A stretch of 64,000 nt of DNA from Dehalococcoides mccartyi. Lineage in GTDB: Bacteria > Chloroflexota > Dehalococcoidia > Dehalococcoidales > Dehalococcoidaceae. The notes beneath the pieces are model-generated. The model made no database searches, had not been told where the DNA came from, and saw only the letters and a program-made list of their open reading frames with translations. Below are positions 1-64,000 of this stretch, one piece after another. Location of the stretch: NCBI RefSeq assembly GCF_001889305.1, contig NZ_CP013074.1, positions 1,240,001 to 1,304,000 of the forward strand, in the 5' to 3' direction. Within the stretch, counting starts at the first letter, position 1. Each line of letters starts with the position of its first letter. The translations under genes were made by a program, and so were the position numbers.

Positions 1-172
1 TCTTTACTACCCGGACACCCATGCCCGAAAGGCGGTTTAAGACCTGCTGGTTATGCACCAAGGCACCCAGCGTCTCCACCCCACCCTTTTCAGCGGCTGT
101 TTTTTCCAGTATGTTTATAGCACGCCGCACGCCAAAACAAAAACCAATATTAGATGCACATTCCACTTTCAT
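1..172 (-). CDS. ispH: 4-hydroxy-3-methylbut-2-enyl diphosphate reductase, N-terminal part (cut by window edge)
   Basis: IspH (LytB) is the last enzyme of the MEP isoprenoid pathway. It is a 4Fe-4S enzyme that reduces HMBPP to IPP and DMAPP. Reading the minus strand from ATG at 172 gives 57 codons beginning MKVECASNIGFCFGVRRAIN. The GFCFGVRRAI stretch matches the family signature around the first cluster-binding cysteine (GFCxGVxRA), and ALVHNQQV matches the following conserved ALVHN block. The rest lies beyond base 1. A promoter-like pair (184-212) sits 11 bp before the ATG and no clear ribosome-binding site is visible. The gene diverges from the aldolase gene at 258. Confidence 0.85.
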   Translation of the reverse strand, partial: MKVECASNIGFCFGVRRAINILEKTAAEKGGVETLGALVHNQQVLNRLSGMGVRVVK

Positions 173-183
173 AGCTAAAAGCC

Positions 184-212
184 ATTATATCCCGTATATC
201 CTGCCAAAACAA
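184..212 (-). promoter_or_regulatory. Promoter of ispH
   Basis: On the minus strand there is TTGTTT, a 17-bp spacer and a perfect TATAAT (plus-strand ATTATA at 184-189). The -10 box ends 11 bp before the ispH ATG, so the 5' leader would be only about 4-5 nt. Confidence 0.55.
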
Positions 213-219
213 ATAGTTC

Positions 220-248
220 TTGATTTAGATGCTTTAATGCTACATAAT
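220..248 (+). promoter_or_regulatory. Promoter of the aldolase-kinase operon
   Basis: TTGATT (220-225), a 17-bp spacer and CATAAT (243-248). Only 9 bp separate the -10 box from ATG 258, so the transcript would begin at or next to the start codon. This geometry supports 258 rather than the upstream in-frame ATG at 237. Confidence 0.55.
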
Positions 249-257
249 GGCTCTAAG

Positions 258-1268
258 ATGACTATCAGCGCGGGTAAACTGCTTAACCTGACTGCTCTGG
301 CCAGCCAGAAAGGCTTATTTGAGATTGCGGCTATGGATCACCGCGGCTCAATAAAAAAGCACCTCTGCCCGAAAACCACCGAAGAAGAATGCTACCACAG
401 CCTGGCTGATTTCAAACTGAGCCTTTGCCGGGCTTTTTCAGGACAGGCCAGTGCTGTACTCCTTGACCCCATTTACGGGCTGCCTGAGTGCCTGGCCCAA
501 AACGCCATTGCACCCGGCTGCGGCTTGCTTGTCAGCCTGGAATCAAGCGGTTACGGCGGAGAGGCCGAGTACCGGACTACCGAACTCCTTAAAAACTGGG
601 GGGTAAACAAGATAAAACTGCTGGGGGCAAACGCCGTCAAGCTGCTGCTGTATTACCGCCCGGATATAAAAGATTTAGCCAAGACCCAGCAGCTTCTGGT
701 AAAAACCGTGGCTGACGAATGCCGCAAACTGGATATCCCCTTTGTGCTTGAGCCTGTTACCTACCCCACCGGGCAGGAACTGAAAAATGCCGGGCTTTTT
801 GCCAAGAACAAACCTGGTTTAGTCCTTTCCACCGTAGAAGATTTGGCAGGACTGGGTATAGACATACTCAAGGTGGAGTTTCCCGCCGACCTCCGCTTCA
901 GCCTGACCGAAGATGAGGCCTTTATATCCGCCCGAAAACTGGACTCCATCTGTCCCGTACCCTGGGCTATACTCTCTGCCGGGGCGGATTTTAACCTGTA
1001 CGTGCGTGAACTGGAGATAGCCTGCCAGTGCGGGGCATCCGGTTTTCTGGCCGGAAGAGCCGTCTGGCAGGAAGCTTTGGAGATAACCAACCCGGTAAAC
1101 CGCCAGGATTTTATAAACCGCGTGGCCGCCGAAAGGTTTAAACGCCTGTGTCAGATAGCTGAAAATACGGGGCGCCCCTGGCATGAAAAACTGGGACTTA
1201 AAGCGGGTAATTTTATAAACCCCGGGCTTAACTGGTATGCCAACTACCAGCAGGGAGAAAACCCATGA
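258..1268 (+). CDS. Class I aldolase of the LacD/tagatose-1,6-bisphosphate aldolase type
   Basis: The 336-residue protein resembles LacD-family aldolases (COG3684), which split tagatose- or fructose-1,6-bisphosphate into two triose phosphates through a lysine Schiff base. Visible family blocks are FEIAAMDHRGSIKK near the start, then NKIKLLG, ILKVEFPAD and a C-terminal ASGFLAGRAVWQEA. The reading frame is open upstream to base 21, but those codons overlap the divergent ispH. A promoter ending 9 bp before ATG 258 and the family length both favour 258. The stop overlaps the start of the PfkB kinase by 4 bp, so the two are probably co-translated as a kinase-aldolase pair. The exact substrate (tagatose, fructose or a sulfosugar phosphate) cannot be read from sequence. 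Confidence 0.75.
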   Translation: MTISAGKLLNLTALASQKGLFEIAAMDHRGSIKKHLCPKTTEEECYHSLADFKLSLCRAFSGQASAVLLDPIYGLPECLAQNAIAPGCGLLVSLESSGYGGEAEYRTTELLKNWGVNKIKLLGANAVKLLLYYRPDIKDLAKTQQLLVKTVADECRKLDIPFVLEPVTYPTGQELKNAGLFAKNKPGLVLSTVEDLAGLGIDILKVEFPADLRFSLTEDEAFISARKLDSICPVPWAILSAGADFNLYVRELEIACQCGASGFLAGRAVWQEALEITNPVNRQDFINRVAAERFKRLCQIAENTGRPWHEKLGLKAGNFINPGLNWYANYQQGENP

Positions 1269-2197
1269 TTACCACCGTTACCCTAAACCCCTGTCTGGAT
1301 AAACATATAGACGTGCATGGTCTGGTACTGTACGAAACTAACCGCTGGCATCTTATGTCCAAATATGCCGGCGGCAAAGGCATAGATGTATCACGGGCGG
1401 TACATGAAATGGGAAATGATACCATTGCCTGCGGTTTTCTAGGCGGCGAAGAGGGACGGGAGATAGAAACCCTGCTTGCAAAACAGGGGCTTAAATACCG
1501 CTTCACTCCCATAAGCCAGCCTACCCGAAGCTGTTTTATAATATACGACACTAAAACCCGCCGCCAGACTAACCTTAACGCCCCCGGCCCGCGGATAACG
1601 CCGTCTGAACTGAAACTTTTTCACGAAGACCTGCAAAGGGAAAGCGCTTCGTCAAACCTTATTGTTATGTCAGGCAGCGTACCGCCGGGTATACCTTCAA
1701 ACGTCTATTTCACCCTTATCAAGAGTGCCCATAAACTGGGCAAGCAAACCATACTGGATGCCACCGGCAAATACCTGCGGGCAGGGCTTAAGGCTAAACC
1801 CTGTCTGGTAAAACCCAATATCCGCGAAGCGGAAGAGCTGCTGGGCAGGAAACTGGAAACCGAGGCTGAAATAATACTAGGGGCTAAGGAAATAGTCCAA
1901 ATGGGAGCGGGCATAGCGGTAATCTCCATGGGCAAAAAGGGACTGATAGCCAGTGACGGCAAGCAGGTGATAAAAGCCAGCTCTCCCTATGTACGGGTAA
2001 AAAGCGCGGTGGGGGCGGGTGATTCAACGGTGGCCGGCTTGGCCATATCCCTTTGCCGTGGATATAGTCTGGAAGAAGCCTGCCGTTTAGGTGTAGCTAT
2101 GGGGACAGCCGCCGTGATGACGCCGGGCACCGAACTCTGCCACCGCGAAGACGTTCAGTACTGGTTACCCCGTATTAAAATCCGCCGTCTGGCTTAG
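1265..2197 (+). CDS. PfkB-family sugar kinase (1-phosphofructokinase / tagatose-6-phosphate kinase type)
   Basis: This 310-residue ribokinase-superfamily kinase has the FruK/LacC pattern: TLNPCLDKHI at the N-terminus, the sugar-binding AGGKGIDVSRAV block, and the C-terminal catalytic signature KSAVGAGDSTVAG with the general-base Asp in GAGDS. FruK and LacC phosphorylate fructose-1-phosphate or tagatose-6-phosphate to the bisphosphate. The ATG overlaps the aldolase stop (ATGA), so kinase product and aldolase substrate match as consecutive steps. The pair may feed triose phosphates or work gluconeogenically; that part is inference. The gene ends 4 bp before the convergent minus-strand gene at 2201. 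Confidence 0.78.
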   Translation: MITTVTLNPCLDKHIDVHGLVLYETNRWHLMSKYAGGKGIDVSRAVHEMGNDTIACGFLGGEEGREIETLLAKQGLKYRFTPISQPTRSCFIIYDTKTRRQTNLNAPGPRITPSELKLFHEDLQRESASSNLIVMSGSVPPGIPSNVYFTLIKSAHKLGKQTILDATGKYLRAGLKAKPCLVKPNIREAEELLGRKLETEAEIILGAKEIVQMGAGIAVISMGKKGLIASDGKQVIKASSPYVRVKSAVGAGDSTVAGLAISLCRGYSLEEACRLGVAMGTAAVMTPGTELCHREDVQYWLPRIKIRRLA

Positions 2198-2200
2198 CTT

Positions 2201-3067
2201 TCAGGGAATATCCATAACATTTAATATCCTTTGGTAAGCCGCAATAGCATTGGCAATCACCCAGGCCATATCCTCACGCACATCATCGGAAGCCCTTTCC
2301 AAAGCCAGATTAAGGGCATTCTGGTTGGCAATAGCTGAAAGTATAATATCATTTTGAGTAATATTGACACTACTGCCAAAACTTTCAGTCAACCCAAAGC
2401 TTTTATCCGGCAAATTGGCGGCAGGCGCAGTTAGGATAGTATCGTCTCTGCCCTGAGAGTTGGCAGCCGACATCACACTATCTTCAGCCCCTATCAGATT
2501 AGCCATAGCAGACAACGCCAAGTTCAGCTTGTCGTTAGTTTGCCTTAGCAGACTAACCTGATTCGTATCCGCCAGATAAATTATCTCGGCAACTCTTCTA
2601 TCGGCAATCTTGTTCATGGCATTTATTTTACCCTCTTCGCCAAAGGAAAAACTCAGCCAGAGCTCTTCGGTTGCCAGCTTTACACTGTAGAGGGGATTAT
2701 CAGGCATACTGCCGGAAGCAGCTACTGCCACCCCTCCGCCCGAAACAAAAAGAAGCATAATGGCACTGACAAGCCCGGTTGCCCAGTTAAGACGCCACCG
2801 GAAAAAGCCTTTCTTGTGCTTGCTTTCATTCAGGGCAGACATAAATTCGTAACGGGCTTTGGCTTTGAACGACTCCGAAGGCTTGCAGCCTGAGGCAAGA
2901 GCATCAATACCGGTAGCGGTTTTGAGCAAAGGAGCAAGCTCTACCGCCTGGTCAGGGTACAGACGCAGGCAGCTTTCCAAATCCTGCCCGTTTATAAGTA
3001 TACGGTCTAAGCATTCGTTTAGGATATTATCAAATTCGGGATTATTTTTTACATTCATTTTATTCAC
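2201..3067 (-). CDS. Membrane protein paired with an ECF sigma factor (probable DUF5667-type anti-sigma partner)
   Basis: The 288-residue protein starts with a soluble segment of about 100 residues containing LNECLDRILINGQDLESC and a Leu/Pro-rich stretch typical of DUF5667-like proteins that follow sigma-factor genes. It has one membrane span near residues 94-115 (rich in A, L, V and G), and then an extracytoplasmic helical part (residues ~118-288) with Asn/Gln-rich, alanine-rich helices. Its start overlaps the end of the upstream sigma gene by 4 bp, so the two form one operon. That arrangement suggests it senses something outside the membrane and holds or modulates the sigma factor. No zinc-binding HxxxCxxC anti-sigma motif is present, so the mechanism is unknown. 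Confidence 0.6.
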   Translation of the reverse strand: MNKMNVKNNPEFDNILNECLDRILINGQDLESCLRLYPDQAVELAPLLKTATGIDALASGCKPSESFKAKARYEFMSALNESKHKKGFFRWRLNWATGLVSAIMLLFVSGGGVAVAASGSMPDNPLYSVKLATEELWLSFSFGEEGKINAMNKIADRRVAEIIYLADTNQVSLLRQTNDKLNLALSAMANLIGAEDSVMSAANSQGRDDTILTAPAANLPDKSFGLTESFGSSVNITQNDIILSAIANQNALNLALERASDDVREDMAWVIANAIAAYQRILNVMDIP

Positions 3068-3603
3068 GCTCCAGAGAGCATTCGGCGGAGTGATGACACT
3101 GCACTGTGCTGCAGCGCCTTGACCGCACCCGGAGTTTTATTCATTATTTTGGCCACCTCGGTAATCGGCAAATCCGAGGAAAAACGCAGGGAAATAACCT
3201 CCTGCTGGGCGGGTGTAAGTTTACCGGATACCTCCACAAACTTTTCATAGTCTATATTCACTTCGGTAGTTTCCACCGGGTCATCAGAGCAGGCCAGCGG
3301 GGTCACCAGTTCTATATCCACCGTGAGCTGGCGGTTTTTTTTCCTCAGATAGTCTACAATCTGATTATGGGCAATACGGTACAACCAGGCAGAGAACGGG
3401 GTATTATCTTGCCACTTGAAGGAAGATATAGACCGGAGCATGTTCATAAAGACCTGCTGGGTCAAATCTTCGGCCTCCATCTTATTGCCGATCTTCAAGG
3501 CAATATAACGATAAATCTTATCGAAATATTCCTCGTACAATCTGGCAAAAGCCTGCTCGTCTTTTTGTTGAGCAAGCTCAACCAGGTGTCTCTCTGTTTG
3601 CAC
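3064..3603 (-). CDS. ECF-type RNA polymerase sigma factor
   Basis: At 179 residues this has the two-domain layout of an extracytoplasmic-function sigma factor. Region 2 includes FARLYEEYFDKIYRYI, then EAEDLTQQVFMNMLRSI and FSAWLYRIAHNQIVDYLRKK. After a linker, region 4 includes LTPAQQEVISLRF, then ITEVAKIMNKTPGAVKALQHSA, a helix-turn-helix for the -35 element. The start is GTG at 3603 with AAGGGG 9 nt upstream. It overlaps the membrane partner at 3067 by 4 bp. The operon probably controls a cell-envelope regulon. A 365-bp AT-rich gap separates it from the divergent regulator genes at 3969. Confidence 0.88.
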   Translation of the reverse strand: MQTERHLVELAQQKDEQAFARLYEEYFDKIYRYIALKIGNKMEAEDLTQQVFMNMLRSISSFKWQDNTPFSAWLYRIAHNQIVDYLRKKNRQLTVDIELVTPLACSDDPVETTEVNIDYEKFVEVSGKLTPAQQEVISLRFSSDLPITEVAKIMNKTPGAVKALQHSAVSSLRRMLSGA

Positions 3604-3968
3604 CAGTAAGATCCCCTTCTTGGCCGGCCTCTATCTGAGGACTCCCGGCCGGTCAAACCCGGTTATTTACCCGTGCACAAATTATAACGAAGCAGTTTTT
3701 AAAAAGATAGCAACTGGGAAATATTATAAAAAGATACTCGCATAAATATTTTTTCCTTTAAAATCTATCTTTCCGTAAACGAGGGGGTTGAAATCCAGAC
3801 TAGTTTCCGTCATTATAGGAAATGTATACCTTTTGGCTTCTATAAGTTATCTTAACTTATATTACTATTTTCCTATACAGCTTAGTACGTTCGGGGGATT
3901 GGATAGTAGAGTTTATATCATGTATAGTTCTGAATAGTTAGGTTAAGATACTTTAAGAAAGGACTGCC
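3604..3968. other. 365-bp intergenic region between divergent regulatory genes
   Basis: No credible gene was seen. The half next to the sigma gene has GC-rich inverted segments (GGCCGG / CCGGCC). The middle is AT-rich and could hold divergent promoters, but no pair of hexamers stands out. A perfect spaced palindrome lies at 3841-3861, and a short purine-rich ribosome-binding site (AAGAAAGG) precedes the gene at 3969. Confidence 0.6.
3841..3861. promoter_or_regulatory. Perfect 9-bp inverted repeat, candidate operator
   Basis: TATAAGTTA and TAACTTATA flank a 3-bp centre (TCT). A symmetric 21-bp site about 105 bp upstream of an HTH gene and a LuxR-type regulator is a plausible autoregulatory operator. 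Confidence 0.45.
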
Positions 3969-4181
3969 ATGGCAAATCATGAAGATAATACAGTCTCGCC
4001 CATGCTGACTACCAGCGAAGTAGCCCACATGCTGAATGTGCATATAAACACCGTACGTCGCTGGAGTAATCAGATGGTGCTTAAATCCTATCGGATTGGG
4101 GCCAGAGGTGACCGCCGCTTCCGCAAGGAAGATGTGGAACAGTTTTTGGAACGGGAAGGCAAAACCAAGCTCCTGAAATAA
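3969..4181 (+). CDS. Excisionase/MerR-type helix-turn-helix DNA-binding protein
   Basis: This 70-residue protein is almost entirely one HTH_17 (excisionase/MerR-like) domain. LTTSEVAHMLNVHINTVRRW forms the recognition helix-turn-helix, followed by a wing-like GARGDRRFRKEDVEQFL. Such single-domain proteins bind short DNA sites as regulators or recombination directionality factors. No integrase or phage gene is nearby, so a transcriptional role is more likely. AAGAAAGG lies 6 nt before the ATG. The LuxR-type regulator follows after 26 bp and is probably in the same transcript, upstream of the pilus genes. Confidence 0.8.
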   Translation: MANHEDNTVSPMLTTSEVAHMLNVHINTVRRWSNQMVLKSYRIGARGDRRFRKEDVEQFLEREGKTKLLK

Positions 4182-4207
4182 ACTTGGAGTAAAAGAAGGG
4201 ACAAGCA

Positions 4208-4885
4208 ATGGAAGACAACAGCAAAATCAGGGTAATGGTCATAGATGAGCAACCCTTTTTCAGAGCGGGTGTTGCCCAGGCCTTATCCGACAATAATTTT
4301 GAGATACTCCCAACCGATACTCGCAAAGACCCCCTGGAACAGGTTGAAAGCAAGATGCCGGATGTAGTACTGCTGGGTTCAGACCTGATAGCTTACAGCG
4401 GGCTTGATTTGGGCAGACGGATTGTGCGCACCTTTCCTAATACCAAGGTTATCATCCTTTCGCCAAACCCCAATGATACCGAATTGTTCGAATGCATCCG
4501 GACAGCAGCTGTGGCCTGTCTTAAGAAAAGCAGTACCGCAGAAGAGCTTGTTGAGACTATCCGCCGGGCTAACCGGGGCGAATATCCTATTAATGAAAGC
4601 TTAATGAGCAGCCCCAATCTTGCCAAACAGGTACTGGCCCAGTTTCAAGATGTTTCCATGCTGGGTAAGGATGCTTCCAATTTTGTTACCCCTTTGACCA
4701 ACCGCGAAAAACAGATATTAACCCTGATTGCCAATGGCAATACCAACAAACAGATTGCCAATAATTTGGAAATAAGCGAACAAACCATAAAAAACCATGT
4801 CAGCGCTATTTTACGCAAGTTAAACGCCAATGACAGGGCGCATGCGGTGGTTGTAGCTATACGCTGCGGCCTTATAAATATTTAA
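4208..4885 (+). CDS. NarL/LuxR-family response regulator with an atypical receiver
   Basis: This 225-residue regulator has an N-terminal receiver (about 7-125) and a C-terminal LuxR-type HTH (about 160-225: LTNREKQILTLIANGNTNKQ, then SEQTIKNHVSAILRKL). The receiver keeps the acidic pair (VIDEQP, residues 11-16) and the conserved Lys (CLKKSS). The strand that should end in the phosphorylated Asp reads PDVVLLGSD, giving Gly57 where Asp is expected. It may therefore act without phosphorylation, or use Asp59. No histidine kinase gene is adjacent. It follows the small HTH gene and precedes the pilus operon, so it is a candidate regulator of pilus genes. Confidence 0.82.
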   Translation: MEDNSKIRVMVIDEQPFFRAGVAQALSDNNFEILPTDTRKDPLEQVESKMPDVVLLGSDLIAYSGLDLGRRIVRTFPNTKVIILSPNPNDTELFECIRTAAVACLKKSSTAEELVETIRRANRGEYPINESLMSSPNLAKQVLAQFQDVSMLGKDASNFVTPLTNREKQILTLIANGNTNKQIANNLEISEQTIKNHVSAILRKLNANDRAHAVVVAIRCGLINI

Positions 4886-4941
4886 ATTTGGCTTATTTTT
4901 GACAAATAGTTGCACCTTTATGCGAATTATGCGTAAGATGT

Positions 4942-4947
4942 TATAAT
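4942..4947 (+). promoter_or_regulatory. -10-like TATAAT before the pilB-type gene
   Basis: A perfect TATAAT lies 43 bp before ATG 4991. The -35 is weak: TTATGC at 4918 has an 18-bp spacer. Two direct copies of TTATGCG (4918-4924 and 4927-4933) sit just upstream and could be a regulator site. Confidence 0.35.
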
Positions 4948-4990
4948 AAAATGGATAAAAGCCAATAAACAAGCTGGAATATGGTTAGAA

Positions 4991-7327
4991 ATGTTACAAA
5001 ATAAAGTGAAAGACACAGAACTCCGCAAACTGGTTAGTAAAAGGGTGGCTGATTATTTGTCCAGCCACAATTACCAGGTGGAAAGTGATGTTAAAATAAC
5101 CGGGCAATCCGGTGTAGAGCATGTCTTTGACATAGTGGCCCGCCGGAATGATGGCTTTACCACCAGGACTATGGCGGTCTGCATAATTCTGGGTTCAAAC
5201 CAGGAAGAAGAAAGCGGCGCTATTTTCAATTTTGCCAACAAAGCCTTTGATACAGGCATAAATGAACGTATCCTTATTGCCATACCCAAACTTACCCCCG
5301 AAACCCGAAATCTTGCTGAAAAACAGCGGATTAAGGTTTTTGACGAAGACCGGCTGGAAGACCTGCTGGTTACCAGTTCCAAACGGCCTAACCGTTTGGA
5401 GGGTATAAACAATATCTTCTCCCGCGAAGACCTTATCAAGGCGCTTACCGAGCTGGGCTATACCATAAGAGAAAATGCCCGTATCAAAGGGCGTTCCGGT
5501 ATCTCACACGTATTTGACATAGTGGCCAGCGATATAAATACAGACAACTACACTCTGGGTATAGATATTATTAAAAAACAGCCTTCCATGGAACTTCAGG
5601 ATGTGGCTCTCTTTGATGCCAAAGCCTTTGACTGCGGTATATCTGACAAGATTATGGCTACCACAGCCAAAATAACTCCTGATGCCCAGCAGTTTGCCGA
5701 TGCCCAAAAAGTGAAACTTATAAAATTTAAACCCATTTCTACAGCTACCGAGGAGAGTGCCGCTGTAACTACAGCTGAAGAGGTACTAAAAACTTCGGCC
5801 AAAACAGATTCTAAAAACAGCAAAACCGGGGTAACTGACCTGCGCCAGTCGCCCCGCCCCGAAGCCCTCAAGCTTATCCCTGAGGTGCTTGCCCGGCGTT
5901 ATACTGCCATACCTTTGAATATAGTGGGTAATACCTTAGAAATGGCTATGGCAGACCCGTCTGACATACTGGCACTTGAGGCCTTTTCTGCTCACTCCAA
6001 ACGCCGCATAAAGCCCATACCGGCAGATGCCCGCGAGATACGCGAATCTATAGACTTTAACTATAAAGGCTACGGGGATATTGAAAAATACCTCTCCCGC
6101 ATGTCTATTCCCAGTGAGGTCACAGATGACCGTCTGGCTATAGATGCGGCTATTGACGCACCGTTAGCCCAAGCCCTTAATCTTATCATTGAAGAAGCGG
6201 TAAAAGCCCGCTCATCAGACGTACATATTGAACCCAACGAAGACCGCCTGCGGGTGCGTTTCCGTATTGACGGCACTCTGCAGGACATGATGTCTCTGCC
6301 TATTACCGCCCACCGGGCTATTATTTCCAGAATCAAAATTCTGGGTGATATGAATATTGCAGACCATTTCCACGCACTTGACGGCCAGTTTACGGTAAAT
6401 GCCGGCGGACGCGAAATAGATATCCGGGCGGCAACCGCCCCAACTGTAAACGGGGAAATGTCTGTACTGCGATTGCTTGATAAAAGCCGGGCCACTATAG
6501 AACTTTCGCAGCTAGGTTTTTTGCCTGAAGGGCTGGAAAAATATAACAAGATGCTCAAAGTGCCTTATGGCATGATACTTATCAGCGGTCCTACCGGTGC
6601 GGGTAAAACCACTACCCTTTACGCATCTATAAACTCGCTGGATATCATGCGGCAGAATATTATTACCATAGAAGACCCGGCGGAATACCGTTTTAAAGAT
6701 ATTAACCAGATACAGGTAAATGTGCAGGCAGGTATTACCTTTGCCAGCGGCCTTAGGTCTATACTCCGCCTTGACCCTGATGTAATACTGGTAGGTGAAA
6801 TACGTGATTCGGAAACAGCCAATATAGCCGTTCAGGCAGCCCTTACCGGCCACCTTATGCTTTCATCTATCCATGCCAATGATACTACCGGTGTTCTCTA
6901 CCGCCTGATAGACCTTGGGGTAGAACCCTTCCTGATTGCTTCAGCTGTGGTAGGGGTAGTAGCCCAACGCATGGTCAGGCGTATTTGCCCGTACTGCCAG
7001 CACACTATTGAAGCACCGGTGATTGAGCAGTTGGCTTATGAACGTGAGATAGGGGAAAAGCGGACTAAATTTGTATACGGCAGCGGCTGTAAATCATGTG
7101 CCTTTACCGGCTATCTGGGACGGGTGGGCCTGTTTGAAATAATGACTATAAGCGATGAAGTCAGACGACTCATGCTGAGCGGGGCTTCCCCCTCGGAGAT
7201 ACATGCCCAATCCATTAAAGACGGCATGACTACCATGATGAAAGACGGTATGCTGAAAGTAAAGGATAATATAACAACTCCCTCCGAAGTACTACGCAGT
7301 GCTTATTCTCCGGAGGAGCAGTATTGA
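4991..7327 (+). CDS. pilB: PilB/GspE-type pilus assembly ATPase with N-terminal duplicated nuclease-like domain
   Basis: This 778-residue hexameric ATPase powers pilus or pseudopilus extension from the cytoplasm. Residues ~8-125 and ~144-245 are a tandem repeat: ITGQSGVEHVFDIVA at 36-50 matches IKGRSGISHVFDIVA at 165-179, and FANKAFDTGI at 81-90 matches FDAKAFDCGI. The repeats resemble Mrr-like restriction-endonuclease folds but lack the ExK catalytic pair. A T2SSE_N/MshEN domain follows (~288-370), then the ATPase: Walker A GPTGAGKTT (533-541), Asp box EDPAEY, Walker B DVILVGEIRD, and a zinc tetracysteine (C666, C669, C700, C703). The usual PilB is about 560-570 residues, so the excess is the N-terminal duplication. 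First gene of the pilus operon. Confidence 0.9.
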   Translation: MLQNKVKDTELRKLVSKRVADYLSSHNYQVESDVKITGQSGVEHVFDIVARRNDGFTTRTMAVCIILGSNQEEESGAIFNFANKAFDTGINERILIAIPKLTPETRNLAEKQRIKVFDEDRLEDLLVTSSKRPNRLEGINNIFSREDLIKALTELGYTIRENARIKGRSGISHVFDIVASDINTDNYTLGIDIIKKQPSMELQDVALFDAKAFDCGISDKIMATTAKITPDAQQFADAQKVKLIKFKPISTATEESAAVTTAEEVLKTSAKTDSKNSKTGVTDLRQSPRPEALKLIPEVLARRYTAIPLNIVGNTLEMAMADPSDILALEAFSAHSKRRIKPIPADAREIRESIDFNYKGYGDIEKYLSRMSIPSEVTDDRLAIDAAIDAPLAQALNLIIEEAVKARSSDVHIEPNEDRLRVRFRIDGTLQDMMSLPITAHRAIISRIKILGDMNIADHFHALDGQFTVNAGGREIDIRAATAPTVNGEMSVLRLLDKSRATIELSQLGFLPEGLEKYNKMLKVPYGMILISGPTGAGKTTTLYASINSLDIMRQNIITIEDPAEYRFKDINQIQVNVQAGITFASGLRSILRLDPDVILVGEIRDSETANIAVQAALTGHLMLSSIHANDTTGVLYRLIDLGVEPFLIASAVVGVVAQRMVRRICPYCQHTIEAPVIEQLAYEREIGEKRTKFVYGSGCKSCAFTGYLGRVGLFEIMTISDEVRRLMLSGASPSEIHAQSIKDGMTTMMKDGMLKVKDNITTPSEVLRSAYSPEEQY

Positions 7328-7336
7328 GGTAAGTAA

Positions 7337-8542
7337 ATGGATTTTAATTATGTAGCTTACGGGCAGGATAAGAGGCTTGTAAAGGGGAAAATCCCGGCTA
7401 CTTCGCTGGAGGCAGCCCAGAGACTGCTGAGCCATAGCGGTTACCAGATTTTAAGCATCAAACCCATTACGCCCTTCTTCAGCACCACCAGTTCATTTAA
7501 CTTCTCAACGGTAAAACCCAGAGAAGTTATTCTGTTTTCCCGCCAATTGGCTTTGCTGCTTGAATCCGGTACGGATATTGTAACTTCACTGGAATTACTT
7601 CAGGAACAGACTACCAATAAACTTTTCCGGGATATTATCGGCGAAATTGTAAATGATATACGCGGAGGGAGTTCGCTGTCTCTAGCAATGAGTAAGCACC
7701 CCAAGGCTTTCCCGCCTTTGTATCACCGGGTCATTGCGGCCGGTGAACAGGGAGGCAGCCTTGAGATAGTGCTCCGTAATCTGGCCAACTTTGTCCAGCG
7801 GAATGTAGAAACCGAAAAGAAAATTAAAAGCGCCCTAACCTATCCCGGTGTAGTTGCGGTGGTAGGTATTCTGGTGCTGTTGCTTATGGTTACATTCGTA
7901 CTACCTGCATTTACCAGTTTATACTCCCAAATGGGCACTGAACTGCCCACCCCGACTAAAATACTTATAGGCCTGAGTGATTTCTTTGAGGCATGGGGTC
8001 TGTATGTAACAGGGGCTTTCGTAATAGCGATAGCTGCGCTGGTGATTTATATGCGGACACCAATGGGGAGATACCATAGAGACCGCATAGCCCTTAAACT
8101 ACCTGTAATCGGGCGTATTCTGCTCCTTTCAGAGCTTTCACGCGCCTGCCAGACCATGTCATTGCTGTTTAAGGCCGGCCTGCCGTTGCCTGAAATTATG
8201 AACCAAGCCACCACTGCGGCAAACAACAAACTTATCAGCAACGCACTGGCCGAAGTACAGCATGATCTGATAAGGGGCGAAGGGCTTTCCCGTCCCATGA
8301 CTAAAAACCCGCTCTTTCTGCCTATGATGGTTCAAATGGTAAGCGTGGGTGAGGAAACCGGTAAACTTGACGACACATTATCTACCGTATCAGCTACCTA
8401 TGATACCGAAGCTGACGACCGGATAAGTGCTGCCATAGGCATGATACAACCCATTATGACTATAGGTATCGGTTTGGTAGTAGGCTTTATTGCCGTTGCC
8501 CTGGTATCTTCCATGTACTCCTTATACGGGCAGATCGGCTAA
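7337..8542 (+). CDS. pilC: PilC/GspF inner-membrane platform protein
   Basis: The 401-residue polytopic protein has two GspF (T2SSF) domains. The first (about 65-190) includes SRQLALLLESGTDIVTSLEL and ends in a long membrane segment (YPGVVAVVGILVLLLMVTF). After a second span near 215-235 comes the second domain (LSRACQTMSLLFKAGLPLPE), and a C-terminal span (IGLVVGFIAVALVSSMY) closes the protein. PilC links the PilB/PilT motors to pilin polymerisation. The short N-terminal segment (MDFNYVAYG, then ISLEAA-like repeats) is typical of the family. It begins 9 bp after pilB. Confidence 0.92.
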   Translation: MDFNYVAYGQDKRLVKGKIPATSLEAAQRLLSHSGYQILSIKPITPFFSTTSSFNFSTVKPREVILFSRQLALLLESGTDIVTSLELLQEQTTNKLFRDIIGEIVNDIRGGSSLSLAMSKHPKAFPPLYHRVIAAGEQGGSLEIVLRNLANFVQRNVETEKKIKSALTYPGVVAVVGILVLLLMVTFVLPAFTSLYSQMGTELPTPTKILIGLSDFFEAWGLYVTGAFVIAIAALVIYMRTPMGRYHRDRIALKLPVIGRILLLSELSRACQTMSLLFKAGLPLPEIMNQATTAANNKLISNALAEVQHDLIRGEGLSRPMTKNPLFLPMMVQMVSVGEETGKLDDTLSTVSATYDTEADDRISAAIGMIQPIMTIGIGLVVGFIAVALVSSMYSLYGQIG

Positions 8543-8553
8543 GGATAAATAAA

Positions 8554-9009
8554 ATGCGAAGAAAGCTGCTGAGTCACCAAAAGGGTTTTTCCCTGATTGA
8601 GGTGCTGATTGCCCTGGCTATTATAGGGCTTATCGGGGTGGCTTTCCTGACAGCCCTCAATACAGCGGTTAAAGCGGTATCCCTAGCTAACGTACGCACT
8701 ACTTCTGAAAGTTATGCCAAGAGTACCATGGAGCAGCTGAAGAGCTTTTCATACCTGTCTGCAGCAGATGGCGCAGTAGCGGATTATACATTCCTGAGTC
8801 CGTCTGATAACTCTTTTATTATATGCACTTATAACCGTGACGGAAACCTGATACAAAACAAAATTTACGGTATACCCTGGGATGTGGTTACCAATAACCA
8901 AAGCACTACAGATAAAGGCATCCAGAAGATAACTATAGTTATCCAGCACAATGAGGGCGGGGTAAACAAGATTATCTTTACCCTGATAGACTACGTGACA
9001 AGCAGATGA
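8554..9009 (+). CDS. Minor pseudopilin with prepilin-type methylation signal (PilV/GspI-like)
   Basis: A 151-residue type IV pilin-like protein. The class III signal QKGFSLIEVLIALAIIG has Gly-Phe at the cleavage site and Glu at +5, followed by a hydrophobic helix. The prepilin peptidase (16372) would cut it and N-methylate it. The C-terminal globular part has no recognisable signature. It sits 11 bp after pilC and overlaps the next pilin gene by 4 bp. Minor pilins of this kind prime pilus assembly at the tip. Confidence 0.85.
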   Translation: MRRKLLSHQKGFSLIEVLIALAIIGLIGVAFLTALNTAVKAVSLANVRTTSESYAKSTMEQLKSFSYLSAADGAVADYTFLSPSDNSFIICTYNRDGNLIQNKIYGIPWDVVTNNQSTTDKGIQKITIVIQHNEGGVNKIIFTLIDYVTSR

Positions 9010-9560
9010 TTAAGAACTATTTTAAATACAGCCGCAAACAGAATGGGTTTACTCTGGTGGAACTGCTGGTTGCCTTGGCCATTACCGGGCTAATAATGGC
9101 GGGGATGACCACCAGTGTCTTCCAGTTGTTTACCGTCACTCAGCGGAGCAATGACCATATGACTATTATCCGCCATCTGGACATAACCGGCAGCTGGCTG
9201 TCCAATGATATCCAGATGGCTAATGAACCGCCAATATGGGATACTGACACACATACCCTGACTATAAACCAGACAAGGGCACTGGCAGATCCTACTGACC
9301 CGGACTCCGATATAACTGATTACATTGTAACGTATAACTATAGTACTGTTACAGGTTCACTTACCCGGACAGAATTGCGTCTGTCGGACAATTATACCCA
9401 AACGAGCCTCATAGCTGAGTACATTAGTGGTATACTATTTGAAGATGATCTGGCATCAAATGAACTGAGCGGTGCCGTAGACATCAAAATAATTATAACT
9501 TTGCATACCCAAACAGAAGAACGGCTATTACACATTAAACCCAGGATAAGCAGCACCTAA
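9006..9560 (+). CDS. Minor pseudopilin (PilW/GspJ-like)
   Basis: A 184-residue protein with the class III signal QNGFTLVELLVALAITGLIM. The mature part is long and Thr/Asp-rich, with predicted beta structure, like PilW/GspJ proteins (VTQRSNDHMTIIRHLDITGS, then repeated short beta-type segments). It overlaps the previous pilin by 4 bp, so the two are probably co-translated and may form one tip complex. Function is inferred from the signal and position. Confidence 0.83.
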   Translation: MIKNYFKYSRKQNGFTLVELLVALAITGLIMAGMTTSVFQLFTVTQRSNDHMTIIRHLDITGSWLSNDIQMANEPPIWDTDTHTLTINQTRALADPTDPDSDITDYIVTYNYSTVTGSLTRTELRLSDNYTQTSLIAEYISGILFEDDLASNELSGAVDIKIIITLHTQTEERLLHIKPRISST

Positions 9561-9590
9561 CGCATCAGTTCTGATTGGGGAGGTGTGGAG

Positions 9591-10718
9591 ATGAGAAACT
9601 TAATAACTATAAGCAGAAGATTTAGAAGCCAGCAGGGTCAAGCTCTGGTTGTTGCCCTAATATTCCTGGCAGTAGGTGCCATCATGATTCCGCCCCTGCT
9701 GATGCTGATGGGTTCGGCCTTGGTGCAGGGTACAACCTTTGAAAACCGGACTACCGGTCTTTATGCTGCGGATGCCGGCATAGAGCAGGCTATCTGGTAT
9801 CTGAATCCGGAAAACAGCCCCCTGATACCCGGCGGTTTACCGACTAATATCGGAGAAACCCGCACTCTGCCAGGAATTTCCATAGACGGGCGGACTGTTG
9901 GCGTGACTTTGTCTTACCTTACGGAGGATACATACCAGATTATGTCTACCTCCACCAGCCCAACCGAAACCATCAGTGTAACTGCGGTGATAAGTGAGAC
10001 TTTTAATAACTATACCGGTATATTAAACCATGTCATTACTTCACAGGGTGATTATATTATTCAGGGCGGACAAGCCAGCGTCACCCCTACTACAGGTGAC
10101 AACGCACCTATAGCCTATTATGAGGGCCCATGGCCAAACATAAATGAGCTGTCCACCTTCTATTATGTAAATACCACCCCGTATACTTCAGCTACTCTCA
10201 ACCTGGCAGACTATCCGGCCGGTGTACCTGAAATACTGCGGCTTGGAACACTTGATATTGTAGCTACTTCAAATGCCGTTTATACACTTCAAGGTGATGT
10301 ATACATAACGGGTGATACGCTTATCGGCATGACCGGTTCTAATTTTACTCTGGACTTAAACGGTCACTCTATATATGTGAAGAGCAACACTGCCGGCAAC
10401 CAATATGCCCTTCGCATAGGAGGTAAATGCACCCTGGTTGGCTCAGGAACTATCATTGCCGAAGGTAATATAGAGTTTAAACCCAATTTAGCTACCAGCT
10501 TGAGCGATTATATATTTGTCCTTTCGGTAAACGGCAAAACATATATGCAGCCTAACGGTAATTTTTACGGTACACTGGCAGGATCAACTGAAGTATACCT
10601 GCAAAACGGTTCTGTAACTTATTCAAGCCCGTTTGACGAGTACGGCAACTATAAGATAGATTTTCCCGGCAGCGGCCTCAGCCATTTCTGGGGAGTAATA
10701 ACATGGAGTATAAGTTGA
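9591..10718 (+). CDS. PilX-like surface protein with beta-rich exterior
   Basis: At 375 residues from ATG 9591. That start has GGGGAGG 7 nt upstream, whereas the in-frame GTG at 9585 is too close to it. The N-terminus (SQQGQALVVALIFLAVGA) resembles PilX/TadE-type minor pilins, which lack the exact GFTLxE signal but keep the hydrophobic assembly helix. It is followed by PPLLMLMGSALVQG and AADAGIEQAIW, a conserved PilX block. The remaining ~290 residues are Thr/Ser/Gly-rich and suggest a beta-helix (VSTQ, YVKSN, FYGTLAG-type turns). The next gene is a paralogue with nearly the same N-terminus. Confidence 0.72.
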   Translation: MRNLITISRRFRSQQGQALVVALIFLAVGAIMIPPLLMLMGSALVQGTTFENRTTGLYAADAGIEQAIWYLNPENSPLIPGGLPTNIGETRTLPGISIDGRTVGVTLSYLTEDTYQIMSTSTSPTETISVTAVISETFNNYTGILNHVITSQGDYIIQGGQASVTPTTGDNAPIAYYEGPWPNINELSTFYYVNTTPYTSATLNLADYPAGVPEILRLGTLDIVATSNAVYTLQGDVYITGDTLIGMTGSNFTLDLNGHSIYVKSNTAGNQYALRIGGKCTLVGSGTIIAEGNIEFKPNLATSLSDYIFVLSVNGKTYMQPNGNFYGTLAGSTEVYLQNGSVTYSSPFDEYGNYKIDFPGSGLSHFWGVITWSIS

Positions 10719-10831
10719 CATATGTCCAAAAATGTTGCCCAAGGTTGAATATGACGGTACAGACCTGATAGTATAATGGGATATAGTCCATTTTTGGTAA
10801 TTTTATACAAGAGATTAGAGAGAAAAACACT
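10719..10831 (+). other. Short gap with an inverted repeat between paralogous pilus genes
   Basis: CCAAAAATG (10726-10734) and CATTTTTGG (10788-10796) form a perfect 9-bp inverted repeat enclosing a TATAAT at 10771-10776. This could be an internal promoter or a hairpin that sets expression of the second PilX-like gene. No convincing -35 was seen. Confidence 0.35.
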
Positions 10832-12448
10832 ATGGGTGATATTAAAAAACTCATCAGGGGCGAAAAAGGGGCTTCATTAGCTGTTGCCCTCATCTTTTTG
10901 GCAATAGGTGCCATAATGATTCCTCCCCTGCTGATGCTGGTAGGTTCAGGTCTCAAACAGGGTGCTGCTATTGAAAACCGGACTGATGCTTTGTATTCTT
11001 CGGATGCTGGAGTGGAATGGGTTATAAATATACTCAAGACCGGCGGTGAAGGAGTGACGGACTCTTACGGTAATATCGGCCTGCCAAACCCCCAAAGCCC
11101 TACCCGCACTTATAACCTGTCTGATTTAAACGGCAGTGCCGTCATGGTAACTCTGACGTACCATGACGTAGGCAGCTATTATGACGTAGTCTCAACAGCC
11201 AGTCTGAATGGAAGGTCTATTACCACAAACGCTACCTTAAGATACCAGCTGAGCGGAAGTAGTGTATTTGATAACGCCATTACCTCACTTGACGGTGATG
11301 TAAAACTTACCGGTTCTTCCAGTGTAATTTCAGACCCGCGGAATCCCCCCGGTGCTATAGTTTATTCCGGAGGAGAACTTATATTAACCGGTTCATCTTT
11401 TATTGAAGGCAATGTTTATGCTGATGACGGTATTGAACTTGGCTGGTCAACCCCCATAACCGGTGATGCTGTTACGCCTGCCGGCGTAAACCGCCCCGGT
11501 AATATAAGCGGTACAGTCACAACCGGTGCGGCTCCCCAGTTACCGAGTATATTAACAGATGCTGAAATAGCCGCCATTGTGTCAGATATCCAGAATGAAA
11601 CGGCGTTTACAGCCTTTAACCCTGGTCCGGTTACCCGGGCTGACAACAAGGGAGACTGGAGTATAGGCTACTGGCCTGTACCAGCCTCAATCTATTATAC
11701 CGCTGAACGTATCCAACGGGATTTGAATATCTCTACAGATACCCCCTTAACCTTCAAGTCCAGTGTATATATAGGGCGTGATTTCAACCATAACAATTCC
11801 ACCACAGCAATTTTTGAGGGGCCGGTAGTTATACTGGGTAATCTCAAAGTAATAGGCAGCGGCCATATCATCTTCAAAAGCTCTGTCTGGGTGGGCGGAA
11901 ACATAGACTTAGGCGGCAATGTAAACGTAGAATTCCAAGGGAAAGTATACACAGGCGGTGATTGCAAGCTGGCATCCGGCGGCACAGTCCCGTTCGGTGA
12001 TACCCTGTATGTTGCAGGTGACCTCAAAACAACCGGCAGCCGTGAAGTTGAACTTGGCGGCAGTATATTTGTCGGCGGAGACCTTGACCTTGCCGGCAGT
12101 TCACAGATGGTTGGAGCTGAAACAGTAATAGTGCTGGGAGATATAGACCTTACGGGCAGTACTAAACTTACCGATGTAAATGACATACCCTTTATCCTGT
12201 CTCCCACCGGTGATTTTGATATGAGCGGCTCTTCATGGGTATCTGCTGTCGTATATGCCCCGCAGGCTGATGTCAGCCTGAATGGCGGTGTAAACCTGTA
12301 CGGAGCAGTGGTAAGTAACAGCTTAACTGTTACCGGCAGTTCACAGATACAATACCCCACATCTCTTTCAACCCGAACTGACTTACCGGGCGGAGGAACT
12401 TCCAATGCTGTTCTGGAAATACTCGCATGGAATACACTCGGCGGTTAA
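10832..12448 (+). CDS. PilX-like surface protein with bactofilin-like beta-solenoid repeats
   Basis: The 538-residue protein shares its N-terminal region with the previous gene: GASLAVALIFLAIGAIMIPP and the block SSDAGVEWVI. From about residue 145 on it is a repeated beta-solenoid. Short strands of the type VxLTGSS, GGDLDLAGSS, GNIDLGGNV and DVSLNGG recur about every 15-20 residues, the pattern of polymer-forming (bactofilin/DUF7305) proteins. It is probably displayed on the pilus or cell surface through the N-terminal hydrophobic helix. Ligand or adhesive role is inference. It ends 9 bp before the PilO-like gene. Confidence 0.7.
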   Translation: MGDIKKLIRGEKGASLAVALIFLAIGAIMIPPLLMLVGSGLKQGAAIENRTDALYSSDAGVEWVINILKTGGEGVTDSYGNIGLPNPQSPTRTYNLSDLNGSAVMVTLTYHDVGSYYDVVSTASLNGRSITTNATLRYQLSGSSVFDNAITSLDGDVKLTGSSSVISDPRNPPGAIVYSGGELILTGSSFIEGNVYADDGIELGWSTPITGDAVTPAGVNRPGNISGTVTTGAAPQLPSILTDAEIAAIVSDIQNETAFTAFNPGPVTRADNKGDWSIGYWPVPASIYYTAERIQRDLNISTDTPLTFKSSVYIGRDFNHNNSTTAIFEGPVVILGNLKVIGSGHIIFKSSVWVGGNIDLGGNVNVEFQGKVYTGGDCKLASGGTVPFGDTLYVAGDLKTTGSREVELGGSIFVGGDLDLAGSSQMVGAETVIVLGDIDLTGSTKLTDVNDIPFILSPTGDFDMSGSSWVSAVVYAPQADVSLNGGVNLYGAVVSNSLTVTGSSQIQYPTSLSTRTDLPGGGTSNAVLEILAWNTLGG

Positions 12449-12457
12449 GGAGTATTT

Positions 12458-13033
12458 ATGAAAATAAGTAAAACCTCGTGGGCACTGCTGGCATTCGGCT
12501 TGATAATTATTGCCGGTGCCAGTCTGTTTATTCTTTTCAAGAATGAGGACAGCCGCAAAACAGACCTTGAGGATAGGATTGCGCTGGCGGAACTGGCTAT
12601 ACCTAACGTAGTCAACAGTATCGCAACAACTACCGAACAGGCAGAACAGTTATCCGCCCAGCTCGAAGAAGCTTTAGGTAAACTGGCTCTGGCAAAAGGG
12701 CAGTTCCCTGAGATGATTCAGTCTATAGAATACGCCAGTGTGCTGGTCCAGATGGCGGCTAATGCCAATCTGGATGTACTCAGCTTTGAATCATCTGAAG
12801 CTACCAAGCTGACTCTCAATAAGCTTAATTTTATGATGACGGAGTTTAAAATTGTAGTCAGGGGAGATATTAATCCTGTACTTAGTTTTATATCTGCTAT
12901 AGACAAGGGTGAAGATTTCCTGACCGGCAGTATGGATGTTATTGAACTGACATTTGAAACCACTACACCCGATGATAATCTGCCCAAACCTGAAGTTGTC
13001 ATTACTCTTTTACTGATAAGTTACGAGGGTTAA
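12458..13033 (+). CDS. pilO: PilO-like alignment protein
   Basis: A 191-residue protein with one N-terminal span (residues ~8-27, WALLAFGLIIIAGASLFILF), a coiled-coil stretch (about 35-80, Glu/Leu-rich ATTTEQAEQLSAQLEEAL) and a small C-terminal domain. This is the layout of PilO, which pairs with PilN in the membrane alignment subcomplex. Sequence similarity is weak, so the call rests on architecture and on the position just before the PilM-PilN gene. It follows the PilX-like gene by 9 bp. Confidence 0.65.
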   Translation: MKISKTSWALLAFGLIIIAGASLFILFKNEDSRKTDLEDRIALAELAIPNVVNSIATTTEQAEQLSAQLEEALGKLALAKGQFPEMIQSIEYASVLVQMAANANLDVLSFESSEATKLTLNKLNFMMTEFKIVVRGDINPVLSFISAIDKGEDFLTGSMDVIELTFETTTPDDNLPKPEVVITLLLISYEG

Positions 13034-13038
13034 ATAAA

Positions 13039-14523
13039 ATGGCTAAAACAACTACGCTATATATTGAAGATGCCGAAATAAAGGTCCTTGTTAACAACGG
13101 TAAAAAGGTTGAAAAATGGGCCAGTGCCCCTCTTGAAGCAGGGCTGGTTGTAGACGGGCTTATTCAGGATGAAACCAAGGTTTCCGAAGAAATAAAGGCT
13201 CTGCTCAGCCGTGAAAAGATACCGGCAGGCAGAGTTATAGCGGCTATGAGCGGTCTTAAATCTATCTTCCGTATTATTACCTTGCCGGCCGTACCAAAAA
13301 ATATACTCGACGAAGCTATTAAAAATGAGGCTAACCGGGTAATTCCCACCCCCATGGACCAGAATTACCTGTCTTACCAGATACTCCCTTCCGCTCAGGG
13401 AGAAACCAAGGTATTTATTGTAGCCCACCCGAAAAACACCACTGATTCCGTAATAAAAACAGTAAACAAAGCCGGGCTGAGGCTGGAAGTGCTGGATATA
13501 GCACCGCTGTCTCTTTGCCGCTGTGCCAATATGGAAAAGGTTATTATTGTAAGCAACTGGCTGGATAACGTGGATATTGCCGTCATTATTGACCGCATCC
13601 CACAGGTTATCCGCAGTTTGTCACTGCCTATTGAAAGCCAATCTCTAGCTGAGCGGATAAGCACCATTGCCGAGGAATTGGCCAGGACTATCACTTTTTA
13701 CAATTCCAGTCACACCGAAAGCCCGCTGGATGAAAGCGTACCGGTGCTGGTCTCCGGTGAACTGGCAAAAGAGCCTGACTCATGGCCTTTACTGCTTGAT
13801 GAGCTGAGCAATCAGATTTCCAGCCTGCCCTCCCCGTTTGTTGCCGGCGAAGACTTTGACCCCAGCGTTTATATTGTAAATATGGGTATGGCACTGAGAG
13901 AGCTGCCTGTCGGAGCAGATAACCAGAATTCACTAATCAACATTAACGCCATGCCGGGTTTTTACAAACCCAAGGGCACTTCCCCTGCAGCTGTACTTGT
14001 CCCCACTGTGATAGCCCTTCTGGTGGGAGGGCTTGTCTGGGGCTGGTTTTATATTGATGATATGAAACAAAAGAACAACGCACTTGAACCACAGGTACAG
14101 GCACAGGAAACTGCCCTGGTACAAAAGAGAGCGGAACTTTCGACTATCAATGCCCAGATTGCCAACACTCAGAAATCTCTTGCCGAGGTAGAACCGGTGG
14201 TAACCGTGCTTAACAACATGCTCTGGGATATGTACCAGGGGCGGGAAACCATTACCGGCGACTATAAAGCCATTTACAACCTTCATTCCAGCAATATTGG
14301 ATTTTACACTATAGATTACGGGCCATATCAAGGTGATAAGATTGTTACAAAAACTAATGTCCTAACCATACGAGGATATTGCTTAACCAAGACGGCTATT
14401 TTGGAATATGCCGGCATACTCCGCGGCAGCAACCGCTGGCAAAATGTAATCATAACTGAAATGATGGAAACCATCTTGGACTCCGAACCTATATATCATT
14501 TTGAAATTGTTTTAATAAACTAG
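13039..14523 (+). CDS. pilM: PilM-PilN fusion protein
   Basis: The first ~300 of 494 residues are an actin-like PilM (VIAAMSGLKSIFRIITLP, then EAIKNEANRVIPTPMDQNY, typical of PilM, and a nucleotide-binding DIAVIIDRIP block). Around residue 311 the protein turns to PKGTSPAAVLVPTVIALLV, a membrane span, then a coiled coil and a PilN-like periplasmic domain. PilM and PilN are usually separate, with PilM binding the cytoplasmic tail of PilN. Here they are one chain with PilN's N-terminus placed at PilM's end. This replaces a protein-protein contact by covalent linkage. The gene follows pilO by 5 bp and precedes pilT by 11 bp. Confidence 0.8.
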   Translation: MAKTTTLYIEDAEIKVLVNNGKKVEKWASAPLEAGLVVDGLIQDETKVSEEIKALLSREKIPAGRVIAAMSGLKSIFRIITLPAVPKNILDEAIKNEANRVIPTPMDQNYLSYQILPSAQGETKVFIVAHPKNTTDSVIKTVNKAGLRLEVLDIAPLSLCRCANMEKVIIVSNWLDNVDIAVIIDRIPQVIRSLSLPIESQSLAERISTIAEELARTITFYNSSHTESPLDESVPVLVSGELAKEPDSWPLLLDELSNQISSLPSPFVAGEDFDPSVYIVNMGMALRELPVGADNQNSLININAMPGFYKPKGTSPAAVLVPTVIALLVGGLVWGWFYIDDMKQKNNALEPQVQAQETALVQKRAELSTINAQIANTQKSLAEVEPVVTVLNNMLWDMYQGRETITGDYKAIYNLHSSNIGFYTIDYGPYQGDKIVTKTNVLTIRGYCLTKTAILEYAGILRGSNRWQNVIITEMMETILDSEPIYHFEIVLIN

Positions 14524-14534
14524 TCTGGTAAAAT

Positions 14535-15650
14535 ATGGATGTTATAAAACTAATCTACGAAGCCGAAGAGAAAAAAGGCTCAGACCTGCATCTGGTAGCC
14601 CAAAGCCCGCCGCTGGTTAGGGTACGGGGAGACCTTGAAGCCCTGAACTCCCATGAACAGCTGCAACCGGCAGATATTAAAGCAGCTTTTGAGCAGCTGA
14701 CTACCCATGAAGAACGGGAATCTTTTTACAAGGAATGGGAGTTGGATTTCGGCTACTCGCTTGATGGTGTGGGACGCCTAAGGTGCAATGCCGCTATGCA
14801 AAGGGGAGCTATCAGTCTGGCTATACGCCTGCTTCCGCCCAATATACCCACTATCAGTGAACTGGAATTGCCGGATATATGCGAGAAACTGATAACCAAA
14901 CCCCGTGGTTTGGTTATTGTGACCGGCCCCACCGGCAGCGGTAAAAGCACTACCCTGGCCGCCATGATACAGCACCTGAACAACACCGAAAATAAACATG
15001 TGGTGACTATTGAAGACCCTATTGAGTATGTTCACCCATGTATAAAATGCGCCGTTACCCAGCGTCAGCTTGGTTCAGATACACTTTCCTTCGGCCACGC
15101 CCTGAAGCATGTACTCCGCCAAAACCCTGATGTAATAATGGTGGGTGAAATGCGTGACCTGGATACAGCCGCTGCTGTACTGACAATTGCGGAAACAGGC
15201 CATCTGGTACTCTCCACCTCCCACGCACCCAGTGCTTATCAGGCTCTGGAACGGATCATAGACCTGTTCCCGCCCCATGAAAGGCATCTGGCCCAGACCC
15301 GTCTGGCTTCGCTGATTGAGGGTGTACTCTGCCAGACTCTGGTACCCCGTGCTAATACTAACGGACGGGTAGTGGCAGTGGAAATAATGCTGGGAAGCCC
15401 GGCAGTCAGAAACCTTATCCGCGAAGGCAAGTTTTACCAGCTGCCGAATGTTATCCGCACCAGCCATGATGAGGGCATGATAACCATGGACGAGGCCCTG
15501 GTAGAGCTTTACCGCCAGCAGGTAATCAGCCGTGAAAACCTGTTTAACTACTGTCAGGATGCGGCCGAGGTGGAAAAGCTGATAAGCAGCAGCTCAAGCA
15601 GCCAGAAACGCAGAAAAATGGTTGAGAGCGGCAAGAGTCTGCTCTTCTAG
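14535..15650 (+). CDS. pilT: Pilus retraction ATPase PilT
   Basis: PilT depolymerises pili, using ATP to pull pilin back into the membrane. At 371 residues it is near the usual length (340-370). Visible motifs: Walker A GPTGSGKST near residue 131, Asp box EDPIEY, Walker B PDVIMVGEMRD, the His-box region LSTSHAPSAYQALERIIDLF and the C-terminal MTMDEALVELY. Presence of PilT means the system can retract, so twitching, DNA uptake or surface attachment are possible. Last gene of the plus-strand pilus operon; a strong terminator follows at 15674-15704. Confidence 0.94.
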   Translation: MDVIKLIYEAEEKKGSDLHLVAQSPPLVRVRGDLEALNSHEQLQPADIKAAFEQLTTHEERESFYKEWELDFGYSLDGVGRLRCNAAMQRGAISLAIRLLPPNIPTISELELPDICEKLITKPRGLVIVTGPTGSGKSTTLAAMIQHLNNTENKHVVTIEDPIEYVHPCIKCAVTQRQLGSDTLSFGHALKHVLRQNPDVIMVGEMRDLDTAAAVLTIAETGHLVLSTSHAPSAYQALERIIDLFPPHERHLAQTRLASLIEGVLCQTLVPRANTNGRVVAVEIMLGSPAVRNLIREGKFYQLPNVIRTSHDEGMITMDEALVELYRQQVISRENLFNYCQDAAEVEKLISSSSSSQKRRKMVESGKSLLF

Positions 15651-15673
15651 ACAGGTTTTTTGCTGATAAAATC

Positions 15674-15704
15674 AAAGGGGCGGTTCATGTGAACCGCCCC
15701 TTTT
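15674..15704 (+). terminator. Rho-independent terminator after pilT
   Basis: A 14-bp perfect stem (AAAGGGGCGGTTCA / TGAACCGCCCCTTT) with a 2-nt loop, followed by a T-tract. The A-tract at the 5' side means it could also act on the minus strand. Confidence 0.9.
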
Positions 15705-15724
15705 GTTTGGCCGTTTAATGCGGG

Positions 15725-15760
15725 TAAATATAATAAAGGCCTGCCGTAAAGCAGACCCTT
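15725..15760 (-). terminator. Terminator of the major pilin gene
   Basis: On the minus strand AAGG..CTGC pairs with GCAG..CCTT across a short loop, followed by a T-rich stretch (TTTATTAT). It lies about 30 bp after the pilin stop. Confidence 0.5.
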
Positions 15761-15779
15761 ATTAATTAGCTAATTAATA
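15760..15779. repeat. 20-bp perfect palindrome downstream of the major pilin gene
   Basis: TATTAATTAG followed directly by CTAATTAATA. It has no spacer, so it is a binding-site type palindrome rather than a good hairpin. It lies between the pilin stop and the pilin terminator. Confidence 0.5.
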
Positions 15780-15789
15780 GAAGTTACTC

Positions 15790-16149
15790 TTAGGTTGTTG
15801 CCTCAGCCCATTTTCCATCAGACCATACTAAATCTCCATATGAAGTACCAGTAATGGTCCCATCAGTACCAATTGTATAAGTACCAGTTAATTCTCCCAT
15901 AATGTAACTGGACAGAGCAGCAGTATCTGCAGGTACAGTACCGCCATTCTCAGCCATATAAGCTGTTACAGCCAATTGAACATTATGAGCTTCTGTATTG
16001 GCAGCTTCTACAGTACCGGAGCCGATGAATTTAGCAACGTTGGGGACGATAACAGCCGCCAGAACGCCCAGAATGGCTACCACTACCAGAAGTTCAATTA
16101 GGGTGAAACCTTTCTGATGCTTGCGGAGTTTCTTCATGAATTTGTACAT
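15790..16149 (-). CDS. Type IV major pilin (prepilin)
   Basis: The 119-residue prepilin starts at ATG 16149 (GGTGA about 9 nt upstream; the longer in-frame start is unlikely). Leader MYKFMKKLRKHQKG ends in Gly, then Phe, and GFTLIELLVVVAILGVLAAV gives the Glu+5 and the assembly helix. The mature protein of ~105 residues has a short Thr/Gly-rich C-terminal domain without a disulfide. It is on the opposite strand from the pilus machinery and likely has its own strong promoter in the 16150-16371 gap. It is the best candidate for the structural subunit of this locus. Confidence 0.87.
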   Translation of the reverse strand: MYKFMKKLRKHQKGFTLIELLVVVAILGVLAAVIVPNVAKFIGSGTVEAANTEAHNVQLAVTAYMAENGGTVPADTAALSSYIMGELTGTYTIGTDGTITGTSYGDLVWSDGKWAEATT

Positions 16150-16371
16150 TTGTCTTTCACCACCTTTCGTTTTTGTATTATGTTTTACCATGTTTTGTAA
16201 TGATAGTTACTTTAAAGATAGTTTATAGACCCTTATATGGTCAATAGTTATATAGTAACACCTTTATACATGGATTATAATACACCCTGTGCCCATTTGT
16301 ATATATCCTCACCAGTACTTTCGTATATAAATCACTTGACGGTTCGGCAAAAAAAAGCCACAATATATTTT

Positions 16372-17139
16372 ATGTTTATCGGTTGGGTTATTTTCTTTTT
16401 CCTGCTGGGGGCTGTCCTGGGCAGTTTTATAAACATGCTGTCTGACCGTTTGCCGGCTGAAAAATCCATCGTCACACCCGGCTCTGTGTGTGATACCTGC
16501 GGCAAAAGATTGGGTGTGCCTGACCTGATACCTATTTTGAGTTTTATTTTCCTCAAGGGGCATTGCCGCTATTGCGGGGCGAAAATACCGGCAAGAGCTT
16601 TGTGGGTGGAAATAGCCACTGCCTGCCTGTTTTCCCTGTTCTGGGTAATACTGGGCCCGGGTGTGGCACTGGCAATAAGACTTGTGTACCTTTGCGTATT
16701 TATAACCTTGTTTGTAATAGACCTTGAAAAAGGGCTTATCCTGAACGTAATTATTTACCCTTTTATGGTGCTGGCACTGGCGCTTTCACCCTTTTATCTA
16801 ACGGGGGACAGTCTGCTGGCAAACCTGTCTTCTTCGTTTTTTGGCGGGCTGACCGGTTTCGGGCTGTTTCTGCTGATATATATTGCCTCACGCGGGGGCA
16901 TGGGAGAAGGGGATATAAAGATGGCCGGTTTTATCGGGCTGGTCTGCGGCTTCCCCAATATCTTTGTAGCTATATTCGCAGGCATAGTGCTGGGTGGTCT
17001 GGCAGCCGCCGCTCTGATGCTTTCCGGTAAACGCCGCAAAGGTCAGACTATTCCCTTCGGGCCTTTTCTGGCAGTCGGGGCTGTAACCGCCATGCTCTTT
17101 GGCAGCCAGATTATGGACTGGTACCTGAGTTTGGCCTGA
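16372..17139 (+). CDS. pilD: Prepilin peptidase (type IV leader peptidase, N-methyltransferase)
   Basis: This membrane aspartyl protease cleaves prepilin leaders after Gly and methylates the new N-terminus. From ATG 16372 it is 255 residues; the open frame upstream has no membrane-protein character. The N-terminus GAVLGSFINMLSDRLP is the family entry motif. A zinc-type CxxC..CxxC is present (CDTCG, CRYCG) and both catalytic Asp are visible (IDLEKGLI, and GEGDIKMAG). There are seven or eight membrane spans. No ribosome-binding site is seen. It faces the major pilin gene across a 222-bp gap and completes the pilus set. Confidence 0.9.
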   Translation: MFIGWVIFFFLLGAVLGSFINMLSDRLPAEKSIVTPGSVCDTCGKRLGVPDLIPILSFIFLKGHCRYCGAKIPARALWVEIATACLFSLFWVILGPGVALAIRLVYLCVFITLFVIDLEKGLILNVIIYPFMVLALALSPFYLTGDSLLANLSSSFFGGLTGFGLFLLIYIASRGGMGEGDIKMAGFIGLVCGFPNIFVAIFAGIVLGGLAAAALMLSGKRRKGQTIPFGPFLAVGAVTAMLFGSQIMDWYLSLA

Positions 17140-17178
17140 GCTTTTCCGCCGCACCCTTTTCAAATTGTCCTTGGCACC

Positions 17179-17207
17179 TTGATACCTGTCCGGTTTCAGC
17201 TTAAAAT
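17179..17207 (+). promoter_or_regulatory. Promoter of mgsD
   Basis: TTGATA (17179-17184), a 17-bp spacer and TAAAAT (17202-17207), about 50 bp before the start. A GC-light AAAGGAG lies upstream of ATG 17263. Confidence 0.55.
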
Positions 17208-17262
17208 AAGGCGTATCCGCCGTACCGGTATATTTATACCTGTTTAAAGGAGTTTTCCCGTT

Positions 17263-19347
17263 ATGCGAATTGAAAGCCTGCGCCCCGCCGAACATCTGGG
17301 AAACGTAACCATACACGGCGTAAGGCGTTTTTTAGAACTTGATTCCGGTGCTCCCAGCCTGCCACACCTGCAGGAGAGCCGCGAAGTAGAGATGGTAGAC
17401 CAACAGGCTATTTCAGATGTTGAAAAGAAAATGGCTATCATCCTGCCTATAAAGGACGAAGACCTGAAGGTTTTTGAAGGTGTACTGAGCGGCGTACCCC
17501 ATGACTGTCTGATGATAGTTATCAGCAACAGCTCCAAACAGGAAGTGGATAATTTCAAGAATGAAAAAGACATAGTAAACCGCTTCTGCCGTATAACCCA
17601 CCGCCAGGCTATAGTTGTCCACCAGAAAAACCCCGAACTGGCAAATGCTATTGCAGATGCCGGCTACCCCGAACTGCTGGGGGAAGACGGGCTTATCCGC
17701 AGCGGCAAGGCAGAGGGTATGATACTGGGTATTATACTGACTATGTTCAGCGGGCGGGAATACGTGGGTTTTATAGATACCGACAACTACATACCGGGGG
17801 CAGTTTGGGAATACGCAAAACATTTCGCCACCGGTTTTAATCTGGCTCAGTCGCCATATTCCATGGTAAGGGTGCTCTGGAAGTACAAGCCCAAGCTGGT
17901 AGGAGAACTATATTTCAAACGCTGGGGACGGGTGTCAGAGGTTACCAATAAACACCTCAATCACCTGATATCCAGCAAGGGTAAATTTGAAACCGAGATA
18001 ATCAAAACCGGCAATGCCGGTGAACATGCCATGAGCATAGAGCTGGCTAAACGCCTGACTTACGGTACAGGTTATGCGGTGGAAACCAAAGAGATTATGT
18101 CCATACTGGAACAATTCAGCGGCATATTGCCTATAGAAGACAGGGAAGTAGCTGAAGAAGGGGTGGAAATACTCCAGACTGAAACCATTAATCCTCACCT
18201 TCACGAGGACAAGGGCGGCGACCACCTGATACAGGATATGCTTTTACCCAGTCTGGCGGTCATATATCACAGCCCTCTGGCTGACGAAGCCGGTCGGAAA
18301 ATGATTGAAACCCAACTGGCAGGAATTGAGGGAATGGAAAGCAACCCTGAGATACCCCATATAAAGCTGATTCCTCCCCCCCAGAAAATGGACCTGGCGA
18401 AGTTTTCAGCTGTTATTGAAAAGTATCTGCCCCAGATGGTTTTGCCGGACGGAGAGCTCATTTCACGGGTAGCCCGCCCTTCCCGCCTGCCTTCATCAGG
18501 ACAATTTAAAAAGATTGTATATACTGACTTGGACGGCACTCTGCTGAACCCTTTGACTTATTCATATTCAACCGCACTGGATGCCCTGCGTTTGTTAAAA
18601 GACAAAGAACTGCCTCTAGTATTCTGTTCTGCCAAGACCATGGGGGAACAAGACCTGTACCGCAACGAACTGGGTATAAAAGACCCCTTTATAACTGAAA
18701 ACGGGGGAGCTATATTTATCCCCAAAGATTACTTCCGCCTGCCCTTTGCTTATGACAGAGTAGCCGGGAATTATCTGGTGATTGAACTGGGAATGAACTA
18801 CAAAGATATCCGCCATATTCTTAAAAAAGCCTTGGCGGAAGCCTGCACCGAGATAGAAAACTCTGAAAAAGCCGGCAATATATTTATTACCAGCTTCGGG
18901 GATATGTCTGTGGAGGATGTCAGCCGCCTTACTGACCTTAACCTGAAACAGGCTGAACTGGCCAAACAGCGTGAATACAGTGAAACCGTACACATAGAGG
19001 GTGATAAGAGAAGCACCAATATTGTTTTGAACCATATACAGCAAAGCGGGCTGGAATATAGTTTCGGGGGACGTTTTTACGAAGTCACCGGCGGGAATGA
19101 CAAAGGCAAAGCCATAAAGATACTAAACGAACTTTTCCGCCTGAATTTCGGCAATATCCACACCTTTGGTCTGGGTGACAGCGAAAATGACTATTCCATG
19201 CTGGAAACGGTGGACTCTCCCATACTGGTGCAACGCCCCGGCAACAAATGGCACAAGATGCGATTGCGTAATCCCAGTTATGTCAGAGGGGTGGGGCCGG
19301 AGGGTTTCAGCCGGGCAGTTACTGACATAATACTGCCCATGGAATAA
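17263..19347 (+). CDS. mgsD: Bifunctional mannosyl-3-phosphoglycerate synthase/phosphatase
   Basis: This 694-residue fusion makes the compatible solute mannosylglycerate. The N-terminal ~390 residues are a GT55 synthase (GDP-mannose + 3-phosphoglycerate), with the DxD motif at D172/D174 (GFIDTDN). The C-terminal ~275 residues are a HAD-superfamily phosphatase, with the nucleophile motif YTDLDGTLL near residues 420-428, a Thr/Ser second block, and GLGDSENDYSM late in the protein. The two activities are separate genes in most organisms, and fusion is a feature reported for Dehalococcoides (established knowledge, from memory). The gene stands alone, after pilD and before an RDD protein, so stress or osmolarity control is likely but not visible. 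Confidence 0.93.
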   Translation: MRIESLRPAEHLGNVTIHGVRRFLELDSGAPSLPHLQESREVEMVDQQAISDVEKKMAIILPIKDEDLKVFEGVLSGVPHDCLMIVISNSSKQEVDNFKNEKDIVNRFCRITHRQAIVVHQKNPELANAIADAGYPELLGEDGLIRSGKAEGMILGIILTMFSGREYVGFIDTDNYIPGAVWEYAKHFATGFNLAQSPYSMVRVLWKYKPKLVGELYFKRWGRVSEVTNKHLNHLISSKGKFETEIIKTGNAGEHAMSIELAKRLTYGTGYAVETKEIMSILEQFSGILPIEDREVAEEGVEILQTETINPHLHEDKGGDHLIQDMLLPSLAVIYHSPLADEAGRKMIETQLAGIEGMESNPEIPHIKLIPPPQKMDLAKFSAVIEKYLPQMVLPDGELISRVARPSRLPSSGQFKKIVYTDLDGTLLNPLTYSYSTALDALRLLKDKELPLVFCSAKTMGEQDLYRNELGIKDPFITENGGAIFIPKDYFRLPFAYDRVAGNYLVIELGMNYKDIRHILKKALAEACTEIENSEKAGNIFITSFGDMSVEDVSRLTDLNLKQAELAKQREYSETVHIEGDKRSTNIVLNHIQQSGLEYSFGGRFYEVTGGNDKGKAIKILNELFRLNFGNIHTFGLGDSENDYSMLETVDSPILVQRPGNKWHKMRLRNPSYVRGVGPEGFSRAVTDIILPME

Positions 19348-19491
19348 GTGATAAAACAGCCCGCTTAAAAATTGACCTGCGCTATTTCCTGACAAAATCC
19401 GCCTGCGTAAAATATATTCCGCGGAGATTTCACCGGTACTGTTTAAGCATGTTCTGCTTTCGGGTTACTAGGATTAAGCCCTATTTAGATG

Positions 19492-19497
19492 TATAAT
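19492..19497 (+). promoter_or_regulatory. -10-like TATAAT before the RDD gene
   Basis: TATAAT preceded directly by TG, 37 bp before ATG 19535. No clear -35. The gap 19348-19534 shows nothing else. Confidence 0.35.
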
Positions 19498-19534
19498 ACC
19501 CCCAAGCCAAGTCTGGCAGGAGTGTGCATTAATA

Positions 19535-20035
19535 ATGACCCATATAAAAAGCCCTTTAGCTTTGGAATTTGCCGGTTTCTGGCGGCGATTCGGAGCATTT
19601 ATTATAGACGACATAATTATCAGTATTATCTCTTCGGCCTTTGTACCTGTACACTGGTTTGAAATACCGGTTTTCTGGAATATAGACAGCCTATCCGGTA
19701 TCTGGTGGCTGGCAGCCCCGGTTATAGCATTTACCAATGTGCTTTCGCTATCTGTTTTGGTAGCCTATTTTGTATTTTTCTGGTACTGGCGCGGACAGAC
19801 CCCCGGTATGATGGTTGCCCAGATAAAAGTTATCCAGACAGACGGCTCAGGGATTTCACTGGGAATTTCCTTTATCCGCTTTCTGGGGCTTATTCTGGCC
19901 AGCCTGCCCTTGGGATTGGGGCTTTTCTGGATTGTCTGTGACCGCCGCAAACAGGGCTGGCATGATAAAATGGCAAATACAGTAGTAGTCAAACTACCCA
20001 AACCACCTGAGATTACCGCACCCCAAGCTACCTGA
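19535..20035 (+). CDS. RDD-family membrane protein
   Basis: A 166-residue polytopic protein of the RDD family (PF06271). The Arg and Asp-Asp residues that name the family are visible (FWRRFGAFIIDDIIISII), and the second signature WYWRGQTPGMMVAQIKV with a late LGLFWIVCDRRKQGWHDKMA block is standard. Three to four membrane spans are predicted. RDD proteins are implicated in ion homeostasis or salt tolerance in a few cases; no function is certain. It lies between mgsD and gltX; a link to osmotic balance would be speculation. The upstream ribosome-binding site is weak. Confidence 0.8.
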   Translation: MTHIKSPLALEFAGFWRRFGAFIIDDIIISIISSAFVPVHWFEIPVFWNIDSLSGIWWLAAPVIAFTNVLSLSVLVAYFVFFWYWRGQTPGMMVAQIKVIQTDGSGISLGISFIRFLGLILASLPLGLGLFWIVCDRRKQGWHDKMANTVVVKLPKPPEITAPQAT

Positions 20036-20049
20036 AACTAAATATCCAA

Positions 20050-20073
20050 ACAGCCCTCCGAATGACGGGCTGT
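20050..20073 (+). other. Hairpin in the short gap before gltX
   Basis: ACAGCCC (20050-20056) and GGGCTGT (20067-20073) with a 10-nt loop. No T-tract follows, so it is not a typical terminator; it lies 19 bp before the gltX ATG. Confidence 0.35.
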
Positions 20074-20092
20074 ATCTATAAGGCAGGACAAA

Positions 20093-21547
20093 ATGACAAA
20101 TGAAGTAAGAGTACGCTACGCCCCCAGCCCAACGGGTTACCCCCATCTGGGCAATATCCGCACTGCTATGTTCAACTGGCTCTTTGCCAGACACAACAGC
20201 GGTAAATTTATTGTCCGCATAGAGGATACTGACCGCGAACGCTACGTGGAAGGGGCGGTGGAATCTATACTGGAAAGCCTGAACTGGCTGGGGCTGGACT
20301 GGGATGAAGGCCCGGACAAAGGCGGTGATTATGCCCCTTACTACCAGTCTGAAAGACTTTCCCTCTACCGCAATGCCGCCGAAAAGCTGGTTGCCGAAGG
20401 CAAGGCATATTATTGCCACTGTTCTTCCGAAAGACTGGATAAAATGAGGGAAGACCAGATAGCCCGTAAAGAACCGCCGGGTTATGACCAATGCTGCCGT
20501 GATTTGTGCCTTGGACAAAAAGAAGGTGCAGTTATCCGTTTTAAAATACCCCGGGACGGACAAACCACTTTTACAGACCTGATACGTGGGGAAGTAACTT
20601 TTGACAATGCCAAACAGGACGATTTTGTTATCTTGAAATCAGACGGTTTCCCCACCTACCATCTGGCAAGCGTAGTGGATGACCACGCTATGCAGATAAG
20701 CCATGTCCTGCGGGCGGAAGAGTGGCTGCCTTCCACCCCAAAGCATCTTTTACTCTACCAGGCACTGGGTTATAACCCTCCCCTTTACGCCCATTTGCCC
20801 ATGATACTTGGGCCGGACCGCTCCAAACTTTCCAAGCGGCACGGGGCAACTTCAACTATAGAATATAAACAGGCAGGATACCTGCCGGAAACTATGGTAA
20901 ATTTCCTGTCCCTGCTAGGCTGGGCTTACGATGATAAGACCGAACTATTCAGCCGGAATCAGCTGATAGAGTATTTCTGCCTGGAAAAGGTCAGCAAAAC
21001 TGCCGCCATTTTCAACTACGAAAAGCTGGACTGGATGAACGGCATGTATATCCGCACCCTTTCCGCCCCGGACCTTGCCAGCCGGGCTATGTCCTTTCTG
21101 GAAAAAGATGAACGCATTGCCGCATCCGGACGTTTAAACCTTGACTACACCACCAAAGTCATGCCACTGATACAGGAAAGGGTCAAGAAGCTAAATGAGC
21201 TGGCAGAGCTTTGCTGGTTTATATATTCAGACTGTATCAGCTATGACCCGGCTTTGCTTATTGATAAGAAACTGACTAAAGAAATCAGTCTTTTTGCCTT
21301 GAAAGCAGCCAATAACCGGCTTGCAGCATTGGCAAATTTCGATGCCGCAAGTATGGAGGAACATATCCGCCCGCTGGCTGCTGAGCTGGAACTAAAACCG
21401 GGGCAGTTATTCGGTATGCTTCGAACTGCATCCACCGGCCAGCTGGTTGCCCCTCCCCTCTTTCAGACAATGGAGGTGCTGGGTAGGGAAAGATGCCTTG
21501 GGAGGATAGCTCTGGCTATTGCCAAACTGTCTGAAATGCCTTCCTAG
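20093..21547 (+). CDS. gltX: Glutamyl-tRNA synthetase
   Basis: Class I aminoacyl-tRNA synthetase charging tRNA-Glu with glutamate. At 484 residues it has the usual bacterial length. The HIGH-type motif is in APSPTGYPHLGNIRTA (Tyr-Pro-His-Leu-Gly-Asn), and the KMSKS-type motif is KLSKRHGA near residue 245. Zinc-site type cysteines (CHCSSERL, then CCRDLC) lie in between, as in many GluRS. The C-terminal anticodon-binding part is helical. AAGGCAGGA lies 6-10 nt before the ATG. It is the second gene after the RDD protein, possibly with its own control. Only one gltX is in this window, so a discriminating versus non-discriminating role cannot be told. Confidence 0.93.
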   Translation: MTNEVRVRYAPSPTGYPHLGNIRTAMFNWLFARHNSGKFIVRIEDTDRERYVEGAVESILESLNWLGLDWDEGPDKGGDYAPYYQSERLSLYRNAAEKLVAEGKAYYCHCSSERLDKMREDQIARKEPPGYDQCCRDLCLGQKEGAVIRFKIPRDGQTTFTDLIRGEVTFDNAKQDDFVILKSDGFPTYHLASVVDDHAMQISHVLRAEEWLPSTPKHLLLYQALGYNPPLYAHLPMILGPDRSKLSKRHGATSTIEYKQAGYLPETMVNFLSLLGWAYDDKTELFSRNQLIEYFCLEKVSKTAAIFNYEKLDWMNGMYIRTLSAPDLASRAMSFLEKDERIAASGRLNLDYTTKVMPLIQERVKKLNELAELCWFIYSDCISYDPALLIDKKLTKEISLFALKAANNRLAALANFDAASMEEHIRPLAAELELKPGQLFGMLRTASTGQLVAPPLFQTMEVLGRERCLGRIALAIAKLSEMPS

Positions 21548-21734
21548 GGTAGTTTAATAGATAGTGAAGGGATAAGGCCAAACATACTGTTACCGGCTAG
21601 ATTACGGGGATTGTTACAGCCGAAAAGATATGGCAGCAGGTACGGAAAAACCCGCCGCAAAGCACAGCTAAACAAACGTTTAGCAGAAACTTGACCATCA
21701 GTTATTTGATAAACAGTGACGGAGAAGTAAAGTG

Positions 21735-22304
21735 ATGGCAAACGAGGGTTCTAGATTTCAAAAGGAATACCCCTGTATTGCCCTGTGCGGACTGGAGTGC
21801 TATGCCTGTCCGCGCTACCACACCAGCGGCTCATCACGCTGTCCGGGCTGTGCCGGCAAAGATTTCGCCGAAAAACACCCCTCCTGCGGCATTATCAGCT
21901 GCGCTTTTAAACACGGCAAACCGGAGAGCTGCGGGCTTTGCCCTGAGATAGATACCTGCAGCCGCATAAGCCGCCTGAAAGCCGTTACCAAAGACTTACC
22001 CGGTTATCCGTCATACCAAACCCGCATAAACAATTTATCCAAGATAAAAGAAAACGGTTTTGAAGCCTTTTTAGATACCTGCCTCCGCAAAGAAAGTCTG
22101 CTGAAAATCCTGCTCGGTAAATATAATGACGGCCGCAAGAAAGCATTTTACTGCCGCGCCGTTCAGTTATTTCCCCTGACAGACCTTGAAAATTTACTTG
22201 ATGAAAACAGTAAAAAGAGGTATAAATCAGTAGAAGATGCCGCTCAGGCTGTAAGTAACAGCCTGAAAGAACTGGCAAATAAACTTGGCATAGAGGTCTG
22301 CTGA
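21735..22304 (+). CDS. Cysteine-rich DUF3795-type protein
   Basis: A 189-residue protein from ATG 21735; GGAGAAG lies 7 nt before it and the in-frame GTG at 21732 is too close. The N-terminal ~70 residues are cysteine-rich (CGLECYACPRY, CPGC, CGIISCAF, CGLCPEIDTC), the pattern of DUF3795 metal- or zinc-binding modules. The C-terminal half is helical and lysine-rich without a known domain. Function is unknown; a zinc- or Fe-S-dependent structural or regulatory role is a guess. It precedes the small gene at 22401 in the same direction. Confidence 0.7.
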   Translation: MANEGSRFQKEYPCIALCGLECYACPRYHTSGSSRCPGCAGKDFAEKHPSCGIISCAFKHGKPESCGLCPEIDTCSRISRLKAVTKDLPGYPSYQTRINNLSKIKENGFEAFLDTCLRKESLLKILLGKYNDGRKKAFYCRAVQLFPLTDLENLLDENSKKRYKSVEDAAQAVSNSLKELANKLGIEVC

Positions 22305-22319
22305 ATATGACAATAGGTC

Positions 22320-22396
22320 ACTCCTCGTTTATCCCCCCGCCCGGCAAGCACTGATACCCCCACATTTTCCCTATATAACTTTGACTGACGAGGAGT
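22320..22396 (+). promoter_or_regulatory. Inverted repeat that could mask a ribosome-binding site
   Basis: ACTCCTCGT (22320-22328) is fully complementary to ACGAGGAGT (22388-22396), and the second arm contains the ribosome-binding site GAGGAG of the gene at 22401. Pairing would block initiation. The arms are 59 nt apart. A TATATAACT-like -10 inside the loop could make a transcript lacking the first arm. Confidence 0.4.
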
Positions 22397-22400
22397 ATAT

Positions 22401-22658
22401 ATGAGCCAGCAGGTAAATAAAGAAGAAGCTATTAACTGGTTGATAAAAATAGGCACCATCCCCTACTGGGATTCTATAGATAACCGCCCCCTGTTCCGCC
22501 GGATTGTAAAGAAAAACGACGGCACTAAGGTTGACCGGGTAACCGAAGAAGAAGCCTGGCCGTTTATAATAAACGCTTTGGGTATGAAAACCGAGGCTGA
22601 AACTGAATCTGTACGTAAAACCATTGAAAAAGCCCTGAAACTGCAGGGAAGGATTTAG
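22401..22658 (+). CDS. Small conserved-looking protein of unknown function
   Basis: This 85-residue protein starts at ATG 22401 with GAGGAG 5 nt upstream. It begins MSQQVNKEEAINWLIKIGTI, then contains PYWDSIDNRPLFRRIVKK, and ends in a lysine-rich helix. No membrane span, signal peptide or known domain is visible. The start is clear, so it is probably real. The radical SAM gene's TTG start follows 1 bp after its stop, which suggests translational coupling. An inverted repeat upstream could control its translation. Confidence 0.65.
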   Translation: MSQQVNKEEAINWLIKIGTIPYWDSIDNRPLFRRIVKKNDGTKVDRVTEEEAWPFIINALGMKTEAETESVRKTIEKALKLQGRI

Positions 22659-22659
22659 G

Positions 22660-23664
22660 TTGAATAGGGATACAGACGAGTACACTCCCAGGTACCTTGA
22701 GCTTTATGAATCCGGAGAGCTTCAAAAGAAGCTCTTGCGGCTTGAGGAGCGTATGGCGGAGTGTGACCTTTGCCCCCGTAAATGCGGAGTAAACCGCCTT
22801 TTAAATGCTGAAGGGGGATACTGCCACAGCGGAAACGCCCCCATAGTGGCAGCAGTCTGTGAGCATCTGGGGGAAGAACCGGCCATATCCGGGGATAACG
22901 GCTCCGGCACTGTTTTCTTTTCAAACTGCAACTTGCGGTGTGCTTTCTGCCAGAACTACCAGATAAGCCAGGATTTTGAAAACCAGCAGAAAAACCAGAC
23001 AGACTGCCAGACTCTGGCCAGACAGATTGTAGACTTACAAAATACCAAAGGGGTACACAATATTAACTTTGTTTCACCCTCTCACTTCGTCCCCCAGATG
23101 CTTCGCACCCTGATAGAGGCCATACCTCTGGGACTGAGAGTGCCTGTGGTCTACAATAGCAACGCCTATGACTCTCTGGAAACGCTGTATGAGCTGGACG
23201 GAGTGGTGGATATATACCTGCCAGACCTGAAATATGCCAATAACGAATGGGCGCGCCAGATTTCTGGCTGCAAAGACTACGTCGGCCATGCCCGTGCCGC
23301 CATACGGGAAATGTTCCGCCAGGTGGGACGGATACGTTACAACGCAGATGGCATTGCCGAGAGGGGGCTTATTGTGCGCCACCTCATTTTGCCGGATGAT
23401 TTGGCCGGCAGCAAAGAATCACTCAAATGGATAGCAGATTTATCAACCGAGATTACAGTCAGCCTGATGGCCCAGTATTACCCCTGCCACCGGGCTTTAG
23501 ATATGCCCCCGCTTGCCCGAACTATATCTGTGGCCGAATACCGCACCGCCATAAATATGCTGGATATTTTGGGAATAGAAAACGGGTGGCTTCAGGAACC
23601 GGATGCCAAGGACTACTATATCCCTGATTTCCAGCGCAACGGCCACCCGTTTATAAGTTACTAG
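22660..23664 (+). CDS. Radical SAM protein of the PflX-like (COG1313) type
   Basis: The 334-residue protein has a CxxxCxxC radical-SAM cluster motif in SNCNLRCAFCQNYQ (near residues 88-100), preceded by extra cysteines (CDLCPRKCGVNR) that suggest a second Fe-S or zinc site. Family members of COG1313 are annotated as putative pyruvate-formate-lyase-activating-like enzymes but their substrates are unknown. The C-terminal half has Phe/Tyr-rich strand blocks (VYNSNAYDS, YYPCHRALDMPP). It starts with TTG immediately after the previous stop and ends before the convergent small gene. No pflB partner is in this window. Confidence 0.8.
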   Translation: MNRDTDEYTPRYLELYESGELQKKLLRLEERMAECDLCPRKCGVNRLLNAEGGYCHSGNAPIVAAVCEHLGEEPAISGDNGSGTVFFSNCNLRCAFCQNYQISQDFENQQKNQTDCQTLARQIVDLQNTKGVHNINFVSPSHFVPQMLRTLIEAIPLGLRVPVVYNSNAYDSLETLYELDGVVDIYLPDLKYANNEWARQISGCKDYVGHARAAIREMFRQVGRIRYNADGIAERGLIVRHLILPDDLAGSKESLKWIADLSTEITVSLMAQYYPCHRALDMPPLARTISVAEYRTAINMLDILGIENGWLQEPDAKDYYIPDFQRNGHPFISY

Positions 23665-23681
23665 TTAAAGTTTTTTGAAAA

Positions 23682-23831
23682 CTAACCGTGGCGTTTGCGG
23701 TTGCAGAAAGCAAAGTGAATCTTCAGACCGCTGACCTTATCCTTTTTGTTTACCCCGGTTATAAAGGTTTTGAGGTCAGGCAATTCCTGAGCAGTTTTGG
23801 TATTTTCAATCTTTTCGGTTTTGACAGCCAT
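23682..23831 (-). CDS. Small basic protein of unknown function
   Basis: A 49-residue protein from ATG 23831 with GGAG 9 nt upstream on the minus strand. It begins MAVKTEKIENTKTAQELPDL and ends in a basic, aromatic tail (FAFCNRKRHG). The longer in-frame start would give unusual residues and no better ribosome-binding site. No domain is known. It is convergent with the radical SAM gene and close to ybeY. Confidence 0.5.
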   Translation of the reverse strand: MAVKTEKIENTKTAQELPDLKTFITGVNKKDKVSGLKIHFAFCNRKRHG

Positions 23832-23930
23832 TATATTTACTCCGTAATTATTTACAAACTGAAGAAGCATTATAGCATGTATTCGCTTCCAACAAAAGCC
23901 GCTTCGCCGCAGACACCGCTTAAAGCCTGA

Positions 23931-23960
23931 TTGTACCACCTTTCGGGGCTGTGATATTAT
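23931..23960 (+). promoter_or_regulatory. Promoter of ybeY operon
   Basis: TTGTAC (23931-23936), an 18-bp spacer and TATTAT (23955-23960) with an extended TGA before it. The -10 ends 8 bp before ATG 23969, the same spacing as at the MBL gene (54110), and the sequence around the start (CATATGGAAAT) is shared with it. Confidence 0.5.
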
Positions 23961-23968
23961 TTAGGCAT

Positions 23969-24451
23969 ATGGAAATAAACGTTATAGTTAAACCGCCTTT
24001 CAAAAAACTGGTATCTTCCCAATTTCTGAAAAAGATAGCTTCCGAAACCCTTAAAACCCAAGCCGCAGACACGAATTCGGAGCTGGGTATAGTTATTACC
24101 GGTCAGGAAGAAATAAAAGATTTAAATTTCAAATACCGAGAGCTTGACGAGCCTACAGATGTGCTTTCGTTTTATATGCTGGAGGAAAACCCTGAGAATC
24201 TGACCGCATCTGATGATTTTCCCACCCCGCCTGACGAAAATATCCATCTGGGAGAGGTAATAATCTCTTACCCCCAGGCAGAAATTCAGGCAAGTGCCGC
24301 CGGTCACAGTGTCAATTATGAAATAGCCTTTTTACTGATTCATGGGGTGCTTCACCTGCTGGGCTATGACCACCACGAAGTTGTGGCCGAAGCAGTTATG
24401 AAGTCTCACCAGGATATAGCCATGAAACATATACGGGAGATACTGGAATGA
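23969..24451 (+). CDS. ybeY: Endoribonuclease YbeY (rRNA maturation factor)
   Basis: YbeY is a single-strand endoribonuclease for 16S rRNA 3'-end maturation and 70S quality control. Its metal site HGVLHLLGYDHH is visible (three His). The 160-residue length from ATG 23969 is typical. No ribosome-binding site precedes it; a -10 box ends 8 bp before the ATG, so the mRNA may be leaderless. The flavoprotein gene overlaps its stop by 4 bp. Confidence 0.92.
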   Translation: MEINVIVKPPFKKLVSSQFLKKIASETLKTQAADTNSELGIVITGQEEIKDLNFKYRELDEPTDVLSFYMLEENPENLTASDDFPTPPDENIHLGEVIISYPQAEIQASAAGHSVNYEIAFLLIHGVLHLLGYDHHEVVAEAVMKSHQDIAMKHIREILE

Positions 24452-25020
24452 GAGTACTGGGTTTATCCGGCAGCCCCCGTTTGGGCGGCAACAGTGATAC
24501 CCTGCTGCACGAAGCTATCAGAGGGGCCAAAGACAAAGGGGCGGAAACCCATATTATTTACTTATCAGACCTGACCATCGGCCACTGCCCTGCCTGTGAC
24601 GACTGTTTTTATACCGGTGAGTGCCGCTACCGCGATGATATGGACGAAGTAATCAGCCAGATGGAAAAGTCTGACAGAATAATAGTATCCAGCCCTATTC
24701 ACTTTATGGGTGTAAGCTCACAGCTTAAGGTTATGATAGACCGCTGCCAGTCACTCTGGGCACGCAAGTACAAGCTGAAAACCCCGCCCCTGGGTGACGA
24801 CCGTGAACGCAAGGGCATGTTTATGGCTGCAGGCGGTATGAAAAAGAGTGATGTTTTTGAAGGTGCCAGAGCTACCATGAGGTCTTTTTTTGCGGTATTG
24901 AACGTAAAATATTCATACGAACTGCTGGTAAGCGGAGTGGACAATCTGGGTGCTATCCAGACCCAGTCTGATACCCTCAAGAAGGCTTATGAACTGGGCC
25001 AGATGCTGGCAGAAAAATAA
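24448..25020 (+). CDS. Flavodoxin-like NAD(P)H:FMN oxidoreductase / iron-sulfur flavoprotein-like
   Basis: A 190-residue protein of the NADPH-dependent FMN reductase fold. The phosphate loop is GSPRLGGNSDTLL at residues 8-20, and FMN-stacking segment SSPIHFMGVSSQLK follows. Cys residues in the GHCPACDDCFYTGEC stretch (near 49-63) resemble iron-sulfur flavoproteins that bind a 4Fe-4S cluster. It overlaps ybeY by 4 bp (ATGA). In anaerobes such proteins transfer electrons between ferredoxin and other partners; the exact partner is unknown. It faces pyrD on the other strand after 1 bp. Confidence 0.77.
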   Translation: MRVLGLSGSPRLGGNSDTLLHEAIRGAKDKGAETHIIYLSDLTIGHCPACDDCFYTGECRYRDDMDEVISQMEKSDRIIVSSPIHFMGVSSQLKVMIDRCQSLWARKYKLKTPPLGDDRERKGMFMAAGGMKKSDVFEGARATMRSFFAVLNVKYSYELLVSGVDNLGAIQTQSDTLKKAYELGQMLAEK

Positions 25021-25021
25021 C

Positions 25022-25954
25022 CTAGCTTCTGGCTATGCCCACTATTTCCCGTATGCTTTTCAGCCCCTCGGCTCTGGCATAAGCTTCCAGACCCTCAAGC
25101 ACCTCTATAGGGGCACGCGGGTTGACCAAGTTGGCTGTGCCTATCTGAACAGCGGTTGCCCCGGCCATTATAAATTCAAGCGCATCTTCGGCAGTCATAA
25201 TACCGCCGCCGCCGATAACAGGCACATTTACCGCACCGGATACCTGATAGACCATACTAACAGCCACCGGTTTTATAGCCGGACCTGAAAGCCCGCCGGT
25301 ATGGTTACCCAGTATGGGACGCCGTTTTTTAATATCTATACGCATACCCCGCAGGGTATTTATAAGCGAAATAGCATCAGCCCCGGCATCTGCCACTGCC
25401 CTTGCCAATTCGCTAATACTGCTGGTATTTGGGGTAAGCTTTATTATCAGGGGCAAAGTGGTAGCATTCCTGACTGCATCAGTCACCCTGGCGGCAGATT
25501 CGGGTGAAGAACCGAACTCTATACAGCCGCACTTGACGTTTGGGCAGCTGATATTTACTTCTATACCACTTACACCGGGAACTTTATCCAGCCGCCGTGC
25601 AAGCTCAGCGTAATCTTCAATACTCTCAGCGGCAATATTTACTATTACAGGCACATTCCAGGTGTACCACTGGGGCGCCTTTTCCCGGATAACCGCCTCC
25701 ACCCCCATGTTTTGCAGCCCGATGGAATTAAGCATGCCATTTGGAGTTTCTGCTATGCGCGGCTGGGGATTTCCTTCCCTCGGTTTCAGGGTAGTGGCTT
25801 TGCAGACAATGGCACCCAGACGATTGCGGTCAAAAAGGTGGGGGTACTCATCACCATAGCCAAACGTACCCGAAGCCACCATAACAGGATTGGCAAGCCT
25901 AAGCTGGCGGGCGTTATACGGGGCGATATCTACATTTAAATTAAGTTCAGCCAT
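25022..25954 (-). CDS. pyrD: Dihydroorotate dehydrogenase, class 1B
   Basis: This flavoenzyme oxidises dihydroorotate to orotate in pyrimidine synthesis; class 1B forms pair with an Fe-S PyrK subunit and use NAD. At 310 residues from ATG 25954, it shows PVMVASGTFGYGDEY at the N-terminus, the active-site loop VNISCPNVKCG (Cys as base), and C-terminal GGGGIMTAEDALEFIMAGA. The frame is open for another 107 codons upstream, but that part is low in PyrD character. A -10 box (TATAAT) ends 9 bp before ATG 25954 with no ribosome-binding site. pyrK is not adjacent in this window. Confidence 0.9.
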   Translation of the reverse strand: MAELNLNVDIAPYNARQLRLANPVMVASGTFGYGDEYPHLFDRNRLGAIVCKATTLKPREGNPQPRIAETPNGMLNSIGLQNMGVEAVIREKAPQWYTWNVPVIVNIAAESIEDYAELARRLDKVPGVSGIEVNISCPNVKCGCIEFGSSPESAARVTDAVRNATTLPLIIKLTPNTSSISELARAVADAGADAISLINTLRGMRIDIKKRRPILGNHTGGLSGPAIKPVAVSMVYQVSGAVNVPVIGGGGIMTAEDALEFIMAGATAVQIGTANLVNPRAPIEVLEGLEAYARAEGLKSIREIVGIARS

Positions 25955-25963
25955 ACGCCCAAG

Positions 25964-25993
25964 ATTATAAGGCTTGGAGACAACAGAACACAA
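25964..25993 (-). promoter_or_regulatory. Promoter of pyrD
   Basis: Minus strand TTGTGT, an 18-bp spacer and TATAAT (plus ATTATA at 25964-25969). The -10 ends 9 bp before the pyrD ATG. Confidence 0.5.
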
Positions 25994-26062
25994 CATTTCC
26001 TTTAAAGCTAAGCAATAATATTTTATCTTGCTTATTTGGGTTTTATAGACTACACTGAAAAC

Positions 26063-26221
26063 ATAAAGCGAAACACCTCCTGTTTTGGCTTTGTTGTTAT
26101 TAGGGGACACACAAAATCCTATTTGGGTAGTTTGTTTGTTACGCATACGGGAGAAGGACAGGCAGATTTCAACCAGGCTTCTTCCCGAATACTGAGTTAA
26201 AAAACCATAGCCCGGTTTTTC
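26063..26221 (+). ncRNA. Candidate small RNA with anti-Shine-Dalgarno loop
   Basis: TTGCTT (26028-26033), a 17-bp spacer and TACACT (26051-26056) would start a transcript near 26063. Right at that 5' end, AAAGCGAAAC (26065-26074) pairs with GTTTTGGCTTT (26082-26092) in a 10-bp stem (one G-U, one bulge), presenting the 7-nt loop ACCTCCT, the exact complement of AGGAGGT. At 26200-26220, AAAAACC and GGTTTTT form a terminator-like stem with a T-tract. No homologous family is known to me. It could instead be the 5' leader of the gene at 26297, or on the minus strand a 4-codon leader peptide (ATG TTT TCA GTG) after AGGAGGTG. Confidence 0.35.
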
Positions 26222-26296
26222 ATTCGGAATTTTCGGCAAGCCGGCACAGTACCGAAACATACCCGAAGGTATCATAGCAACCAGGAGGACCCGATA

Positions 26297-26665
26297 GTGG
26301 CAAAGAAAAATAGTGGATTAAGCCCGATATATCGCTCACGGCTGGAAGCAGACCTTAAAAGGCTGACCGACCAGCTTGAACAAATGCGTGCTTTACGCGT
26401 GGCTGAAGACCGGCGTGAAGGAAGTCCTTTTGGCAAACGTGAGGAAGAAGCAACCGAAACAGCCGAGCTTGAAAACGGGCTGGCTATGGAAAAGAAACTG
26501 CTTGACCAGATTGCCGAAACTGAGTATGCACTGGATAAATATGACCGGGGTGTTTACGGCCTCTGTGAAATGTGCAAAGAGCCTATAGACCCTGCCAGAC
26601 TTGAAGCTTTGCCGCAGGCCAGACTGTGTATGCAGTGCAAGTCCAAAGCAGCCAAGTCTTACTAA
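26297..26665 (+). CDS. TraR/DksA-type zinc-finger protein
   Basis: A 122-residue protein with the DksA/TraR C4 zinc finger at its C-terminus (CEMCKEPIDPARL, then RLCMQCK). The N-terminal half is a coiled coil (LKRLTDQLEQMRALRV, then EKKLLDQIAETEYALDKY). Family members bind RNA polymerase's secondary channel and, with ppGpp, change promoter choice; shorter TraR forms are independent of ppGpp. The start is GTG 26297 with AGGAGG 8 nt upstream. lspA follows by 26 bp. Confidence 0.85.
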   Translation: MAKKNSGLSPIYRSRLEADLKRLTDQLEQMRALRVAEDRREGSPFGKREEEATETAELENGLAMEKKLLDQIAETEYALDKYDRGVYGLCEMCKEPIDPARLEALPQARLCMQCKSKAAKSY

Positions 26666-26691
26666 ATCAGGTTTAAAAAGGTTGGGGGTTA

Positions 26692-27174
26692 ATGACCAGG
26701 GGATTTGTGTTTTTTGTCAGCGCCGCTTGCGGCATTCTGGCTGACCAGTTTAGCAAATTTATTATCACCGCTAACCTTACCACAGGCACAGCCATACCGG
26801 AAAATAGTTTTTTCCAGATTGTCCACGTGCATAACACCGGTGCGGCCTTCAGTATTTTCCGGGGACATATAGAGTGGCTTATTGCCGCCAGTTGCCTGGG
26901 AGTAATACTGGTCATGGCAGCTTTTTTTATCAGGAAAAAGCTGCCATTTTTAGATACCCGCCCCGGTTTAGCTGCTTTAGGAATTATTCTGGCAGGTACA
27001 ATAGGTAACCTGATTGACCGGGTGCGGCTGGGTTATGTTACTGATTTTATACAGGCAGGGGATTTCCCTACTTTCAATATCGCTGATTCGTGTCTGACAG
27101 TAGGCGTTATCTGGCTGGTGCTTTTATACCTTACATCTTCCAATTCGGGAGGAGATGCCAGTGAAAACGCGTAA
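26692..27174 (+). CDS. lspA: Lipoprotein signal peptidase (signal peptidase II)
   Basis: LspA cleaves lipoprotein leaders after diacylglyceryl transfer. The 160-residue protein has four predicted spans and the two catalytic aspartate blocks, IGNLIDRVRLGYVTDFI and FNIADSCLTVGV (Asp in each). The rhodanese lipoprotein at 43522 and other lipoproteins would be substrates. Its C-terminus overlaps the rluD gene (rluD GTG at 27161), suggesting translational coupling. Confidence 0.93.
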   Translation: MTRGFVFFVSAACGILADQFSKFIITANLTTGTAIPENSFFQIVHVHNTGAAFSIFRGHIEWLIAASCLGVILVMAAFFIRKKLPFLDTRPGLAALGIILAGTIGNLIDRVRLGYVTDFIQAGDFPTFNIADSCLTVGVIWLVLLYLTSSNSGGDASENA

Positions 27175-28063
27175 ACTGGTTGCCGAATCTGACGGTGAAC
27201 GGCTGGATAAATACATAGCCCAAAAGGAAACTGACCTTTCCCGCAGCTTTATACAGGCACTGATAGACTCAGGCCATGTACAGGTAAACGGGAAAACCGC
27301 CAAACCCAGCCTGAAACTTAAAAACGGTGACACTATAACTATAGAAATACCTCCCGAAACCCCGCCCGAACTCAAAGCCGAAGACATACCCCTGGAGATA
27401 ATCTTCCAGGACAAGGACCTGCTGCTTATAAATAAACCGCCAGGGCTGACCGTTCACCCTGCCCCGGGGCACCCTGACCATACCCTGATAAACGGAGTGC
27501 TGGCACTTGAACCTGAAATGGAAGACTTTGACGACCCACTTCGTCCCGGAATAGTCCATCGTCTGGATAAAGATACCTCAGGGTTGCTATTGGTAGCAAA
27601 AAACCGCGAAACGCTGGCTAATCTGTCTGCCCAGTTTAAAGAACGAACAGTACGCAAGTACTATCTGACATTGGTGAAAGGGGAACTGCATCCTGCCGAG
27701 GGATTTATCGAAGCCCCTCTGGGGCGTGACCCCCAAAACCGCCAGAAAATTGCGGTGGTATCTAACGGAAGGCATGCCCGCACCGGTTATAAAGTGCTGC
27801 GTTATATTCAAGGATACAGCCTGCTTGAGGTTAAACTTGAAACCGGCCGCACTCACCAGATACGTGTCCATTTTGCAGCTATCGGACACCCTGTAGCAGG
27901 TGATGCGGTTTACGGACAAAAAGAGACTTGGTTAAAAAGACAGTTTTTGCATGCCCACCGTCTTAGCTTTACACTCCCTTCAAACGGACAGACCGTGGAA
28001 TTCACCTCCCCCCTTCCGCCAGACATGGAAGAAGCTTTGAAAATACTGGAAAACCCCTCCTGA
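27161..28063 (+). CDS. rluD: Ribosomal large-subunit pseudouridine synthase D
   Basis: RluD makes pseudouridines in helix 69 of 23S rRNA. The 300-residue protein has an N-terminal S4 RNA-binding domain (ERLDKYIAQKETDLSRSFIQ) and a catalytic domain with the HRLDKDTSGLL motif, Asp being the catalytic base. GGAGG lies 7 nt before GTG 27161; the ATG at 27155 lies only 1 nt after it, so GTG is preferred. It overlaps lspA. Confidence 0.9.
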   Translation: MKTRKLVAESDGERLDKYIAQKETDLSRSFIQALIDSGHVQVNGKTAKPSLKLKNGDTITIEIPPETPPELKAEDIPLEIIFQDKDLLLINKPPGLTVHPAPGHPDHTLINGVLALEPEMEDFDDPLRPGIVHRLDKDTSGLLLVAKNRETLANLSAQFKERTVRKYYLTLVKGELHPAEGFIEAPLGRDPQNRQKIAVVSNGRHARTGYKVLRYIQGYSLLEVKLETGRTHQIRVHFAAIGHPVAGDAVYGQKETWLKRQFLHAHRLSFTLPSNGQTVEFTSPLPPDMEEALKILENPS

Positions 28064-28119
28064 AAATATTTTTAAAAATATTTGAAATTAGGGGGTTATA
28101 TTCGGCTTGCATGGCATAG

Positions 28120-28125
28120 TATAAT
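28120..28125 (+). promoter_or_regulatory. -10-like TATAAT before the winged-helix gene
   Basis: TATAAT 38 bp before ATG 28164. TTATAT at 28096-28101 (18-bp spacer) is a weak -35. AAAAGGG near the start is the ribosome-binding site. Confidence 0.4.
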
Positions 28126-28163
28126 AGTAACTCCGTAGTAGATAGTAATGGGTCAAAAGGGTT

Positions 28164-28445
28164 ATGAGATTAGACCGCAGACGTTCTAGTATAGAGATTA
28201 TCGCTGACATGCTCAGGCTGGGTGAAGCCGGCAAGACTGAGATCATGTACAGCGTCAATATGTCTTATTTCCAGCTTCAGAAATATTTGAACTTCATGCT
28301 GGACAGGGAGCTTATTGACCGTGTACAGCTTGGCAACCCTTCTGTTACCTACAGGGTGACTGCCAAGGGGCTTGAACTTTTGCGCAGTATTGATAATATA
28401 TTAGACACACTGGACCTTAAAGATAATGAACAGGACGAAGCCTAA
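28164..28445 (+). CDS. Archaeal-type winged-helix DNA-binding protein
   Basis: A 93-residue protein made of one winged helix: SSIEIIADMLRLGEAGKTEI, then FQLQKYLNFMLDRELIDRVQ, and the wing NPSVTYRVTAKGLELL. This matches the HTH_45/PF14947 group common in archaea and sparse in bacteria. It probably acts as a small transcription regulator. AAAAGGG is 2-4 nt before the ATG. The next gene follows in the same direction after 27 bp. Confidence 0.72.
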   Translation: MRLDRRRSSIEIIADMLRLGEAGKTEIMYSVNMSYFQLQKYLNFMLDRELIDRVQLGNPSVTYRVTAKGLELLRSIDNILDTLDLKDNEQDEA

Positions 28446-28472
28446 CTTACTGGGGCAGTAAAAGGAGATACC

Positions 28473-28883
28473 ATGTCTGACAAACGAATGCTGATTGTAC
28501 CGGCGGAGCTGGTAAGGCGGATTGATGAAAACCGCGGCGACCTGAGCCAGGCGGATTTTCTGAATTACCTTATTGACTCTCAGCTTGGCGGTGAAAACCG
28601 CAAGGAAAACGGAATCTCCAACCAGGAGTTTGAAGCCCTTAAGCAGGATGTCAAGAAACTGCTTGAAAAATCCAACAAGTCCGCCAGCAAAGAAGAACTG
28701 GTCTCCTTCCAGGAAGATACCAAGAAACTCCTCAAGAGTTTCGTGGATTTCTTTGTAGGCTACGGATTGGAACTGGGCAAAGGATCTTCCGCCATGAGCG
28801 ACCTTGAAGCCCTGAGCAAACTGGGCGGTGCCGGCAGCAAAGATGAAACCCCCGGCGGTGAAGTAAAACTCAAGTGGAAATAA
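28473..28883 (+). CDS. Hypothetical protein with coiled coil (possible ribbon-helix-helix N-terminus)
   Basis: A 136-residue protein whose first ~40 residues (MLIVPAELVRRIDENRGDLS, then QADFLNYLIDSQLG) look like a ribbon-helix-helix DNA-binding fold, followed by a lysine-rich coiled coil (about 50-95) and a Gly/Ser-rich tail. No family is recognised. AAGGAGA lies 6 nt before the ATG. Probably in one transcript with the winged-helix gene and ended by the terminator at 28912. Confidence 0.55.
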   Translation: MSDKRMLIVPAELVRRIDENRGDLSQADFLNYLIDSQLGGENRKENGISNQEFEALKQDVKKLLEKSNKSASKEELVSFQEDTKKLLKSFVDFFVGYGLELGKGSSAMSDLEALSKLGGAGSKDETPGGEVKLKWK

Positions 28884-28911
28884 TCTAAAACAGGTTTTTA
28901 AAAGCCTTTTT

Positions 28912-28946
28912 AAAGCCCTCTTCAGACGAAGAGGGCTTTTCTTTTT
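28912..28946 (+). terminator. Rho-independent terminator
   Basis: A 12-bp stem (AAAGCCCTCTTC / GAAGAGGGCTTT) with a 4-nt loop and a T-tract (TTTTCTTTTTT). Confidence 0.9.
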
Positions 28947-28961
28947 TCCCCTCAGCTTTAA

Positions 28962-28976
28962 TAGAACATTGTTCTA
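28962..28976. promoter_or_regulatory. Spaced palindrome, LexA-like dyad
   Basis: TAGAAC, ATT, GTTCTA, a perfect 6-bp inverted repeat. It resembles the GAAC-N4-GTTC LexA box of Gram-positives but has a 3-bp centre. A related site (TAGAACATGTTTTA) covers the start codon at 29018-29031. Confidence 0.4.
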
Positions 28977-29017
28977 GTATTTAAAACCTTCCAAGTGTAT
29001 TTTCTGTCTGCCATATT

Positions 29018-29031
29018 TAGAACATGTTTTA
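29018..29031. promoter_or_regulatory. Second copy of TAGAACAT-type site, overlapping a start codon
   Basis: TAGAACATGTTTTA, with central AACATGTT palindromic. The ATG of the gene at 29024 lies inside it, so a bound protein would block translation or transcription initiation. Confidence 0.35.
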
Positions 29032-29614
29032 TGTATTTATCGGCGCAGTCGGTTTTTCTCTGGTACATATCTTTGACTTTGTGGCCTTGAAAAAGCTGCC
29101 GCTCCTTAAACCCATACTCTGGCTTTCGGGTTCGGCTCTGCTGGTTTATTCGGGTTTCATGGTCTGCTTCAACGGGAATCCATTATCCTTGCCCGCCTGG
29201 CTAAATGCCGCCGGTTGGGCGATATTTGCAGTCGGCATATATTTCTTTCTTTATTCCCTCTTTATAAATCTGCCCTTCGGTAAAACTTATGTCAAAACCG
29301 GAGTGGGAGACAAACTGATTACCAGTGGGTTTTATGCCCTGGTACGCCACCCCGGCGTACCCTGGTTTGTACTGGCGATGGCCGGTATGGCATTGGGTGC
29401 GGGTACTGACTTTGCCCTGTGGGCGGCCATTATCTGGAGCCTTTTGGATATAGCATTGGTATACGTACAGGACCGCTGGGTATTCGGAAAAATGTTCCCG
29501 GGCTATGCCCAATACCAAAAAACTACCCCCATGCTGATACCCAACCGCAAAAGCATTGCGGCTTATATAAAACAGCGTAATTTTTCAAATACTATACAAG
29601 GAGAAGTAAAATGA
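29024..29614 (+). CDS. Membrane methyltransferase-like protein (isoprenylcysteine carboxyl methyltransferase family)
   Basis: The 196-residue polytopic protein has at least four spans, and its C-terminal part carries the family block LITSGFYALVRHPGVPWFV (SAM-binding RHP), a later span and YAQYQKTTPMLIP. ICMT/PEMT-like proteins methylate membrane lipids or prenyl groups; the substrate here is unknown. No clear ribosome-binding site precedes ATG 29024. It overlaps the GH3-like gene by 4 bp, so they work as a pair. Confidence 0.72.
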   Translation: MFYVFIGAVGFSLVHIFDFVALKKLPLLKPILWLSGSALLVYSGFMVCFNGNPLSLPAWLNAAGWAIFAVGIYFFLYSLFINLPFGKTYVKTGVGDKLITSGFYALVRHPGVPWFVLAMAGMALGAGTDFALWAAIIWSLLDIALVYVQDRWVFGKMFPGYAQYQKTTPMLIPNRKSIAAYIKQRNFSNTIQGEVK

Positions 29615-31242
29615 CCCAGCTTGGTGAATTATTCGTACAGGGTAAACTGGAGGAAATCTGGGACCGTTGTTGTGGATTTATTGACCTGAGCATTGAAGAC
29701 TTTATGAAGATACAGGAAAGACTCCTTCAGGAACAGTTGGAGCTTCTTAAGAAATGCGAACTGGGCAAGCATATCTTCAACGGGGCAACACCGACCAATT
29801 CGGAGGAACTGAGGCGAAGCGTACCTCTGACCACTTATGCAGATTATGCTCCTTTCCTGACTAAAAGGCGCATGGATATACTTCCCAAAAGACCTATTCT
29901 CTGGCAGTATACCTCCGGCAAAAACGGTGAATATGCCCATCGCTGGGCTCCGGTAACCGCCCGCCAGATGGATGAAGTAGAGTCACTGGTATGGGCAATG
30001 GCTCTTTTCAGCAGCTGTAAAAAACGAAAAGATATAAATATCCGCCCCAATGATGCGGTACTCTACGGCATGGCACCGCCGCCTTATGCTACAGGGACTA
30101 TTGCCCGCTGTTTCCCCCATGAAAAGTTTAATTTCCTGCCCAAAGTGGAAGAGGCCGAAAGAATCCCCTTTGAAGACCGCATAAAGAAAGGTTTCCAGAT
30201 GGCCCTTTCGGAAGGATTGGATTACTGTCTGTCCATGTCCAGTGTAACTGTAGCCATGGGTAACCGTTTCAGCCAGAGCAGCGGCAAAATAAGCATGAAA
30301 TTCCTCCTCTCCAATCCCAAAGCCATGCTGAGGCTGGCAAAAGGTAAAATCAAAGCCAAATTGGCCGGACGCCCCATGCTTCCCAAAGACCTTTGGAAAG
30401 TTAAAGGGCTGATGACCTACGGCATTGACGGCAGTGTTTACCGTGAGAAAATCAAGGAGCAATGGGGACGCTATCCGCTGGATTTCCACGGCTGCACCGA
30501 GGCATTTTTAATAGCTACCCAAACATGGGACTATTCCAGCATGACCTTTGTCCCTTATATGCAGTTCTTCGAGTTTATACCTGAAGAAGAAGCAATAAAA
30601 AGCTGGCGTGATACCAATTACCAGCCCAAAACCCTGCTGATGAACGAACTGAAACCCGGCAACTACGAAGTGGTCATAACCAGCTTCCATGGAGGCCCCT
30701 TTGTCCGTTATCGCTTAGGACATCTGGTACAGATAACATCTCTGCGCAATGAAGCTTTGGATATAGATATCCCCCAGATGATTTATCTGACCAGAGTGGA
30801 TGACCAGATTGATATTGCCGGTTTTACCCGCCTTTCCGAAAAGGGCATCTGGCAGGCTATTGAAGACAGCCACGTGGAATATGTGGATTGGGTAGCCTGC
30901 AAAGAAAGGGTAAACAATACACCCCGCCTGCACCTGTATATTGAACCCAAAGACAACACTACCCAAGACAAGGAACAGGTGATTGCGGCTATTCACGAAG
31001 AATTGAAAAATGTGCACCCCGGCTATGCAGACCTTGAGTCTTTCATAGGCCTGATGCCGCTGGATGTAACTTTCCTGCCCAAAGGCGCCTTTAAACTGTA
31101 TAAAATCCGCCAGCAAAATGCAGGCGCAGATTTGGGCAATCTAAAGCCGCCTCATCTTAATCCTTCGGCCGAAGATTTGGAATTTATGCTGCGTACTACA
31201 GCTAAAGTAACTGTGAAACAGGGAGAGCCTGTAAGCGTTTAA
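29611..31242 (+). CDS. GH3-family acyl-adenylate-forming protein
   Basis: A 543-residue member of the GH3 family, known from plants as acyl-acid:amido synthetases that adenylate a carboxylic acid and conjugate it to an amino acid. The family is also scattered in bacteria with unknown substrates. Seen: QYTSGKNGEYAHRWAPVTAR (phosphate-binding Ser/Gly region), YGIDGSVYREKI and the C-terminal FIEP/YIEP region. The catalytic triad cannot be judged by eye. AAGGAGAAG precedes the ATG and the start overlaps the methyltransferase gene. Ended by a strong terminator. Confidence 0.75.
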   Translation: MTQLGELFVQGKLEEIWDRCCGFIDLSIEDFMKIQERLLQEQLELLKKCELGKHIFNGATPTNSEELRRSVPLTTYADYAPFLTKRRMDILPKRPILWQYTSGKNGEYAHRWAPVTARQMDEVESLVWAMALFSSCKKRKDINIRPNDAVLYGMAPPPYATGTIARCFPHEKFNFLPKVEEAERIPFEDRIKKGFQMALSEGLDYCLSMSSVTVAMGNRFSQSSGKISMKFLLSNPKAMLRLAKGKIKAKLAGRPMLPKDLWKVKGLMTYGIDGSVYREKIKEQWGRYPLDFHGCTEAFLIATQTWDYSSMTFVPYMQFFEFIPEEEAIKSWRDTNYQPKTLLMNELKPGNYEVVITSFHGGPFVRYRLGHLVQITSLRNEALDIDIPQMIYLTRVDDQIDIAGFTRLSEKGIWQAIEDSHVEYVDWVACKERVNNTPRLHLYIEPKDNTTQDKEQVIAAIHEELKNVHPGYADLESFIGLMPLDVTFLPKGAFKLYKIRQQNAGADLGNLKPPHLNPSAEDLEFMLRTTAKVTVKQGEPVSV

Positions 31243-31266
31243 ACCGAAAAGTAAACAATATCAGCC

Positions 31267-31305
31267 ACAAAGGGGCGGTAGCCAAAGCTACCGTCCCTTT
31301 GTTTT
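31267..31305 (+). terminator. Rho-independent terminator after the GH3 gene
   Basis: A 16-bp stem with one G-U pair (ACAAAGGGGCGGTAGC / GCTACCGTCCCTTTGT) and a 4-nt loop, then TTTT. Confidence 0.85.
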
Positions 31306-31320
31306 ATCAGTTGTCCGTAT

Positions 31321-31349
31321 TTGACAACAACCTACTTGTACTTCATAAT
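31321..31349 (+). promoter_or_regulatory. Promoter of the GGDEF/HD-GYP gene
   Basis: TTGACA (31321-31326), a 17-bp spacer and CATAAT (31344-31349). An inverted repeat GTTGTC / GACAAC (31310-31315, 31323-31328) overlaps the -35 and could be an operator. AAAGAGG lies 7 nt before GTG 31415. Confidence 0.65.
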
Positions 31350-31414
31350 GGCTCAATACAAGCTTAATTCTTGACTATGCACCCGGATATTACGGGTAAT
31401 AAAGAGGCATTTTC

Positions 31415-33925
31415 GTGACTATCTGGGCTCTGGTACCGCTTGTAACCAGTATTGCATATATAGTGCTGCTGGCCGTCGTTCTGCTTTCAAAACGGCAGCC
31501 TATCACCAGAGTTTTCTCTGTTTTCTTAGGCGCAGCCGCTTTCTGGAGTTTCACCTCTTTCATGCTCCATATTGACGCCCCGCCGGAACAAACCCTTTTC
31601 TGGCACACCCTGCTGAATATCGCTCTGTTTGCCGCCATGCTTATGTACTACCAGTTCATCCGCGCCTATACCAACCGCAGAGGCAAACTTTTTCTGATAA
31701 TAGGCTACCTAGCACTGGCGCTGGATATTTTCTTTAACCTCACCGGGCGGCTGGTTACATCCGCTTATATAGAGGACAATGTTGTTTACCACACAATAAC
31801 CCCTATATTTTATGCCGTTTTTATATTTGCTTTATTATTCATTGGGGTAATTATTTACCATCTGGTGCAGAAATACCGCCAGTCTACAGACCCGGCTGAA
31901 CGCAACCGCACCCTGTACCTGGTATTGGGATGGGTAATCGTAGTACTCTCAAGTTATACCAATTTAAGTAGCAACCCCAAAATCTACGGGCTCCCTCTTG
32001 ATCATGTGGGTAACTTTATAAATGCGGGAATTATTGTTTACGCCATTACCCAATACCGTTTGATTGACATCAAACTAATAGCCCGCAAAACCCTTACTTA
32101 CGTGCTTCTGTTCTTTTCCATGATAGCCATATACGCAGGTGCTTTGTTTATAGCTACGCGGATATTCCCGGCGGAAGAAATATCCACTATTATCCTTATG
32201 GCAACCCTGATTGTACTGATACTGGCTATGACAGCCCGTCCTTTAAGAGCATTTATCGAAAAACGCATAGACCAGCTGTTTTACCAGGAAACCTATGAAT
32301 CCCGTCTGGCACTTATGGGCTTTTCACGCAAGATGGGCAATATTCTTAATCTGGAAGAATTGGCAAAATCACTGCTGCCTGACTTGGCCAAATCTCTAAA
32401 TGTAAATAAAACCGCTTTGCTTTTCCCGGATGTTGCCAGCGGTGAATTTTCACTGCAATATATTCACCCCGCAGACGAGCACCTTAAAACCCAGTTTAAA
32501 CTAGCTTCGGATAACCCTGTCATTGCCTGGCTGGATAAAAACAATGCCCAGCTCTACCTGAATAAACTGGACAGCCTGCCTGAACTGAAAGGCCTGTGGC
32601 AGATAGAGAAAGAACAACTTCAGAAATCAGAAATGGGGCTGCTGTACCCCATTAAAAGCCGTGAAAAGCTGATAGGCATTATCGGACTGGGAAATAAAAA
32701 ACGGGGAGGCATATACTCCACCGAAGATTTAGACCTGCTGATAAGTGTGGCCAATCAGGCCGGTATCATAATAGAAAATGCCCAGCTCTATACTCAGGCT
32801 ACTATCCGCGCCAATACCGATGAGCTTACCCGCCTCTACAATCACCGCCACTTCCATGAACGCATAGAACAGGAAATTGCCCGCGGTTCACGCTTTGGCA
32901 ACACCTTCTCCTTGATACTGCTGGACCTTGACCTGTTTAAGGTCTACAATGACGTATACGGCCATCTGGCAGGTGACCAACTGCTCCGCAGGCTGGGTAA
33001 AATACTGGAAAACTCCATCCGTTCTATTGATATGGCTTTCCGATACGGCGGCGAGGAATTTGCCATCATGCTGCCCGGCACCAAGATTGAAGACGCTTAC
33101 CATGTAGCTGAACGTATCCGCAAAAATATTGAATCCAAATCTTCTTTCCGTGATATGCCCATAACCGCTTCTTTGGGTATGGCTAACTGGCCCAATGACG
33201 GGGTAATGAAAGAGGAGATTATAGCCAAAGCCGATGCTGCTCTGTACCGTTCAAAAGAGACCGGACGAAACCGCACCAGCCTTCCCGCTGACCTTAATAA
33301 CAACCCCACTCAGGTAATCAGCTCTGAGCTGGAAGCCCGCCCCAAAGCCATGTCTATTATCTATGCTCTGGCAGCTACAGTTGATGCCAAAGACCACTAT
33401 ACCTACGGGCATTCGCGCAAGGTTAGTGAATATGCAGTGGCACTAGCAGAGATATTAAAACTGTCTGAGGAAAAAGTGGAAAACATACGGGCGGCAGGCC
33501 TGTTGCATGACATTGGTAAAATAGGTGTGCCGGACCATATCCTGACTAAGCCGTCTGCATTGGATGACGAGGAATGGGAACCTATCAAGACTCACCCCGA
33601 ACTGGGTGTGGAAATATTAAAACGGATAATGGATTTGGTGAACTGTTTGCCGGCTATACTCCATCACCACGAACACTTTGACGGCAGCGGGTATCCGTTT
33701 GGACTCAAGGGAGAGAACATACCTCTGGAAGCCAGGATACTCAGCATTGCAGACGCCTATGATGCAGTTACCTCGCCACGCCCCTACCGTACGCAACTTC
33801 ATACTGAGCAAGCTATCGCCGAACTAAAACGTTGTGCCGGCTCTCAGTTTGACCCGGAGCTGGTGGATATATTCTGTCATGTCATAAAACCAGAAGACCA
33901 CCCCCAGCTGAAAGCCTCACCGTAA
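31415..33925 (+). CDS. Membrane sensor with GAF, GGDEF and HD-GYP domains
   Basis: The 836-residue protein starts with about seven spans (1-230, like the 7TM histidine-kinase N-terminal domain), then a GAF-type domain (~300-455). The GGDEF domain (~470-625) has an intact GGEEF motif (FRYGGEEF, 542-549), so it may make cyclic-di-GMP. The HD-GYP domain has H698-D699 (HDIGK) and HHEHFDGSGYP (from 749), which degrade c-di-GMP. Both signatures look intact, so both synthesis and breakdown are possible. The start is GTG 31415. No c-di-GMP effector gene is adjacent. Confidence 0.85.
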   Translation: MTIWALVPLVTSIAYIVLLAVVLLSKRQPITRVFSVFLGAAAFWSFTSFMLHIDAPPEQTLFWHTLLNIALFAAMLMYYQFIRAYTNRRGKLFLIIGYLALALDIFFNLTGRLVTSAYIEDNVVYHTITPIFYAVFIFALLFIGVIIYHLVQKYRQSTDPAERNRTLYLVLGWVIVVLSSYTNLSSNPKIYGLPLDHVGNFINAGIIVYAITQYRLIDIKLIARKTLTYVLLFFSMIAIYAGALFIATRIFPAEEISTIILMATLIVLILAMTARPLRAFIEKRIDQLFYQETYESRLALMGFSRKMGNILNLEELAKSLLPDLAKSLNVNKTALLFPDVASGEFSLQYIHPADEHLKTQFKLASDNPVIAWLDKNNAQLYLNKLDSLPELKGLWQIEKEQLQKSEMGLLYPIKSREKLIGIIGLGNKKRGGIYSTEDLDLLISVANQAGIIIENAQLYTQATIRANTDELTRLYNHRHFHERIEQEIARGSRFGNTFSLILLDLDLFKVYNDVYGHLAGDQLLRRLGKILENSIRSIDMAFRYGGEEFAIMLPGTKIEDAYHVAERIRKNIESKSSFRDMPITASLGMANWPNDGVMKEEIIAKADAALYRSKETGRNRTSLPADLNNNPTQVISSELEARPKAMSIIYALAATVDAKDHYTYGHSRKVSEYAVALAEILKLSEEKVENIRAAGLLHDIGKIGVPDHILTKPSALDDEEWEPIKTHPELGVEILKRIMDLVNCLPAILHHHEHFDGSGYPFGLKGENIPLEARILSIADAYDAVTSPRPYRTQLHTEQAIAELKRCAGSQFDPELVDIFCHVIKPEDHPQLKASP

Positions 33926-33980
33926 ACCGGCACTTGGGAATTCTGTACCCCGTATTCTTTTTAAGCGCTAATCTAAGCTA

Positions 33981-34841
33981 TTATTCATTTGCCTGCTGTT
34001 GAATGGGAAATTCCAAACTGAAATCCAGCGCTGGAGCAGAATGAGTCAAAGCCCCCACTGAAATAACATCTACCCCGGTCATAGCCACTTCGCGTATATT
34101 ATCCAGTGTAATATTGCCCGAAGCTTCTATTTTAATGCTCTCCGGTATGATATCAACCGCTTTTTTCATATCTGCAACGCTCATATTGTCCAGCAAGATA
34201 GAGTTCGGCGCACCCTCCACGGCCTGGGCTACCTGTTCCAGTGTATTTACTTCTACAGTCACCGGCAATTTGCTTTTATTGGTTTTTGCTTTCTCAATAG
34301 CTTCTTTGATACCGATACCCTTAGCAGACAAAGCCATCAGGTGATTGTCCTTTATAAGTACTCCGCAAGCCAAATCAGGCCTGTTACTTTTGCCGCCTGC
34401 GGCATACACGGCATATTTTTCCAGTATACGCATACCGGGTATAGTCTTACGGGTATCTGCCAGAGATACATTCAAACCTTCCACCTTGGATATGTATTTT
34501 GCGGTCAGAGAGGCAATACCGCTCAGGTGGGTAAGGAAATTCAGAGCGGTACGCTCACACTTTAGTATGTTTATCACTCTGCCGTTAAGCACCATGACAA
34601 CATCTCCGGCTTTTACCTTCTTGCCGTCTTCTACCAGTATTTCAATTTCCATGGTGGGATCATGTTTTACAAACACAATCTTGGCTACTTCAGCTCCTGC
34701 CATTATTCCATCTTGTTTGGCAATTATAATAGCCCGCCCTGCTAAAGAAGACGGGATAAGTGTTTCAGTGGTAACATCACCCCGGGCAAAATCTTCGTCA
34801 CAGGCATTGTCAATAATTTTCTCAATTTGAGACTGGGACAT
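33981..34841 (-). CDS. nadC: Nicotinate-nucleotide pyrophosphorylase (quinolinate phosphoribosyltransferase)
   Basis: NadC converts quinolinate to nicotinate mononucleotide in de novo NAD synthesis. At 286 residues it has the usual length. Seen: the N-terminal DEDFARGDVTTETLI, the central catalytic block SLADTRKTIPGMR with Arg and Lys, KDNHL, and C-terminal IEASGNITLDNI. It begins 1 bp after nadB ends, so it is coupled to it. A weak start signal (TTAAT...) precedes the ATG. nadA is not in this window. Confidence 0.93.
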   Translation of the reverse strand: MSQSQIEKIIDNACDEDFARGDVTTETLIPSSLAGRAIIIAKQDGIMAGAEVAKIVFVKHDPTMEIEILVEDGKKVKAGDVVMVLNGRVINILKCERTALNFLTHLSGIASLTAKYISKVEGLNVSLADTRKTIPGMRILEKYAVYAAGGKSNRPDLACGVLIKDNHLMALSAKGIGIKEAIEKAKTNKSKLPVTVEVNTLEQVAQAVEGAPNSILLDNMSVADMKKAVDIIPESIKIEASGNITLDNIREVAMTGVDVISVGALTHSAPALDFSLEFPIQQQANE

Positions 34842-34842
34842 G

Positions 34843-36390
34843 TTAATCCTCCTTAATAAAGACTATATGTTTTTCCCACTCGGGCTGGTGGTCGGGAAAA
34901 TCTGTACGGTAATGCGCTCCGCGGCTCTCCTGTCTGAGCAGGGCTGATTCTACCATAAGCCTTCCAGCCAGAATAAGGTTTGCCAGCTCTATTCCTTTGC
35001 GATTGGAAACGTCACCCAGACTGTATTGCCAGCCTGAAAGAATCTCCTGAGCTTTCGCCAAACCGGCATAGCTTCTTATTATACCAGAGTCTTCCCAGAG
35101 AAGCTCCTGGAGTGCCGGTATTGAAGGTTCAGGCAGATTGCGTACATATTTCCCCCACCCCAGCAGGCGTTTGGTCAATTGGGGAATAGGTGCCAGCATT
35201 TCAGGCTGGTTTTCACCTGCACTGTATTCTATAATCCGCCTCCCGAAAACCAATACTTCCAAAAGCGAATTTGAAGCCAACCGGTTTGCCCCGTGAACAC
35301 CGGTGCAAGCTACTTCGCCGCAGGCAAAAAGCCCCTTGATATTGGTTTCTCCCCAGCTATTCACCTTTACCCCGCCTATCATGTAATGGGCAGCCGGGGA
35401 AACAGGTATAGCCTCACGGGTAATATCCAGTCCATGGTCCAGACAAAAACGGTATATCTGGGGGAAGCGGCTGCTTACTTTGTGGGAAGGCAGGTGAGTT
35501 ACATCCAGATAAACGTGGTCAGATTTGGTTTTAAGCATTTCAAGGTGAATACTGCGGGCTACCACATCTCTTGGGGCAAGTTCGGACTGGGAGGAATATT
35601 CTGGCATAAAACGTTTGCCTTCTATATTCCGTAAAATTCCGCCTTCACCTCTGACTGCCTCGGAAATAAGAAACGGGGCAACCCCAGGCAGGTGAATGGC
35701 AGTAGGGTGAAACTGGTAAAACTCCATGTCCTTTATTTCTGCCCCTGCCCGAAAAGCCAAAGCTACCCCATCTGCGGTGGCAACCTCCGGGTTGGTGGTA
35801 AAGCTGAAAAGCTGTCCTGCACCACCGGTTGCCAGTATTACAAAACGGCACTGGTAGTGCTGTATGGCACCGGTATTGGTATCCAGTGTTGCCACACCCT
35901 TGATACGGCCGTTTTCCACAATCAGCTCTTTGGCCAGAGTATCTTCCAAAACCTCAATCTGGGTAGTGCGCACCCAGTTGTTCAGGGTAATTTCAATGTG
36001 TTTACCGGTGGCGTCTCCCCCGGCATGAAGGATACGGGGGCGGCTGTGGGCAGCTTCCAGCGTAAGAGATATTTCGCCGTTTACACTATCAAAAGGCACT
36101 CCCAGATAAACTAGCTCGGCGATACGCTGGGGGGCTTCTTCAGCCAGCAAGCGCACCATCTCACGGTCACACAAACCATCTCCGGCTATCAGGGTATCTT
36201 CAAAATGCAAACGTGGAGAATCATCCGGGCCGATGGCGGCGGCTATGCCGCCCTGAGCATGGCGGGTATTGCAGTCTTGTATCTTGCCCTTGGTGACCAG
36301 CAAAACACTTCCCCGCCCGCGCGCCAGCAAAGCGGTATATAAACCGGCAATACCGCTGCCAATAATTATATAGTCGTAGCTGGAACTCAA
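34843..36390 (-). CDS. nadB: L-aspartate oxidase
   Basis: NadB is an FAD enzyme that oxidises aspartate to iminoaspartate; in anaerobes fumarate may be the electron acceptor. At 515 residues, it has the FAD dinucleotide motif IIGSGIAGLYTALLA, the ATGGAGQLFSF motif (residues ~190-205), HPTAIHLPG, and C-terminal TGVHGANRLASNSL. The likely start is TTG 36390 (in-frame, no ATG near). It is the first gene of the nadB-nadC unit and lies just downstream of yajC. Confidence 0.92.
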   Translation of the reverse strand: MSSSYDYIIIGSGIAGLYTALLARGRGSVLLVTKGKIQDCNTRHAQGGIAAAIGPDDSPRLHFEDTLIAGDGLCDREMVRLLAEEAPQRIAELVYLGVPFDSVNGEISLTLEAAHSRPRILHAGGDATGKHIEITLNNWVRTTQIEVLEDTLAKELIVENGRIKGVATLDTNTGAIQHYQCRFVILATGGAGQLFSFTTNPEVATADGVALAFRAGAEIKDMEFYQFHPTAIHLPGVAPFLISEAVRGEGGILRNIEGKRFMPEYSSQSELAPRDVVARSIHLEMLKTKSDHVYLDVTHLPSHKVSSRFPQIYRFCLDHGLDITREAIPVSPAAHYMIGGVKVNSWGETNIKGLFACGEVACTGVHGANRLASNSLLEVLVFGRRIIEYSAGENQPEMLAPIPQLTKRLLGWGKYVRNLPEPSIPALQELLWEDSGIIRSYAGLAKAQEILSGWQYSLGDVSNRKGIELANLILAGRLMVESALLRQESRGAHYRTDFPDHQPEWEKHIVFIKED

Positions 36391-36411
36391 AATATTCCCG
36401 TCCTGGGGATT

Positions 36412-36690
36412 TTACTTTTTATCTTCGGGGGTTTTCTTGTAGCCGATAGCACCTCTGGAAACCTTGAGCAGAGTGCCTGATTCCACTTTGATAATTACAC
36501 TGTCTTCAGCTACAGATTCTATCACTCCGTGAATACCGCCTATGGTAATAACGCCATCCCCCTTTACCAGTGAAGACATAAGATTGGCATGATCCTTCTG
36601 GCGCTGGCGCTGCGGCCTGATGATAAGAAAATAGAACATACCAAAGAAAAGTGCCAGTAAAACAAACATCGTAATAGTCTGCTGATCCAT
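36412..36690 (-). CDS. yajC: Preprotein translocase subunit YajC
   Basis: YajC is part of the SecDF-YajC complex that assists Sec export. The 92-residue protein has one N-terminal span (VLLALFFGMFYFLIIRPQ) ending in the RPQRQRQKDH motif, followed by a Sm-like domain (GDGVITIGGIHGVIESVAED). AAAGGAG lies 5 nt before ATG 36690. secD and secF are not in this window. Confidence 0.9.
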   Translation of the reverse strand: MDQQTITMFVLLALFFGMFYFLIIRPQRQRQKDHANLMSSLVKGDGVITIGGIHGVIESVAEDSVIIKVESGTLLKVSRGAIGYKKTPEDKK

Positions 36691-36700
36691 ATTTTCTCCT

Positions 36701-37957
36701 TTAACTTTCCAGTATATTTACCAGCTTTGCCTGCAAAGACCAGGGGCTGGCTTTAAATATCTTTACACTTATGAGACATCCTTCAAGCGGCTGGTCGCTT
36801 TCCAGAAATACCAGTTTACCACCTAAAGTGCGTCCCTGCCACTTATTCTTTTGCCTGCCCTCCACCAGCACCTCGGCAAAGGTATCTACAAGGGCAGCAT
36901 TTGCTTTGGAAACTGTTTCTTTCTGCAAGTCTTCTATAAGCTTCAGGCGGCGTTTTTTCTCGGCAACCGGTACATTATCCGCCATATCACGGGCAGCTAC
37001 AGTTTGGGGGCGGGGCGAATATGCAGCCACATGGATAGCGTCATAACCGATATCTGACATAAGTTTATAGCTTTGGTCAAACTGTTCCGCAGTCTCAGAC
37101 GGGAAGCCCACTATCAAATCTGTCTGCAGGCTGATATCCGGCATGGCGGTTTTCAGACGCCCCACCAGTTCTCGGTACTGTTCGCTGGTATATCCCCGCC
37201 GCATAGCCGCCAGAATAGTATCAGCGCCTGCCTGCACCGGTAAACTCAGAGAGTGGCATACTTTGGGCAGGTTGGCCATAGCATCTATAAGTTTCTGGCT
37301 GATATCCTTGGGGTGGCTGGTTAAAAAACGTATCCGGAGTAAACCCGGTATGTCATGAAGGGCATGAAGCAAATCTGCCAGACAGGGCTTTTCAGGCAGG
37401 TCATGCCCGTAGGAATCAACATTCTGCCCCAGCAGCACCACCTCACGGCTACCCCTCCTGACCAATTCGGCCGCTTCACAGTAAATTTCGGCTATGGTAC
37501 GGCTTTTTTCCCGCCCGCGGCGGTAAGGCACAACACAGTAAGTACAAAAATTATTGCACCCCTGCATAATAGTCACGCTGGCACTTACCGGCGGCTTAAG
37601 CGGCAGAATAAACCCTTGCGGAATTTCATGCCAATCAGGTATACTGCCCGGTTCGAAAATATAATCTATAAACGGAAACTTTTTACGAATGGAAGAGATA
37701 TCCTGCCCCACCAGGCAACCAGTCAGAGCTATTTTCAAGCGGGAATTTTTATCCTTCAGTTTACGTAACAGATGCAGACGGTTAATCACCTTGTTTTCGG
37801 CATGCTCGCGGACAACACAACTGTTTACCAGTACCAATTCGGCATCTTCAGCCTTATCTGCCGGGGAGTAGCCCCACAACTCAAAAAGCCTGCCCAAGCG
37901 CTCGGATTCGGCCTGATTCATCTGACAGCCAATAGTCCACAAATAGTAACCGGGCAT
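36701..37957 (-). CDS. miaB: tRNA-2-methylthio-N6-dimethylallyladenosine synthase
   Basis: MiaB adds methylthio groups to A37 of tRNAs reading UNN codons. The 418-residue protein (ATG 37957) has an N-terminal UPF0004 domain with cysteines (WTIGCQMNQAES, VNSCVVREHAE, LTGCL), the radical-SAM motif CNNFCTYC (near residue 150), and a C-terminal TRAM domain. A TTG at 37963 with a GGAG at 5 nt is an alternative start. It needs an isopentenyl modification made by MiaA, which is not here. The neighbour yajC is in the same direction. Confidence 0.88.
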   Translation of the reverse strand: MPGYYLWTIGCQMNQAESERLGRLFELWGYSPADKAEDAELVLVNSCVVREHAENKVINRLHLLRKLKDKNSRLKIALTGCLVGQDISSIRKKFPFIDYIFEPGSIPDWHEIPQGFILPLKPPVSASVTIMQGCNNFCTYCVVPYRRGREKSRTIAEIYCEAAELVRRGSREVVLLGQNVDSYGHDLPEKPCLADLLHALHDIPGLLRIRFLTSHPKDISQKLIDAMANLPKVCHSLSLPVQAGADTILAAMRRGYTSEQYRELVGRLKTAMPDISLQTDLIVGFPSETAEQFDQSYKLMSDIGYDAIHVAAYSPRPQTVAARDMADNVPVAEKKRRLKLIEDLQKETVSKANAALVDTFAEVLVEGRQKNKWQGRTLGGKLVFLESDQPLEGCLISVKIFKASPWSLQAKLVNILES

Positions 37958-38057
37958 AAGCAAAATATCTCCGCATCCAGATTAAACTAAATATAGATTA
38001 TACCCTAATACGAAGCAATATCATAAATATCCATACAGAATATCACAGGAGTCTGGC

Positions 38058-38402
38058 CTAGATACGGTTGCGGTAAGCCGTAATCAAACTGGCAGCGAAT
38101 ACAATTATCCCCAAACCCCAAAAAAACGGGTTGAAAGCCAAGCCGACTACTGAAAAAATATATCCCATAAAAAACAGAGCAGAACCTACTGCCGCTCTGG
38201 CATTCAGGTTATTTTTAAGAACCAGAAAAAAACTTGTCCCCAATACCAATCCGGTTATCAAATATTCTATCCCTACCGAAATATCCGCATCGGTAAACAG
38301 CTTAAAAAAAGCCATAAGAGTGAATAAGACGGAAGCTACCCCAAGTAGTACAAGCCATACCCTGAATAATTTTTGGTCCAGAGTAGTGTTTCCTTCAGTC
38401 AT
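38058..38402 (-). CDS. Small integral membrane protein of unknown function
   Basis: A 114-residue protein with four hydrophobic segments (about 15-32, 45-60, 71-86, 88-105), separated by short charged loops; no signal peptide. No known domain. AAGGAGAAT lies upstream of the ATG. It is a good candidate for a real small membrane protein, but without partners to suggest a job. Confidence 0.6.
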   Translation of the reverse strand: MTEGNTTLDQKLFRVWLVLLGVASVLFTLMAFFKLFTDADISVGIEYLITGLVLGTSFFLVLKNNLNARAAVGSALFFMGYIFSVVGLAFNPFFWGLGIIVFAASLITAYRNRI

Positions 38403-38435
38403 AAAATTCTCCTTATGGCCATTGCGGGCCGTATT

Positions 38436-38548
38436 TTTGCCTGAGCGGCACTTCCCGTTTGCCTCTAAACCGAATACCGGTAAACAGACCTGTTATCTCA
38501 AGTAGTGTATAAACCGGCATACCGGTCTGTCAATGCCACTCAGGCAAA
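38436..38548. repeat. Nested inverted repeats in the gap before mscL
   Basis: TTTGCCTGAGCGGCA (38436-38450) and TGCCACTCAGGCAAA (38534-38548) pair with one mismatch in 15 bp. Inside, ACAGACC (38484-38490) pairs with GGTCTGT (38524-38530), and ATACCGGT occurs twice (38474-38481, 38519-38526). The 230-bp gap has no gene. It could be an RNA structure, a set of operators or a small mobile-element relic. Confidence 0.45.
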
Positions 38549-38634
38549 CTGGGCGGTACTTTTATCTTTTTGGGTCTTGTATTTGCACCTCTGGCGGTAT
38601 TAGTATGCTATCAAACCGGACGATGGGAGGAAAT

Positions 38635-39108
38635 ATGTTTAAAGAATTTAAAACATTCATTATGCGCGGCAATGTAGTGGATTTGGCGGTAGGTATAGTA
38701 ATAGGTGCAGCCTTCGGGGCAATTGTCAACTCACTGGTAAAGGATGTTTTAATGCCTCCTGTCGGGTTACTATTAGGCAATGTTGATTTCAGCAATCTGT
38801 TTATAGTTCTTAAAGAAGGTGCCGCCAGCGGACCATATGAATCACTGCTGGTTGCCCAAACCGCCGGAGCAGTAACAATAAACTACGGGGTATTTATTAA
38901 CGCGCTTATCAACTTTCTGATACTGGCTGCTGCTATTTTCTTTTTTATAGTCAGGCCGCTGAACCAGCTGGCCGCCCGCCAGAAAAGCAAAGATGCCGCC
39001 GCCCCTGCTCAAACAGATACCAAAGATTGCCCTTACTGCGCTACCCGCATACCCTTGAAAGCCAAGAAATGCCCATACTGCACATCAGAGCTGAAACAGA
39101 CAGGATGA
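38635..39108 (+). CDS. mscL: Large-conductance mechanosensitive channel with a C-terminal zinc ribbon
   Basis: MscL opens under membrane tension to release solutes on hypo-osmotic shock. From ATG 38635 (GGGAGG 4 nt upstream) it is 157 residues. N-terminal FKEFKTFIMRGNVVDLAVGI and VIGAAFGAIVNSLVKD form the first helix and pore; the second span is about residues 85-108. Unusually, the C-terminus adds two CxxC pairs (CPYCATRIPLKAKKCPYC), a zinc-ribbon-like tail on the cytoplasmic side. Most MscL proteins end in a helical bundle of about 136 residues. Confidence 0.88.
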   Translation: MFKEFKTFIMRGNVVDLAVGIVIGAAFGAIVNSLVKDVLMPPVGLLLGNVDFSNLFIVLKEGAASGPYESLLVAQTAGAVTINYGVFINALINFLILAAAIFFFIVRPLNQLAARQKSKDAAAPAQTDTKDCPYCATRIPLKAKKCPYCTSELKQTG

Positions 39109-39136
39109 AAAAACAGCAGGGGATACAGAAAACTGG

Positions 39137-39228
39137 TGGCGGAGGGGGAGGGATTCGAACCCTCGACCCCGGTTTCCCGGGGCAAGCGCTTAGCAGGCGC
39201 CCGCACTAGACCACTATGCGACCCCCCC
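39137..39228 (-). tRNA. tRNA-Ser (anticodon GCT)
   Basis: On the minus strand: a 7-bp acceptor stem (seven G's pairing CCCCTCC with one G-U), a D-arm, an anticodon loop CTGCTAA with anticodon GCT at 39192-39194, a long class II variable arm (CCCCGG / CCGGGG), a T-arm (GAGGG-TTCGAAT-CCCTC) and an encoded 3' CCA. It reads AGC and AGU. It lies between mscL and mutM. Confidence 0.95.
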
Positions 39229-39306
39229 AGTGTCTAAACAAGAAGATAATATAGCATAAGAGCCCATTTGATACAACCAAAAGCCGCTTTTAAACAAGCT
39301 TGCGTA

Positions 39307-40119
39307 TTATGATTGGCAATGAGGACAGAAGTAGCAGGCCCGTTGGCGTATCAGCTGGCGGGTTATAGGTGCACCACACTCAGGGCAAACCTCACCCCGG
39401 CGGTGGGCAACGTTAAACTCCAGCTGGGCGCCTCCCTTTGAGCCGTCAGGACGGTGATAAGTGCTGACACTTGCCCCCTTGTTCTGTATAGCTTTATGTA
39501 AAACTGACTGGATTGCCGAATGGAGTTTTGTTACCTCTGCTTCGCTCAGGCTGTCAGCCGGGCGGAGCGGGTTCAGACAGGCTTTAAACAAAGCTTCGTC
39601 CGCATACATATTGCCCACCCCTGCCAGCACCTTCTGGTCAAGGAGAACGGCCTTGATAGGTCCTTTACGCCCCGAAAGACGCTTACCAAGCACCTCCGGG
39701 GTAAAATCCTCTTCCAGAGGTTCAGGTCCCAGTTTTTCCAGAATAGTGTCCAGACTGGTAAGTAAGTTTATCCGCCCGAATTTGCGTATGTCTGTGAAGT
39801 ATACCTGCTCTCCATTTTCCAAATGAAAGACCGCTCTGGTGAAACGGGGAAACTGTTCAGTCTCAGCCTTGACTGCCGTCAGCCCGCCGCTCATCTTCAA
39901 ATGCACACTGATAAACAGCCCGCCGCTTAAGCTGATGATAATATACTTACCGCGGCGGCTAAGCCCGGTTACCTGCAAACCTGAGACCAGTTTGTTAAAC
40001 TCGGTTTCAGGCGGGCAGAGCGTTTTTGCCCACAACGCTTCCATGCGGGTTATCTTTTTGCCCAGCAAATGGGGCATTATTTCGTTTTTTACCGTTTCCA
40101 CTTCAGGCAGTTCAGGCAT
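39307..40119 (-). CDS. mutM: Formamidopyrimidine-DNA glycosylase (Fpg)
   Basis: MutM removes 8-oxoguanine and formamidopyrimidines and nicks the abasic site. The 270-residue protein starts PELPEVETVKNE, where Pro2 is the nucleophile and Glu3 the catalytic acid. It has the helix-two-turns-helix block (ALFKACLNPLRPA) and a C-terminal zinc finger (CPECGAPITR, then CYFCPHC). Its start overlaps the end of the PAP2 gene by 8 bp, suggesting coupling. Confidence 0.94.
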   Translation of the reverse strand: MPELPEVETVKNEIMPHLLGKKITRMEALWAKTLCPPETEFNKLVSGLQVTGLSRRGKYIIISLSGGLFISVHLKMSGGLTAVKAETEQFPRFTRAVFHLENGEQVYFTDIRKFGRINLLTSLDTILEKLGPEPLEEDFTPEVLGKRLSGRKGPIKAVLLDQKVLAGVGNMYADEALFKACLNPLRPADSLSEAEVTKLHSAIQSVLHKAIQNKGASVSTYHRPDGSKGGAQLEFNVAHRRGEVCPECGAPITRQLIRQRACYFCPHCQS

Positions 40120-40735
40120 GATTTACTCCTTTGGTTAATTTGTGCTTCAGATAGGTCAGCCCTATTCCCAGCACTGCCCCCGAAAGCAGGTATGCCCCCA
40201 GCACATCACTTGGCCAGTGGGCATTTAAATATACTCTGGAAATACCCATAAAGACTACCGGCACAAGGCAAAGCAGCCGGAGTATAAACCTGAGTACAGG
40301 GCGGCGGATAAATTTGGGTATGATAAAAAATATCACCCCGTAACAGGCCAGAGCATAAGCGGTATGGCCTGAGGGGAAACTGGTGCCGCCGTCTTCCAGA
40401 CTGCCGGGACGGGGGCGGTCAATAAGCCATTTGAATATATACACCACAAAAGCGGCAATGCCAGGCACCAGCGCACAGATTACGGACTGTAAACGGTAGC
40501 CTTTGCACCACAGCCAGATTACCGCCGCCCCCGGCGGAATAATCCAGACCGGAAAACTGCCCAGGCAGGAAATAAATTCCATAAATCCGTCAAAACCGGG
40601 CAGTGAAATATCTTGAATAAACCCTGAGATAGATGAATCCGCGGCTAAAACCGGGTTTAAAAATACCAGCCAGGCCAGCAGGATAAACACACCCAGCAGT
40701 ATCAGATACGGCAGGTAATCACGCAGTTTTGCCAA
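40112..40735 (-). CDS. PAP2-family membrane phosphatase
   Basis: A 207-residue protein with about six spans. The three PAP2 signature motifs are seen: KWLIDRPRPG, FPSGHTAYALA (His), and GISRVYLNAHWPSDVLGA (His and Asp). Such enzymes dephosphorylate phosphatidic acid, undecaprenyl pyrophosphate or similar lipids. The specific role (undecaprenyl recycling versus lipid) is unknown. It overlaps mutM and follows polA by 8 bp. Confidence 0.88.
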   Translation of the reverse strand: MAKLRDYLPYLILLGVFILLAWLVFLNPVLAADSSISGFIQDISLPGFDGFMEFISCLGSFPVWIIPPGAAVIWLWCKGYRLQSVICALVPGIAAFVVYIFKWLIDRPRPGSLEDGGTSFPSGHTAYALACYGVIFFIIPKFIRRPVLRFILRLLCLVPVVFMGISRVYLNAHWPSDVLGAYLLSGAVLGIGLTYLKHKLTKGVNHA

Positions 40736-40743
40736 GTCCGGTT

Positions 40744-43455
40744 TTACTCCATATCTCCCCAGTTAGCCCCGGATTTAAGCTCAACCTTGAGCGGTATTTC
40801 AAAGGCAACTGCACCTGACATGGTTTCTACAAGCAAATCACTCATCCGCCCAAGCTCTGCTGTGGGTACTTCAAATATAAGCTCATCATGCACCTGAAGC
40901 AGCAGGCGGCTTTTCAGCTTTTCTTCCTTAAGCTTTTCGTCCAGCCGGACCATAGCCAGCTTGATAATGTCAGCAGATGTTCCCTGTACCGGCATATTGA
41001 TAGCCATACGCTCGGCTGATTCACGCAAAATACGGTTGGGTGAATTGATTTCCGGTATATAGCGGCGTCTGCCCAGCAGGGTTTCCACATAACCCTGAGT
41101 ACGCACCTGCTGCTTAATCTCCGAGAAATAAACAGCCACCCGCGGATATTTTTCAAAATAGGCTTTTATAAACTTGTCAGCTTCTTCCAGCGAAAGCTCG
41201 GTAGCCTGTTCCAACCCGTAGCTGCTCATGCCGTATATCACCCCGAAATTTACGGTTTTAGCCAAGCGGCGTTGTTCTTTAGTCACTTTGGACGGGGATA
41301 CATTCAGCAATCTGGCAGCGGTCGCAGTGTGAATATCCTGGTCACTCTGGAAAGCCTCTATCAGGGCGGGGTCTTGGGAAAGATGGGCCAGCACCCTGAG
41401 GTCTATTTGGGAATAATCTCCCGCCAGCAGCACTGTGCCCGGAGGCGCAATAAATGCCCGCCGTATCTCCCTGCCCATTTCCCCCCTGACAGGTATGTTT
41501 TGCAGATTAGGCTCGGAAGAAGATAACCTGCCGGTAGCTGTACGGGTCTGGTTGAAACTGGTATGCAGCCGCCGGGTATGCGGGTTTACCATACGCGGCA
41601 AGGTATCCAGATAGGTAGATTTCAGCTTTACCAGCATACGGTATTCCAGTATCAGGTCTACAATACGGTGCTTGCCCTTCAGCTCTTCAAGCACCTCTGC
41701 CCCGGTGGAATAGCCAGTTTTGGTCTTTTTGATAACCGGCAGTTTCAGTTCGTCAAAGAGTATCCGCCCCAGCTGCTGGGGGGAACCTATGTTAAAGCTA
41801 TGCCCTGCCTGGGCATAGATATCTTCTTCCAGTTTAAATATCTGCCTGCCTGTCTTTTCAGCCATAGCCTTCAGCAAATCTGTATCCAGCATAATGCCGG
41901 TGCGTTCCATACCCAGCAGAATGGGCAAAAGGGGCATTTCCACCCTGGCAAATAAATCCATCAGCTTGGTTTCGGCAAGCTGGGCGGCAAAGATACCTTT
42001 GAGGCGGAAAGTGTAATCAGCCGCAAGCTGGGCTGCTTCTGAAAGCTGAACCTCGCTGAAAATGGTTTTTTTGCCGTTTCGGGTCAGTATATTTTCAATA
42101 TCCGCAATCTCTATGCCGAAATGCTCAAAGATAAGATCTTTGATAGCCAGATTTTTTTCACCCAGCAGATGGGCGGCAATCATGGTATCAAAATCCAGCC
42201 CTTTTACTTCTTGCCCGGCAGATAAAAGCAAATTCATAAGGTACTTGGCGTTATGGGCGGTTTTACATATTTTTTCATCACCAAGCAGAGCTGCCAAGCC
42301 GGAATGCCCTTCGGTGGTAAACATCTGCCCTTCTGAAGCACTGCCGATAAACTCAGCGGGTACAAAACAAGCATCACCCGCCGCACTTGAAAGTGCCAGT
42401 GCCGTCAGGCGGGCATCCATAGCTTCTTCGGGAGTACCCGAAACCGCCAGCGCCAGCTCTTTGGCATTTGCCAGGCGTTTAACGATGCTGTCTATATTTT
42501 GGCTGTCTGCCACCGTATAGCGGGTTTCAATCTTTGGAGCGGCAGCGAACATATCCGGCGTACCCTGAAGCTGGTTTTCCCCTCCCGGCAGGCGGTCAAT
42601 CAGCCTGAAAAACTCCAGCTCGCGGAATAGGTCTACCACTTTCTGGCGGTTATAGTGCTCTGCCCGGCATTCCTCAATACTGAAATCAAGCGGCAAATCA
42701 CGCACGATAGTTGTCAGTATTTTACTGTCACGGGCTACTTCGGCATTGTCTGCCAGCTTTTTCTGAAGACCGGGCGGGCTTATTTTATCCAGATTTTTAT
42801 AAATATCTTCTATGCCGCCATACTCTTCTATAAGTTTCTGGGCGGTTTTCGGGCCTATGCCGGGTACTCCAGGGATATTGTCAGACGGGTCACCCATAAG
42901 GGCTTTGTAATCTGCAATATGCTCCGGCCCCAAACCGTATTTTGCCCTTACCGCCGCCTCGTCATACAAACTGGTGCTGGCAAAAGAACCTGCCGGACCG
43001 GGATACAAAATGCGGATATCCGGCCCGACCAGCTGCATGGAATCTGCGTCTCCGGAGGCTATAATAACCTCCATACCTGCGGCAGCGGCTCTGGTTGCCA
43101 GCGTACCCAGCACATCATCAGCCTCAAAGCCGCTCTGTTCGTATACCGGCATATTAAAAGCATCTACAATCTGGCGTACCCGCCCCAGCTGGCTGACCAG
43201 TTCGTCAGGCATAGGCGGACGCTGGGCTTTGTAATCTTTGAACATTTCATGGCGGAAGGTTGGGCCTTTTCTGTCAAAGGATATGGCGTAACAATCCGGT
43301 TTAAGGTCTGTTAAGACTTTAATCAGTATGGAGGCGAAACCAAAAGCGGCACCCACTACTTCACCTGTTTTGCGGATTGCAAGCGGAGGAAGTACATGAT
43401 ACGCGCGGTGGACCAGATTAGTACCGTCAAAGAGGACTATTACAGGTTTATTCAT
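40744..43455 (-). CDS. polA: DNA polymerase I
   Basis: The 903-residue Pol I begins at ATG 43455 (GTG 43461 is an alternative). The 5'-3' exonuclease domain is ~1-290 (VIVLFDGTNLVHRAYH, DNIPGVPGIGPKTA). The 3'-5' exonuclease domain seems degenerate: the expected DxE is not seen in LALAVSGTPEEAMDARL. The polymerase is intact: LLAGDYSQIDLRVLAHLSQD, RRLAKTVNFGVIYGMSSYG, and LLLQVHDELIFEVP. A TATAAT with TGC upstream ends 6 bp before the start. Without proofreading it resembles Taq-type Pol I. It lies at the head of a possible polA-PAP2-mutM unit. Confidence 0.93.
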   Translation of the reverse strand: MNKPVIVLFDGTNLVHRAYHVLPPLAIRKTGEVVGAAFGFASILIKVLTDLKPDCYAISFDRKGPTFRHEMFKDYKAQRPPMPDELVSQLGRVRQIVDAFNMPVYEQSGFEADDVLGTLATRAAAAGMEVIIASGDADSMQLVGPDIRILYPGPAGSFASTSLYDEAAVRAKYGLGPEHIADYKALMGDPSDNIPGVPGIGPKTAQKLIEEYGGIEDIYKNLDKISPPGLQKKLADNAEVARDSKILTTIVRDLPLDFSIEECRAEHYNRQKVVDLFRELEFFRLIDRLPGGENQLQGTPDMFAAAPKIETRYTVADSQNIDSIVKRLANAKELALAVSGTPEEAMDARLTALALSSAAGDACFVPAEFIGSASEGQMFTTEGHSGLAALLGDEKICKTAHNAKYLMNLLLSAGQEVKGLDFDTMIAAHLLGEKNLAIKDLIFEHFGIEIADIENILTRNGKKTIFSEVQLSEAAQLAADYTFRLKGIFAAQLAETKLMDLFARVEMPLLPILLGMERTGIMLDTDLLKAMAEKTGRQIFKLEEDIYAQAGHSFNIGSPQQLGRILFDELKLPVIKKTKTGYSTGAEVLEELKGKHRIVDLILEYRMLVKLKSTYLDTLPRMVNPHTRRLHTSFNQTRTATGRLSSSEPNLQNIPVRGEMGREIRRAFIAPPGTVLLAGDYSQIDLRVLAHLSQDPALIEAFQSDQDIHTATAARLLNVSPSKVTKEQRRLAKTVNFGVIYGMSSYGLEQATELSLEEADKFIKAYFEKYPRVAVYFSEIKQQVRTQGYVETLLGRRRYIPEINSPNRILRESAERMAINMPVQGTSADIIKLAMVRLDEKLKEEKLKSRLLLQVHDELIFEVPTAELGRMSDLLVETMSGAVAFEIPLKVELKSGANWGDME

Positions 43456-43461
43456 AAACAC

Positions 43462-43467
43462 ATTATA
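43462..43467 (-). promoter_or_regulatory. Extended -10 before polA
   Basis: TGC-TATAAT on the minus strand, ending 6 bp before the polA ATG at 43455. No -35 consensus is obvious, as expected for an extended -10 promoter. Confidence 0.45.
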
Positions 43468-43521
43468 GCAGATGAGACCAAAAGAGGTTCAGGTATTTTA
43501 GCCACTGTGAAGAAGCCTGAG

Positions 43522-43968
43522 CTAGGTTTCCAGCTGCAGTCCGCCGGATATCCAGACGTTTATGCCACCCTGCATGTTATATATGCTGGTAAAACTGTTC
43601 TCCAGCATAAGCTGGGCAGCAGATATAGAGCGGTTGCCTGAACGGCAGTAAACCAGGTAAGTTTTATTTTTATCCAGCAGGAAAAGCGAATTTTCAAAGG
43701 AAGCGTAATAATCCAGATTTACCGCACCCAGAATATGCCCCTGGGCATATTCGGATGGGGTACGCACATCCAGAATGACAAAGTCCGCAGAGCCGGAATT
43801 CTGGTCTATAAGGGCTTTGGCTTCGGCAACAGATATATTCTGTACAGCGGGCAGATTTACATCATCAACAGGAGAACCGGTAGCACAGCCTGTCAAAATC
43901 CCGGTACATACCAGCATAAATGCCAACAAGGCGGTTAAACCACGTTTGAAAGACACAGAGCTAAACAC
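43522..43968 (-). CDS. Rhodanese-domain lipoprotein
   Basis: A 148-residue protein with a lipoprotein signal (LTALLAFMLVCTGILTGC; lipobox LTGC, Cys28), so it is anchored outside the membrane. The mature part is a rhodanese domain (FVILDVRTPSEYAQGHI, CRSGNRS with catalytic Cys108, MQGGINVW). Rhodaneses transfer sulfane sulfur; the short Cys loop fits the single-domain thiosulfate-type. The start is GTG 43968, and it overlaps the preceding gene by 8 bp, so they form a unit. Confidence 0.85.
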   Translation of the reverse strand: MFSSVSFKRGLTALLAFMLVCTGILTGCATGSPVDDVNLPAVQNISVAEAKALIDQNSGSADFVILDVRTPSEYAQGHILGAVNLDYYASFENSLFLLDKNKTYLVYCRSGNRSISAAQLMLENSFTSIYNMQGGINVWISGGLQLET

Positions 43969-44539
43969 CGATAAAATTAGGCTGGAGCTTAACCCCGGAA
44001 TAACCTGCCATAGTCTGCAAACAGGTTTCTTCCCGTTGGGTAATCCAGGTAGATACGCTTGTCAGCCCGAAATCAGACAACTGGCAGAAAGTAACCATAA
44101 GCTCATTGCAATAGCCGTAATAACGTGAAGAACGGTTGTCAAAGCTGACATTTCCCGTATCTGCCATCTGCTCTATTAAAGTGCGCAGTTTCAGGCGATT
44201 ATAATAGGCCGCCCGCATTCCCGCCAGCATACCTTCGAAAAAAAGCTGAGCACGGAAGTTTATCATCTGACCTTCATTATTGAAAACCACATCAAAAGAG
44301 CCTCCGGTAGCACCGGATTCCTTAAACTGAAAAACCTTCTGTTCATAACCTATGGGCAAAGGAGGAGTAAGCTCAGGCAAGCGGATTTCAGGTGCTTCGG
44401 TAATGTCGGTCAGGCTTTTACCGCCGAAACGGCGGATTATATCCTGAGGAGACTGAAAGGTGCTGTAATCACCCAAAATTTCTGACACGATTGTCAGGTA
44501 AGACAGTGATTCTTTCGGGTCATACTGACGCAGTCTCAT
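43961..44539 (-). CDS. Hypothetical protein
   Basis: The 192-residue protein from ATG 44539 (GGAGGA 3-4 nt before it) has no recognisable domain, no signal peptide and no membrane span. It is mixed alpha/beta with YYNRLKLRTLIEQM and GYCNELMVTFCQLSD. It overlaps the rhodanese lipoprotein by 8 bp. A strong promoter (44821-44848) about 280 bp upstream probably drives both, leaving a long 5' leader. Confidence 0.55.
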   Translation of the reverse strand: MRLRQYDPKESLSYLTIVSEILGDYSTFQSPQDIIRRFGGKSLTDITEAPEIRLPELTPPLPIGYEQKVFQFKESGATGGSFDVVFNNEGQMINFRAQLFFEGMLAGMRAAYYNRLKLRTLIEQMADTGNVSFDNRSSRYYGYCNELMVTFCQLSDFGLTSVSTWITQREETCLQTMAGYSGVKLQPNFIGV

Positions 44540-44591
44540 ACTTCCTCCATGCATACTTGAGTAAAGCTAATTGAAACAGGTGTAAAATGTA

Positions 44592-44795
44592 TCAAACTGA
44601 TACGCTTGTCTTTTCCATCTCCCTGGGATATTCGGTAACCACCAATATCAATCGGATAACTATACGGAGCGGAATAACAATAAGAACCCGCCATTTATTA
44701 AATAAGCGGACACTTCTTACGCACATTTCACGGGCAAGTCCTTGAGACTTGTCCCGCAGATGAACAACGGGGATTATAAACTTATCTTCTGTCAT
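44592..44795 (-). CDS. Possible small protein in a long leader (67 residues)
   Basis: From ATG 44795 the minus strand encodes MTEDKFIIPVVHLRDKSQGL followed by a basic, hydrophobic stretch (RVLIVIPLRIVIRLILVV) like a single membrane segment. No ribosome-binding site is visible. It lies directly behind a strong promoter. A short hairpin (44731-44756) lies inside it. It may be a real small protein or only the leader RNA. Confidence 0.25.
   Translation of the reverse strand: MTEDKFIIPVVHLRDKSQGLAREMCVRSVRLFNKWRVLIVIPLRIVIRLILVVTEYPREMEKTSVSV
44731..44756 (-). other. Hairpin in the leader of the 44539 gene
   Basis: CGGG-A-CAAGTC pairs with GACTTG-CCCG around the 5-nt loop TCAAG (10 bp, one bulged A). 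Confidence 0.4.
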
Positions 44796-44820
44796 AGTTG
44801 CTGCAAGTGATAGATACATT

Positions 44821-44848
44821 ATAATACCCCTTGTGAACAGGGTGTCAA
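44821..44848 (-). promoter_or_regulatory. Promoter of the 44539/43968 operon
   Basis: TTGACA, a 16-bp spacer, and TATTAT on the minus strand; one of the best promoter matches in the window. Transcription would start near 44814. Confidence 0.7.
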
Positions 44849-44950
44849 GTGTAACCCCATAGCCAAAGTCTGACAGTTACTTTAACGGTAAATACAACCG
44901 TTTTTTACAATTATTTCCCAGACACCCATGCTAATAATATATCATATATC

Positions 44951-44982
44951 AGTTGTTTGTATAAATATTCCTACAAACAACT
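44951..44982. promoter_or_regulatory. Perfect 11-bp inverted repeat upstream of argF
   Basis: AGTTGTTTGTA and TACAAACAACT with a 10-bp AT-rich spacer, about 45-75 bp upstream of the argF -10. A strong candidate operator for an unknown regulator (not an ArgR-like ARG box as known to me). Confidence 0.5.
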
Positions 44983-45025
44983 CTAAGCCCTGACGGCTAA
45001 AGTATCCAGAAAAGTACTTTAATGC

Positions 45026-45031
45026 TATAAT
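45026..45031 (+). promoter_or_regulatory. Extended -10 of argF
   Basis: TGC-TATAAT 30 bp before GTG 45061; GGAGG lies 6 nt before the GTG. No clear -35. Confidence 0.5.
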
Positions 45032-45060
45032 TAAATGTAATTATGTGCCGGAGGCTAAAA

Positions 45061-45996
45061 GTGAACACCAAGGATCTGCTCTCTATTTCAGACCTTTCCC
45101 CTGACGATATCGGGCGTCTTCTTTCAGATGCCGTTGAACTTAAAGCCAGGGGTTGGAATAACAGCCTCTCAGGCAAAACTTTGGCTCTGGTCTTTGAAAA
45201 ACCGTCCCTGCGTACCCGTGTCAGCTTTGAGCTGGCTATGAAACAGCTGGGAGGGGAAGCACTGTATCTTTCACCGGCGGAAGTGGGCTTGGGCAAACGC
45301 GAACCCGTTGCTGATGTAGCCAGAGTTCTTTCCCGTTTTGTAGATGTTATCGCCTGCCGCACCTTCAGTCATGATACTCTGGTACAGCTGGCAAAATATG
45401 CGGATATACCCATCATCAATGCCCTTTCGGATTTGGAACACCCCTGCCAGGCGCTGGCGGATATCATGACCATTTACGAGAAAAAGGGCGAACTCAAGGG
45501 ACTTAATCTGGCATATATAGGTGACGGCAATAACTGTGCCAACAGCCTTTTGCTGGCCTGCGCCATGACGGGTATAAACTGCCGTTTGGCTTCACCCGAA
45601 GGTTATCTGGTAGACAAGAACATATTTGCCAAGGCAAAAGCTTACGCAGAAGACAGCGGAGCTGAACTATACAGCGGAACAGACCTTAAGACCGCCCTCC
45701 GCGGGGCTGACGTAATCTATACAGATGTCTGGACCAGTATGGGGCAGGAAGCTGAATCTGAAAAACGTCTTAAGGATTTTGCGGGTTTTCAGGTTAATGC
45801 GAAGCTGGTTTCCCTGGCCGATAAAGACGCCATCATTATGCACCCTTTGCCGGCTCATTACGGCGAAGAGGTTGACCGTGAAATACTGGAATGCCCCCAG
45901 TCTGTTATTTTTGACCAGGCCGAAAACCGGCTGCATGCCCAAAAAGCTGTTTTAAGAGATATGCTGGGTGGATTGGAGATAGGCGGCAGGCACTAA
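45061..45996 (+). CDS. argF: Ornithine carbamoyltransferase
   Basis: Transfers carbamoyl phosphate to ornithine, giving citrulline in arginine synthesis. The 311-residue protein starts at GTG 45061 (GGAGG upstream), not at the ATG at 45043. Seen: the carbamoyl-phosphate motif KPSLRTRVSFE, DLEHPCQALAD (OTC-specific HPCQ), and the ornithine loop YTDVWTSMGQEAE. The motif usually read HCLPAH is MHPLPAHYGEE here, so the expected Cys is Pro. der follows after 16 bp. Confidence 0.9.
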   Translation: MNTKDLLSISDLSPDDIGRLLSDAVELKARGWNNSLSGKTLALVFEKPSLRTRVSFELAMKQLGGEALYLSPAEVGLGKREPVADVARVLSRFVDVIACRTFSHDTLVQLAKYADIPIINALSDLEHPCQALADIMTIYEKKGELKGLNLAYIGDGNNCANSLLLACAMTGINCRLASPEGYLVDKNIFAKAKAYAEDSGAELYSGTDLKTALRGADVIYTDVWTSMGQEAESEKRLKDFAGFQVNAKLVSLADKDAIIMHPLPAHYGEEVDREILECPQSVIFDQAENRLHAQKAVLRDMLGGLEIGGRH

Positions 45997-46012
45997 GCTG
46001 CCGTGAAAATAT

Positions 46013-47338
46013 ATGAATAATACTACCCCTATTATTGCAATTGTGGGGCGGCAGAACGTGGGTAAATCCACTTTGCTTAACCGCCTTGCCCATAAGAATC
46101 TGGCTATTACTGAAGACCTGCCCGGTACTACCCGTGACCGCCTGTTTACTACCGTAAGCTGGTTGGACCGAAAGCTGATTATGGTGGATACCGGAGGGCT
46201 TGACCCGGATATTGAAAGCGTTATCGGCCAGCAGGTGAATATCCAGATAAGTCTGGCCATAAAAGAAGCTGACCTGGTACTTCTGGTAGTAGATGTAAAA
46301 ACAGGTTTAGTTACATCTGACTACGAAATGGCAGATATTATCCGCCGTACCGGTAAACCGGTAATACTGGTTGCCAACAAGGCTGACAACCTGAAAATGG
46401 GACAGGATGCCGCTGAATTTTACAGTTTGGGTTTTGGCGAACCTTCGGTTATAAGCGCTTTCCATGGAAGCGGCATCTCAGACCTGATGGACCGGGTACT
46501 GGAAGAATTGCCTGACCAGCCTATTGCCAGCCCCGAAGAGGACAATTCAGTAAAGCTGGCACTTGTCGGAAGGACCAATGTAGGTAAATCCACCCTGCTT
46601 AATACCTTTCTGGGACAGGAACGCTCAATAGTAAGCAATATACCCGGTACTACCAGGGATGCTATTGACACACCCCTTGACTTTAATGGTACTAATGTGT
46701 TACTTATAGATACTGCAGGGATAAGACGCCGCGGCAAAGTTGAAAGCGGTGTTGAAAAATACAGTGTACTCAGAGCCCTGAAAGCCGTTGACCGGGCAGA
46801 CGTAGTCCTGCTGGTTATGGATACTGAAGAACTGGTTACCGCTCAGGACACTCACATTGCCGGATATGTCCGGGATACCGCCAAAGGTATTATAATTATC
46901 CTGAATAAATGGGATCTGGGTAAAGGCCAGGACAAAGCTGAAGTGACGCAAACTATCCAGAGTAGATTTAAGTTTCTAGATTACGCTCCGATATTGTTTG
47001 TTTCAGGCAAAACAGGGCGTGATGTTGATACTATTATCCCCATGGCTCTGAAGGTACAGGAAGAACGCAGCAAGCGTATCCCCACCGCCAAGGTAAATAG
47101 CGTAGTTACCGAAGCTCTTTCCGCCCATACTCCGCCCCGTCAGGGAAAAACCCAGCTGAAAATCTTTTACGCTACCCAAGCGGAAATCAATCCGCCTTCT
47201 TTCGTATTTTTTGTCAACAATCCCAAACTGGTTCATTTTTCTTATGAACGTTTTATTGAAAACAGGCTCAGAGAGTCTTTCGGATTTTTCGGTACGCCTA
47301 TCCGTTTAACTTTTAAAGCCCGAGGTGAAAAATGTTAA
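46013..47338 (+). CDS. der: Ribosome-associated GTPase Der (EngA)
   Basis: Essential GTPase for 50S assembly. At 441 residues it has two G domains (GRQNVGKSTLLNRL at ~10 and GRTNVGKSTLLNTF at ~185), each with DTGG/DTAG and NKAD/NKWD motifs, and a C-terminal KH-like domain. The next gene, plsY, overlaps by 7 bp. No clear ribosome-binding site precedes ATG 46013. Confidence 0.94.
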   Translation: MNNTTPIIAIVGRQNVGKSTLLNRLAHKNLAITEDLPGTTRDRLFTTVSWLDRKLIMVDTGGLDPDIESVIGQQVNIQISLAIKEADLVLLVVDVKTGLVTSDYEMADIIRRTGKPVILVANKADNLKMGQDAAEFYSLGFGEPSVISAFHGSGISDLMDRVLEELPDQPIASPEEDNSVKLALVGRTNVGKSTLLNTFLGQERSIVSNIPGTTRDAIDTPLDFNGTNVLLIDTAGIRRRGKVESGVEKYSVLRALKAVDRADVVLLVMDTEELVTAQDTHIAGYVRDTAKGIIIILNKWDLGKGQDKAEVTQTIQSRFKFLDYAPILFVSGKTGRDVDTIIPMALKVQEERSKRIPTAKVNSVVTEALSAHTPPRQGKTQLKIFYATQAEINPPSFVFFVNNPKLVHFSYERFIENRLRESFGFFGTPIRLTFKARGEKC

Positions 47339-47982
47339 TTGTCAAGCTGCTGCTTGTTGTTATAGTCAGTTATATCCTTGGTTCAATACCCTTCGGCTAT
47401 CTGGTCAGCCACCGCGGTTCGAAAATAGATATCCGCAGTTTCGGCAGCGGACGCACCGGTGCTACCAATGTGCTGCGTACTATGGGCAGAAAAGCCGCTT
47501 TGCTGGTGGCCGCTTTGGATGTTATCAAAGGGGCTTCGGCTGTAGCTTTTGCAGGAATGGTTATCGGTACTGAAGCACTGGCTTTCGGCACCAACGGCAT
47601 GGCCATATTATTTGCCCAGGTACTGGCCGGGCTGGCGGCAGTTGCCGGTCATATCTGGCCGGTATTCCTCAAATTCCGCGGCGGCCGCGGTGTGGCTACT
47701 TTCTTCGGAGGCATGATTGCCTTGTGTCCGGTAGCGGCCATATTCGGAGGCGAAGTGTTGATAATAGGCGCAGGGCTTTCCGGCTTTGCTTCCCTGGGTT
47801 CAATAACCGGGGTAGTCGGGGCGTATGCTTTACTGGTGCCCCTTACTCTTATCAGCGGATTTCCCACCGAATATATAATATACGCAGTGATAGGGTCACT
47901 TCTCATCACCATTATGCACCGCGATAATATTAAACGGCTGTTGGCGGGTAAAGAACGCAAGCTCAACGAAAAAGCCCGCTAA
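47332..47982 (+). CDS. plsY: Acyl-phosphate:glycerol-3-phosphate acyltransferase PlsY
   Basis: PlsY acylates glycerol-3-phosphate using acyl-phosphate, the first step in phospholipid synthesis. The 216-residue protein has five or six spans, and the three PlsY motifs: [27 protein letters not shown], and [13 protein letters not shown]. gpsA, encoding the enzyme that supplies glycerol-3-phosphate, follows after 48 bp, giving a short phospholipid unit. Confidence 0.93.
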
Positions 47983-48030
47983 ATACCCCTTGGCTAAAAC
48001 CGATTCGGCATTAGAAAGCTTGGATTTTTC

Positions 48031-49110
48031 ATGTCTAAAGTTTGTATTATAGGCACTACTACCTGGGGTATTACTCTGGGTACAGTTATAGCCCATAAAG
48101 GGCGTGAAGTAATGCTCTGGGCACGCACCGAGGACGAAGCCGCACTTCTTTCTGCCCAACGCCGCCCGGCTGACTTTTTGCCGGAAGATTACCGTTTCCC
48201 TGAATTTATGAACGTAACCGCCAATTTGGAAGATGCTATTACAGGTGCAGATATGATTCTGATGGCTGTACCTTCCCAGCGGATGCGTCCCAATATAAAG
48301 CTGGTTGCACCCCTGCTGACCAAAAACATGCTGGTCTGCAGTGCCGCCAAGGGGCTGGAAATAGGTACTGCCAAACGTATGAGTCAGGTAATTGCCGATG
48401 AGATTTCCCCGGATTTTGCTAAAAATATCTGCGTTCTTTCGGGCCCAAACCTGGCTATGGAAATATTAAAGGGGCTACCGGCTGTGACTGTACTGGCTGC
48501 AGATACCGAAAAATCAGCTAAAAAAGCCGCCAAGCTGGTAACCGCCAACAATTTCTGCGCCTACACCAATACCGATATAATAGGGGTGGAACTAGGCGGC
48601 TCACTTAAGAACATTATAGCTCTGGGAGCAGGCATAGTGGACGGGCTGAATTTCGGCAACAACGCCAAGAGTGCCCTGATTACCCGCGGGCTTACTGAGA
48701 TTTCTGCATTGGGAGCGGCTTTGGGGGCTAACCCCCTGACTTTTTCGGGTCTGGCCGGGCTGGGTGACCTGATTGCCACCTGTTCCAGCAATCTCTCCCG
48801 CAACCATTTTGTGGGGGTGGAACTAACCAAAGGCCGCAGTCTGAATGACATTATGTACAGTATGAGTAATGTAGCTGAGGGTGTTTCTACTACTGCGGTA
48901 GCCTATGAACTGGCCCGTTCTATGGATTTGGAAATGCCGGTAACCGAAAACATATATGATGTGCTCTACAATAATGCAGACCCGAAGGAAGCCGCCAGAA
49001 AGCTTATGGATGCCCAAGCTACCCATGAGTTGGCAGGACGAAAATGGAACCTGTTTAAAATGTTCAGAAAACGCAGAGCCCGCAAAACACCCGAACTTAA
49101 CCCTGATTAA
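48031..49110 (+). CDS. gpsA: NAD(P)-dependent glycerol-3-phosphate dehydrogenase
   Basis: GpsA reduces dihydroxyacetone phosphate to glycerol-3-phosphate for PlsY. At 359 residues (usual ~330-340) it has KGLEIGTAKRMSQ, GPNLAMEILKGLP and the C-terminal GLAGLGDLIATCSS. The N-terminal dinucleotide motif normally GxGxWGT is IGTTTWGITLG here, missing the second glycine. The C-terminus has an extra basic tail (FKMFRKRRARK). It is convergent with dnaJ. Confidence 0.9.
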   Translation: MSKVCIIGTTTWGITLGTVIAHKGREVMLWARTEDEAALLSAQRRPADFLPEDYRFPEFMNVTANLEDAITGADMILMAVPSQRMRPNIKLVAPLLTKNMLVCSAAKGLEIGTAKRMSQVIADEISPDFAKNICVLSGPNLAMEILKGLPAVTVLAADTEKSAKKAAKLVTANNFCAYTNTDIIGVELGGSLKNIIALGAGIVDGLNFGNNAKSALITRGLTEISALGAALGANPLTFSGLAGLGDLIATCSSNLSRNHFVGVELTKGRSLNDIMYSMSNVAEGVSTTAVAYELARSMDLEMPVTENIYDVLYNNADPKEAARKLMDAQATHELAGRKWNLFKMFRKRRARKTPELNPD

Positions 49111-49124
49111 GAGTTAAAATCCGG

Positions 49125-50195
49125 CTACTTTTTATCCTCGGCAAAAGACTTCTCCAACTCTTCAAAGAGCTGCTTCTGTTTGCGGCTAAGCTTCTCGGGG
49201 GTAACAACGTTCAGGTGAACCATCTCGTCACCGCTGCCAAAGCGATTCAAATGGGGAATACCCTTGCCCTTCAGGACAAAGTATTTGCCATTTTGGCTGC
49301 CAGGGGGTATTTTCAGCTTGTGCTCCGTATTAAGACCCGGCACATTTACTTCAGTGCCCAAAGCCGCTTGGGCAAAATTTATCTTAAGTTCATAAACAAC
49401 ATCATCACCGTCACGTTTGAAATCCGTATGCTCGGCAATGCTTACGTTTATATACACATCTCCTGCTGAAGCGCCCTTGTCACCTACACCACCGTAACCA
49501 TTAAGGCGTATTTGGTTTCCGTCTGCCACGCCGGCGGGTATTTTTACCTGAACAGTCCGTTTGACATATTCTTTACCGGTACCCCGGCATTTAGCACAGG
49601 GTTCGCCGATTATAGTACCCTCGCCACGGCATTTAGGACAGGGAGTTACACTGGTGAAACGCCCGAAAACACTCTTTTGCACCTGATATACCTGCCCTGT
49701 ACCATTACAATTAGTACATTTTACAGGCGAAGTGCCGGCTTTGGCACCGGTACCGCTGCACTCGGTACAATATTCAAGTCTTTCGGTAGTAATTTCTTTT
49801 TCAACACCGGTTGCGGCTTCCTCAAGACTTATCTGTATATCATAGGACATGTCAGGCCCGCGGCGGGGACCACGTTTGGCACCCTGAGTAGCACCGCCAA
49901 AAAAGGTTTCAAAAATACTGCCTAAACCGCCAAAATCAAAGTTTTCAAAGCCGCCCTGTCCAAAAGCATCTGCTCCGGCACTAAACCCAAACCGATCATA
50001 AGCCGCCCGTTTTTCGGGATTGGAAAGAACCTCGTAGGCTTCATTTACTTCTTTGAATTTTTCGGCAGCACCCTCTTCGTGATTACGGTCAGGATGATGC
50101 TTCATAGCCATCTTGCGGAAGGCTTTTTTTATATCTTCGTCAGAAGCACTGCGTTCAATACCCAGTACCTCGTAATAATCTCTTTTATTAACCAT
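49125..50195 (-). CDS. dnaJ: Chaperone protein DnaJ
   Basis: Co-chaperone that delivers clients to DnaK. The 356-residue protein has an N-terminal J domain ([20 protein letters not shown], with the HPD triplet), a Gly/Phe-rich part, four CxxCxGxG zinc repeats ([32 protein letters not shown]) and the C-terminal client-binding domain. ATG 50195 has TATAAT ending 8 bp before it and no ribosome-binding site, so it has its own promoter and a leaderless start. A terminator-like stem separates it from dnaK. Confidence 0.94.
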
Positions 50196-50203
50196 AATTT
50201 GTC

Positions 50204-50209
50204 ATTATA
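50204..50209 (-). promoter_or_regulatory. -10 of dnaJ
   Basis: TATAAT on the minus strand (plus ATTATA 50204-50209), ending 8 bp before the dnaJ ATG. The -35 is weak. Confidence 0.45.
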
Positions 50210-50289
50210 ACCTAAATTTTCGTTTTATAAAAATAAACCAACTTAAACAGTGCCAAATTTTATTTGCCGGAAAACTGCCAAATAAAGGC

Positions 50290-50314
50290 GGGAGGGGGCA
50301 TCAAACCCCCTCCC
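50290..50314 (-). terminator. Terminator after dnaK
   Basis: GGGAGGGGG (50290-50298) and CCCCCTCCC (50306-50314), a 9-bp stem with a 7-nt loop; on the minus strand a T-rich run follows (CTTTATTT). Located 33 bp after the dnaK stop. Confidence 0.7.
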
Positions 50315-50346
50315 AGAGGCCGCAGAACCAAATTCCCGGCCTTTAT

Positions 50347-52257
50347 TTAGACTTCGCGGAATTCTCCCTCTACTGTGCCTTCATCGTCAGCCTTTTTGCC
50401 TTCTGCTGAGGGTTCTTCCTGAGCAGAAGCACCCTCTTGCTGCTTACCATAAACAGCGCTGCCAACACTCTGAAGAGCGGTGGAAAGTTCCTGAGTGGTC
50501 TTCTTTATTGCTTCCACATCGGTACCCTGAAGGGCAGTGCGAACGGCCGCTATCTTGCTTTCCAGTTCGGTATTCAGCTCCGCCGGTATCTTGTCCTTGT
50601 TGTCACGCAGGGTCTTTTCGGCATTGTAAGCTAGATTATCCGCCACATTACGGGCTTCTATCTCTTCCTTGCGTTTATTATCCTCAGCGGCATGAGCTTC
50701 CGCCTCGCGAGTCATCTTTTCGACTTCTTCCTTGGAAAGGCCTGAAGAAGCGGTGATAGTTATCTTCTGTTCACGCCCAGTGCCTTTATCTTTGGCTTTG
50801 ACGGAGAGTATACCGTTTGCATCAATGTCAAAGGTCACTTCAATCTGGGGGACGCCGCGGGGGGCGGGTAAAATACCATCCAGCATAAAGCGACCCAGAG
50901 TGCGGTTATCTGCCGCCATGGGGCGTTCACCCTGCAGGACATGGATTTCCACGCTGGGCTGGTTATCAGCCGCGGTAGAAAACACCTGGCTCTTGGAAGT
51001 GGGGATGGTGGTGTTGCGGGTAATGAGGGAAGTGGAAACACCGCCAAGTGTCTCAATGCCCAGAGTCAGGGGGATAACATCCAGCAGGAGTACATCACTT
51101 ACTTCACCCTTAAGCACACCGGCCTGAATGGCAGCACCGATAGCTACCACCTCATCAGGGTTTACACCCTTGTTAGGTTCTTTGCCGAAAAACTCTTTGA
51201 CCTTCTGCTGTACCAGCGGCATACGGGTTTGTCCGCCCACCAGAATAACTTCATTGATTTCTGAGGCAGTTTTGCCCGAATCTTTCAAAGCCTGACGGCA
51301 GGGCTCAAGGCTCTTGTCAACAAGATCCATTACCATCTGTTCCAGCTTTGCACGGGTAAGAATAATATTAAGGTGCTTGGGCCCCGAAGCATCTGCTGTG
51401 ATAAAGGGCAGATTTATTTCTGTCTGCTGAACAGTAGAAAGCTCTATCTTGGCCTTTTCAGCCGCCTCTTTCAGACGCTGCAAAGCAGTCTTGTCTTTGG
51501 AAAGATCAATGCCCTGGTCTTTTTTATATTCAGCTATCAGCCAGTCAATAATCTTCTGGTCAAAGTCATCACCGCCCAGGTGAGTGTCACCAGCAGTGGA
51601 TTTTACCTGGAAAGTGCCTTCGCCCAGTTCCAGTATGGAAATATCAAACGTACCGCCGCCCAAATCATAAACGGCGATAGTTTCGTCTTTCTTCTTATCC
51701 AGACCGTAGGCCAAAGCAGCAGCAGTGGGTTCGTTTATAATCCGCAGAACTTTAAGTCCAGCAATAGCCCCAGCATCCTTGGTTGCCTGACGTTGGGCAT
51801 CGTTGAAGTAAGCCGGTACGGTAATAACCGCTTCGGTTACCTTTTCACCCAAATAAGCTTCCGCATCTGATTTTAGTTTCTGCAAAATCATGGCGGAAAC
51901 TTCGGGGGGGCTGAAATCCTTGTCACCCATAACTACCCGGACTTCGTTATTATTACCCTGAATAACCTTGTAAGGTTTGCGTTTGGCATCTGCCTCCACC
52001 GGCAATTCACGCCCGGCGGGTTCGCCCCATTTGCGTCCCATAAAACGCTTGATGGAATAAACAGTGTTTTCAGGATTTAAAATAGCCTGATTTTTAGCCT
52101 GACGGCCAACAATGCGTTCGCCGTTTTTATTTATCGCCACTACCGAAGGAATAAGGGTGCTGCCTTCGGCAGAAGGAATAACTACCGGCTCGCCGCCCTG
52201 CATGACGGCAACTTCGCTGTTTGTAGTACCAAGATCTATACCAACTACTTTACCCAT
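50347..52257 (-). CDS. dnaK: Chaperone protein DnaK (Hsp70)
   Basis: At 636 residues it has the full Hsp70 layout: [17 protein letters not shown] at the start, [27 protein letters not shown], the linker [16 protein letters not shown], and a C-terminal lid ending in acidic residues (EGEFREV). AGGAGG lies 11 nt before the ATG. Works with GrpE, DnaJ; third gene of the hrcA-grpE-dnaK cluster. Confidence 0.96.
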
Positions 52258-52292
52258 TTAATTTTTCGTCCTCCTTGTTTATTTAAAGAAAT

Positions 52293-52856
52293 TTATCTCA
52301 TATCCGAATCAGACCGGCAGGGCTGGTTTCCGTTCCCCACCACTACCAGCGAGGTTCTGAGTATCCTATCTCCCACTGTATACCCCCGGCGGGCTTCATG
52401 AAGAATAATTCCTTCCGGTCCGTCTTCACAGGCAACTGCTTCGTGTAAACGGGAATCAAACGGCTCACCGGCCGCCGGAATAGCCTTGACCCCCTGATTA
52501 TCCAGAATAGCTTGAAACTTACGTACTATCAGATCAAGCCCTTCAATAAAAGGCTGGCCGGCAATATCAGCGGGAACAGATGTCAATGCCCGTTCCAAAT
52601 CATCCAGTACCGGCAGTACCAGCATAAAGGCATTTCCTCTGGCCATATCGCTCTGGATATTTCTTTCCTGTTCTATATACCTCTTGTAGTTAACAAATTC
52701 GGCTCTGGCCCTTTTCAAACTGTCCAGATATTCTTCTGAACGTTTCTTTTCCTCTGCCAACTGGGCATTCAGATTTTCCGCTTGGGAATCAGATTTAGCC
52801 TGATTATCTTCAGGGTGTTCACTTCCTTCTTTATCGTGCATTTTTCTATCTGTCAT
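52293..52856 (-). CDS. grpE: Nucleotide exchange factor GrpE
   Basis: The 187-residue protein has a charged N-terminal coiled coil (EEKKRSEEYLDSLKRARAEF), the conserved NYKRYIEQER stretch, and a C-terminal beta domain (GIILHEARRGYTVGDRIL) used to open DnaK's nucleotide site. AGGAAGGT lies just before the ATG. Second gene after hrcA. Confidence 0.93.
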   Translation of the reverse strand: MTDRKMHDKEGSEHPEDNQAKSDSQAENLNAQLAEEKKRSEEYLDSLKRARAEFVNYKRYIEQERNIQSDMARGNAFMLVLPVLDDLERALTSVPADIAGQPFIEGLDLIVRKFQAILDNQGVKAIPAAGEPFDSRLHEAVACEDGPEGIILHEARRGYTVGDRILRTSLVVVGNGNQPCRSDSDMR

Positions 52857-52905
52857 AATACCTTCCTAAATTGAAATAAAAATGCATTACGCACCAAAGG
52901 CGATT

Positions 52906-53943
52906 TTATTCATCCTTGTCAACAGGTGCTTTACCGTAAAGCTCGGCAACCAGAGTGCTCATAACCAGAGACAAATAACTGACCGCTGACAATGCTCTTT
53001 CATAGGCCATACGGGTAGGCCCTATCACTCCAATAGTACCCACTGCTTCGTCCGGTATACCGTACTGGCTGACTATCAGACTGTAATCACGTATCTCAGC
53101 AGAAGCATTTTCTTGCCCGATGTATACCTGCACGCCCCGGTTAAAAGGTGCAGGCGGTGCAATCATCTTGGAAAGCTTTTTCTGCTCAAGCAGCTGCATT
53201 ATCTCCTGAACCCTTTGGTTCTGGTGGAATTCGGGTTGTTCAAGCATATAGTGCAACCCGTCAAAAAACGGCTCACGGCTTTCCTGCTCGTCTTCACCCC
53301 GCATCATCTTTACCAGACTGTCCCTGACTTTGAGTTCATCAGGGTTAAGATTAAAAAGCTTTTGCTCTATCTGGAAACGGGTCAAGCCAGCGTAGGCATC
53401 ATTCAAGCGGTTGGATATAAGCGTAAGCTCGGGCTGGGAAACAGTATCCTCAAAGTTTATAAGCTGCTGCTTTACCTTGGCGCCGCGCAGTATCAACACT
53501 ACCAGCACCAGATTATCCTGCAGGCTGACCAGCTCAATATGATGCACTTTGCCCTGTGTCTGGCGAGGCATGGTGACAACAGCCATGCTCTGTACACGCT
53601 GTGAAAGGACTGCTACCGTCAGGTTCAGCCATTCTTCCATCTCTTTTTCAACCTGATGAAAAAGGTGGCGGATAAGAAACTTGTCATTGGTGGGCAGTTC
53701 CACATCTTTCAGGGATTCCACGTAATAACGATATCCCTTGTCAGCCGGTATACTGCCGGCAGAGTGATGGGGACGGAGAATATACCCCTCGGTTTCCAGC
53801 CGGACTACCTCATTCCGTATAGTGGCAGAACAAATATCCAGACCGCAATCTTCCAGTATGGAAGATGACGAAACCGGCACCGCTTTGGTTATGTACTGCC
53901 TTACTATAGAACGCAGTATTATCTCTGCCCGTGATGTTAGCAC
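52906..53943 (-). CDS. hrcA: Heat-inducible transcription repressor HrcA
   Basis: HrcA binds CIRCE operators and represses chaperone genes. The 345-residue protein begins at GTG 53943 and has an N-terminal winged helix (ILRSIVRQYITKAVPVSSSS, then ATIRNEVVRLETEGYI), followed by a GAF-like domain (GTIGVIGPTRMAYERAL near the C-terminus). It is first in the operon with a CIRCE site just upstream, so it represses its own operon. Confidence 0.94.
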   Translation of the reverse strand: MLTSRAEIILRSIVRQYITKAVPVSSSSILEDCGLDICSATIRNEVVRLETEGYILRPHHSAGSIPADKGYRYYVESLKDVELPTNDKFLIRHLFHQVEKEMEEWLNLTVAVLSQRVQSMAVVTMPRQTQGKVHHIELVSLQDNLVLVVLILRGAKVKQQLINFEDTVSQPELTLISNRLNDAYAGLTRFQIEQKLFNLNPDELKVRDSLVKMMRGEDEQESREPFFDGLHYMLEQPEFHQNQRVQEIMQLLEQKKLSKMIAPPAPFNRGVQVYIGQENASAEIRDYSLIVSQYGIPDEAVGTIGVIGPTRMAYERALSAVSYLSLVMSTLVAELYGKAPVDKDE

Positions 53944-53945
53944 TC
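53937..53945 (-). promoter_or_regulatory. Extra CIRCE half-site on the hrcA start codon
   Basis: GAGTGCTAA on the minus strand, an exact CIRCE half-site and the direct repeat of the CIRCE right arm 11 bp downstream of it. It contains the GTG start of hrcA. Confidence 0.5.
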
Positions 53946-53956
53946 TTGCTACCTCG

Positions 53957-53983
53957 TTAGCACTCTGTTGGTTAGTTTGCTAA
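53957..53983 (-). promoter_or_regulatory. CIRCE operator
   Basis: TTAGCAAAC, a 9-bp spacer, and GAGTGCTAA on the minus strand. The right arm is exact and the left arm matches 7 of 9 of TTAGCACTC. It lies a few bases after the predicted transcription start (near 53986), the classical location for HrcA repression. Confidence 0.85.
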
Positions 53984-53992
53984 TACAGGTAT

Positions 53993-54022
53993 AATTTAGC
54001 ATGACTGCCAATTGGCTGTCAA
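53993..54022 (-). promoter_or_regulatory. Promoter of the hrcA operon
   Basis: TTGACA (plus TGTCAA at 54017-54022), an 18-bp spacer and TAAATT. Just downstream lies the CIRCE site. Confidence 0.6.
54002..54021. promoter_or_regulatory. Near-perfect 20-bp palindrome overlapping the hrcA -35
   Basis: TGAC-T-GCCAATTGGC-T-GTCA; 18 of 20 positions symmetric. It covers part of the hrcA -35 and lies 50 bp before the divergent MBL-gene promoter, so a second regulator could act on both. Confidence 0.45.
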
Positions 54023-54072
54023 GGGTAAAAATGACACCCTGAGGTAAATTATAATAAACCGGCCAGCTTCAA

Positions 54073-54101
54073 TTGACCCTCTGAAAGGGGTCTGATATAA
54101 T
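54073..54101 (+). promoter_or_regulatory. Promoter of the MBL-fold gene
   Basis: TTGACC (54073-54078), a 17-bp spacer, TGA and TATAAT (54096-54101). The -10 ends 8 bp before ATG 54110, so the mRNA is probably leaderless. Confidence 0.7.
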
Positions 54102-54109
54102 TCAGCCAT

Positions 54110-54742
54110 ATGGAAATTAAATGGTTAGGTCACTCGTGCTTCCGCCTTAAAGGCAAAAATACTACTGTAATTACTGATCCGTTTCCCCCGAATCTGGGGT
54201 ATGCGATGGGCAAACAGAGTGCTGAGGTAGTTACTGTAAGCCATGCCCATACCAATCATTCGTTTACCTCAGCTATTGACGGTAATCCCCGCATTGTCAG
54301 CGGACCCGGTGAATATGAAATCGGAGATGTCATCATTCTGGGTCTTTCCACCTTTCACGATGACTCCAAAGGCAGTGAACTGGGTAAAAACACTGTTTAC
54401 CAAATGGAGATAGACGACCTGTCCATCTGCCATCTGGGAGATATCGGCCAGGGGCTGACTGACAGCCAGATTGAAGAGCTGGGACGGGTGGATATACTCC
54501 TTCTGCCGGTTGGCGGCGGAAATGCCATCAGCCCAGGTAAGGCCGCCGAAATCATGCGAAAACTGGAGCCGTCCATTGTTATCCCAATGCACTTTCAGAG
54601 TGATTTATCAACCAGCTCCCTTTTGCCGATAGGCCAGTTTCTAAAGGAAATAGGGTTAAACAGTCTTGAACCCCAAGCAAAGCTGAATATAACCAGAGGC
54701 AATTTGCCTGTTACCACCCAGGTTATGTTACTGCAGCCATAA
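54110..54742 (+). CDS. MBL-fold (metallo-beta-lactamase-like) protein with altered metal motif
   Basis: A 210-residue member of the Lactamase_B_3-type group: MEIKWLGHSCFRLKGKN, ITDPF, then SHAHTNHSF, GPGEYEIGDV, and PMHFQSD near the C-terminus. The metal motif HxHxDH is HAHTNH here (Asp to Asn), so metal binding or catalysis may be changed. Family members include UPF0173-like hydrolases with unknown substrates. It has a near-perfect promoter and no ribosome-binding site. The caspase-like gene follows after 41 bp. Confidence 0.78.
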   Translation: MEIKWLGHSCFRLKGKNTTVITDPFPPNLGYAMGKQSAEVVTVSHAHTNHSFTSAIDGNPRIVSGPGEYEIGDVIILGLSTFHDDSKGSELGKNTVYQMEIDDLSICHLGDIGQGLTDSQIEELGRVDILLLPVGGGNAISPGKAAEIMRKLEPSIVIPMHFQSDLSTSSLLPIGQFLKEIGLNSLEPQAKLNITRGNLPVTTQVMLLQP

Positions 54743-54783
54743 ACACCCGGAAACCAAGAACTGTGCGGGAGAATAAGCGCTGA

Positions 54784-56313
54784 ATGCACTACCTGAAACG
54801 GGTTACCATTTCCCTTATTCTGGCTCTGGGTCTTACCGCAGGGCTTCTTCCCCAAACACCGCTTGCGGCTGCCTCCTCACATGAATACTGGGCGGTAGTA
54901 GTAGGCATATCCGATTACCAGAGAATTACAGATGTAATAGGCCTGGCTAACGGCGCCCAGAAATTTGCTGATTCTCTCAAGGAAGCCTGGGGTGATGACC
55001 ACGTAACGCTGCTGACCAACAGCAACGCAGACAAACACTCTATAAAGTCAGCCCTGGACTGGATGATAAACCAGGAAGATGACAATGATACGGTGGTCTT
55101 TTTCTTTGCCGGACACGGCGACAGCCATTCATATATAGCCCCTTATGATGCTTATTACGCCTCGGAGTGGATTTCCAGCCAGGAGCTTTCAAACTGGCTT
55201 TTGCCGCTGGAGTCTCACTATCAGGCTGTGATACTGGAATCCTGCTACTCAGCCAGCTTTGCAGATGATTTAAACCAGCCAGGGCGTATAATCCTGTATT
55301 CTTCACTTGCTGCGGAAGTTTCCTGGGCGGATGGAGACAGCGGGCTTTTTTCCGGATATATAAATGACGGACTAAGCTATATACCCAATGCAGATATAAA
55401 CAGCGATAACATCATATCTCTGGAAGAGCTTTTTTACTACGCTCAGCCACGTACTACAGACGAATCCCGAATAACTTCCTCTCTTCAGCACCCGTTCCTG
55501 TCGGATGGAATAGGCGGAGAGCTCAGCCTTATCGGCAAACTACTATTAACGACCTCCATACCTATATCAGGCAACTATAACTATCTAATAGTAGACGGCA
55601 GAACCTATTCACTCAGCACCACACAATTTAACTTTACCCCTGGCACAACTCATGAAGTTACCGCTTTAAATATAGAAACCTTTCCTGGTATCCGTTATTT
55701 CTTTAAAAACTGGGCGGATGGAATTACTTCAGCCAGCCGCTCATTTACCAGCGGTGCAAACCTGCAAGCGGTTTATTCGCGCCAGTATCTTTTAACCATA
55801 GACTCCCCTACTTCAGCGGTTACCGGCGGTGGCTGGTATGACCAAAACACATTTGCCAATCTTTCCGCCCCGAATATTGAAGAGGGCGGCATACGCTATA
55901 TATTTACCGGCTGGAGCGGAGATATTACCGGGCCTTTTGAAAGCACCCGCCTTGTGATGGATAAACCAAAGACAGTCAAAGCCAATTACGACACCGAATA
56001 CCGGCTTTTGCTATCTTCGCCCTACGGCACACCTGACGGCGGAGGATGGTATGCCGCAGGCAGCACTGTAAAGCTAAGTGCACCCTCAGCACAAGGGTTT
56101 TTAATCCGCCAGGTATTTGAAAGCTGGAGCGGGGATTACACCGGTACAGATGCAAGTGCAGTCATCACCCTTAGCAAACCAATGAACATAACCGCCAATT
56201 TCAAAGCAGACTATACTTTCCTGTATATTGCCGTTGGATTAGGGGCAGTCATGATAATCTGGCTGATACTGGCAATATCCAAACGCCGCAAGAACTATTA
56301 CAATACTATCTGA
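54784..56313 (+). CDS. Exported caspase-like protein with beta repeats and C-terminal membrane anchor
   Basis: The 509-residue protein starts with a signal peptide (LILALGLTAGLLPQTPLAAA, residues 11-30), then a C14-type caspase domain (~35-230) with H111 in FFFAGHGDS and C154 in LESCYSASF forming the expected His-Cys dyad. About residues 310-480 hold three copies of a Gly/Trp repeat (GWYDQNTFANLSAPNIE, GWSGDITGPF, GGGWYAAGSTVKLSAPSAQ, WSGDYTGTD), the bacterial divergent InlB/Flg-type repeat. A span near 478-498 and a basic tail end it, so the caspase domain faces outside. Substrate is unknown. It could be a surface protease or self-processing adhesin. Confidence 0.82.
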   Translation: MHYLKRVTISLILALGLTAGLLPQTPLAAASSHEYWAVVVGISDYQRITDVIGLANGAQKFADSLKEAWGDDHVTLLTNSNADKHSIKSALDWMINQEDDNDTVVFFFAGHGDSHSYIAPYDAYYASEWISSQELSNWLLPLESHYQAVILESCYSASFADDLNQPGRIILYSSLAAEVSWADGDSGLFSGYINDGLSYIPNADINSDNIISLEELFYYAQPRTTDESRITSSLQHPFLSDGIGGELSLIGKLLLTTSIPISGNYNYLIVDGRTYSLSTTQFNFTPGTTHEVTALNIETFPGIRYFFKNWADGITSASRSFTSGANLQAVYSRQYLLTIDSPTSAVTGGGWYDQNTFANLSAPNIEEGGIRYIFTGWSGDITGPFESTRLVMDKPKTVKANYDTEYRLLLSSPYGTPDGGGWYAAGSTVKLSAPSAQGFLIRQVFESWSGDYTGTDASAVITLSKPMNITANFKADYTFLYIAVGLGAVMIIWLILAISKRRKNYYNTI

Positions 56314-56357
56314 CAAACTATTCCCCGTGTTTGAGAAAAGGACAGCTTAAAGCCCGC

Positions 56358-56855
56358 ATGGAAGCATATTTAGATATTGAAACAACCGGTCTTTCCCCCT
56401 ATCAAGCAGACCTGACAGTCATCGGCATCCACCTGGTAAATGGCAGTTCCATACCGGGGCTGATTCAGTTGGTAGGCAAAGAATGCACCGCAGAGAATGT
56501 CATGCTATCTCTTGCGGGTGCGGATACACTATATACTTATAATGGCAAAGGCTTTGACCTGCCGTTCATTCACCGCAAACTGGGAATAGACCTGAGCCGC
56601 CATTTCAATCACCGTGACCTTATGTTTGACTGCTGGGCTAAAAACCTTAAGGGCGGACTGAAGAAAGTGGAATGTCAATTGGGTATTCCACGCGAGCTGA
56701 CCGAGGTAAATGGTTACGTTGCTGTTCAGCTATGGTGGAACTACATAAACAAGGCTGATACCGGGGCGCTGGAAACATTGCTAGCCTACAACCGTGAAGA
56801 TATAGTAAACCTTAAAACCCTTAAGGACATATTATTAAATAACTGTACCTATTGA
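56358..56855 (+). CDS. RNase H-fold 3'-5' exonuclease-like protein (YprB-type)
   Basis: From ATG 56358 it is 165 residues and begins MEAYLDIETTGLSPYQ, with Asp/Glu of exonuclease motif I (DIETTGL). A second acidic site is NGKGFDLPFIHRK and a third is YNREDIVNLKTL. This is the predicted RNase H-like fold (PF13482). An in-frame TTG at 56331 adds nine residues. No partner helicase is present. It follows the caspase-like gene by 44 bp (17 bp if the TTG is used). DNA or RNA substrate is unknown. Confidence 0.75.
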   Translation: MEAYLDIETTGLSPYQADLTVIGIHLVNGSSIPGLIQLVGKECTAENVMLSLAGADTLYTYNGKGFDLPFIHRKLGIDLSRHFNHRDLMFDCWAKNLKGGLKKVECQLGIPRELTEVNGYVAVQLWWNYINKADTGALETLLAYNREDIVNLKTLKDILLNNCTY

Positions 56856-56880
56856 CTGGCAGGTGAGTCCTAACTATAAT
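56852..56880 (+). promoter_or_regulatory. Promoter of the 41-residue membrane peptide gene
   Basis: TTGACT (56852-56857), a 17-bp spacer and TATAAT (56875-56880), with a second TATAAT at 56885-56890. Confidence 0.7.
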
Positions 56881-56910
56881 CATCTATAATTTAGTTTTGG
56901 AGGCGTAAAT

Positions 56911-57036
56911 ATGGAATGGTATGAAATCCTTCTTATTGTGGTTGTACTCTGGGCAGTAGGTCACACTTACATGGATATGCAGATTAAGAAACAGGTTGAA
57001 AAACTCCAGAAAGAGTTTAATTCCCACAAACATTAA
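56911..57036 (+). CDS. 41-residue single-span membrane peptide
   Basis: ATG 56911 with GGAGG 7 nt upstream encodes MEWYEILLIVVVLWAVGHTY followed by a charged helix (MDMQIKKQVEKLQKEF) and ends HKH. One N-terminal span is clear. It has its own strong promoter (56852-56880) and a terminator (57058-57085), so it is a complete gene of one small protein. Function is unknown. Confidence 0.75.
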   Translation: MEWYEILLIVVVLWAVGHTYMDMQIKKQVEKLQKEFNSHKH

Positions 57037-57057
57037 TTGGTTTTTGGTTTTGTCTAT

Positions 57058-57085
57058 AAGGCCGGATTTTCCCGGCCTTTCTTTA
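57058..57085 (+). terminator. Terminator after the small membrane peptide
   Basis: AAGGCCGG (57058-57065) and CCGGCCTT (57072-57079), a 6-nt loop, then TTCTTTATT. Confidence 0.8.
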
Positions 57086-57289
57086 TTCCATTAAAGTCTG
57101 TTTCAGGCCGATATCCTCACCCCCCAGTTTGCCATTTCAGACGTTTTTCTTTTCTTTTCAGCCTAACTCTTTGCCGTCATTCAAAATGTCCAGTTTTATC
57201 CTGTAGCCATTTTCAGACGCTTGTTCTTACTTTATGTAGAGTTTGTAAATCTTAAATCATTCCAAATTTAATATTCCATCCAAAATATA

Positions 57290-57315
57290 AGAGCCCCCCG
57301 TTTCCGGGGGGCTCT
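57290..57315 (-). terminator. Terminator of the surface-protein gene
   Basis: AGAGCCCCCCG and CGGGGGGCTCT form an 11-bp stem with a 4-nt loop, 45 bp after the stop on the minus strand. A T-tract on both sides allows two-way use. Confidence 0.8.
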
Positions 57316-57359
57316 TTGGTTACTTTCGGACCGTTAGTCCATTTTCACTTTGTAGTTTA

Positions 57360-60300
57360 TTAGACTACGCGGCGAGTGCGAACAATCAGGACGATTACAG
57401 CGACGGTCAGTACAGCACCGACAGCCACAATCAGCCAGATGTAGGCAGGAGTTTCAGCCTGAGGTACGGTCAAAGTGATAGCCGGAGGATTATTGACCTC
57501 TACCGGGGCTGCATCAGCCTTAACGGTGGTAAAGACAGCCGGGAACCATTCACTGGTGCTGTTGGCGGTATTGACGCGAACCTTCCAGTAGTAGCTGGTT
57601 GAGTTGCTCAAAGTGCCGTCATATGCCCAGTAATTGGTGGTCAGGTTCTTGGTAGCCAAAACCTTGGTAGCATCAGCGAAGGTAGGATCGGTGCTGAGTA
57701 CGAGGTCATAGCTGACAGCAGTAGAAACTGAATCCCAGGCGAATACGGGTTTAACGGGTACGTTGGAAGCACCGTTGGTGGGCATCAGGTTGAAGGTGTA
57801 GGTCAGTTTTTCGGGCTGGGTGGAGACTGAAGCAGTACCCACGAAGCTCATGACCGGGCTGACAGCCCAGACGCTTACCTGGTAAACGGTGTCTTCAGCA
57901 ATCACGAAGGCACCAACGCCATCTTTAAAGGTGGCAGAAAGAGTAGTGATACCATTTTTCTGGTTGACATCAGCAGCGGTAACAGTGTAGGCAACTTTGT
58001 AAGCGGTGGCATTATCAGTCACAACCACAAAGTACTTAACAGTCACATTGCTGTTATCAACAACCAAAGCGTCCCAGGTTACCTTGATAGAATCAACGGT
58101 AGAGGTAGCTTTGACGTTGGCTACGGGTACAGCCATCTTGTCGGTGTAAACATACAGCTCGGCACCAAAGATACCATACAGCATGTTAGCACCGGGGGCA
58201 GCAACACCAATCAGTTTGGTAGCAGTGCCAGTAGCGGTGGAAGGACCAGCAATAATGCCAGCCTTGTAAGAAAGACCGACATTAGTAATGCGGATTACGT
58301 TGTCCCAAGTACCATCCAGTACATACAGGACGTTTCCGCCGGAAGCAATACCAGAGAAGATACCAACGCCGTTGTCAACATCAGCATAGCTGCTGCTGTC
58401 AAAGGCATAAGCACCGGTAACTGTATTGTCAATCCGTGTCCAAACAGGAGCGGCAGCAGCGAAGTCATAAACGTATGCCGCACCGCCATTACCAGTGAGA
58501 TAGACTACGCTGTTAGAACCATTCTGGAAAGTTACAACAGGTACGGATGAAGCAATAGTTGTAGCAGCAGTAGCGGTACCCCAAGTAATGCCACCATCAA
58601 CTGATTTGGATATCGCGCTGTCAGAACCGGCGGCTACCAAGGTAGAACCGTCAGTTGAAACGGCAAAGGAGGTAACAGTGCCAACAGCACAGGCGCGGCC
58701 AAACCAGAGAACACCATTGGTGCTGGTCTGGTAGACAACATTATCGCCGCCGACCAGGATAGTGTTGGCATTGGAAACGAACCATGATTGAATTGTAGCA
58801 CCACTGTCAACAGTGGTAATGCTGCTTACCTGAGCGGTGAAGGTCTGGCCGTTATCCAGTGAACGCCAGATAGTGGTTCCACCGAGGTCAGCTACGAATA
58901 CAGCGTCACCAGCGGGTGAAACGGCAACATCAATGTCGCCATCTTCGTCAATAGAAGTGGTTGAGAGAACGCGCTCGTAAACGCCACCGGAAAGACGCCA
59001 GAGACTCTGCTGAGCATAGTCACTGGTAACAATGAACAAGCTGCCGGCAATATTGTCAACGCTGACAATAGCCTGGCGCATCATGGAAATCTGATTCCAG
59101 GTTTTGCCGAAGTCAGCAGTGTAAGAAACACCACAGTCATAGCCGCCGGTACCAGCAAGAGCTTTACCGGAGGTAGCGAAGTCAGCCAGAGCCAAAACGG
59201 TTACTTCCTCATCATACCAGCTATCCTCACCGGTAGGAGCTTTGCTGGTCTTGGTGAAGGTAAGGCCGTCAGCAGAATACCATGTATTGGGACCATAGGC
59301 CATAGAATTCAGATAACCACCGATAATCAGTTTGGCAGTGCCAACGCCGCCGGCGCCGTCAATGTCAGAGACTTCGGTTTCGGTGTCAAGACCGCTGACG
59401 TTAAGGTCAATGGTCTTGGTAGCGCCGCCGTACCACAGGTAGACGTCACCCTGTCCACTGAAAGTGGCAAGGGCAAGCCAAGCCTGGAACTTGCCGGAGG
59501 TCAGGCTGGAGTTGAAGTCAGAGGGCAGCCAGAGTTCGGCATGGTAAACGCCATCAATAGAGCCAAAATCTTCATCATTGCTTACCAGTACTTCTGCATC
59601 TTTGCAGAGGGATGTCTGGTTCCACTGATTGCCGAAGTATTTGGCGGTAATGAAGGTGTTGTTGGCATTGTCTTCGGCAACAGCAATAACGCCCTGTTTG
59701 GTGGCGAAGTCAGTGGGGTCAACCACTACGTCCCAAACATTGCAGTCAGGAATACCCATGGTAGTCCAGTCATGGCCCTGGGTAGCAATGGAGAGGTCAG
59801 ACCAGGGCATACCGAAAGCGGTTTCCTGGCACATATATACGCCGTTAACACCAGTGGTGCCGAAGGAGGCAGTACCGGTGAAGACGTATTTGTTGGCGCC
59901 GGCATAGCCGACATCCAGGGTTACGATAACGCCGGTAGGCTGGTTAGCCCAGTCATTATCATCAGCCCAAATGTATACATTGGACAGCTTGTTCCAGGTT
60001 ACACCGCCGTCTTTGGTGGAGAAGATGTCATAACCGTCAGTGAAGTAAACTTCATTGGCGTTGACGCTGGAAGCGCAGATATCAAAGATATAAGCGTCAC
60101 CATAAGGGGAAGCAAGATTGGCAGTTACACCATCCTGGAAGACCATTTTCCAGGTGCGGCCGGCATCAGTGGATTTAAAAACGCAGGGTGAGCCGTCATA
60201 TATGGTAGTGGCATAAACGGCAGTTTTATCTGCGTTCCATTCCAGCTGACCGATAGCATCAAAGCGAGCACCGGGAGTGCTGACTACATAGCCGCCAGTT

Positions 60301-60437
60301 GCGCCGGAGCCAGGCAGGGAGATTTTGCTCCAATCCTGGTTGGCAGCAGCTACGGGGGTAGCGACTGCGAACATGGAAAGAACCATGGCAGCAGTCAGGA
60401 CTACGCCCAGAACTTTACTTATTTTTGTCTTAAACAT
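57360..60437 (-). CDS. Large BNR/Asp-box surface protein with C-terminal membrane anchor (S-layer-like)
   Basis: This 1025-residue protein has a signal peptide (1-32, ending VAAAN), then repeated BNR/Asp-box-type blocks of a beta-propeller (KSTDAGRTWKMVF, STKDGGVTWNKLS, SLDNGQTF, SVDGGITWG), then two fibronectin-type III-like domains (~790-880 and ~890-985), and a C-terminal span (~995-1018) with a basic end (RTRRVV). Such proteins are reported as very abundant cell-envelope proteins in Dehalococcoides (established knowledge, from memory), probably the S-layer. A long leader precedes the ATG at 60437. The Ser/Thr/Gly/Val-rich composition and Asp-box turns fit a beta-propeller surface coat. 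Confidence 0.85.
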   Translation of the reverse strand: MFKTKISKVLGVVLTAAMVLSMFAVATPVAAANQDWSKISLPGSGATGGYVVSTPGARFDAIGQLEWNADKTAVYATTIYDGSPCVFKSTDAGRTWKMVFQDGVTANLASPYGDAYIFDICASSVNANEVYFTDGYDIFSTKDGGVTWNKLSNVYIWADDNDWANQPTGVIVTLDVGYAGANKYVFTGTASFGTTGVNGVYMCQETAFGMPWSDLSIATQGHDWTTMGIPDCNVWDVVVDPTDFATKQGVIAVAEDNANNTFITAKYFGNQWNQTSLCKDAEVLVSNDEDFGSIDGVYHAELWLPSDFNSSLTSGKFQAWLALATFSGQGDVYLWYGGATKTIDLNVSGLDTETEVSDIDGAGGVGTAKLIIGGYLNSMAYGPNTWYSADGLTFTKTSKAPTGEDSWYDEEVTVLALADFATSGKALAGTGGYDCGVSYTADFGKTWNQISMMRQAIVSVDNIAGSLFIVTSDYAQQSLWRLSGGVYERVLSTTSIDEDGDIDVAVSPAGDAVFVADLGGTTIWRSLDNGQTFTAQVSSITTVDSGATIQSWFVSNANTILVGGDNVVYQTSTNGVLWFGRACAVGTVTSFAVSTDGSTLVAAGSDSAISKSVDGGITWGTATAATTIASSVPVVTFQNGSNSVVYLTGNGGAAYVYDFAAAAPVWTRIDNTVTGAYAFDSSSYADVDNGVGIFSGIASGGNVLYVLDGTWDNVIRITNVGLSYKAGIIAGPSTATGTATKLIGVAAPGANMLYGIFGAELYVYTDKMAVPVANVKATSTVDSIKVTWDALVVDNSNVTVKYFVVVTDNATAYKVAYTVTAADVNQKNGITTLSATFKDGVGAFVIAEDTVYQVSVWAVSPVMSFVGTASVSTQPEKLTYTFNLMPTNGASNVPVKPVFAWDSVSTAVSYDLVLSTDPTFADATKVLATKNLTTNYWAYDGTLSNSTSYYWKVRVNTANSTSEWFPAVFTTVKADAAPVEVNNPPAITLTVPQAETPAYIWLIVAVGAVLTVAVIVLIVRTRRVV

Positions 60438-60621
60438 CGACCTATAAATTTCCTTTTAAAATTATTTTATGCAAATGTCTTCATATTATATATGTATATA
60501 TGAAGACCAAGAGTGGTCCAATTCAGCATCAATCAAAGACGCTTCCCCTTACGGGTGCATACCAATTACACCACCTCCTTTCAAGGTTTAACCTATCTTA
60601 TATAATAACACAGCCTGTCAA
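60438..60621 (-). promoter_or_regulatory. Long 5' leader of the surface-protein gene
   Basis: On the minus strand, TTGACA (60621-60616) is a -35-like element, but a matching -10 is unclear. A perfect ribosome-binding site AAAGGAGGTGG lies at 60581-60571, about 135 nt before the main ATG. It is followed by a TTG opening a 10-codon frame (MVCTRKGKRL) and an ATG opening a 3-codon frame. Then come inverted repeats (477-486/498-507 region and GACCA/TGGTC at 60505-60518). The main start has only a weak AAAAGGA. Confidence 0.5.
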
Positions 60622-60712
60622 TACTTTATTAGTATTTTGACCCAATTTGGCTAAGAAGTACTATAGTTTTTATACGTTTTACGTTTGAAAATATTTTTTT
60701 ATCCCTTTTAGC

Positions 60713-61987
60713 TTACATTTCTTTCTGGAGGTTAGCCAGGAAGTCAGCATTGTTTCTGGAGCGGCGCAGGCGGTCCAGCAGGCGCTCATTAACCTCTGTA
60801 TAGTGGTTAGCGTCATCAGCGATAATGGCAACCATCCTCCGCAAAAGCTGTACCTGCTTGTAGTTGTCACCCAGCAGCAGCTCTTCACGGCGGGTGCTTG
60901 AGCGAGATATATCCAGGGCAGGGAATACACGGCGTTCGGCCAAGCGGCGTTCCAGATGAAGTTCCATATTGCCGGTGCCCTTGAACTCTTCGTAAATAAG
61001 GTCATCCATGCGGCTGCCGGTTTCCACCAGACAGGTAGCGATAATGGTAAGCGAACCGCCCTCTTCGGTATTGCGGGCAGCCCCGAAGAATTTCTTGGCA
61101 GGGTGAAGGGCTACCGGGTCAATACCGCCAGAAAGGGTGCGGCCTGATGAAGGCATAGCCAGATTGTAGGCGCGGGTAAGGCGGGTAATGCCGTCCAGCA
61201 GTATAAAGACATCTTTGCCGCTTTCTACCATACGCTTTGCCCGTTCCAGTGCCAGTTCGGCTACCCTGGTCTGGTTTTCCACCGGTTCGTCAAAGGTGGC
61301 GGCCATAACTTCGCCCCGTACGTGGCGGCGCATGTCGGTTACTTCTTCAGGGCGTTCACCTATAAGGACTACCATTATATGTATATCGTTATAATTGGTA
61401 GCGGTGGCATTCGCTATGTTTTTAAGAATAGTGGTCTTGCCGGCTTTGGGCGGGGAAACAATAAGCCCGCGCTGTCCCCGGCCTATGGGGGCTATCAGGT
61501 TTATGAGGCGGGTAGCAAGTTCGGTGGGAGAGGTCTCCAGATTTATCAGGCGGTCAGGAAAAGTGGGAACCAAAGCACCAAAATTCGGGCGGCGTTTGGC
61601 CATTTCGGGGTTAAGGTCATTTATGGCTTCCACCCGCAGAAGGCTGTAATATTTTTCACCCGGCTTGGCAGGCCGTCCCTGTCCTATTACCATATCACCA
61701 GTCCGAAGCCCGAAACGGCGTATCTGGGACTGAGACACATATATGTCTGACGAGCTGGGCAATAAAGAGGCCTGCCGCAGAAAGCCGTATCCGTCCGGCA
61801 TTATTTCCAGAATACCCGAACAGAATACATTCCCCTGTGATTCGGTATAAACCTGAATAAGGCGCATCACCAGGTCCTGCTTTTTAAGGGCAGTCACCCC
61901 GTTCACACCCATTTCTTTGGCAATATCCAGAAGCTCTTCCCGAGTCTTCTTTTCAAGTTCACTCAGCTCAAATTGTCCGATTTCCAT
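60713..61987 (-). CDS. rho: Transcription termination factor Rho
   Basis: Rho is a hexameric RNA-dependent ATPase that ends transcription. The 424-residue protein has an N-terminal SAP-like/Rho_N segment ([16 protein letters not shown]), the RNA-binding S1-like domain ([14 protein letters not shown]), the Walker [15 protein letters not shown], Walker B-type [11 protein letters not shown], and the C-terminal motor region. GGGGGTGAG lies 5 nt before ATG 61987. No insert is seen. It precedes the surface protein on the same strand with a 275-bp gap. Confidence 0.95.
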
Positions 61988-62073
61988 TGTGTCTCACCCC
62001 CTATCTACAACGAGTTATCTGTATTTTAGTTTCTATATATAAAGGAAGCACCTGTGATAAACAACCTTAAATA

Positions 62074-62724
62074 TTACTTCTGGACACTTTTCCAGTCAGC
62101 CATGAAACGGGCAATACCCGAATCTGTCAGCGGGTGCTGCATCATCTGCATAAGCACCTTGTAAGGTACAGTGGCAATGCCGGCACCAGTCTGAGCCGCC
62201 TGAGTGCAGTGAAGCGGGTGGCGGATACTGGCAGCTATCACCTGGGTTTCAAACCCGTATTCCTTATATATACTGACTATATCATTTATAAGCATCATGC
62301 CGTCATGCCCGGCGTCATCCAGCCTGCCCACAAACGGGCTGACAAAGGCCGCACCGGCCAAAGCCCCCAGCAAAGCCTGATTGACCGAGAAACAGAGGGT
62401 CATATTGAAGCGGACACCCTCTTTGCTCAGCTTGGAAATAATCTCCAGCCCTTCGGCGGTGGCGGGTATTTTGACCACAACGTTGGGTGCCCACTTGGCG
62501 ATTTCACGGGCCTGCTTGAGCATTTCGGCGGGGTCTTCAGCCGTAATTTCGGCGGAAACATCACCCTCCGGCAGCAAGGCACATATCTGCTGGACTACGG
62601 ATTTATAATCACTGATGCCTTCTTTGGCAACCAGAGTAGGATTAGTGGTCACACCGCTCACCACTCCCAGTTTCAGGCCTTTTTTAATCTCTTCAATATT
62701 AGCGGTATCCAGAAAAATACGCAT
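62074..62724 (-). CDS. fsa: Fructose-6-phosphate aldolase/transaldolase (TalC-like)
   Basis: A 216-residue short transaldolase-family protein with IFLDTANIEEIKKGL at the N-terminus, GVTTNPTLVAKEG, and the Schiff-base lysine in VVVKIPATAEGLEI. Enzymes of this short group are fructose-6-phosphate aldolases or transaldolases; the choice depends on one or two active-site residues that I cannot resolve. GAGGT lies before ATG 62724. It is between rho and pyrG. Confidence 0.87.
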   Translation of the reverse strand: MRIFLDTANIEEIKKGLKLGVVSGVTTNPTLVAKEGISDYKSVVQQICALLPEGDVSAEITAEDPAEMLKQAREIAKWAPNVVVKIPATAEGLEIISKLSKEGVRFNMTLCFSVNQALLGALAGAAFVSPFVGRLDDAGHDGMMLINDIVSIYKEYGFETQVIAASIRHPLHCTQAAQTGAGIATVPYKVLMQMMQHPLTDSGIARFMADWKSVQK

Positions 62725-62761
62725 TTCTACCTCAGGACCAATTTATATTTATGCCCTTATT

Positions 62762-64000
62762 TCAGGGCGAAAGCGGCAAAGAAGGCTGTTCACCGTCACG
62801 TATAACCTTTTTAGCAGCATTTACAAATTCACGGAACAAAGGATGTGGACGGTTCGGCCTGGAAAGAAACTCCGGATGGAACTGCGAACCAACCATAAAC
62901 GGATGGCCGCTAACCTCGCAAATCTCTACCAGCTTGCCGTCAGGAGACAGTCCGCTGAATACCATACCTGCCTTGGAAAGGGTTTCACGATAATCATTAT
63001 TAAACTCAAAACGATGACGATGACGCTCATTTATCATCTGATTCCCGTAAGCCTGACCGGCCATGGTATCAGGCTGGATAAGACAAGGATAATTGCCCAG
63101 ACGCATAGTCCCGCCCTTGGAATCCACCCCCCGTTGCTCCGGCAAAAGGTCAATAACCGGGTAAGGAGAATCAGGTTCAAATTCGGTAGAGTGGGCTTTG
63201 TCAGACTGAAGCACGTGGCGGGCAAATTCAATAACCATAACCTGCATACCCAGACACAAACCCAGATAAGGTATGCTGTTTTCACGGGCATACTTGACAG
63301 CGGTTATCATGCCCTCAATACCCCTTATGCCGAACCCGCCGGGTATAATAATACCCTGAACGTGTTTCAAATATTCATCAGGGCCGTTTTTCTCAATATC
63401 TTCAGCATGCACCCAATCTATCTGAATATCCCGCCCGTTATGAATGGCGGCATGGCAGAGAGACTCCCGCACCGAATAATAGGCATCTTTCAGCTCCACA
63501 TATTTGCCAACCAAAGCAATCCTGACCGTAGGGGTAGGTTCTTTAATTTTCTCCACCAAACCACGCCAGATACTGAGGTCAGACGGGGAAGCATTCAGGT
63601 GAAGGCGGCTGACCAATAAATCACCCACACCCTCAGACTCCAGCTTCAGGGGGACTTCATATATAGTGGAAACGGTGGGCATAAAGATAACCGCCTTACG
63701 TTCCACATCACAGAACAGTGAAATCTTGTCACGAATACCTTCGGATATAGGGTAATCTGCCCGGCAGACAATGATATCAGGTTGGATACCTATCCGCCTG
63801 AGTTCGTTAACGCTATGCTGGGTAGGTTTGGTTTTAAGCTCCTGGGTAGACTGTATATAAGGAAGGAGGGTTACATGGATATACAGAACATTATCCCTGC
63901 CGGTATCGTTGCGCATTTGGCGGATAGCTTCCAGAAAGGGCTGCCCCTCAATGTCACCTACAGTGCCGCCCACTTCCACTATCACCACATCGGCTTTAGA
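62762..64000 (-). CDS. pyrG: CTP synthase, C-terminal part (cut by window edge)
   Basis: PyrG aminates UTP to CTP with glutamine. The frame runs from the window end (64000) to the stop at 62762, with about the first 130 residues missing. Seen: [37 protein letters not shown] (linker), and the glutamine amidotransferase domain with [16 protein letters not shown] (Cys nucleophile) and FHPEF. The apparent GTG start near 63988 is inside the protein and false. fsa/tal follows 37 bp after it. Confidence 0.95.

Follow-up and report, generated by a model that had tools for sequence, protein, structure and literature searches.

A predicted outward-facing, membrane-tethered caspase-like protein with InlB-type repeats in Dehalococcoides mccartyi

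The prokaryotic orthocaspases (Peptidase C14, PF00656) combine a caspase-type domain with a His-Cys dyad, and some of them are likely to be exported (PMC3501461). A survey published in 2012 covered 671 prokaryotic caspase homologues, of which 142 were placed and 529 were without information; the 142 comprised 98 membrane, 30 extracellular and 7 intracellular proteins and 7 that were both membrane and extracellular, and in most of the 98 a helix at the N-terminus is possibly a signal peptide (PMC3501461). The survey also counts 104 proteins with membrane helices and 46 in which the domain follows a single N-terminal helix, maybe a signal peptide, and many of the domains associated with caspase homologues seem extracellular (PMC3501461). 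An EF-hand motif has been reported in 7 archaeal orthocaspases, and the two S1-pocket Asp residues of metacaspases are described as highly conserved, also in pseudo-orthocaspases (PMC6426788). The literature cited here on bacterial caspase homologues deals mostly with cyanobacteria and cell death. Other proteins with this fold are the type I and II metacaspases (yeast metacaspase-1, Arabidopsis metacaspase 4, T. brucei MCA2), many metacaspases being calcium-dependent, the paracaspase MALT1, in which a beta domain follows the caspase domain, and legumain and GPI transamidase (Peptidase C13), both of secretory location. The InlB B-repeat (PF18998) is a repeat of surface proteins.

Here we describe a caspase-like protein of Dehalococcoides mccartyi, encoded in a window (the whole stretch of DNA analysed, 64,000 nucleotides) of a 1.52 Mb genome in a single contig. 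Its domain content, dyad, model fold, repeats, hydropathy, conservation and synteny were computed. The gene and its parts are as follows.

54784..56313, + strand: caspase-like gene, an exact ORF with an ATG start, 509 aa (Pfam, orthologues, dN/dS)
54784..54873, + strand: predicted signal peptide, residues 1-30, predicted cleavage between LAAA and SSH (rule-based scan)
54883..55542, + strand: caspase-type catalytic domain, residues 34-253 (PF00656, PF01650, model matches)
54952..54954, + strand: G57, at the place of the first S1-pocket Asp, Asp95 of TbMC2 (family alignment, metacaspase placement)
55114..55116, + strand: catalytic His H111, in AGHGD (aligned with the family His)
55237..55239, + strand: E152, at the place of the second S1-pocket Asp, Asp211 of TbMC2 (family alignment, metacaspase placement)
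55243..55245, + strand: catalytic Cys C154, in ESCYS (alignment; the sole Cys in 509 aa)
55393..55428, + strand: EF-hand-type loop DINSDNIISLEE, residues 204-215 (pattern scan; between two predicted helices)
55552..55782, + strand: beta repeat 1, degenerate, residues 257-333 (self-alignment, model)
55783..55995, + strand: beta repeat 2, InlB B-repeat type, residues 334-404 (PF18998, self-alignment, model)
55996..56214, + strand: beta repeat 3, InlB B-repeat type, residues 405-477 (PF18998 on residues 415-475, self-alignment, model)
56218..56277, + strand: predicted C-terminal membrane span, residues 479-498 (hydropathy; model helix 482-508)
56278..56310, + strand: basic tail SKRRKNYYNTI, expected to be cytoplasmic (sequence; positive-inside rule)

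Pfam assigned PF00656 to residues 36-192 with 45.9 bits (cut-off 21.4) and PF01650, Peptidase_C13, with 27.2 bits (cut-off 22.8), so that the protein resembles both peptidase families but scores lower with C13 than with C14. The score with the EACC1-associated caspase model NF047832, 43.7 bits, lay below its cut-off of 140, and the protein was not assigned to that family. PF18998 reached 38.4 bits (cut-off 23.6), with two stretches each above the cut-off alone, and a degenerate third repeat precedes them, visible in the self-alignment and modelled as beta strands. A preliminary description of this DNA had claimed a complete His-Cys dyad, H111 and C154, ahead of three beta repeats and a C-terminal span. 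Each of these elements was recovered: both dyad residues are present, in a domain above the Pfam cut-off, and the repeats and the span are seen by Pfam, self-alignment, modelling and hydropathy.

A model of the full protein, built from a five-row alignment (mean pLDDT 70.5, pTM 0.45), shows a core of caspase type, then several beta units, and a helix at the end; its quality is highest over the domain's first half and in repeats 2 and 3, and poor at the signal peptide and in parts of 203-283. With VIA-align the top match was Arabidopsis metacaspase 4 (6w8r; Z 22.7, 208 residues, 2.5 A), followed among others by legumain (Z 20.3), MALT1 (Z 19.6) and GPI transamidase (8imy_K; Z 19.1), and the solved-structure matches to this predicted model span residues 32-257, with Z 19-23 among the best 50 matches listed. 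Ranked by Foldseek E-value on the full model, MALT1 came first (3uo8_B, 1.0e-9), and it shares with our protein the order of caspase domain and beta domain; however, superposition of the two domains together was poor (rmsd 19 over 416 columns), and by VIA-align MALT1 falls behind the metacaspases and legumain. When the domain was modelled alone (pLDDT 72.4, pTM 0.79) the top match was unchanged and the ranking similar. Since the matches extend over residues 32-257 and persist in the domain-alone model, the whole caspase fold, beyond the half that carries the dyad, is likely to be present. A search of the PDB with the single sequence gave no match at E 1, but the profile of the family did find metacaspases, which are its best solved matches.

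Metacaspases are the best solved matches by VIA-align as well, and the window protein differs from them in its predicted export and tethering and in the different EF-hand-type calcium motif that its sequence suggests. It is unlike the orthocaspases in its InlB-repeat stalk, its C-terminal anchor, and G57 and E152, and unlike the InlB B-repeat surface proteins, with which it shares the repeat family, in joining these repeats to a protease domain. Exported homologues were already reported in 2012, so export by itself is not new (PMC3501461); the earlier framing of this protein as an exception to a cytoplasmic norm is supported as to its predicted export and too strong as to its exceptional status. 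What appears to be new is the combination of an InlB-repeat stalk and C-terminal anchor with an EF-hand-type loop and a changed S1 pocket, in a little-described family. The open-access literature searched held no description of the window protein or of this stalk, anchor, EF-hand and S1 combination.

All three regions of a signal peptide can be read in the N-terminus, MHYLKRVTISLILALGLTAGLLPQTPLAAASSH: K5 and R6, a hydrophobic stretch at 7-22, and an AxA-type site. Signal peptides were called by a home-made rule that also accepts other membrane proteins; it passes 11 of the 51 window ORFs of at least 150 aa, among them the caspase-like protein, the BNR-repeat protein described below and proteins of membrane or pilin-like type, and so cannot separate signal peptides from N-terminal spans. 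Of the 33 family proteins of the class it passes 27, and of 23 matches in the phylum's other classes, 3; these three outsiders are borderline, with the caspase domain 200-380 residues away. Note that two of the family proteins (L022 and L051) are 5'-incomplete and were counted as lacking a signal peptide, and that two outsiders (L107 and L124) are also incomplete. At the other end of the window protein, the highest 19-residue hydropathy (2.65) lies at 480-498 and is followed by KRRK; under the positive-inside rule, a basic tail after a span is expected in the cytoplasm. With a signal peptide at one end and a span plus KRRK tail at the other, the protein should expose its catalytic domain to the outside; it is probably exported and held outside the cell, anchored in the membrane on a stalk of small beta domains. 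The rule-based secretion signal and the hydropathy of the span therefore support the outward-facing, anchored caspase domain proposed earlier. Across this Dehalococcoidia family, predicted export is the rule and tethering a sub-theme.

Between two predicted helices, residues 204-215 fit the loop DxNxDxxxxxxE; residues 203-208 of the model are under pLDDT 50. Pfam gave no EF-hand match in the window protein at E 1, and weak ones in its orthologue L003 (15.0 bits; cut-off 25.9). A strict EF-hand pattern picked out 11 of the 56 family proteins, 10 from this class, where shuffles lead one to expect 0.14. A plain loop pattern, sought in the domain's second half, was present in 18 of 33 class members (3.4 expected), every one of the 10 tethered proteins included, and in 1 of 23 outsiders (0.8 expected). 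Since the proteins share ancestry, these counts are not independent. The loop at 204-215 suggests that the protein may be under calcium control. As for the S1 pocket, the two Asp residues used as the orthocaspase criterion for Arg/Lys specificity are absent from the window protein, the Glu that stands for one of them still being acidic and the Gly not. G57 and E152 are found in all three genus members, whereas among the 30 family proteins outside the genus the first place holds Asp in 25, the second in 22, and both in 18 (placement compared with the yeast and Arabidopsis metacaspases). With one S1 Asp replaced by Gly and the other by Glu, Arg/Lys specificity should not be assumed, and the predicted specificity is probably not of the plain Arg/Lys type.

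The gene is present in all three genus genomes examined, the other two orthologues being 86% and 84% identical. Pairwise dN/dS among the three is 0.10-0.13 for the whole gene, which places it under purifying selection; by part, the catalytic domain has 0.075-0.101 and the repeats 0.077-0.104, with looser selection on the signal peptide and span (0.28-0.55). Class-wide, 33 of 393 genomes gave a match at E 1e-10 or better. The family set, also of 33 proteins, consists of 30 of 40 class matches, duplicates removed, together with relatives from other searches. The dyad, whose retention in homologues was the check set for the earlier claim, is kept in 30 of the 33. The tethered build, in which a long extension follows the domain and carries a span at or near the C-terminus, was seen in 10 of the 33: the window protein, L003, L004, L005, L006, L041, L043, L047, L050 and L022. 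For L041, L043, L047 and L050 the repeats were read from how far each aligns with the window protein. By Pfam, the repeat match of L006 narrowly misses the cut-off (23.5; cut-off 23.6), and no repeat match was obtained for L022 at E 0.1. In a quick tree that carries no support values, one clade holds 7 of the tethered proteins, the remaining 3 of the 10 lying elsewhere among untethered relatives. Relatives on viral contigs are remote (24-34% identity) and cytoplasmic-looking by eye.

Several relatives are of interest in their own right. The proteins L006 (1387-2925) and L041, from other Dehalococcoidia, look like receptor-like pseudo-orthocaspases. PMC6426788 does not name this bacterial class for such proteins; it lists three in the phylum, from other classes. 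Their Tyr/Ser in place of His/Cys is the same replacement as in the cyanobacterial YS pseudo-orthocaspases, the placement of the Ser being likely rather than certain given an alignment gap around it in both. On a 6 kb contig (L102, G413:C5) two caspase-like open frames adjoin, one of which matches the caspase family in two pieces inside a single open frame. The genome of the window itself encodes a second protein with three InlB-type repeats (L127, 1203-2630; G000:C1, about 92.7-94.1 kb), with a span ahead of the repeats by eye and no other Pfam domain at E 0.1; the ORFs beside its gene have an ABC-transporter-like reading.

The caspase-like gene lies within a likely three-gene unit, near which the following features were placed.

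54073..54101, + strand: promoter-like site TTGACC-17-TATAAT (11/12 matches)
54110..54742, + strand: MBL-fold hydrolase gene, first of the likely three-gene unit (PF13483, 175.5 bits)
56331..56855, + strand: RNase H-like exonuclease-type gene, third of the likely unit (PF13482, 138.5 bits)
57360..60437, - strand: BNR-repeat surface protein (ORF, Pfam, relatives; S-layer role from PMC5102406, PMC6646388)

The order hrcA, MBL, caspase, exonuclease-type, BNR is the same in the three genus genomes, and in all three the MBL and exonuclease-type genes flank the caspase gene. The MBL gene adjoins hrcA in this genus and in 2 of 4 sister-genus stretches. In the 8 sister-genus genomes the MBL and exonuclease-type genes are far apart or on different contigs, and neither was found in the stretches around five more distant relatives. 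Among the genomes checked, the trio thus occurs together only in the three of the genus, and with adjacency so restricted these neighbours say little about function. The nearby MBL-fold and exonuclease-like genes of the preliminary description are accordingly confirmed as neighbours within the genus, while a functional link through them was rejected. The promoter-like site has a TG before its second hexamer and ends 8 bases ahead of the ATG of the MBL gene, and its hexamers are identical in the three genus genomes, though promoter-like sites in the region are not above shuffles (8 against 6.2). Judged by where this site lies, the transcript of the MBL gene may have little or no leader. Upstream of hrcA, at 53937-53983, TTAGCACTC occurs as two direct copies, both identical in the three genus genomes, the second within a CIRCE-like inverted repeat (53957-53983) with 2 mismatches. 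Heat-shock control of the caspase unit was considered and rejected, the CIRCE-like element being on the hrcA side and the unit having its own promoter-like site. Between the convergent exonuclease-type and BNR genes, a hairpin of 12 pairs, 9 of them G-C (57289-57316), scanned as terminator-like on both strands. At gathering thresholds Rfam found only a tRNA (39140-39228) in the window.

The BNR protein, which had been proposed as a substrate, is probably a homologue of the putative Dehalococcoides S-layer protein DET1407, which is reported to be among the most abundant proteins of Dehalococcoides (PMC5102406, PMC6646388). One published S-layer peptide (PMC6646388) is absent from the BNR proteins of the window, G001 and G002, and stretches merely similar to it are seen in those of the window and G002. 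Across the order, few parts of the BNR protein are as well conserved as its C-terminal end (57363-57512, - strand), which holds the span and the RTRRVV tail and reaches 50-70% identity in several genomes. That the caspase-like protein is the dedicated maturation protease of this neighbour gains something from the two being surface-like proteins with a C-terminal span, encoded close together in the three genus genomes, and from L022, whose N-terminal Ig-like match is to the Pfam family of the BNR C-terminal region (below cut-off in both). However, the distribution of the two shows no association: among 61 related genomes a BNR match, sometimes partial, was found in 50 and a caspase domain in 11 (17 matching genomes minus 6 matching by repeats alone), and the BNR match is present in 9 of these 11 and in 41 of the 50 others (Fisher odds ratio 0.99, p = 1). 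In the sister genus 8 of 8 genomes have the BNR match and only two (G003 and G005) a caspase match, neither of them tethered, one protein (L015) starting directly with the domain and the other (L010) being a short form without a signal peptide by the rule. Moreover, a third gene separates the BNR and caspase genes, which are convergent, and dN/dS of the BNR gene is 0.27-0.32, two to three times that of the caspase-like gene (the other three neighbours have 0.02-0.06). S-layer processing as the main role was rejected on this distribution, and a dedicated BNR protease seems to us quite unlikely; the S-layer would not need this protease, with occasional cleavage possible.

Other readings of the protein have been weighed. 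That it is a receptor or scaffold, using the caspase fold for binding and not for proteolysis, we judge unlikely. Loss of the dyad in 3 of the 33 family proteins does show that the caspase fold can persist without proteolysis: besides the tethered L006 and L041, the untethered L051 lacks the dyad, and after the span L006 has a zinc ribbon (29.6 bits, cut-off 25), with a similar Cys pattern in L041 by eye. In the window protein and both its genus orthologues, however, the dyad is retained under purifying selection that is strong, and the tail beyond the span is no longer than about 11 residues. We find it most improbable that the protein is a transpeptidase for the attachment of surface proteins, working in the manner of GPI transamidase. 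PIG-K/GPI8 has the same order of parts as the window protein (signal peptide, caspase-type domain, C-terminal span), and in addition to the model match given above the family profile matches GPI transamidase 9ub7_C (8.9e-7, profile positions 67-193), but metacaspases beat it in both profile and fold. A C-terminal sorting tag shared with clients in the genome was also rejected: the BNR tail matches itself alone, with no clear relative elsewhere in the genome (next E 0.117), and without a second copy no set of tagged clients is seen. A role in cell death, competition or defence against phages, as proposed for other bacterial caspase homologues, is very unlikely, even though such roles have been discussed for extracellular caspase homologues (PMC3501461). 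A PADLOC scan of three proteins matched the 'caspase' model over the first 129 of its 453 positions (40.4 bits) and gave the exonuclease-type neighbour a weak CRISPR-associated DEDDh match (20.6 bits); a defence-gene reading was rejected. The other near neighbours are, by eye, hrcA, grpE, dnaK, dnaJ, the BNR gene and rho, and a location outside the cell fits badly with an abortive-infection effector.

We think it likely that the window protein acts as a cysteine endopeptidase of the caspase/legumain clan, tethered to the membrane and facing outward, possibly calcium-dependent, and not as a dedicated processor of the BNR/S-layer-like protein. Its topology, activity, calcium control and specificity are what we infer in the following scheme. 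The signal peptide would carry the protein across the membrane, and the C-terminal span and basic tail would retain it there; the InlB-type repeats may form a stalk that lifts the caspase domain off the membrane, and the H111-C154 dyad would cleave proteins at or near the cell surface. The EF-hand-type loop would probably bind calcium, leaving the enzyme inactive until it is outside. A more far-reaching proposal, which we hold to be unlikely, is that Dehalococcoidia have a stalked, outward-facing caspase-fold family of their own, activated outside the cell by calcium through the EF-hand, with Arg/Lys specificity abandoned in the genus, that processes or joins surface proteins in cells not known to have a peptidoglycan wall and has become in some lineages a set of dead Tyr/Ser receptors signalling through a cytoplasmic zinc ribbon.

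A family that looks mainly extracytoplasmic, and purifying selection in a small genome, point to a surface role for this protein and not to suicide. It would be a predicted surface protease in Dehalococcoides, a genus used to clean up chlorinated solvents.
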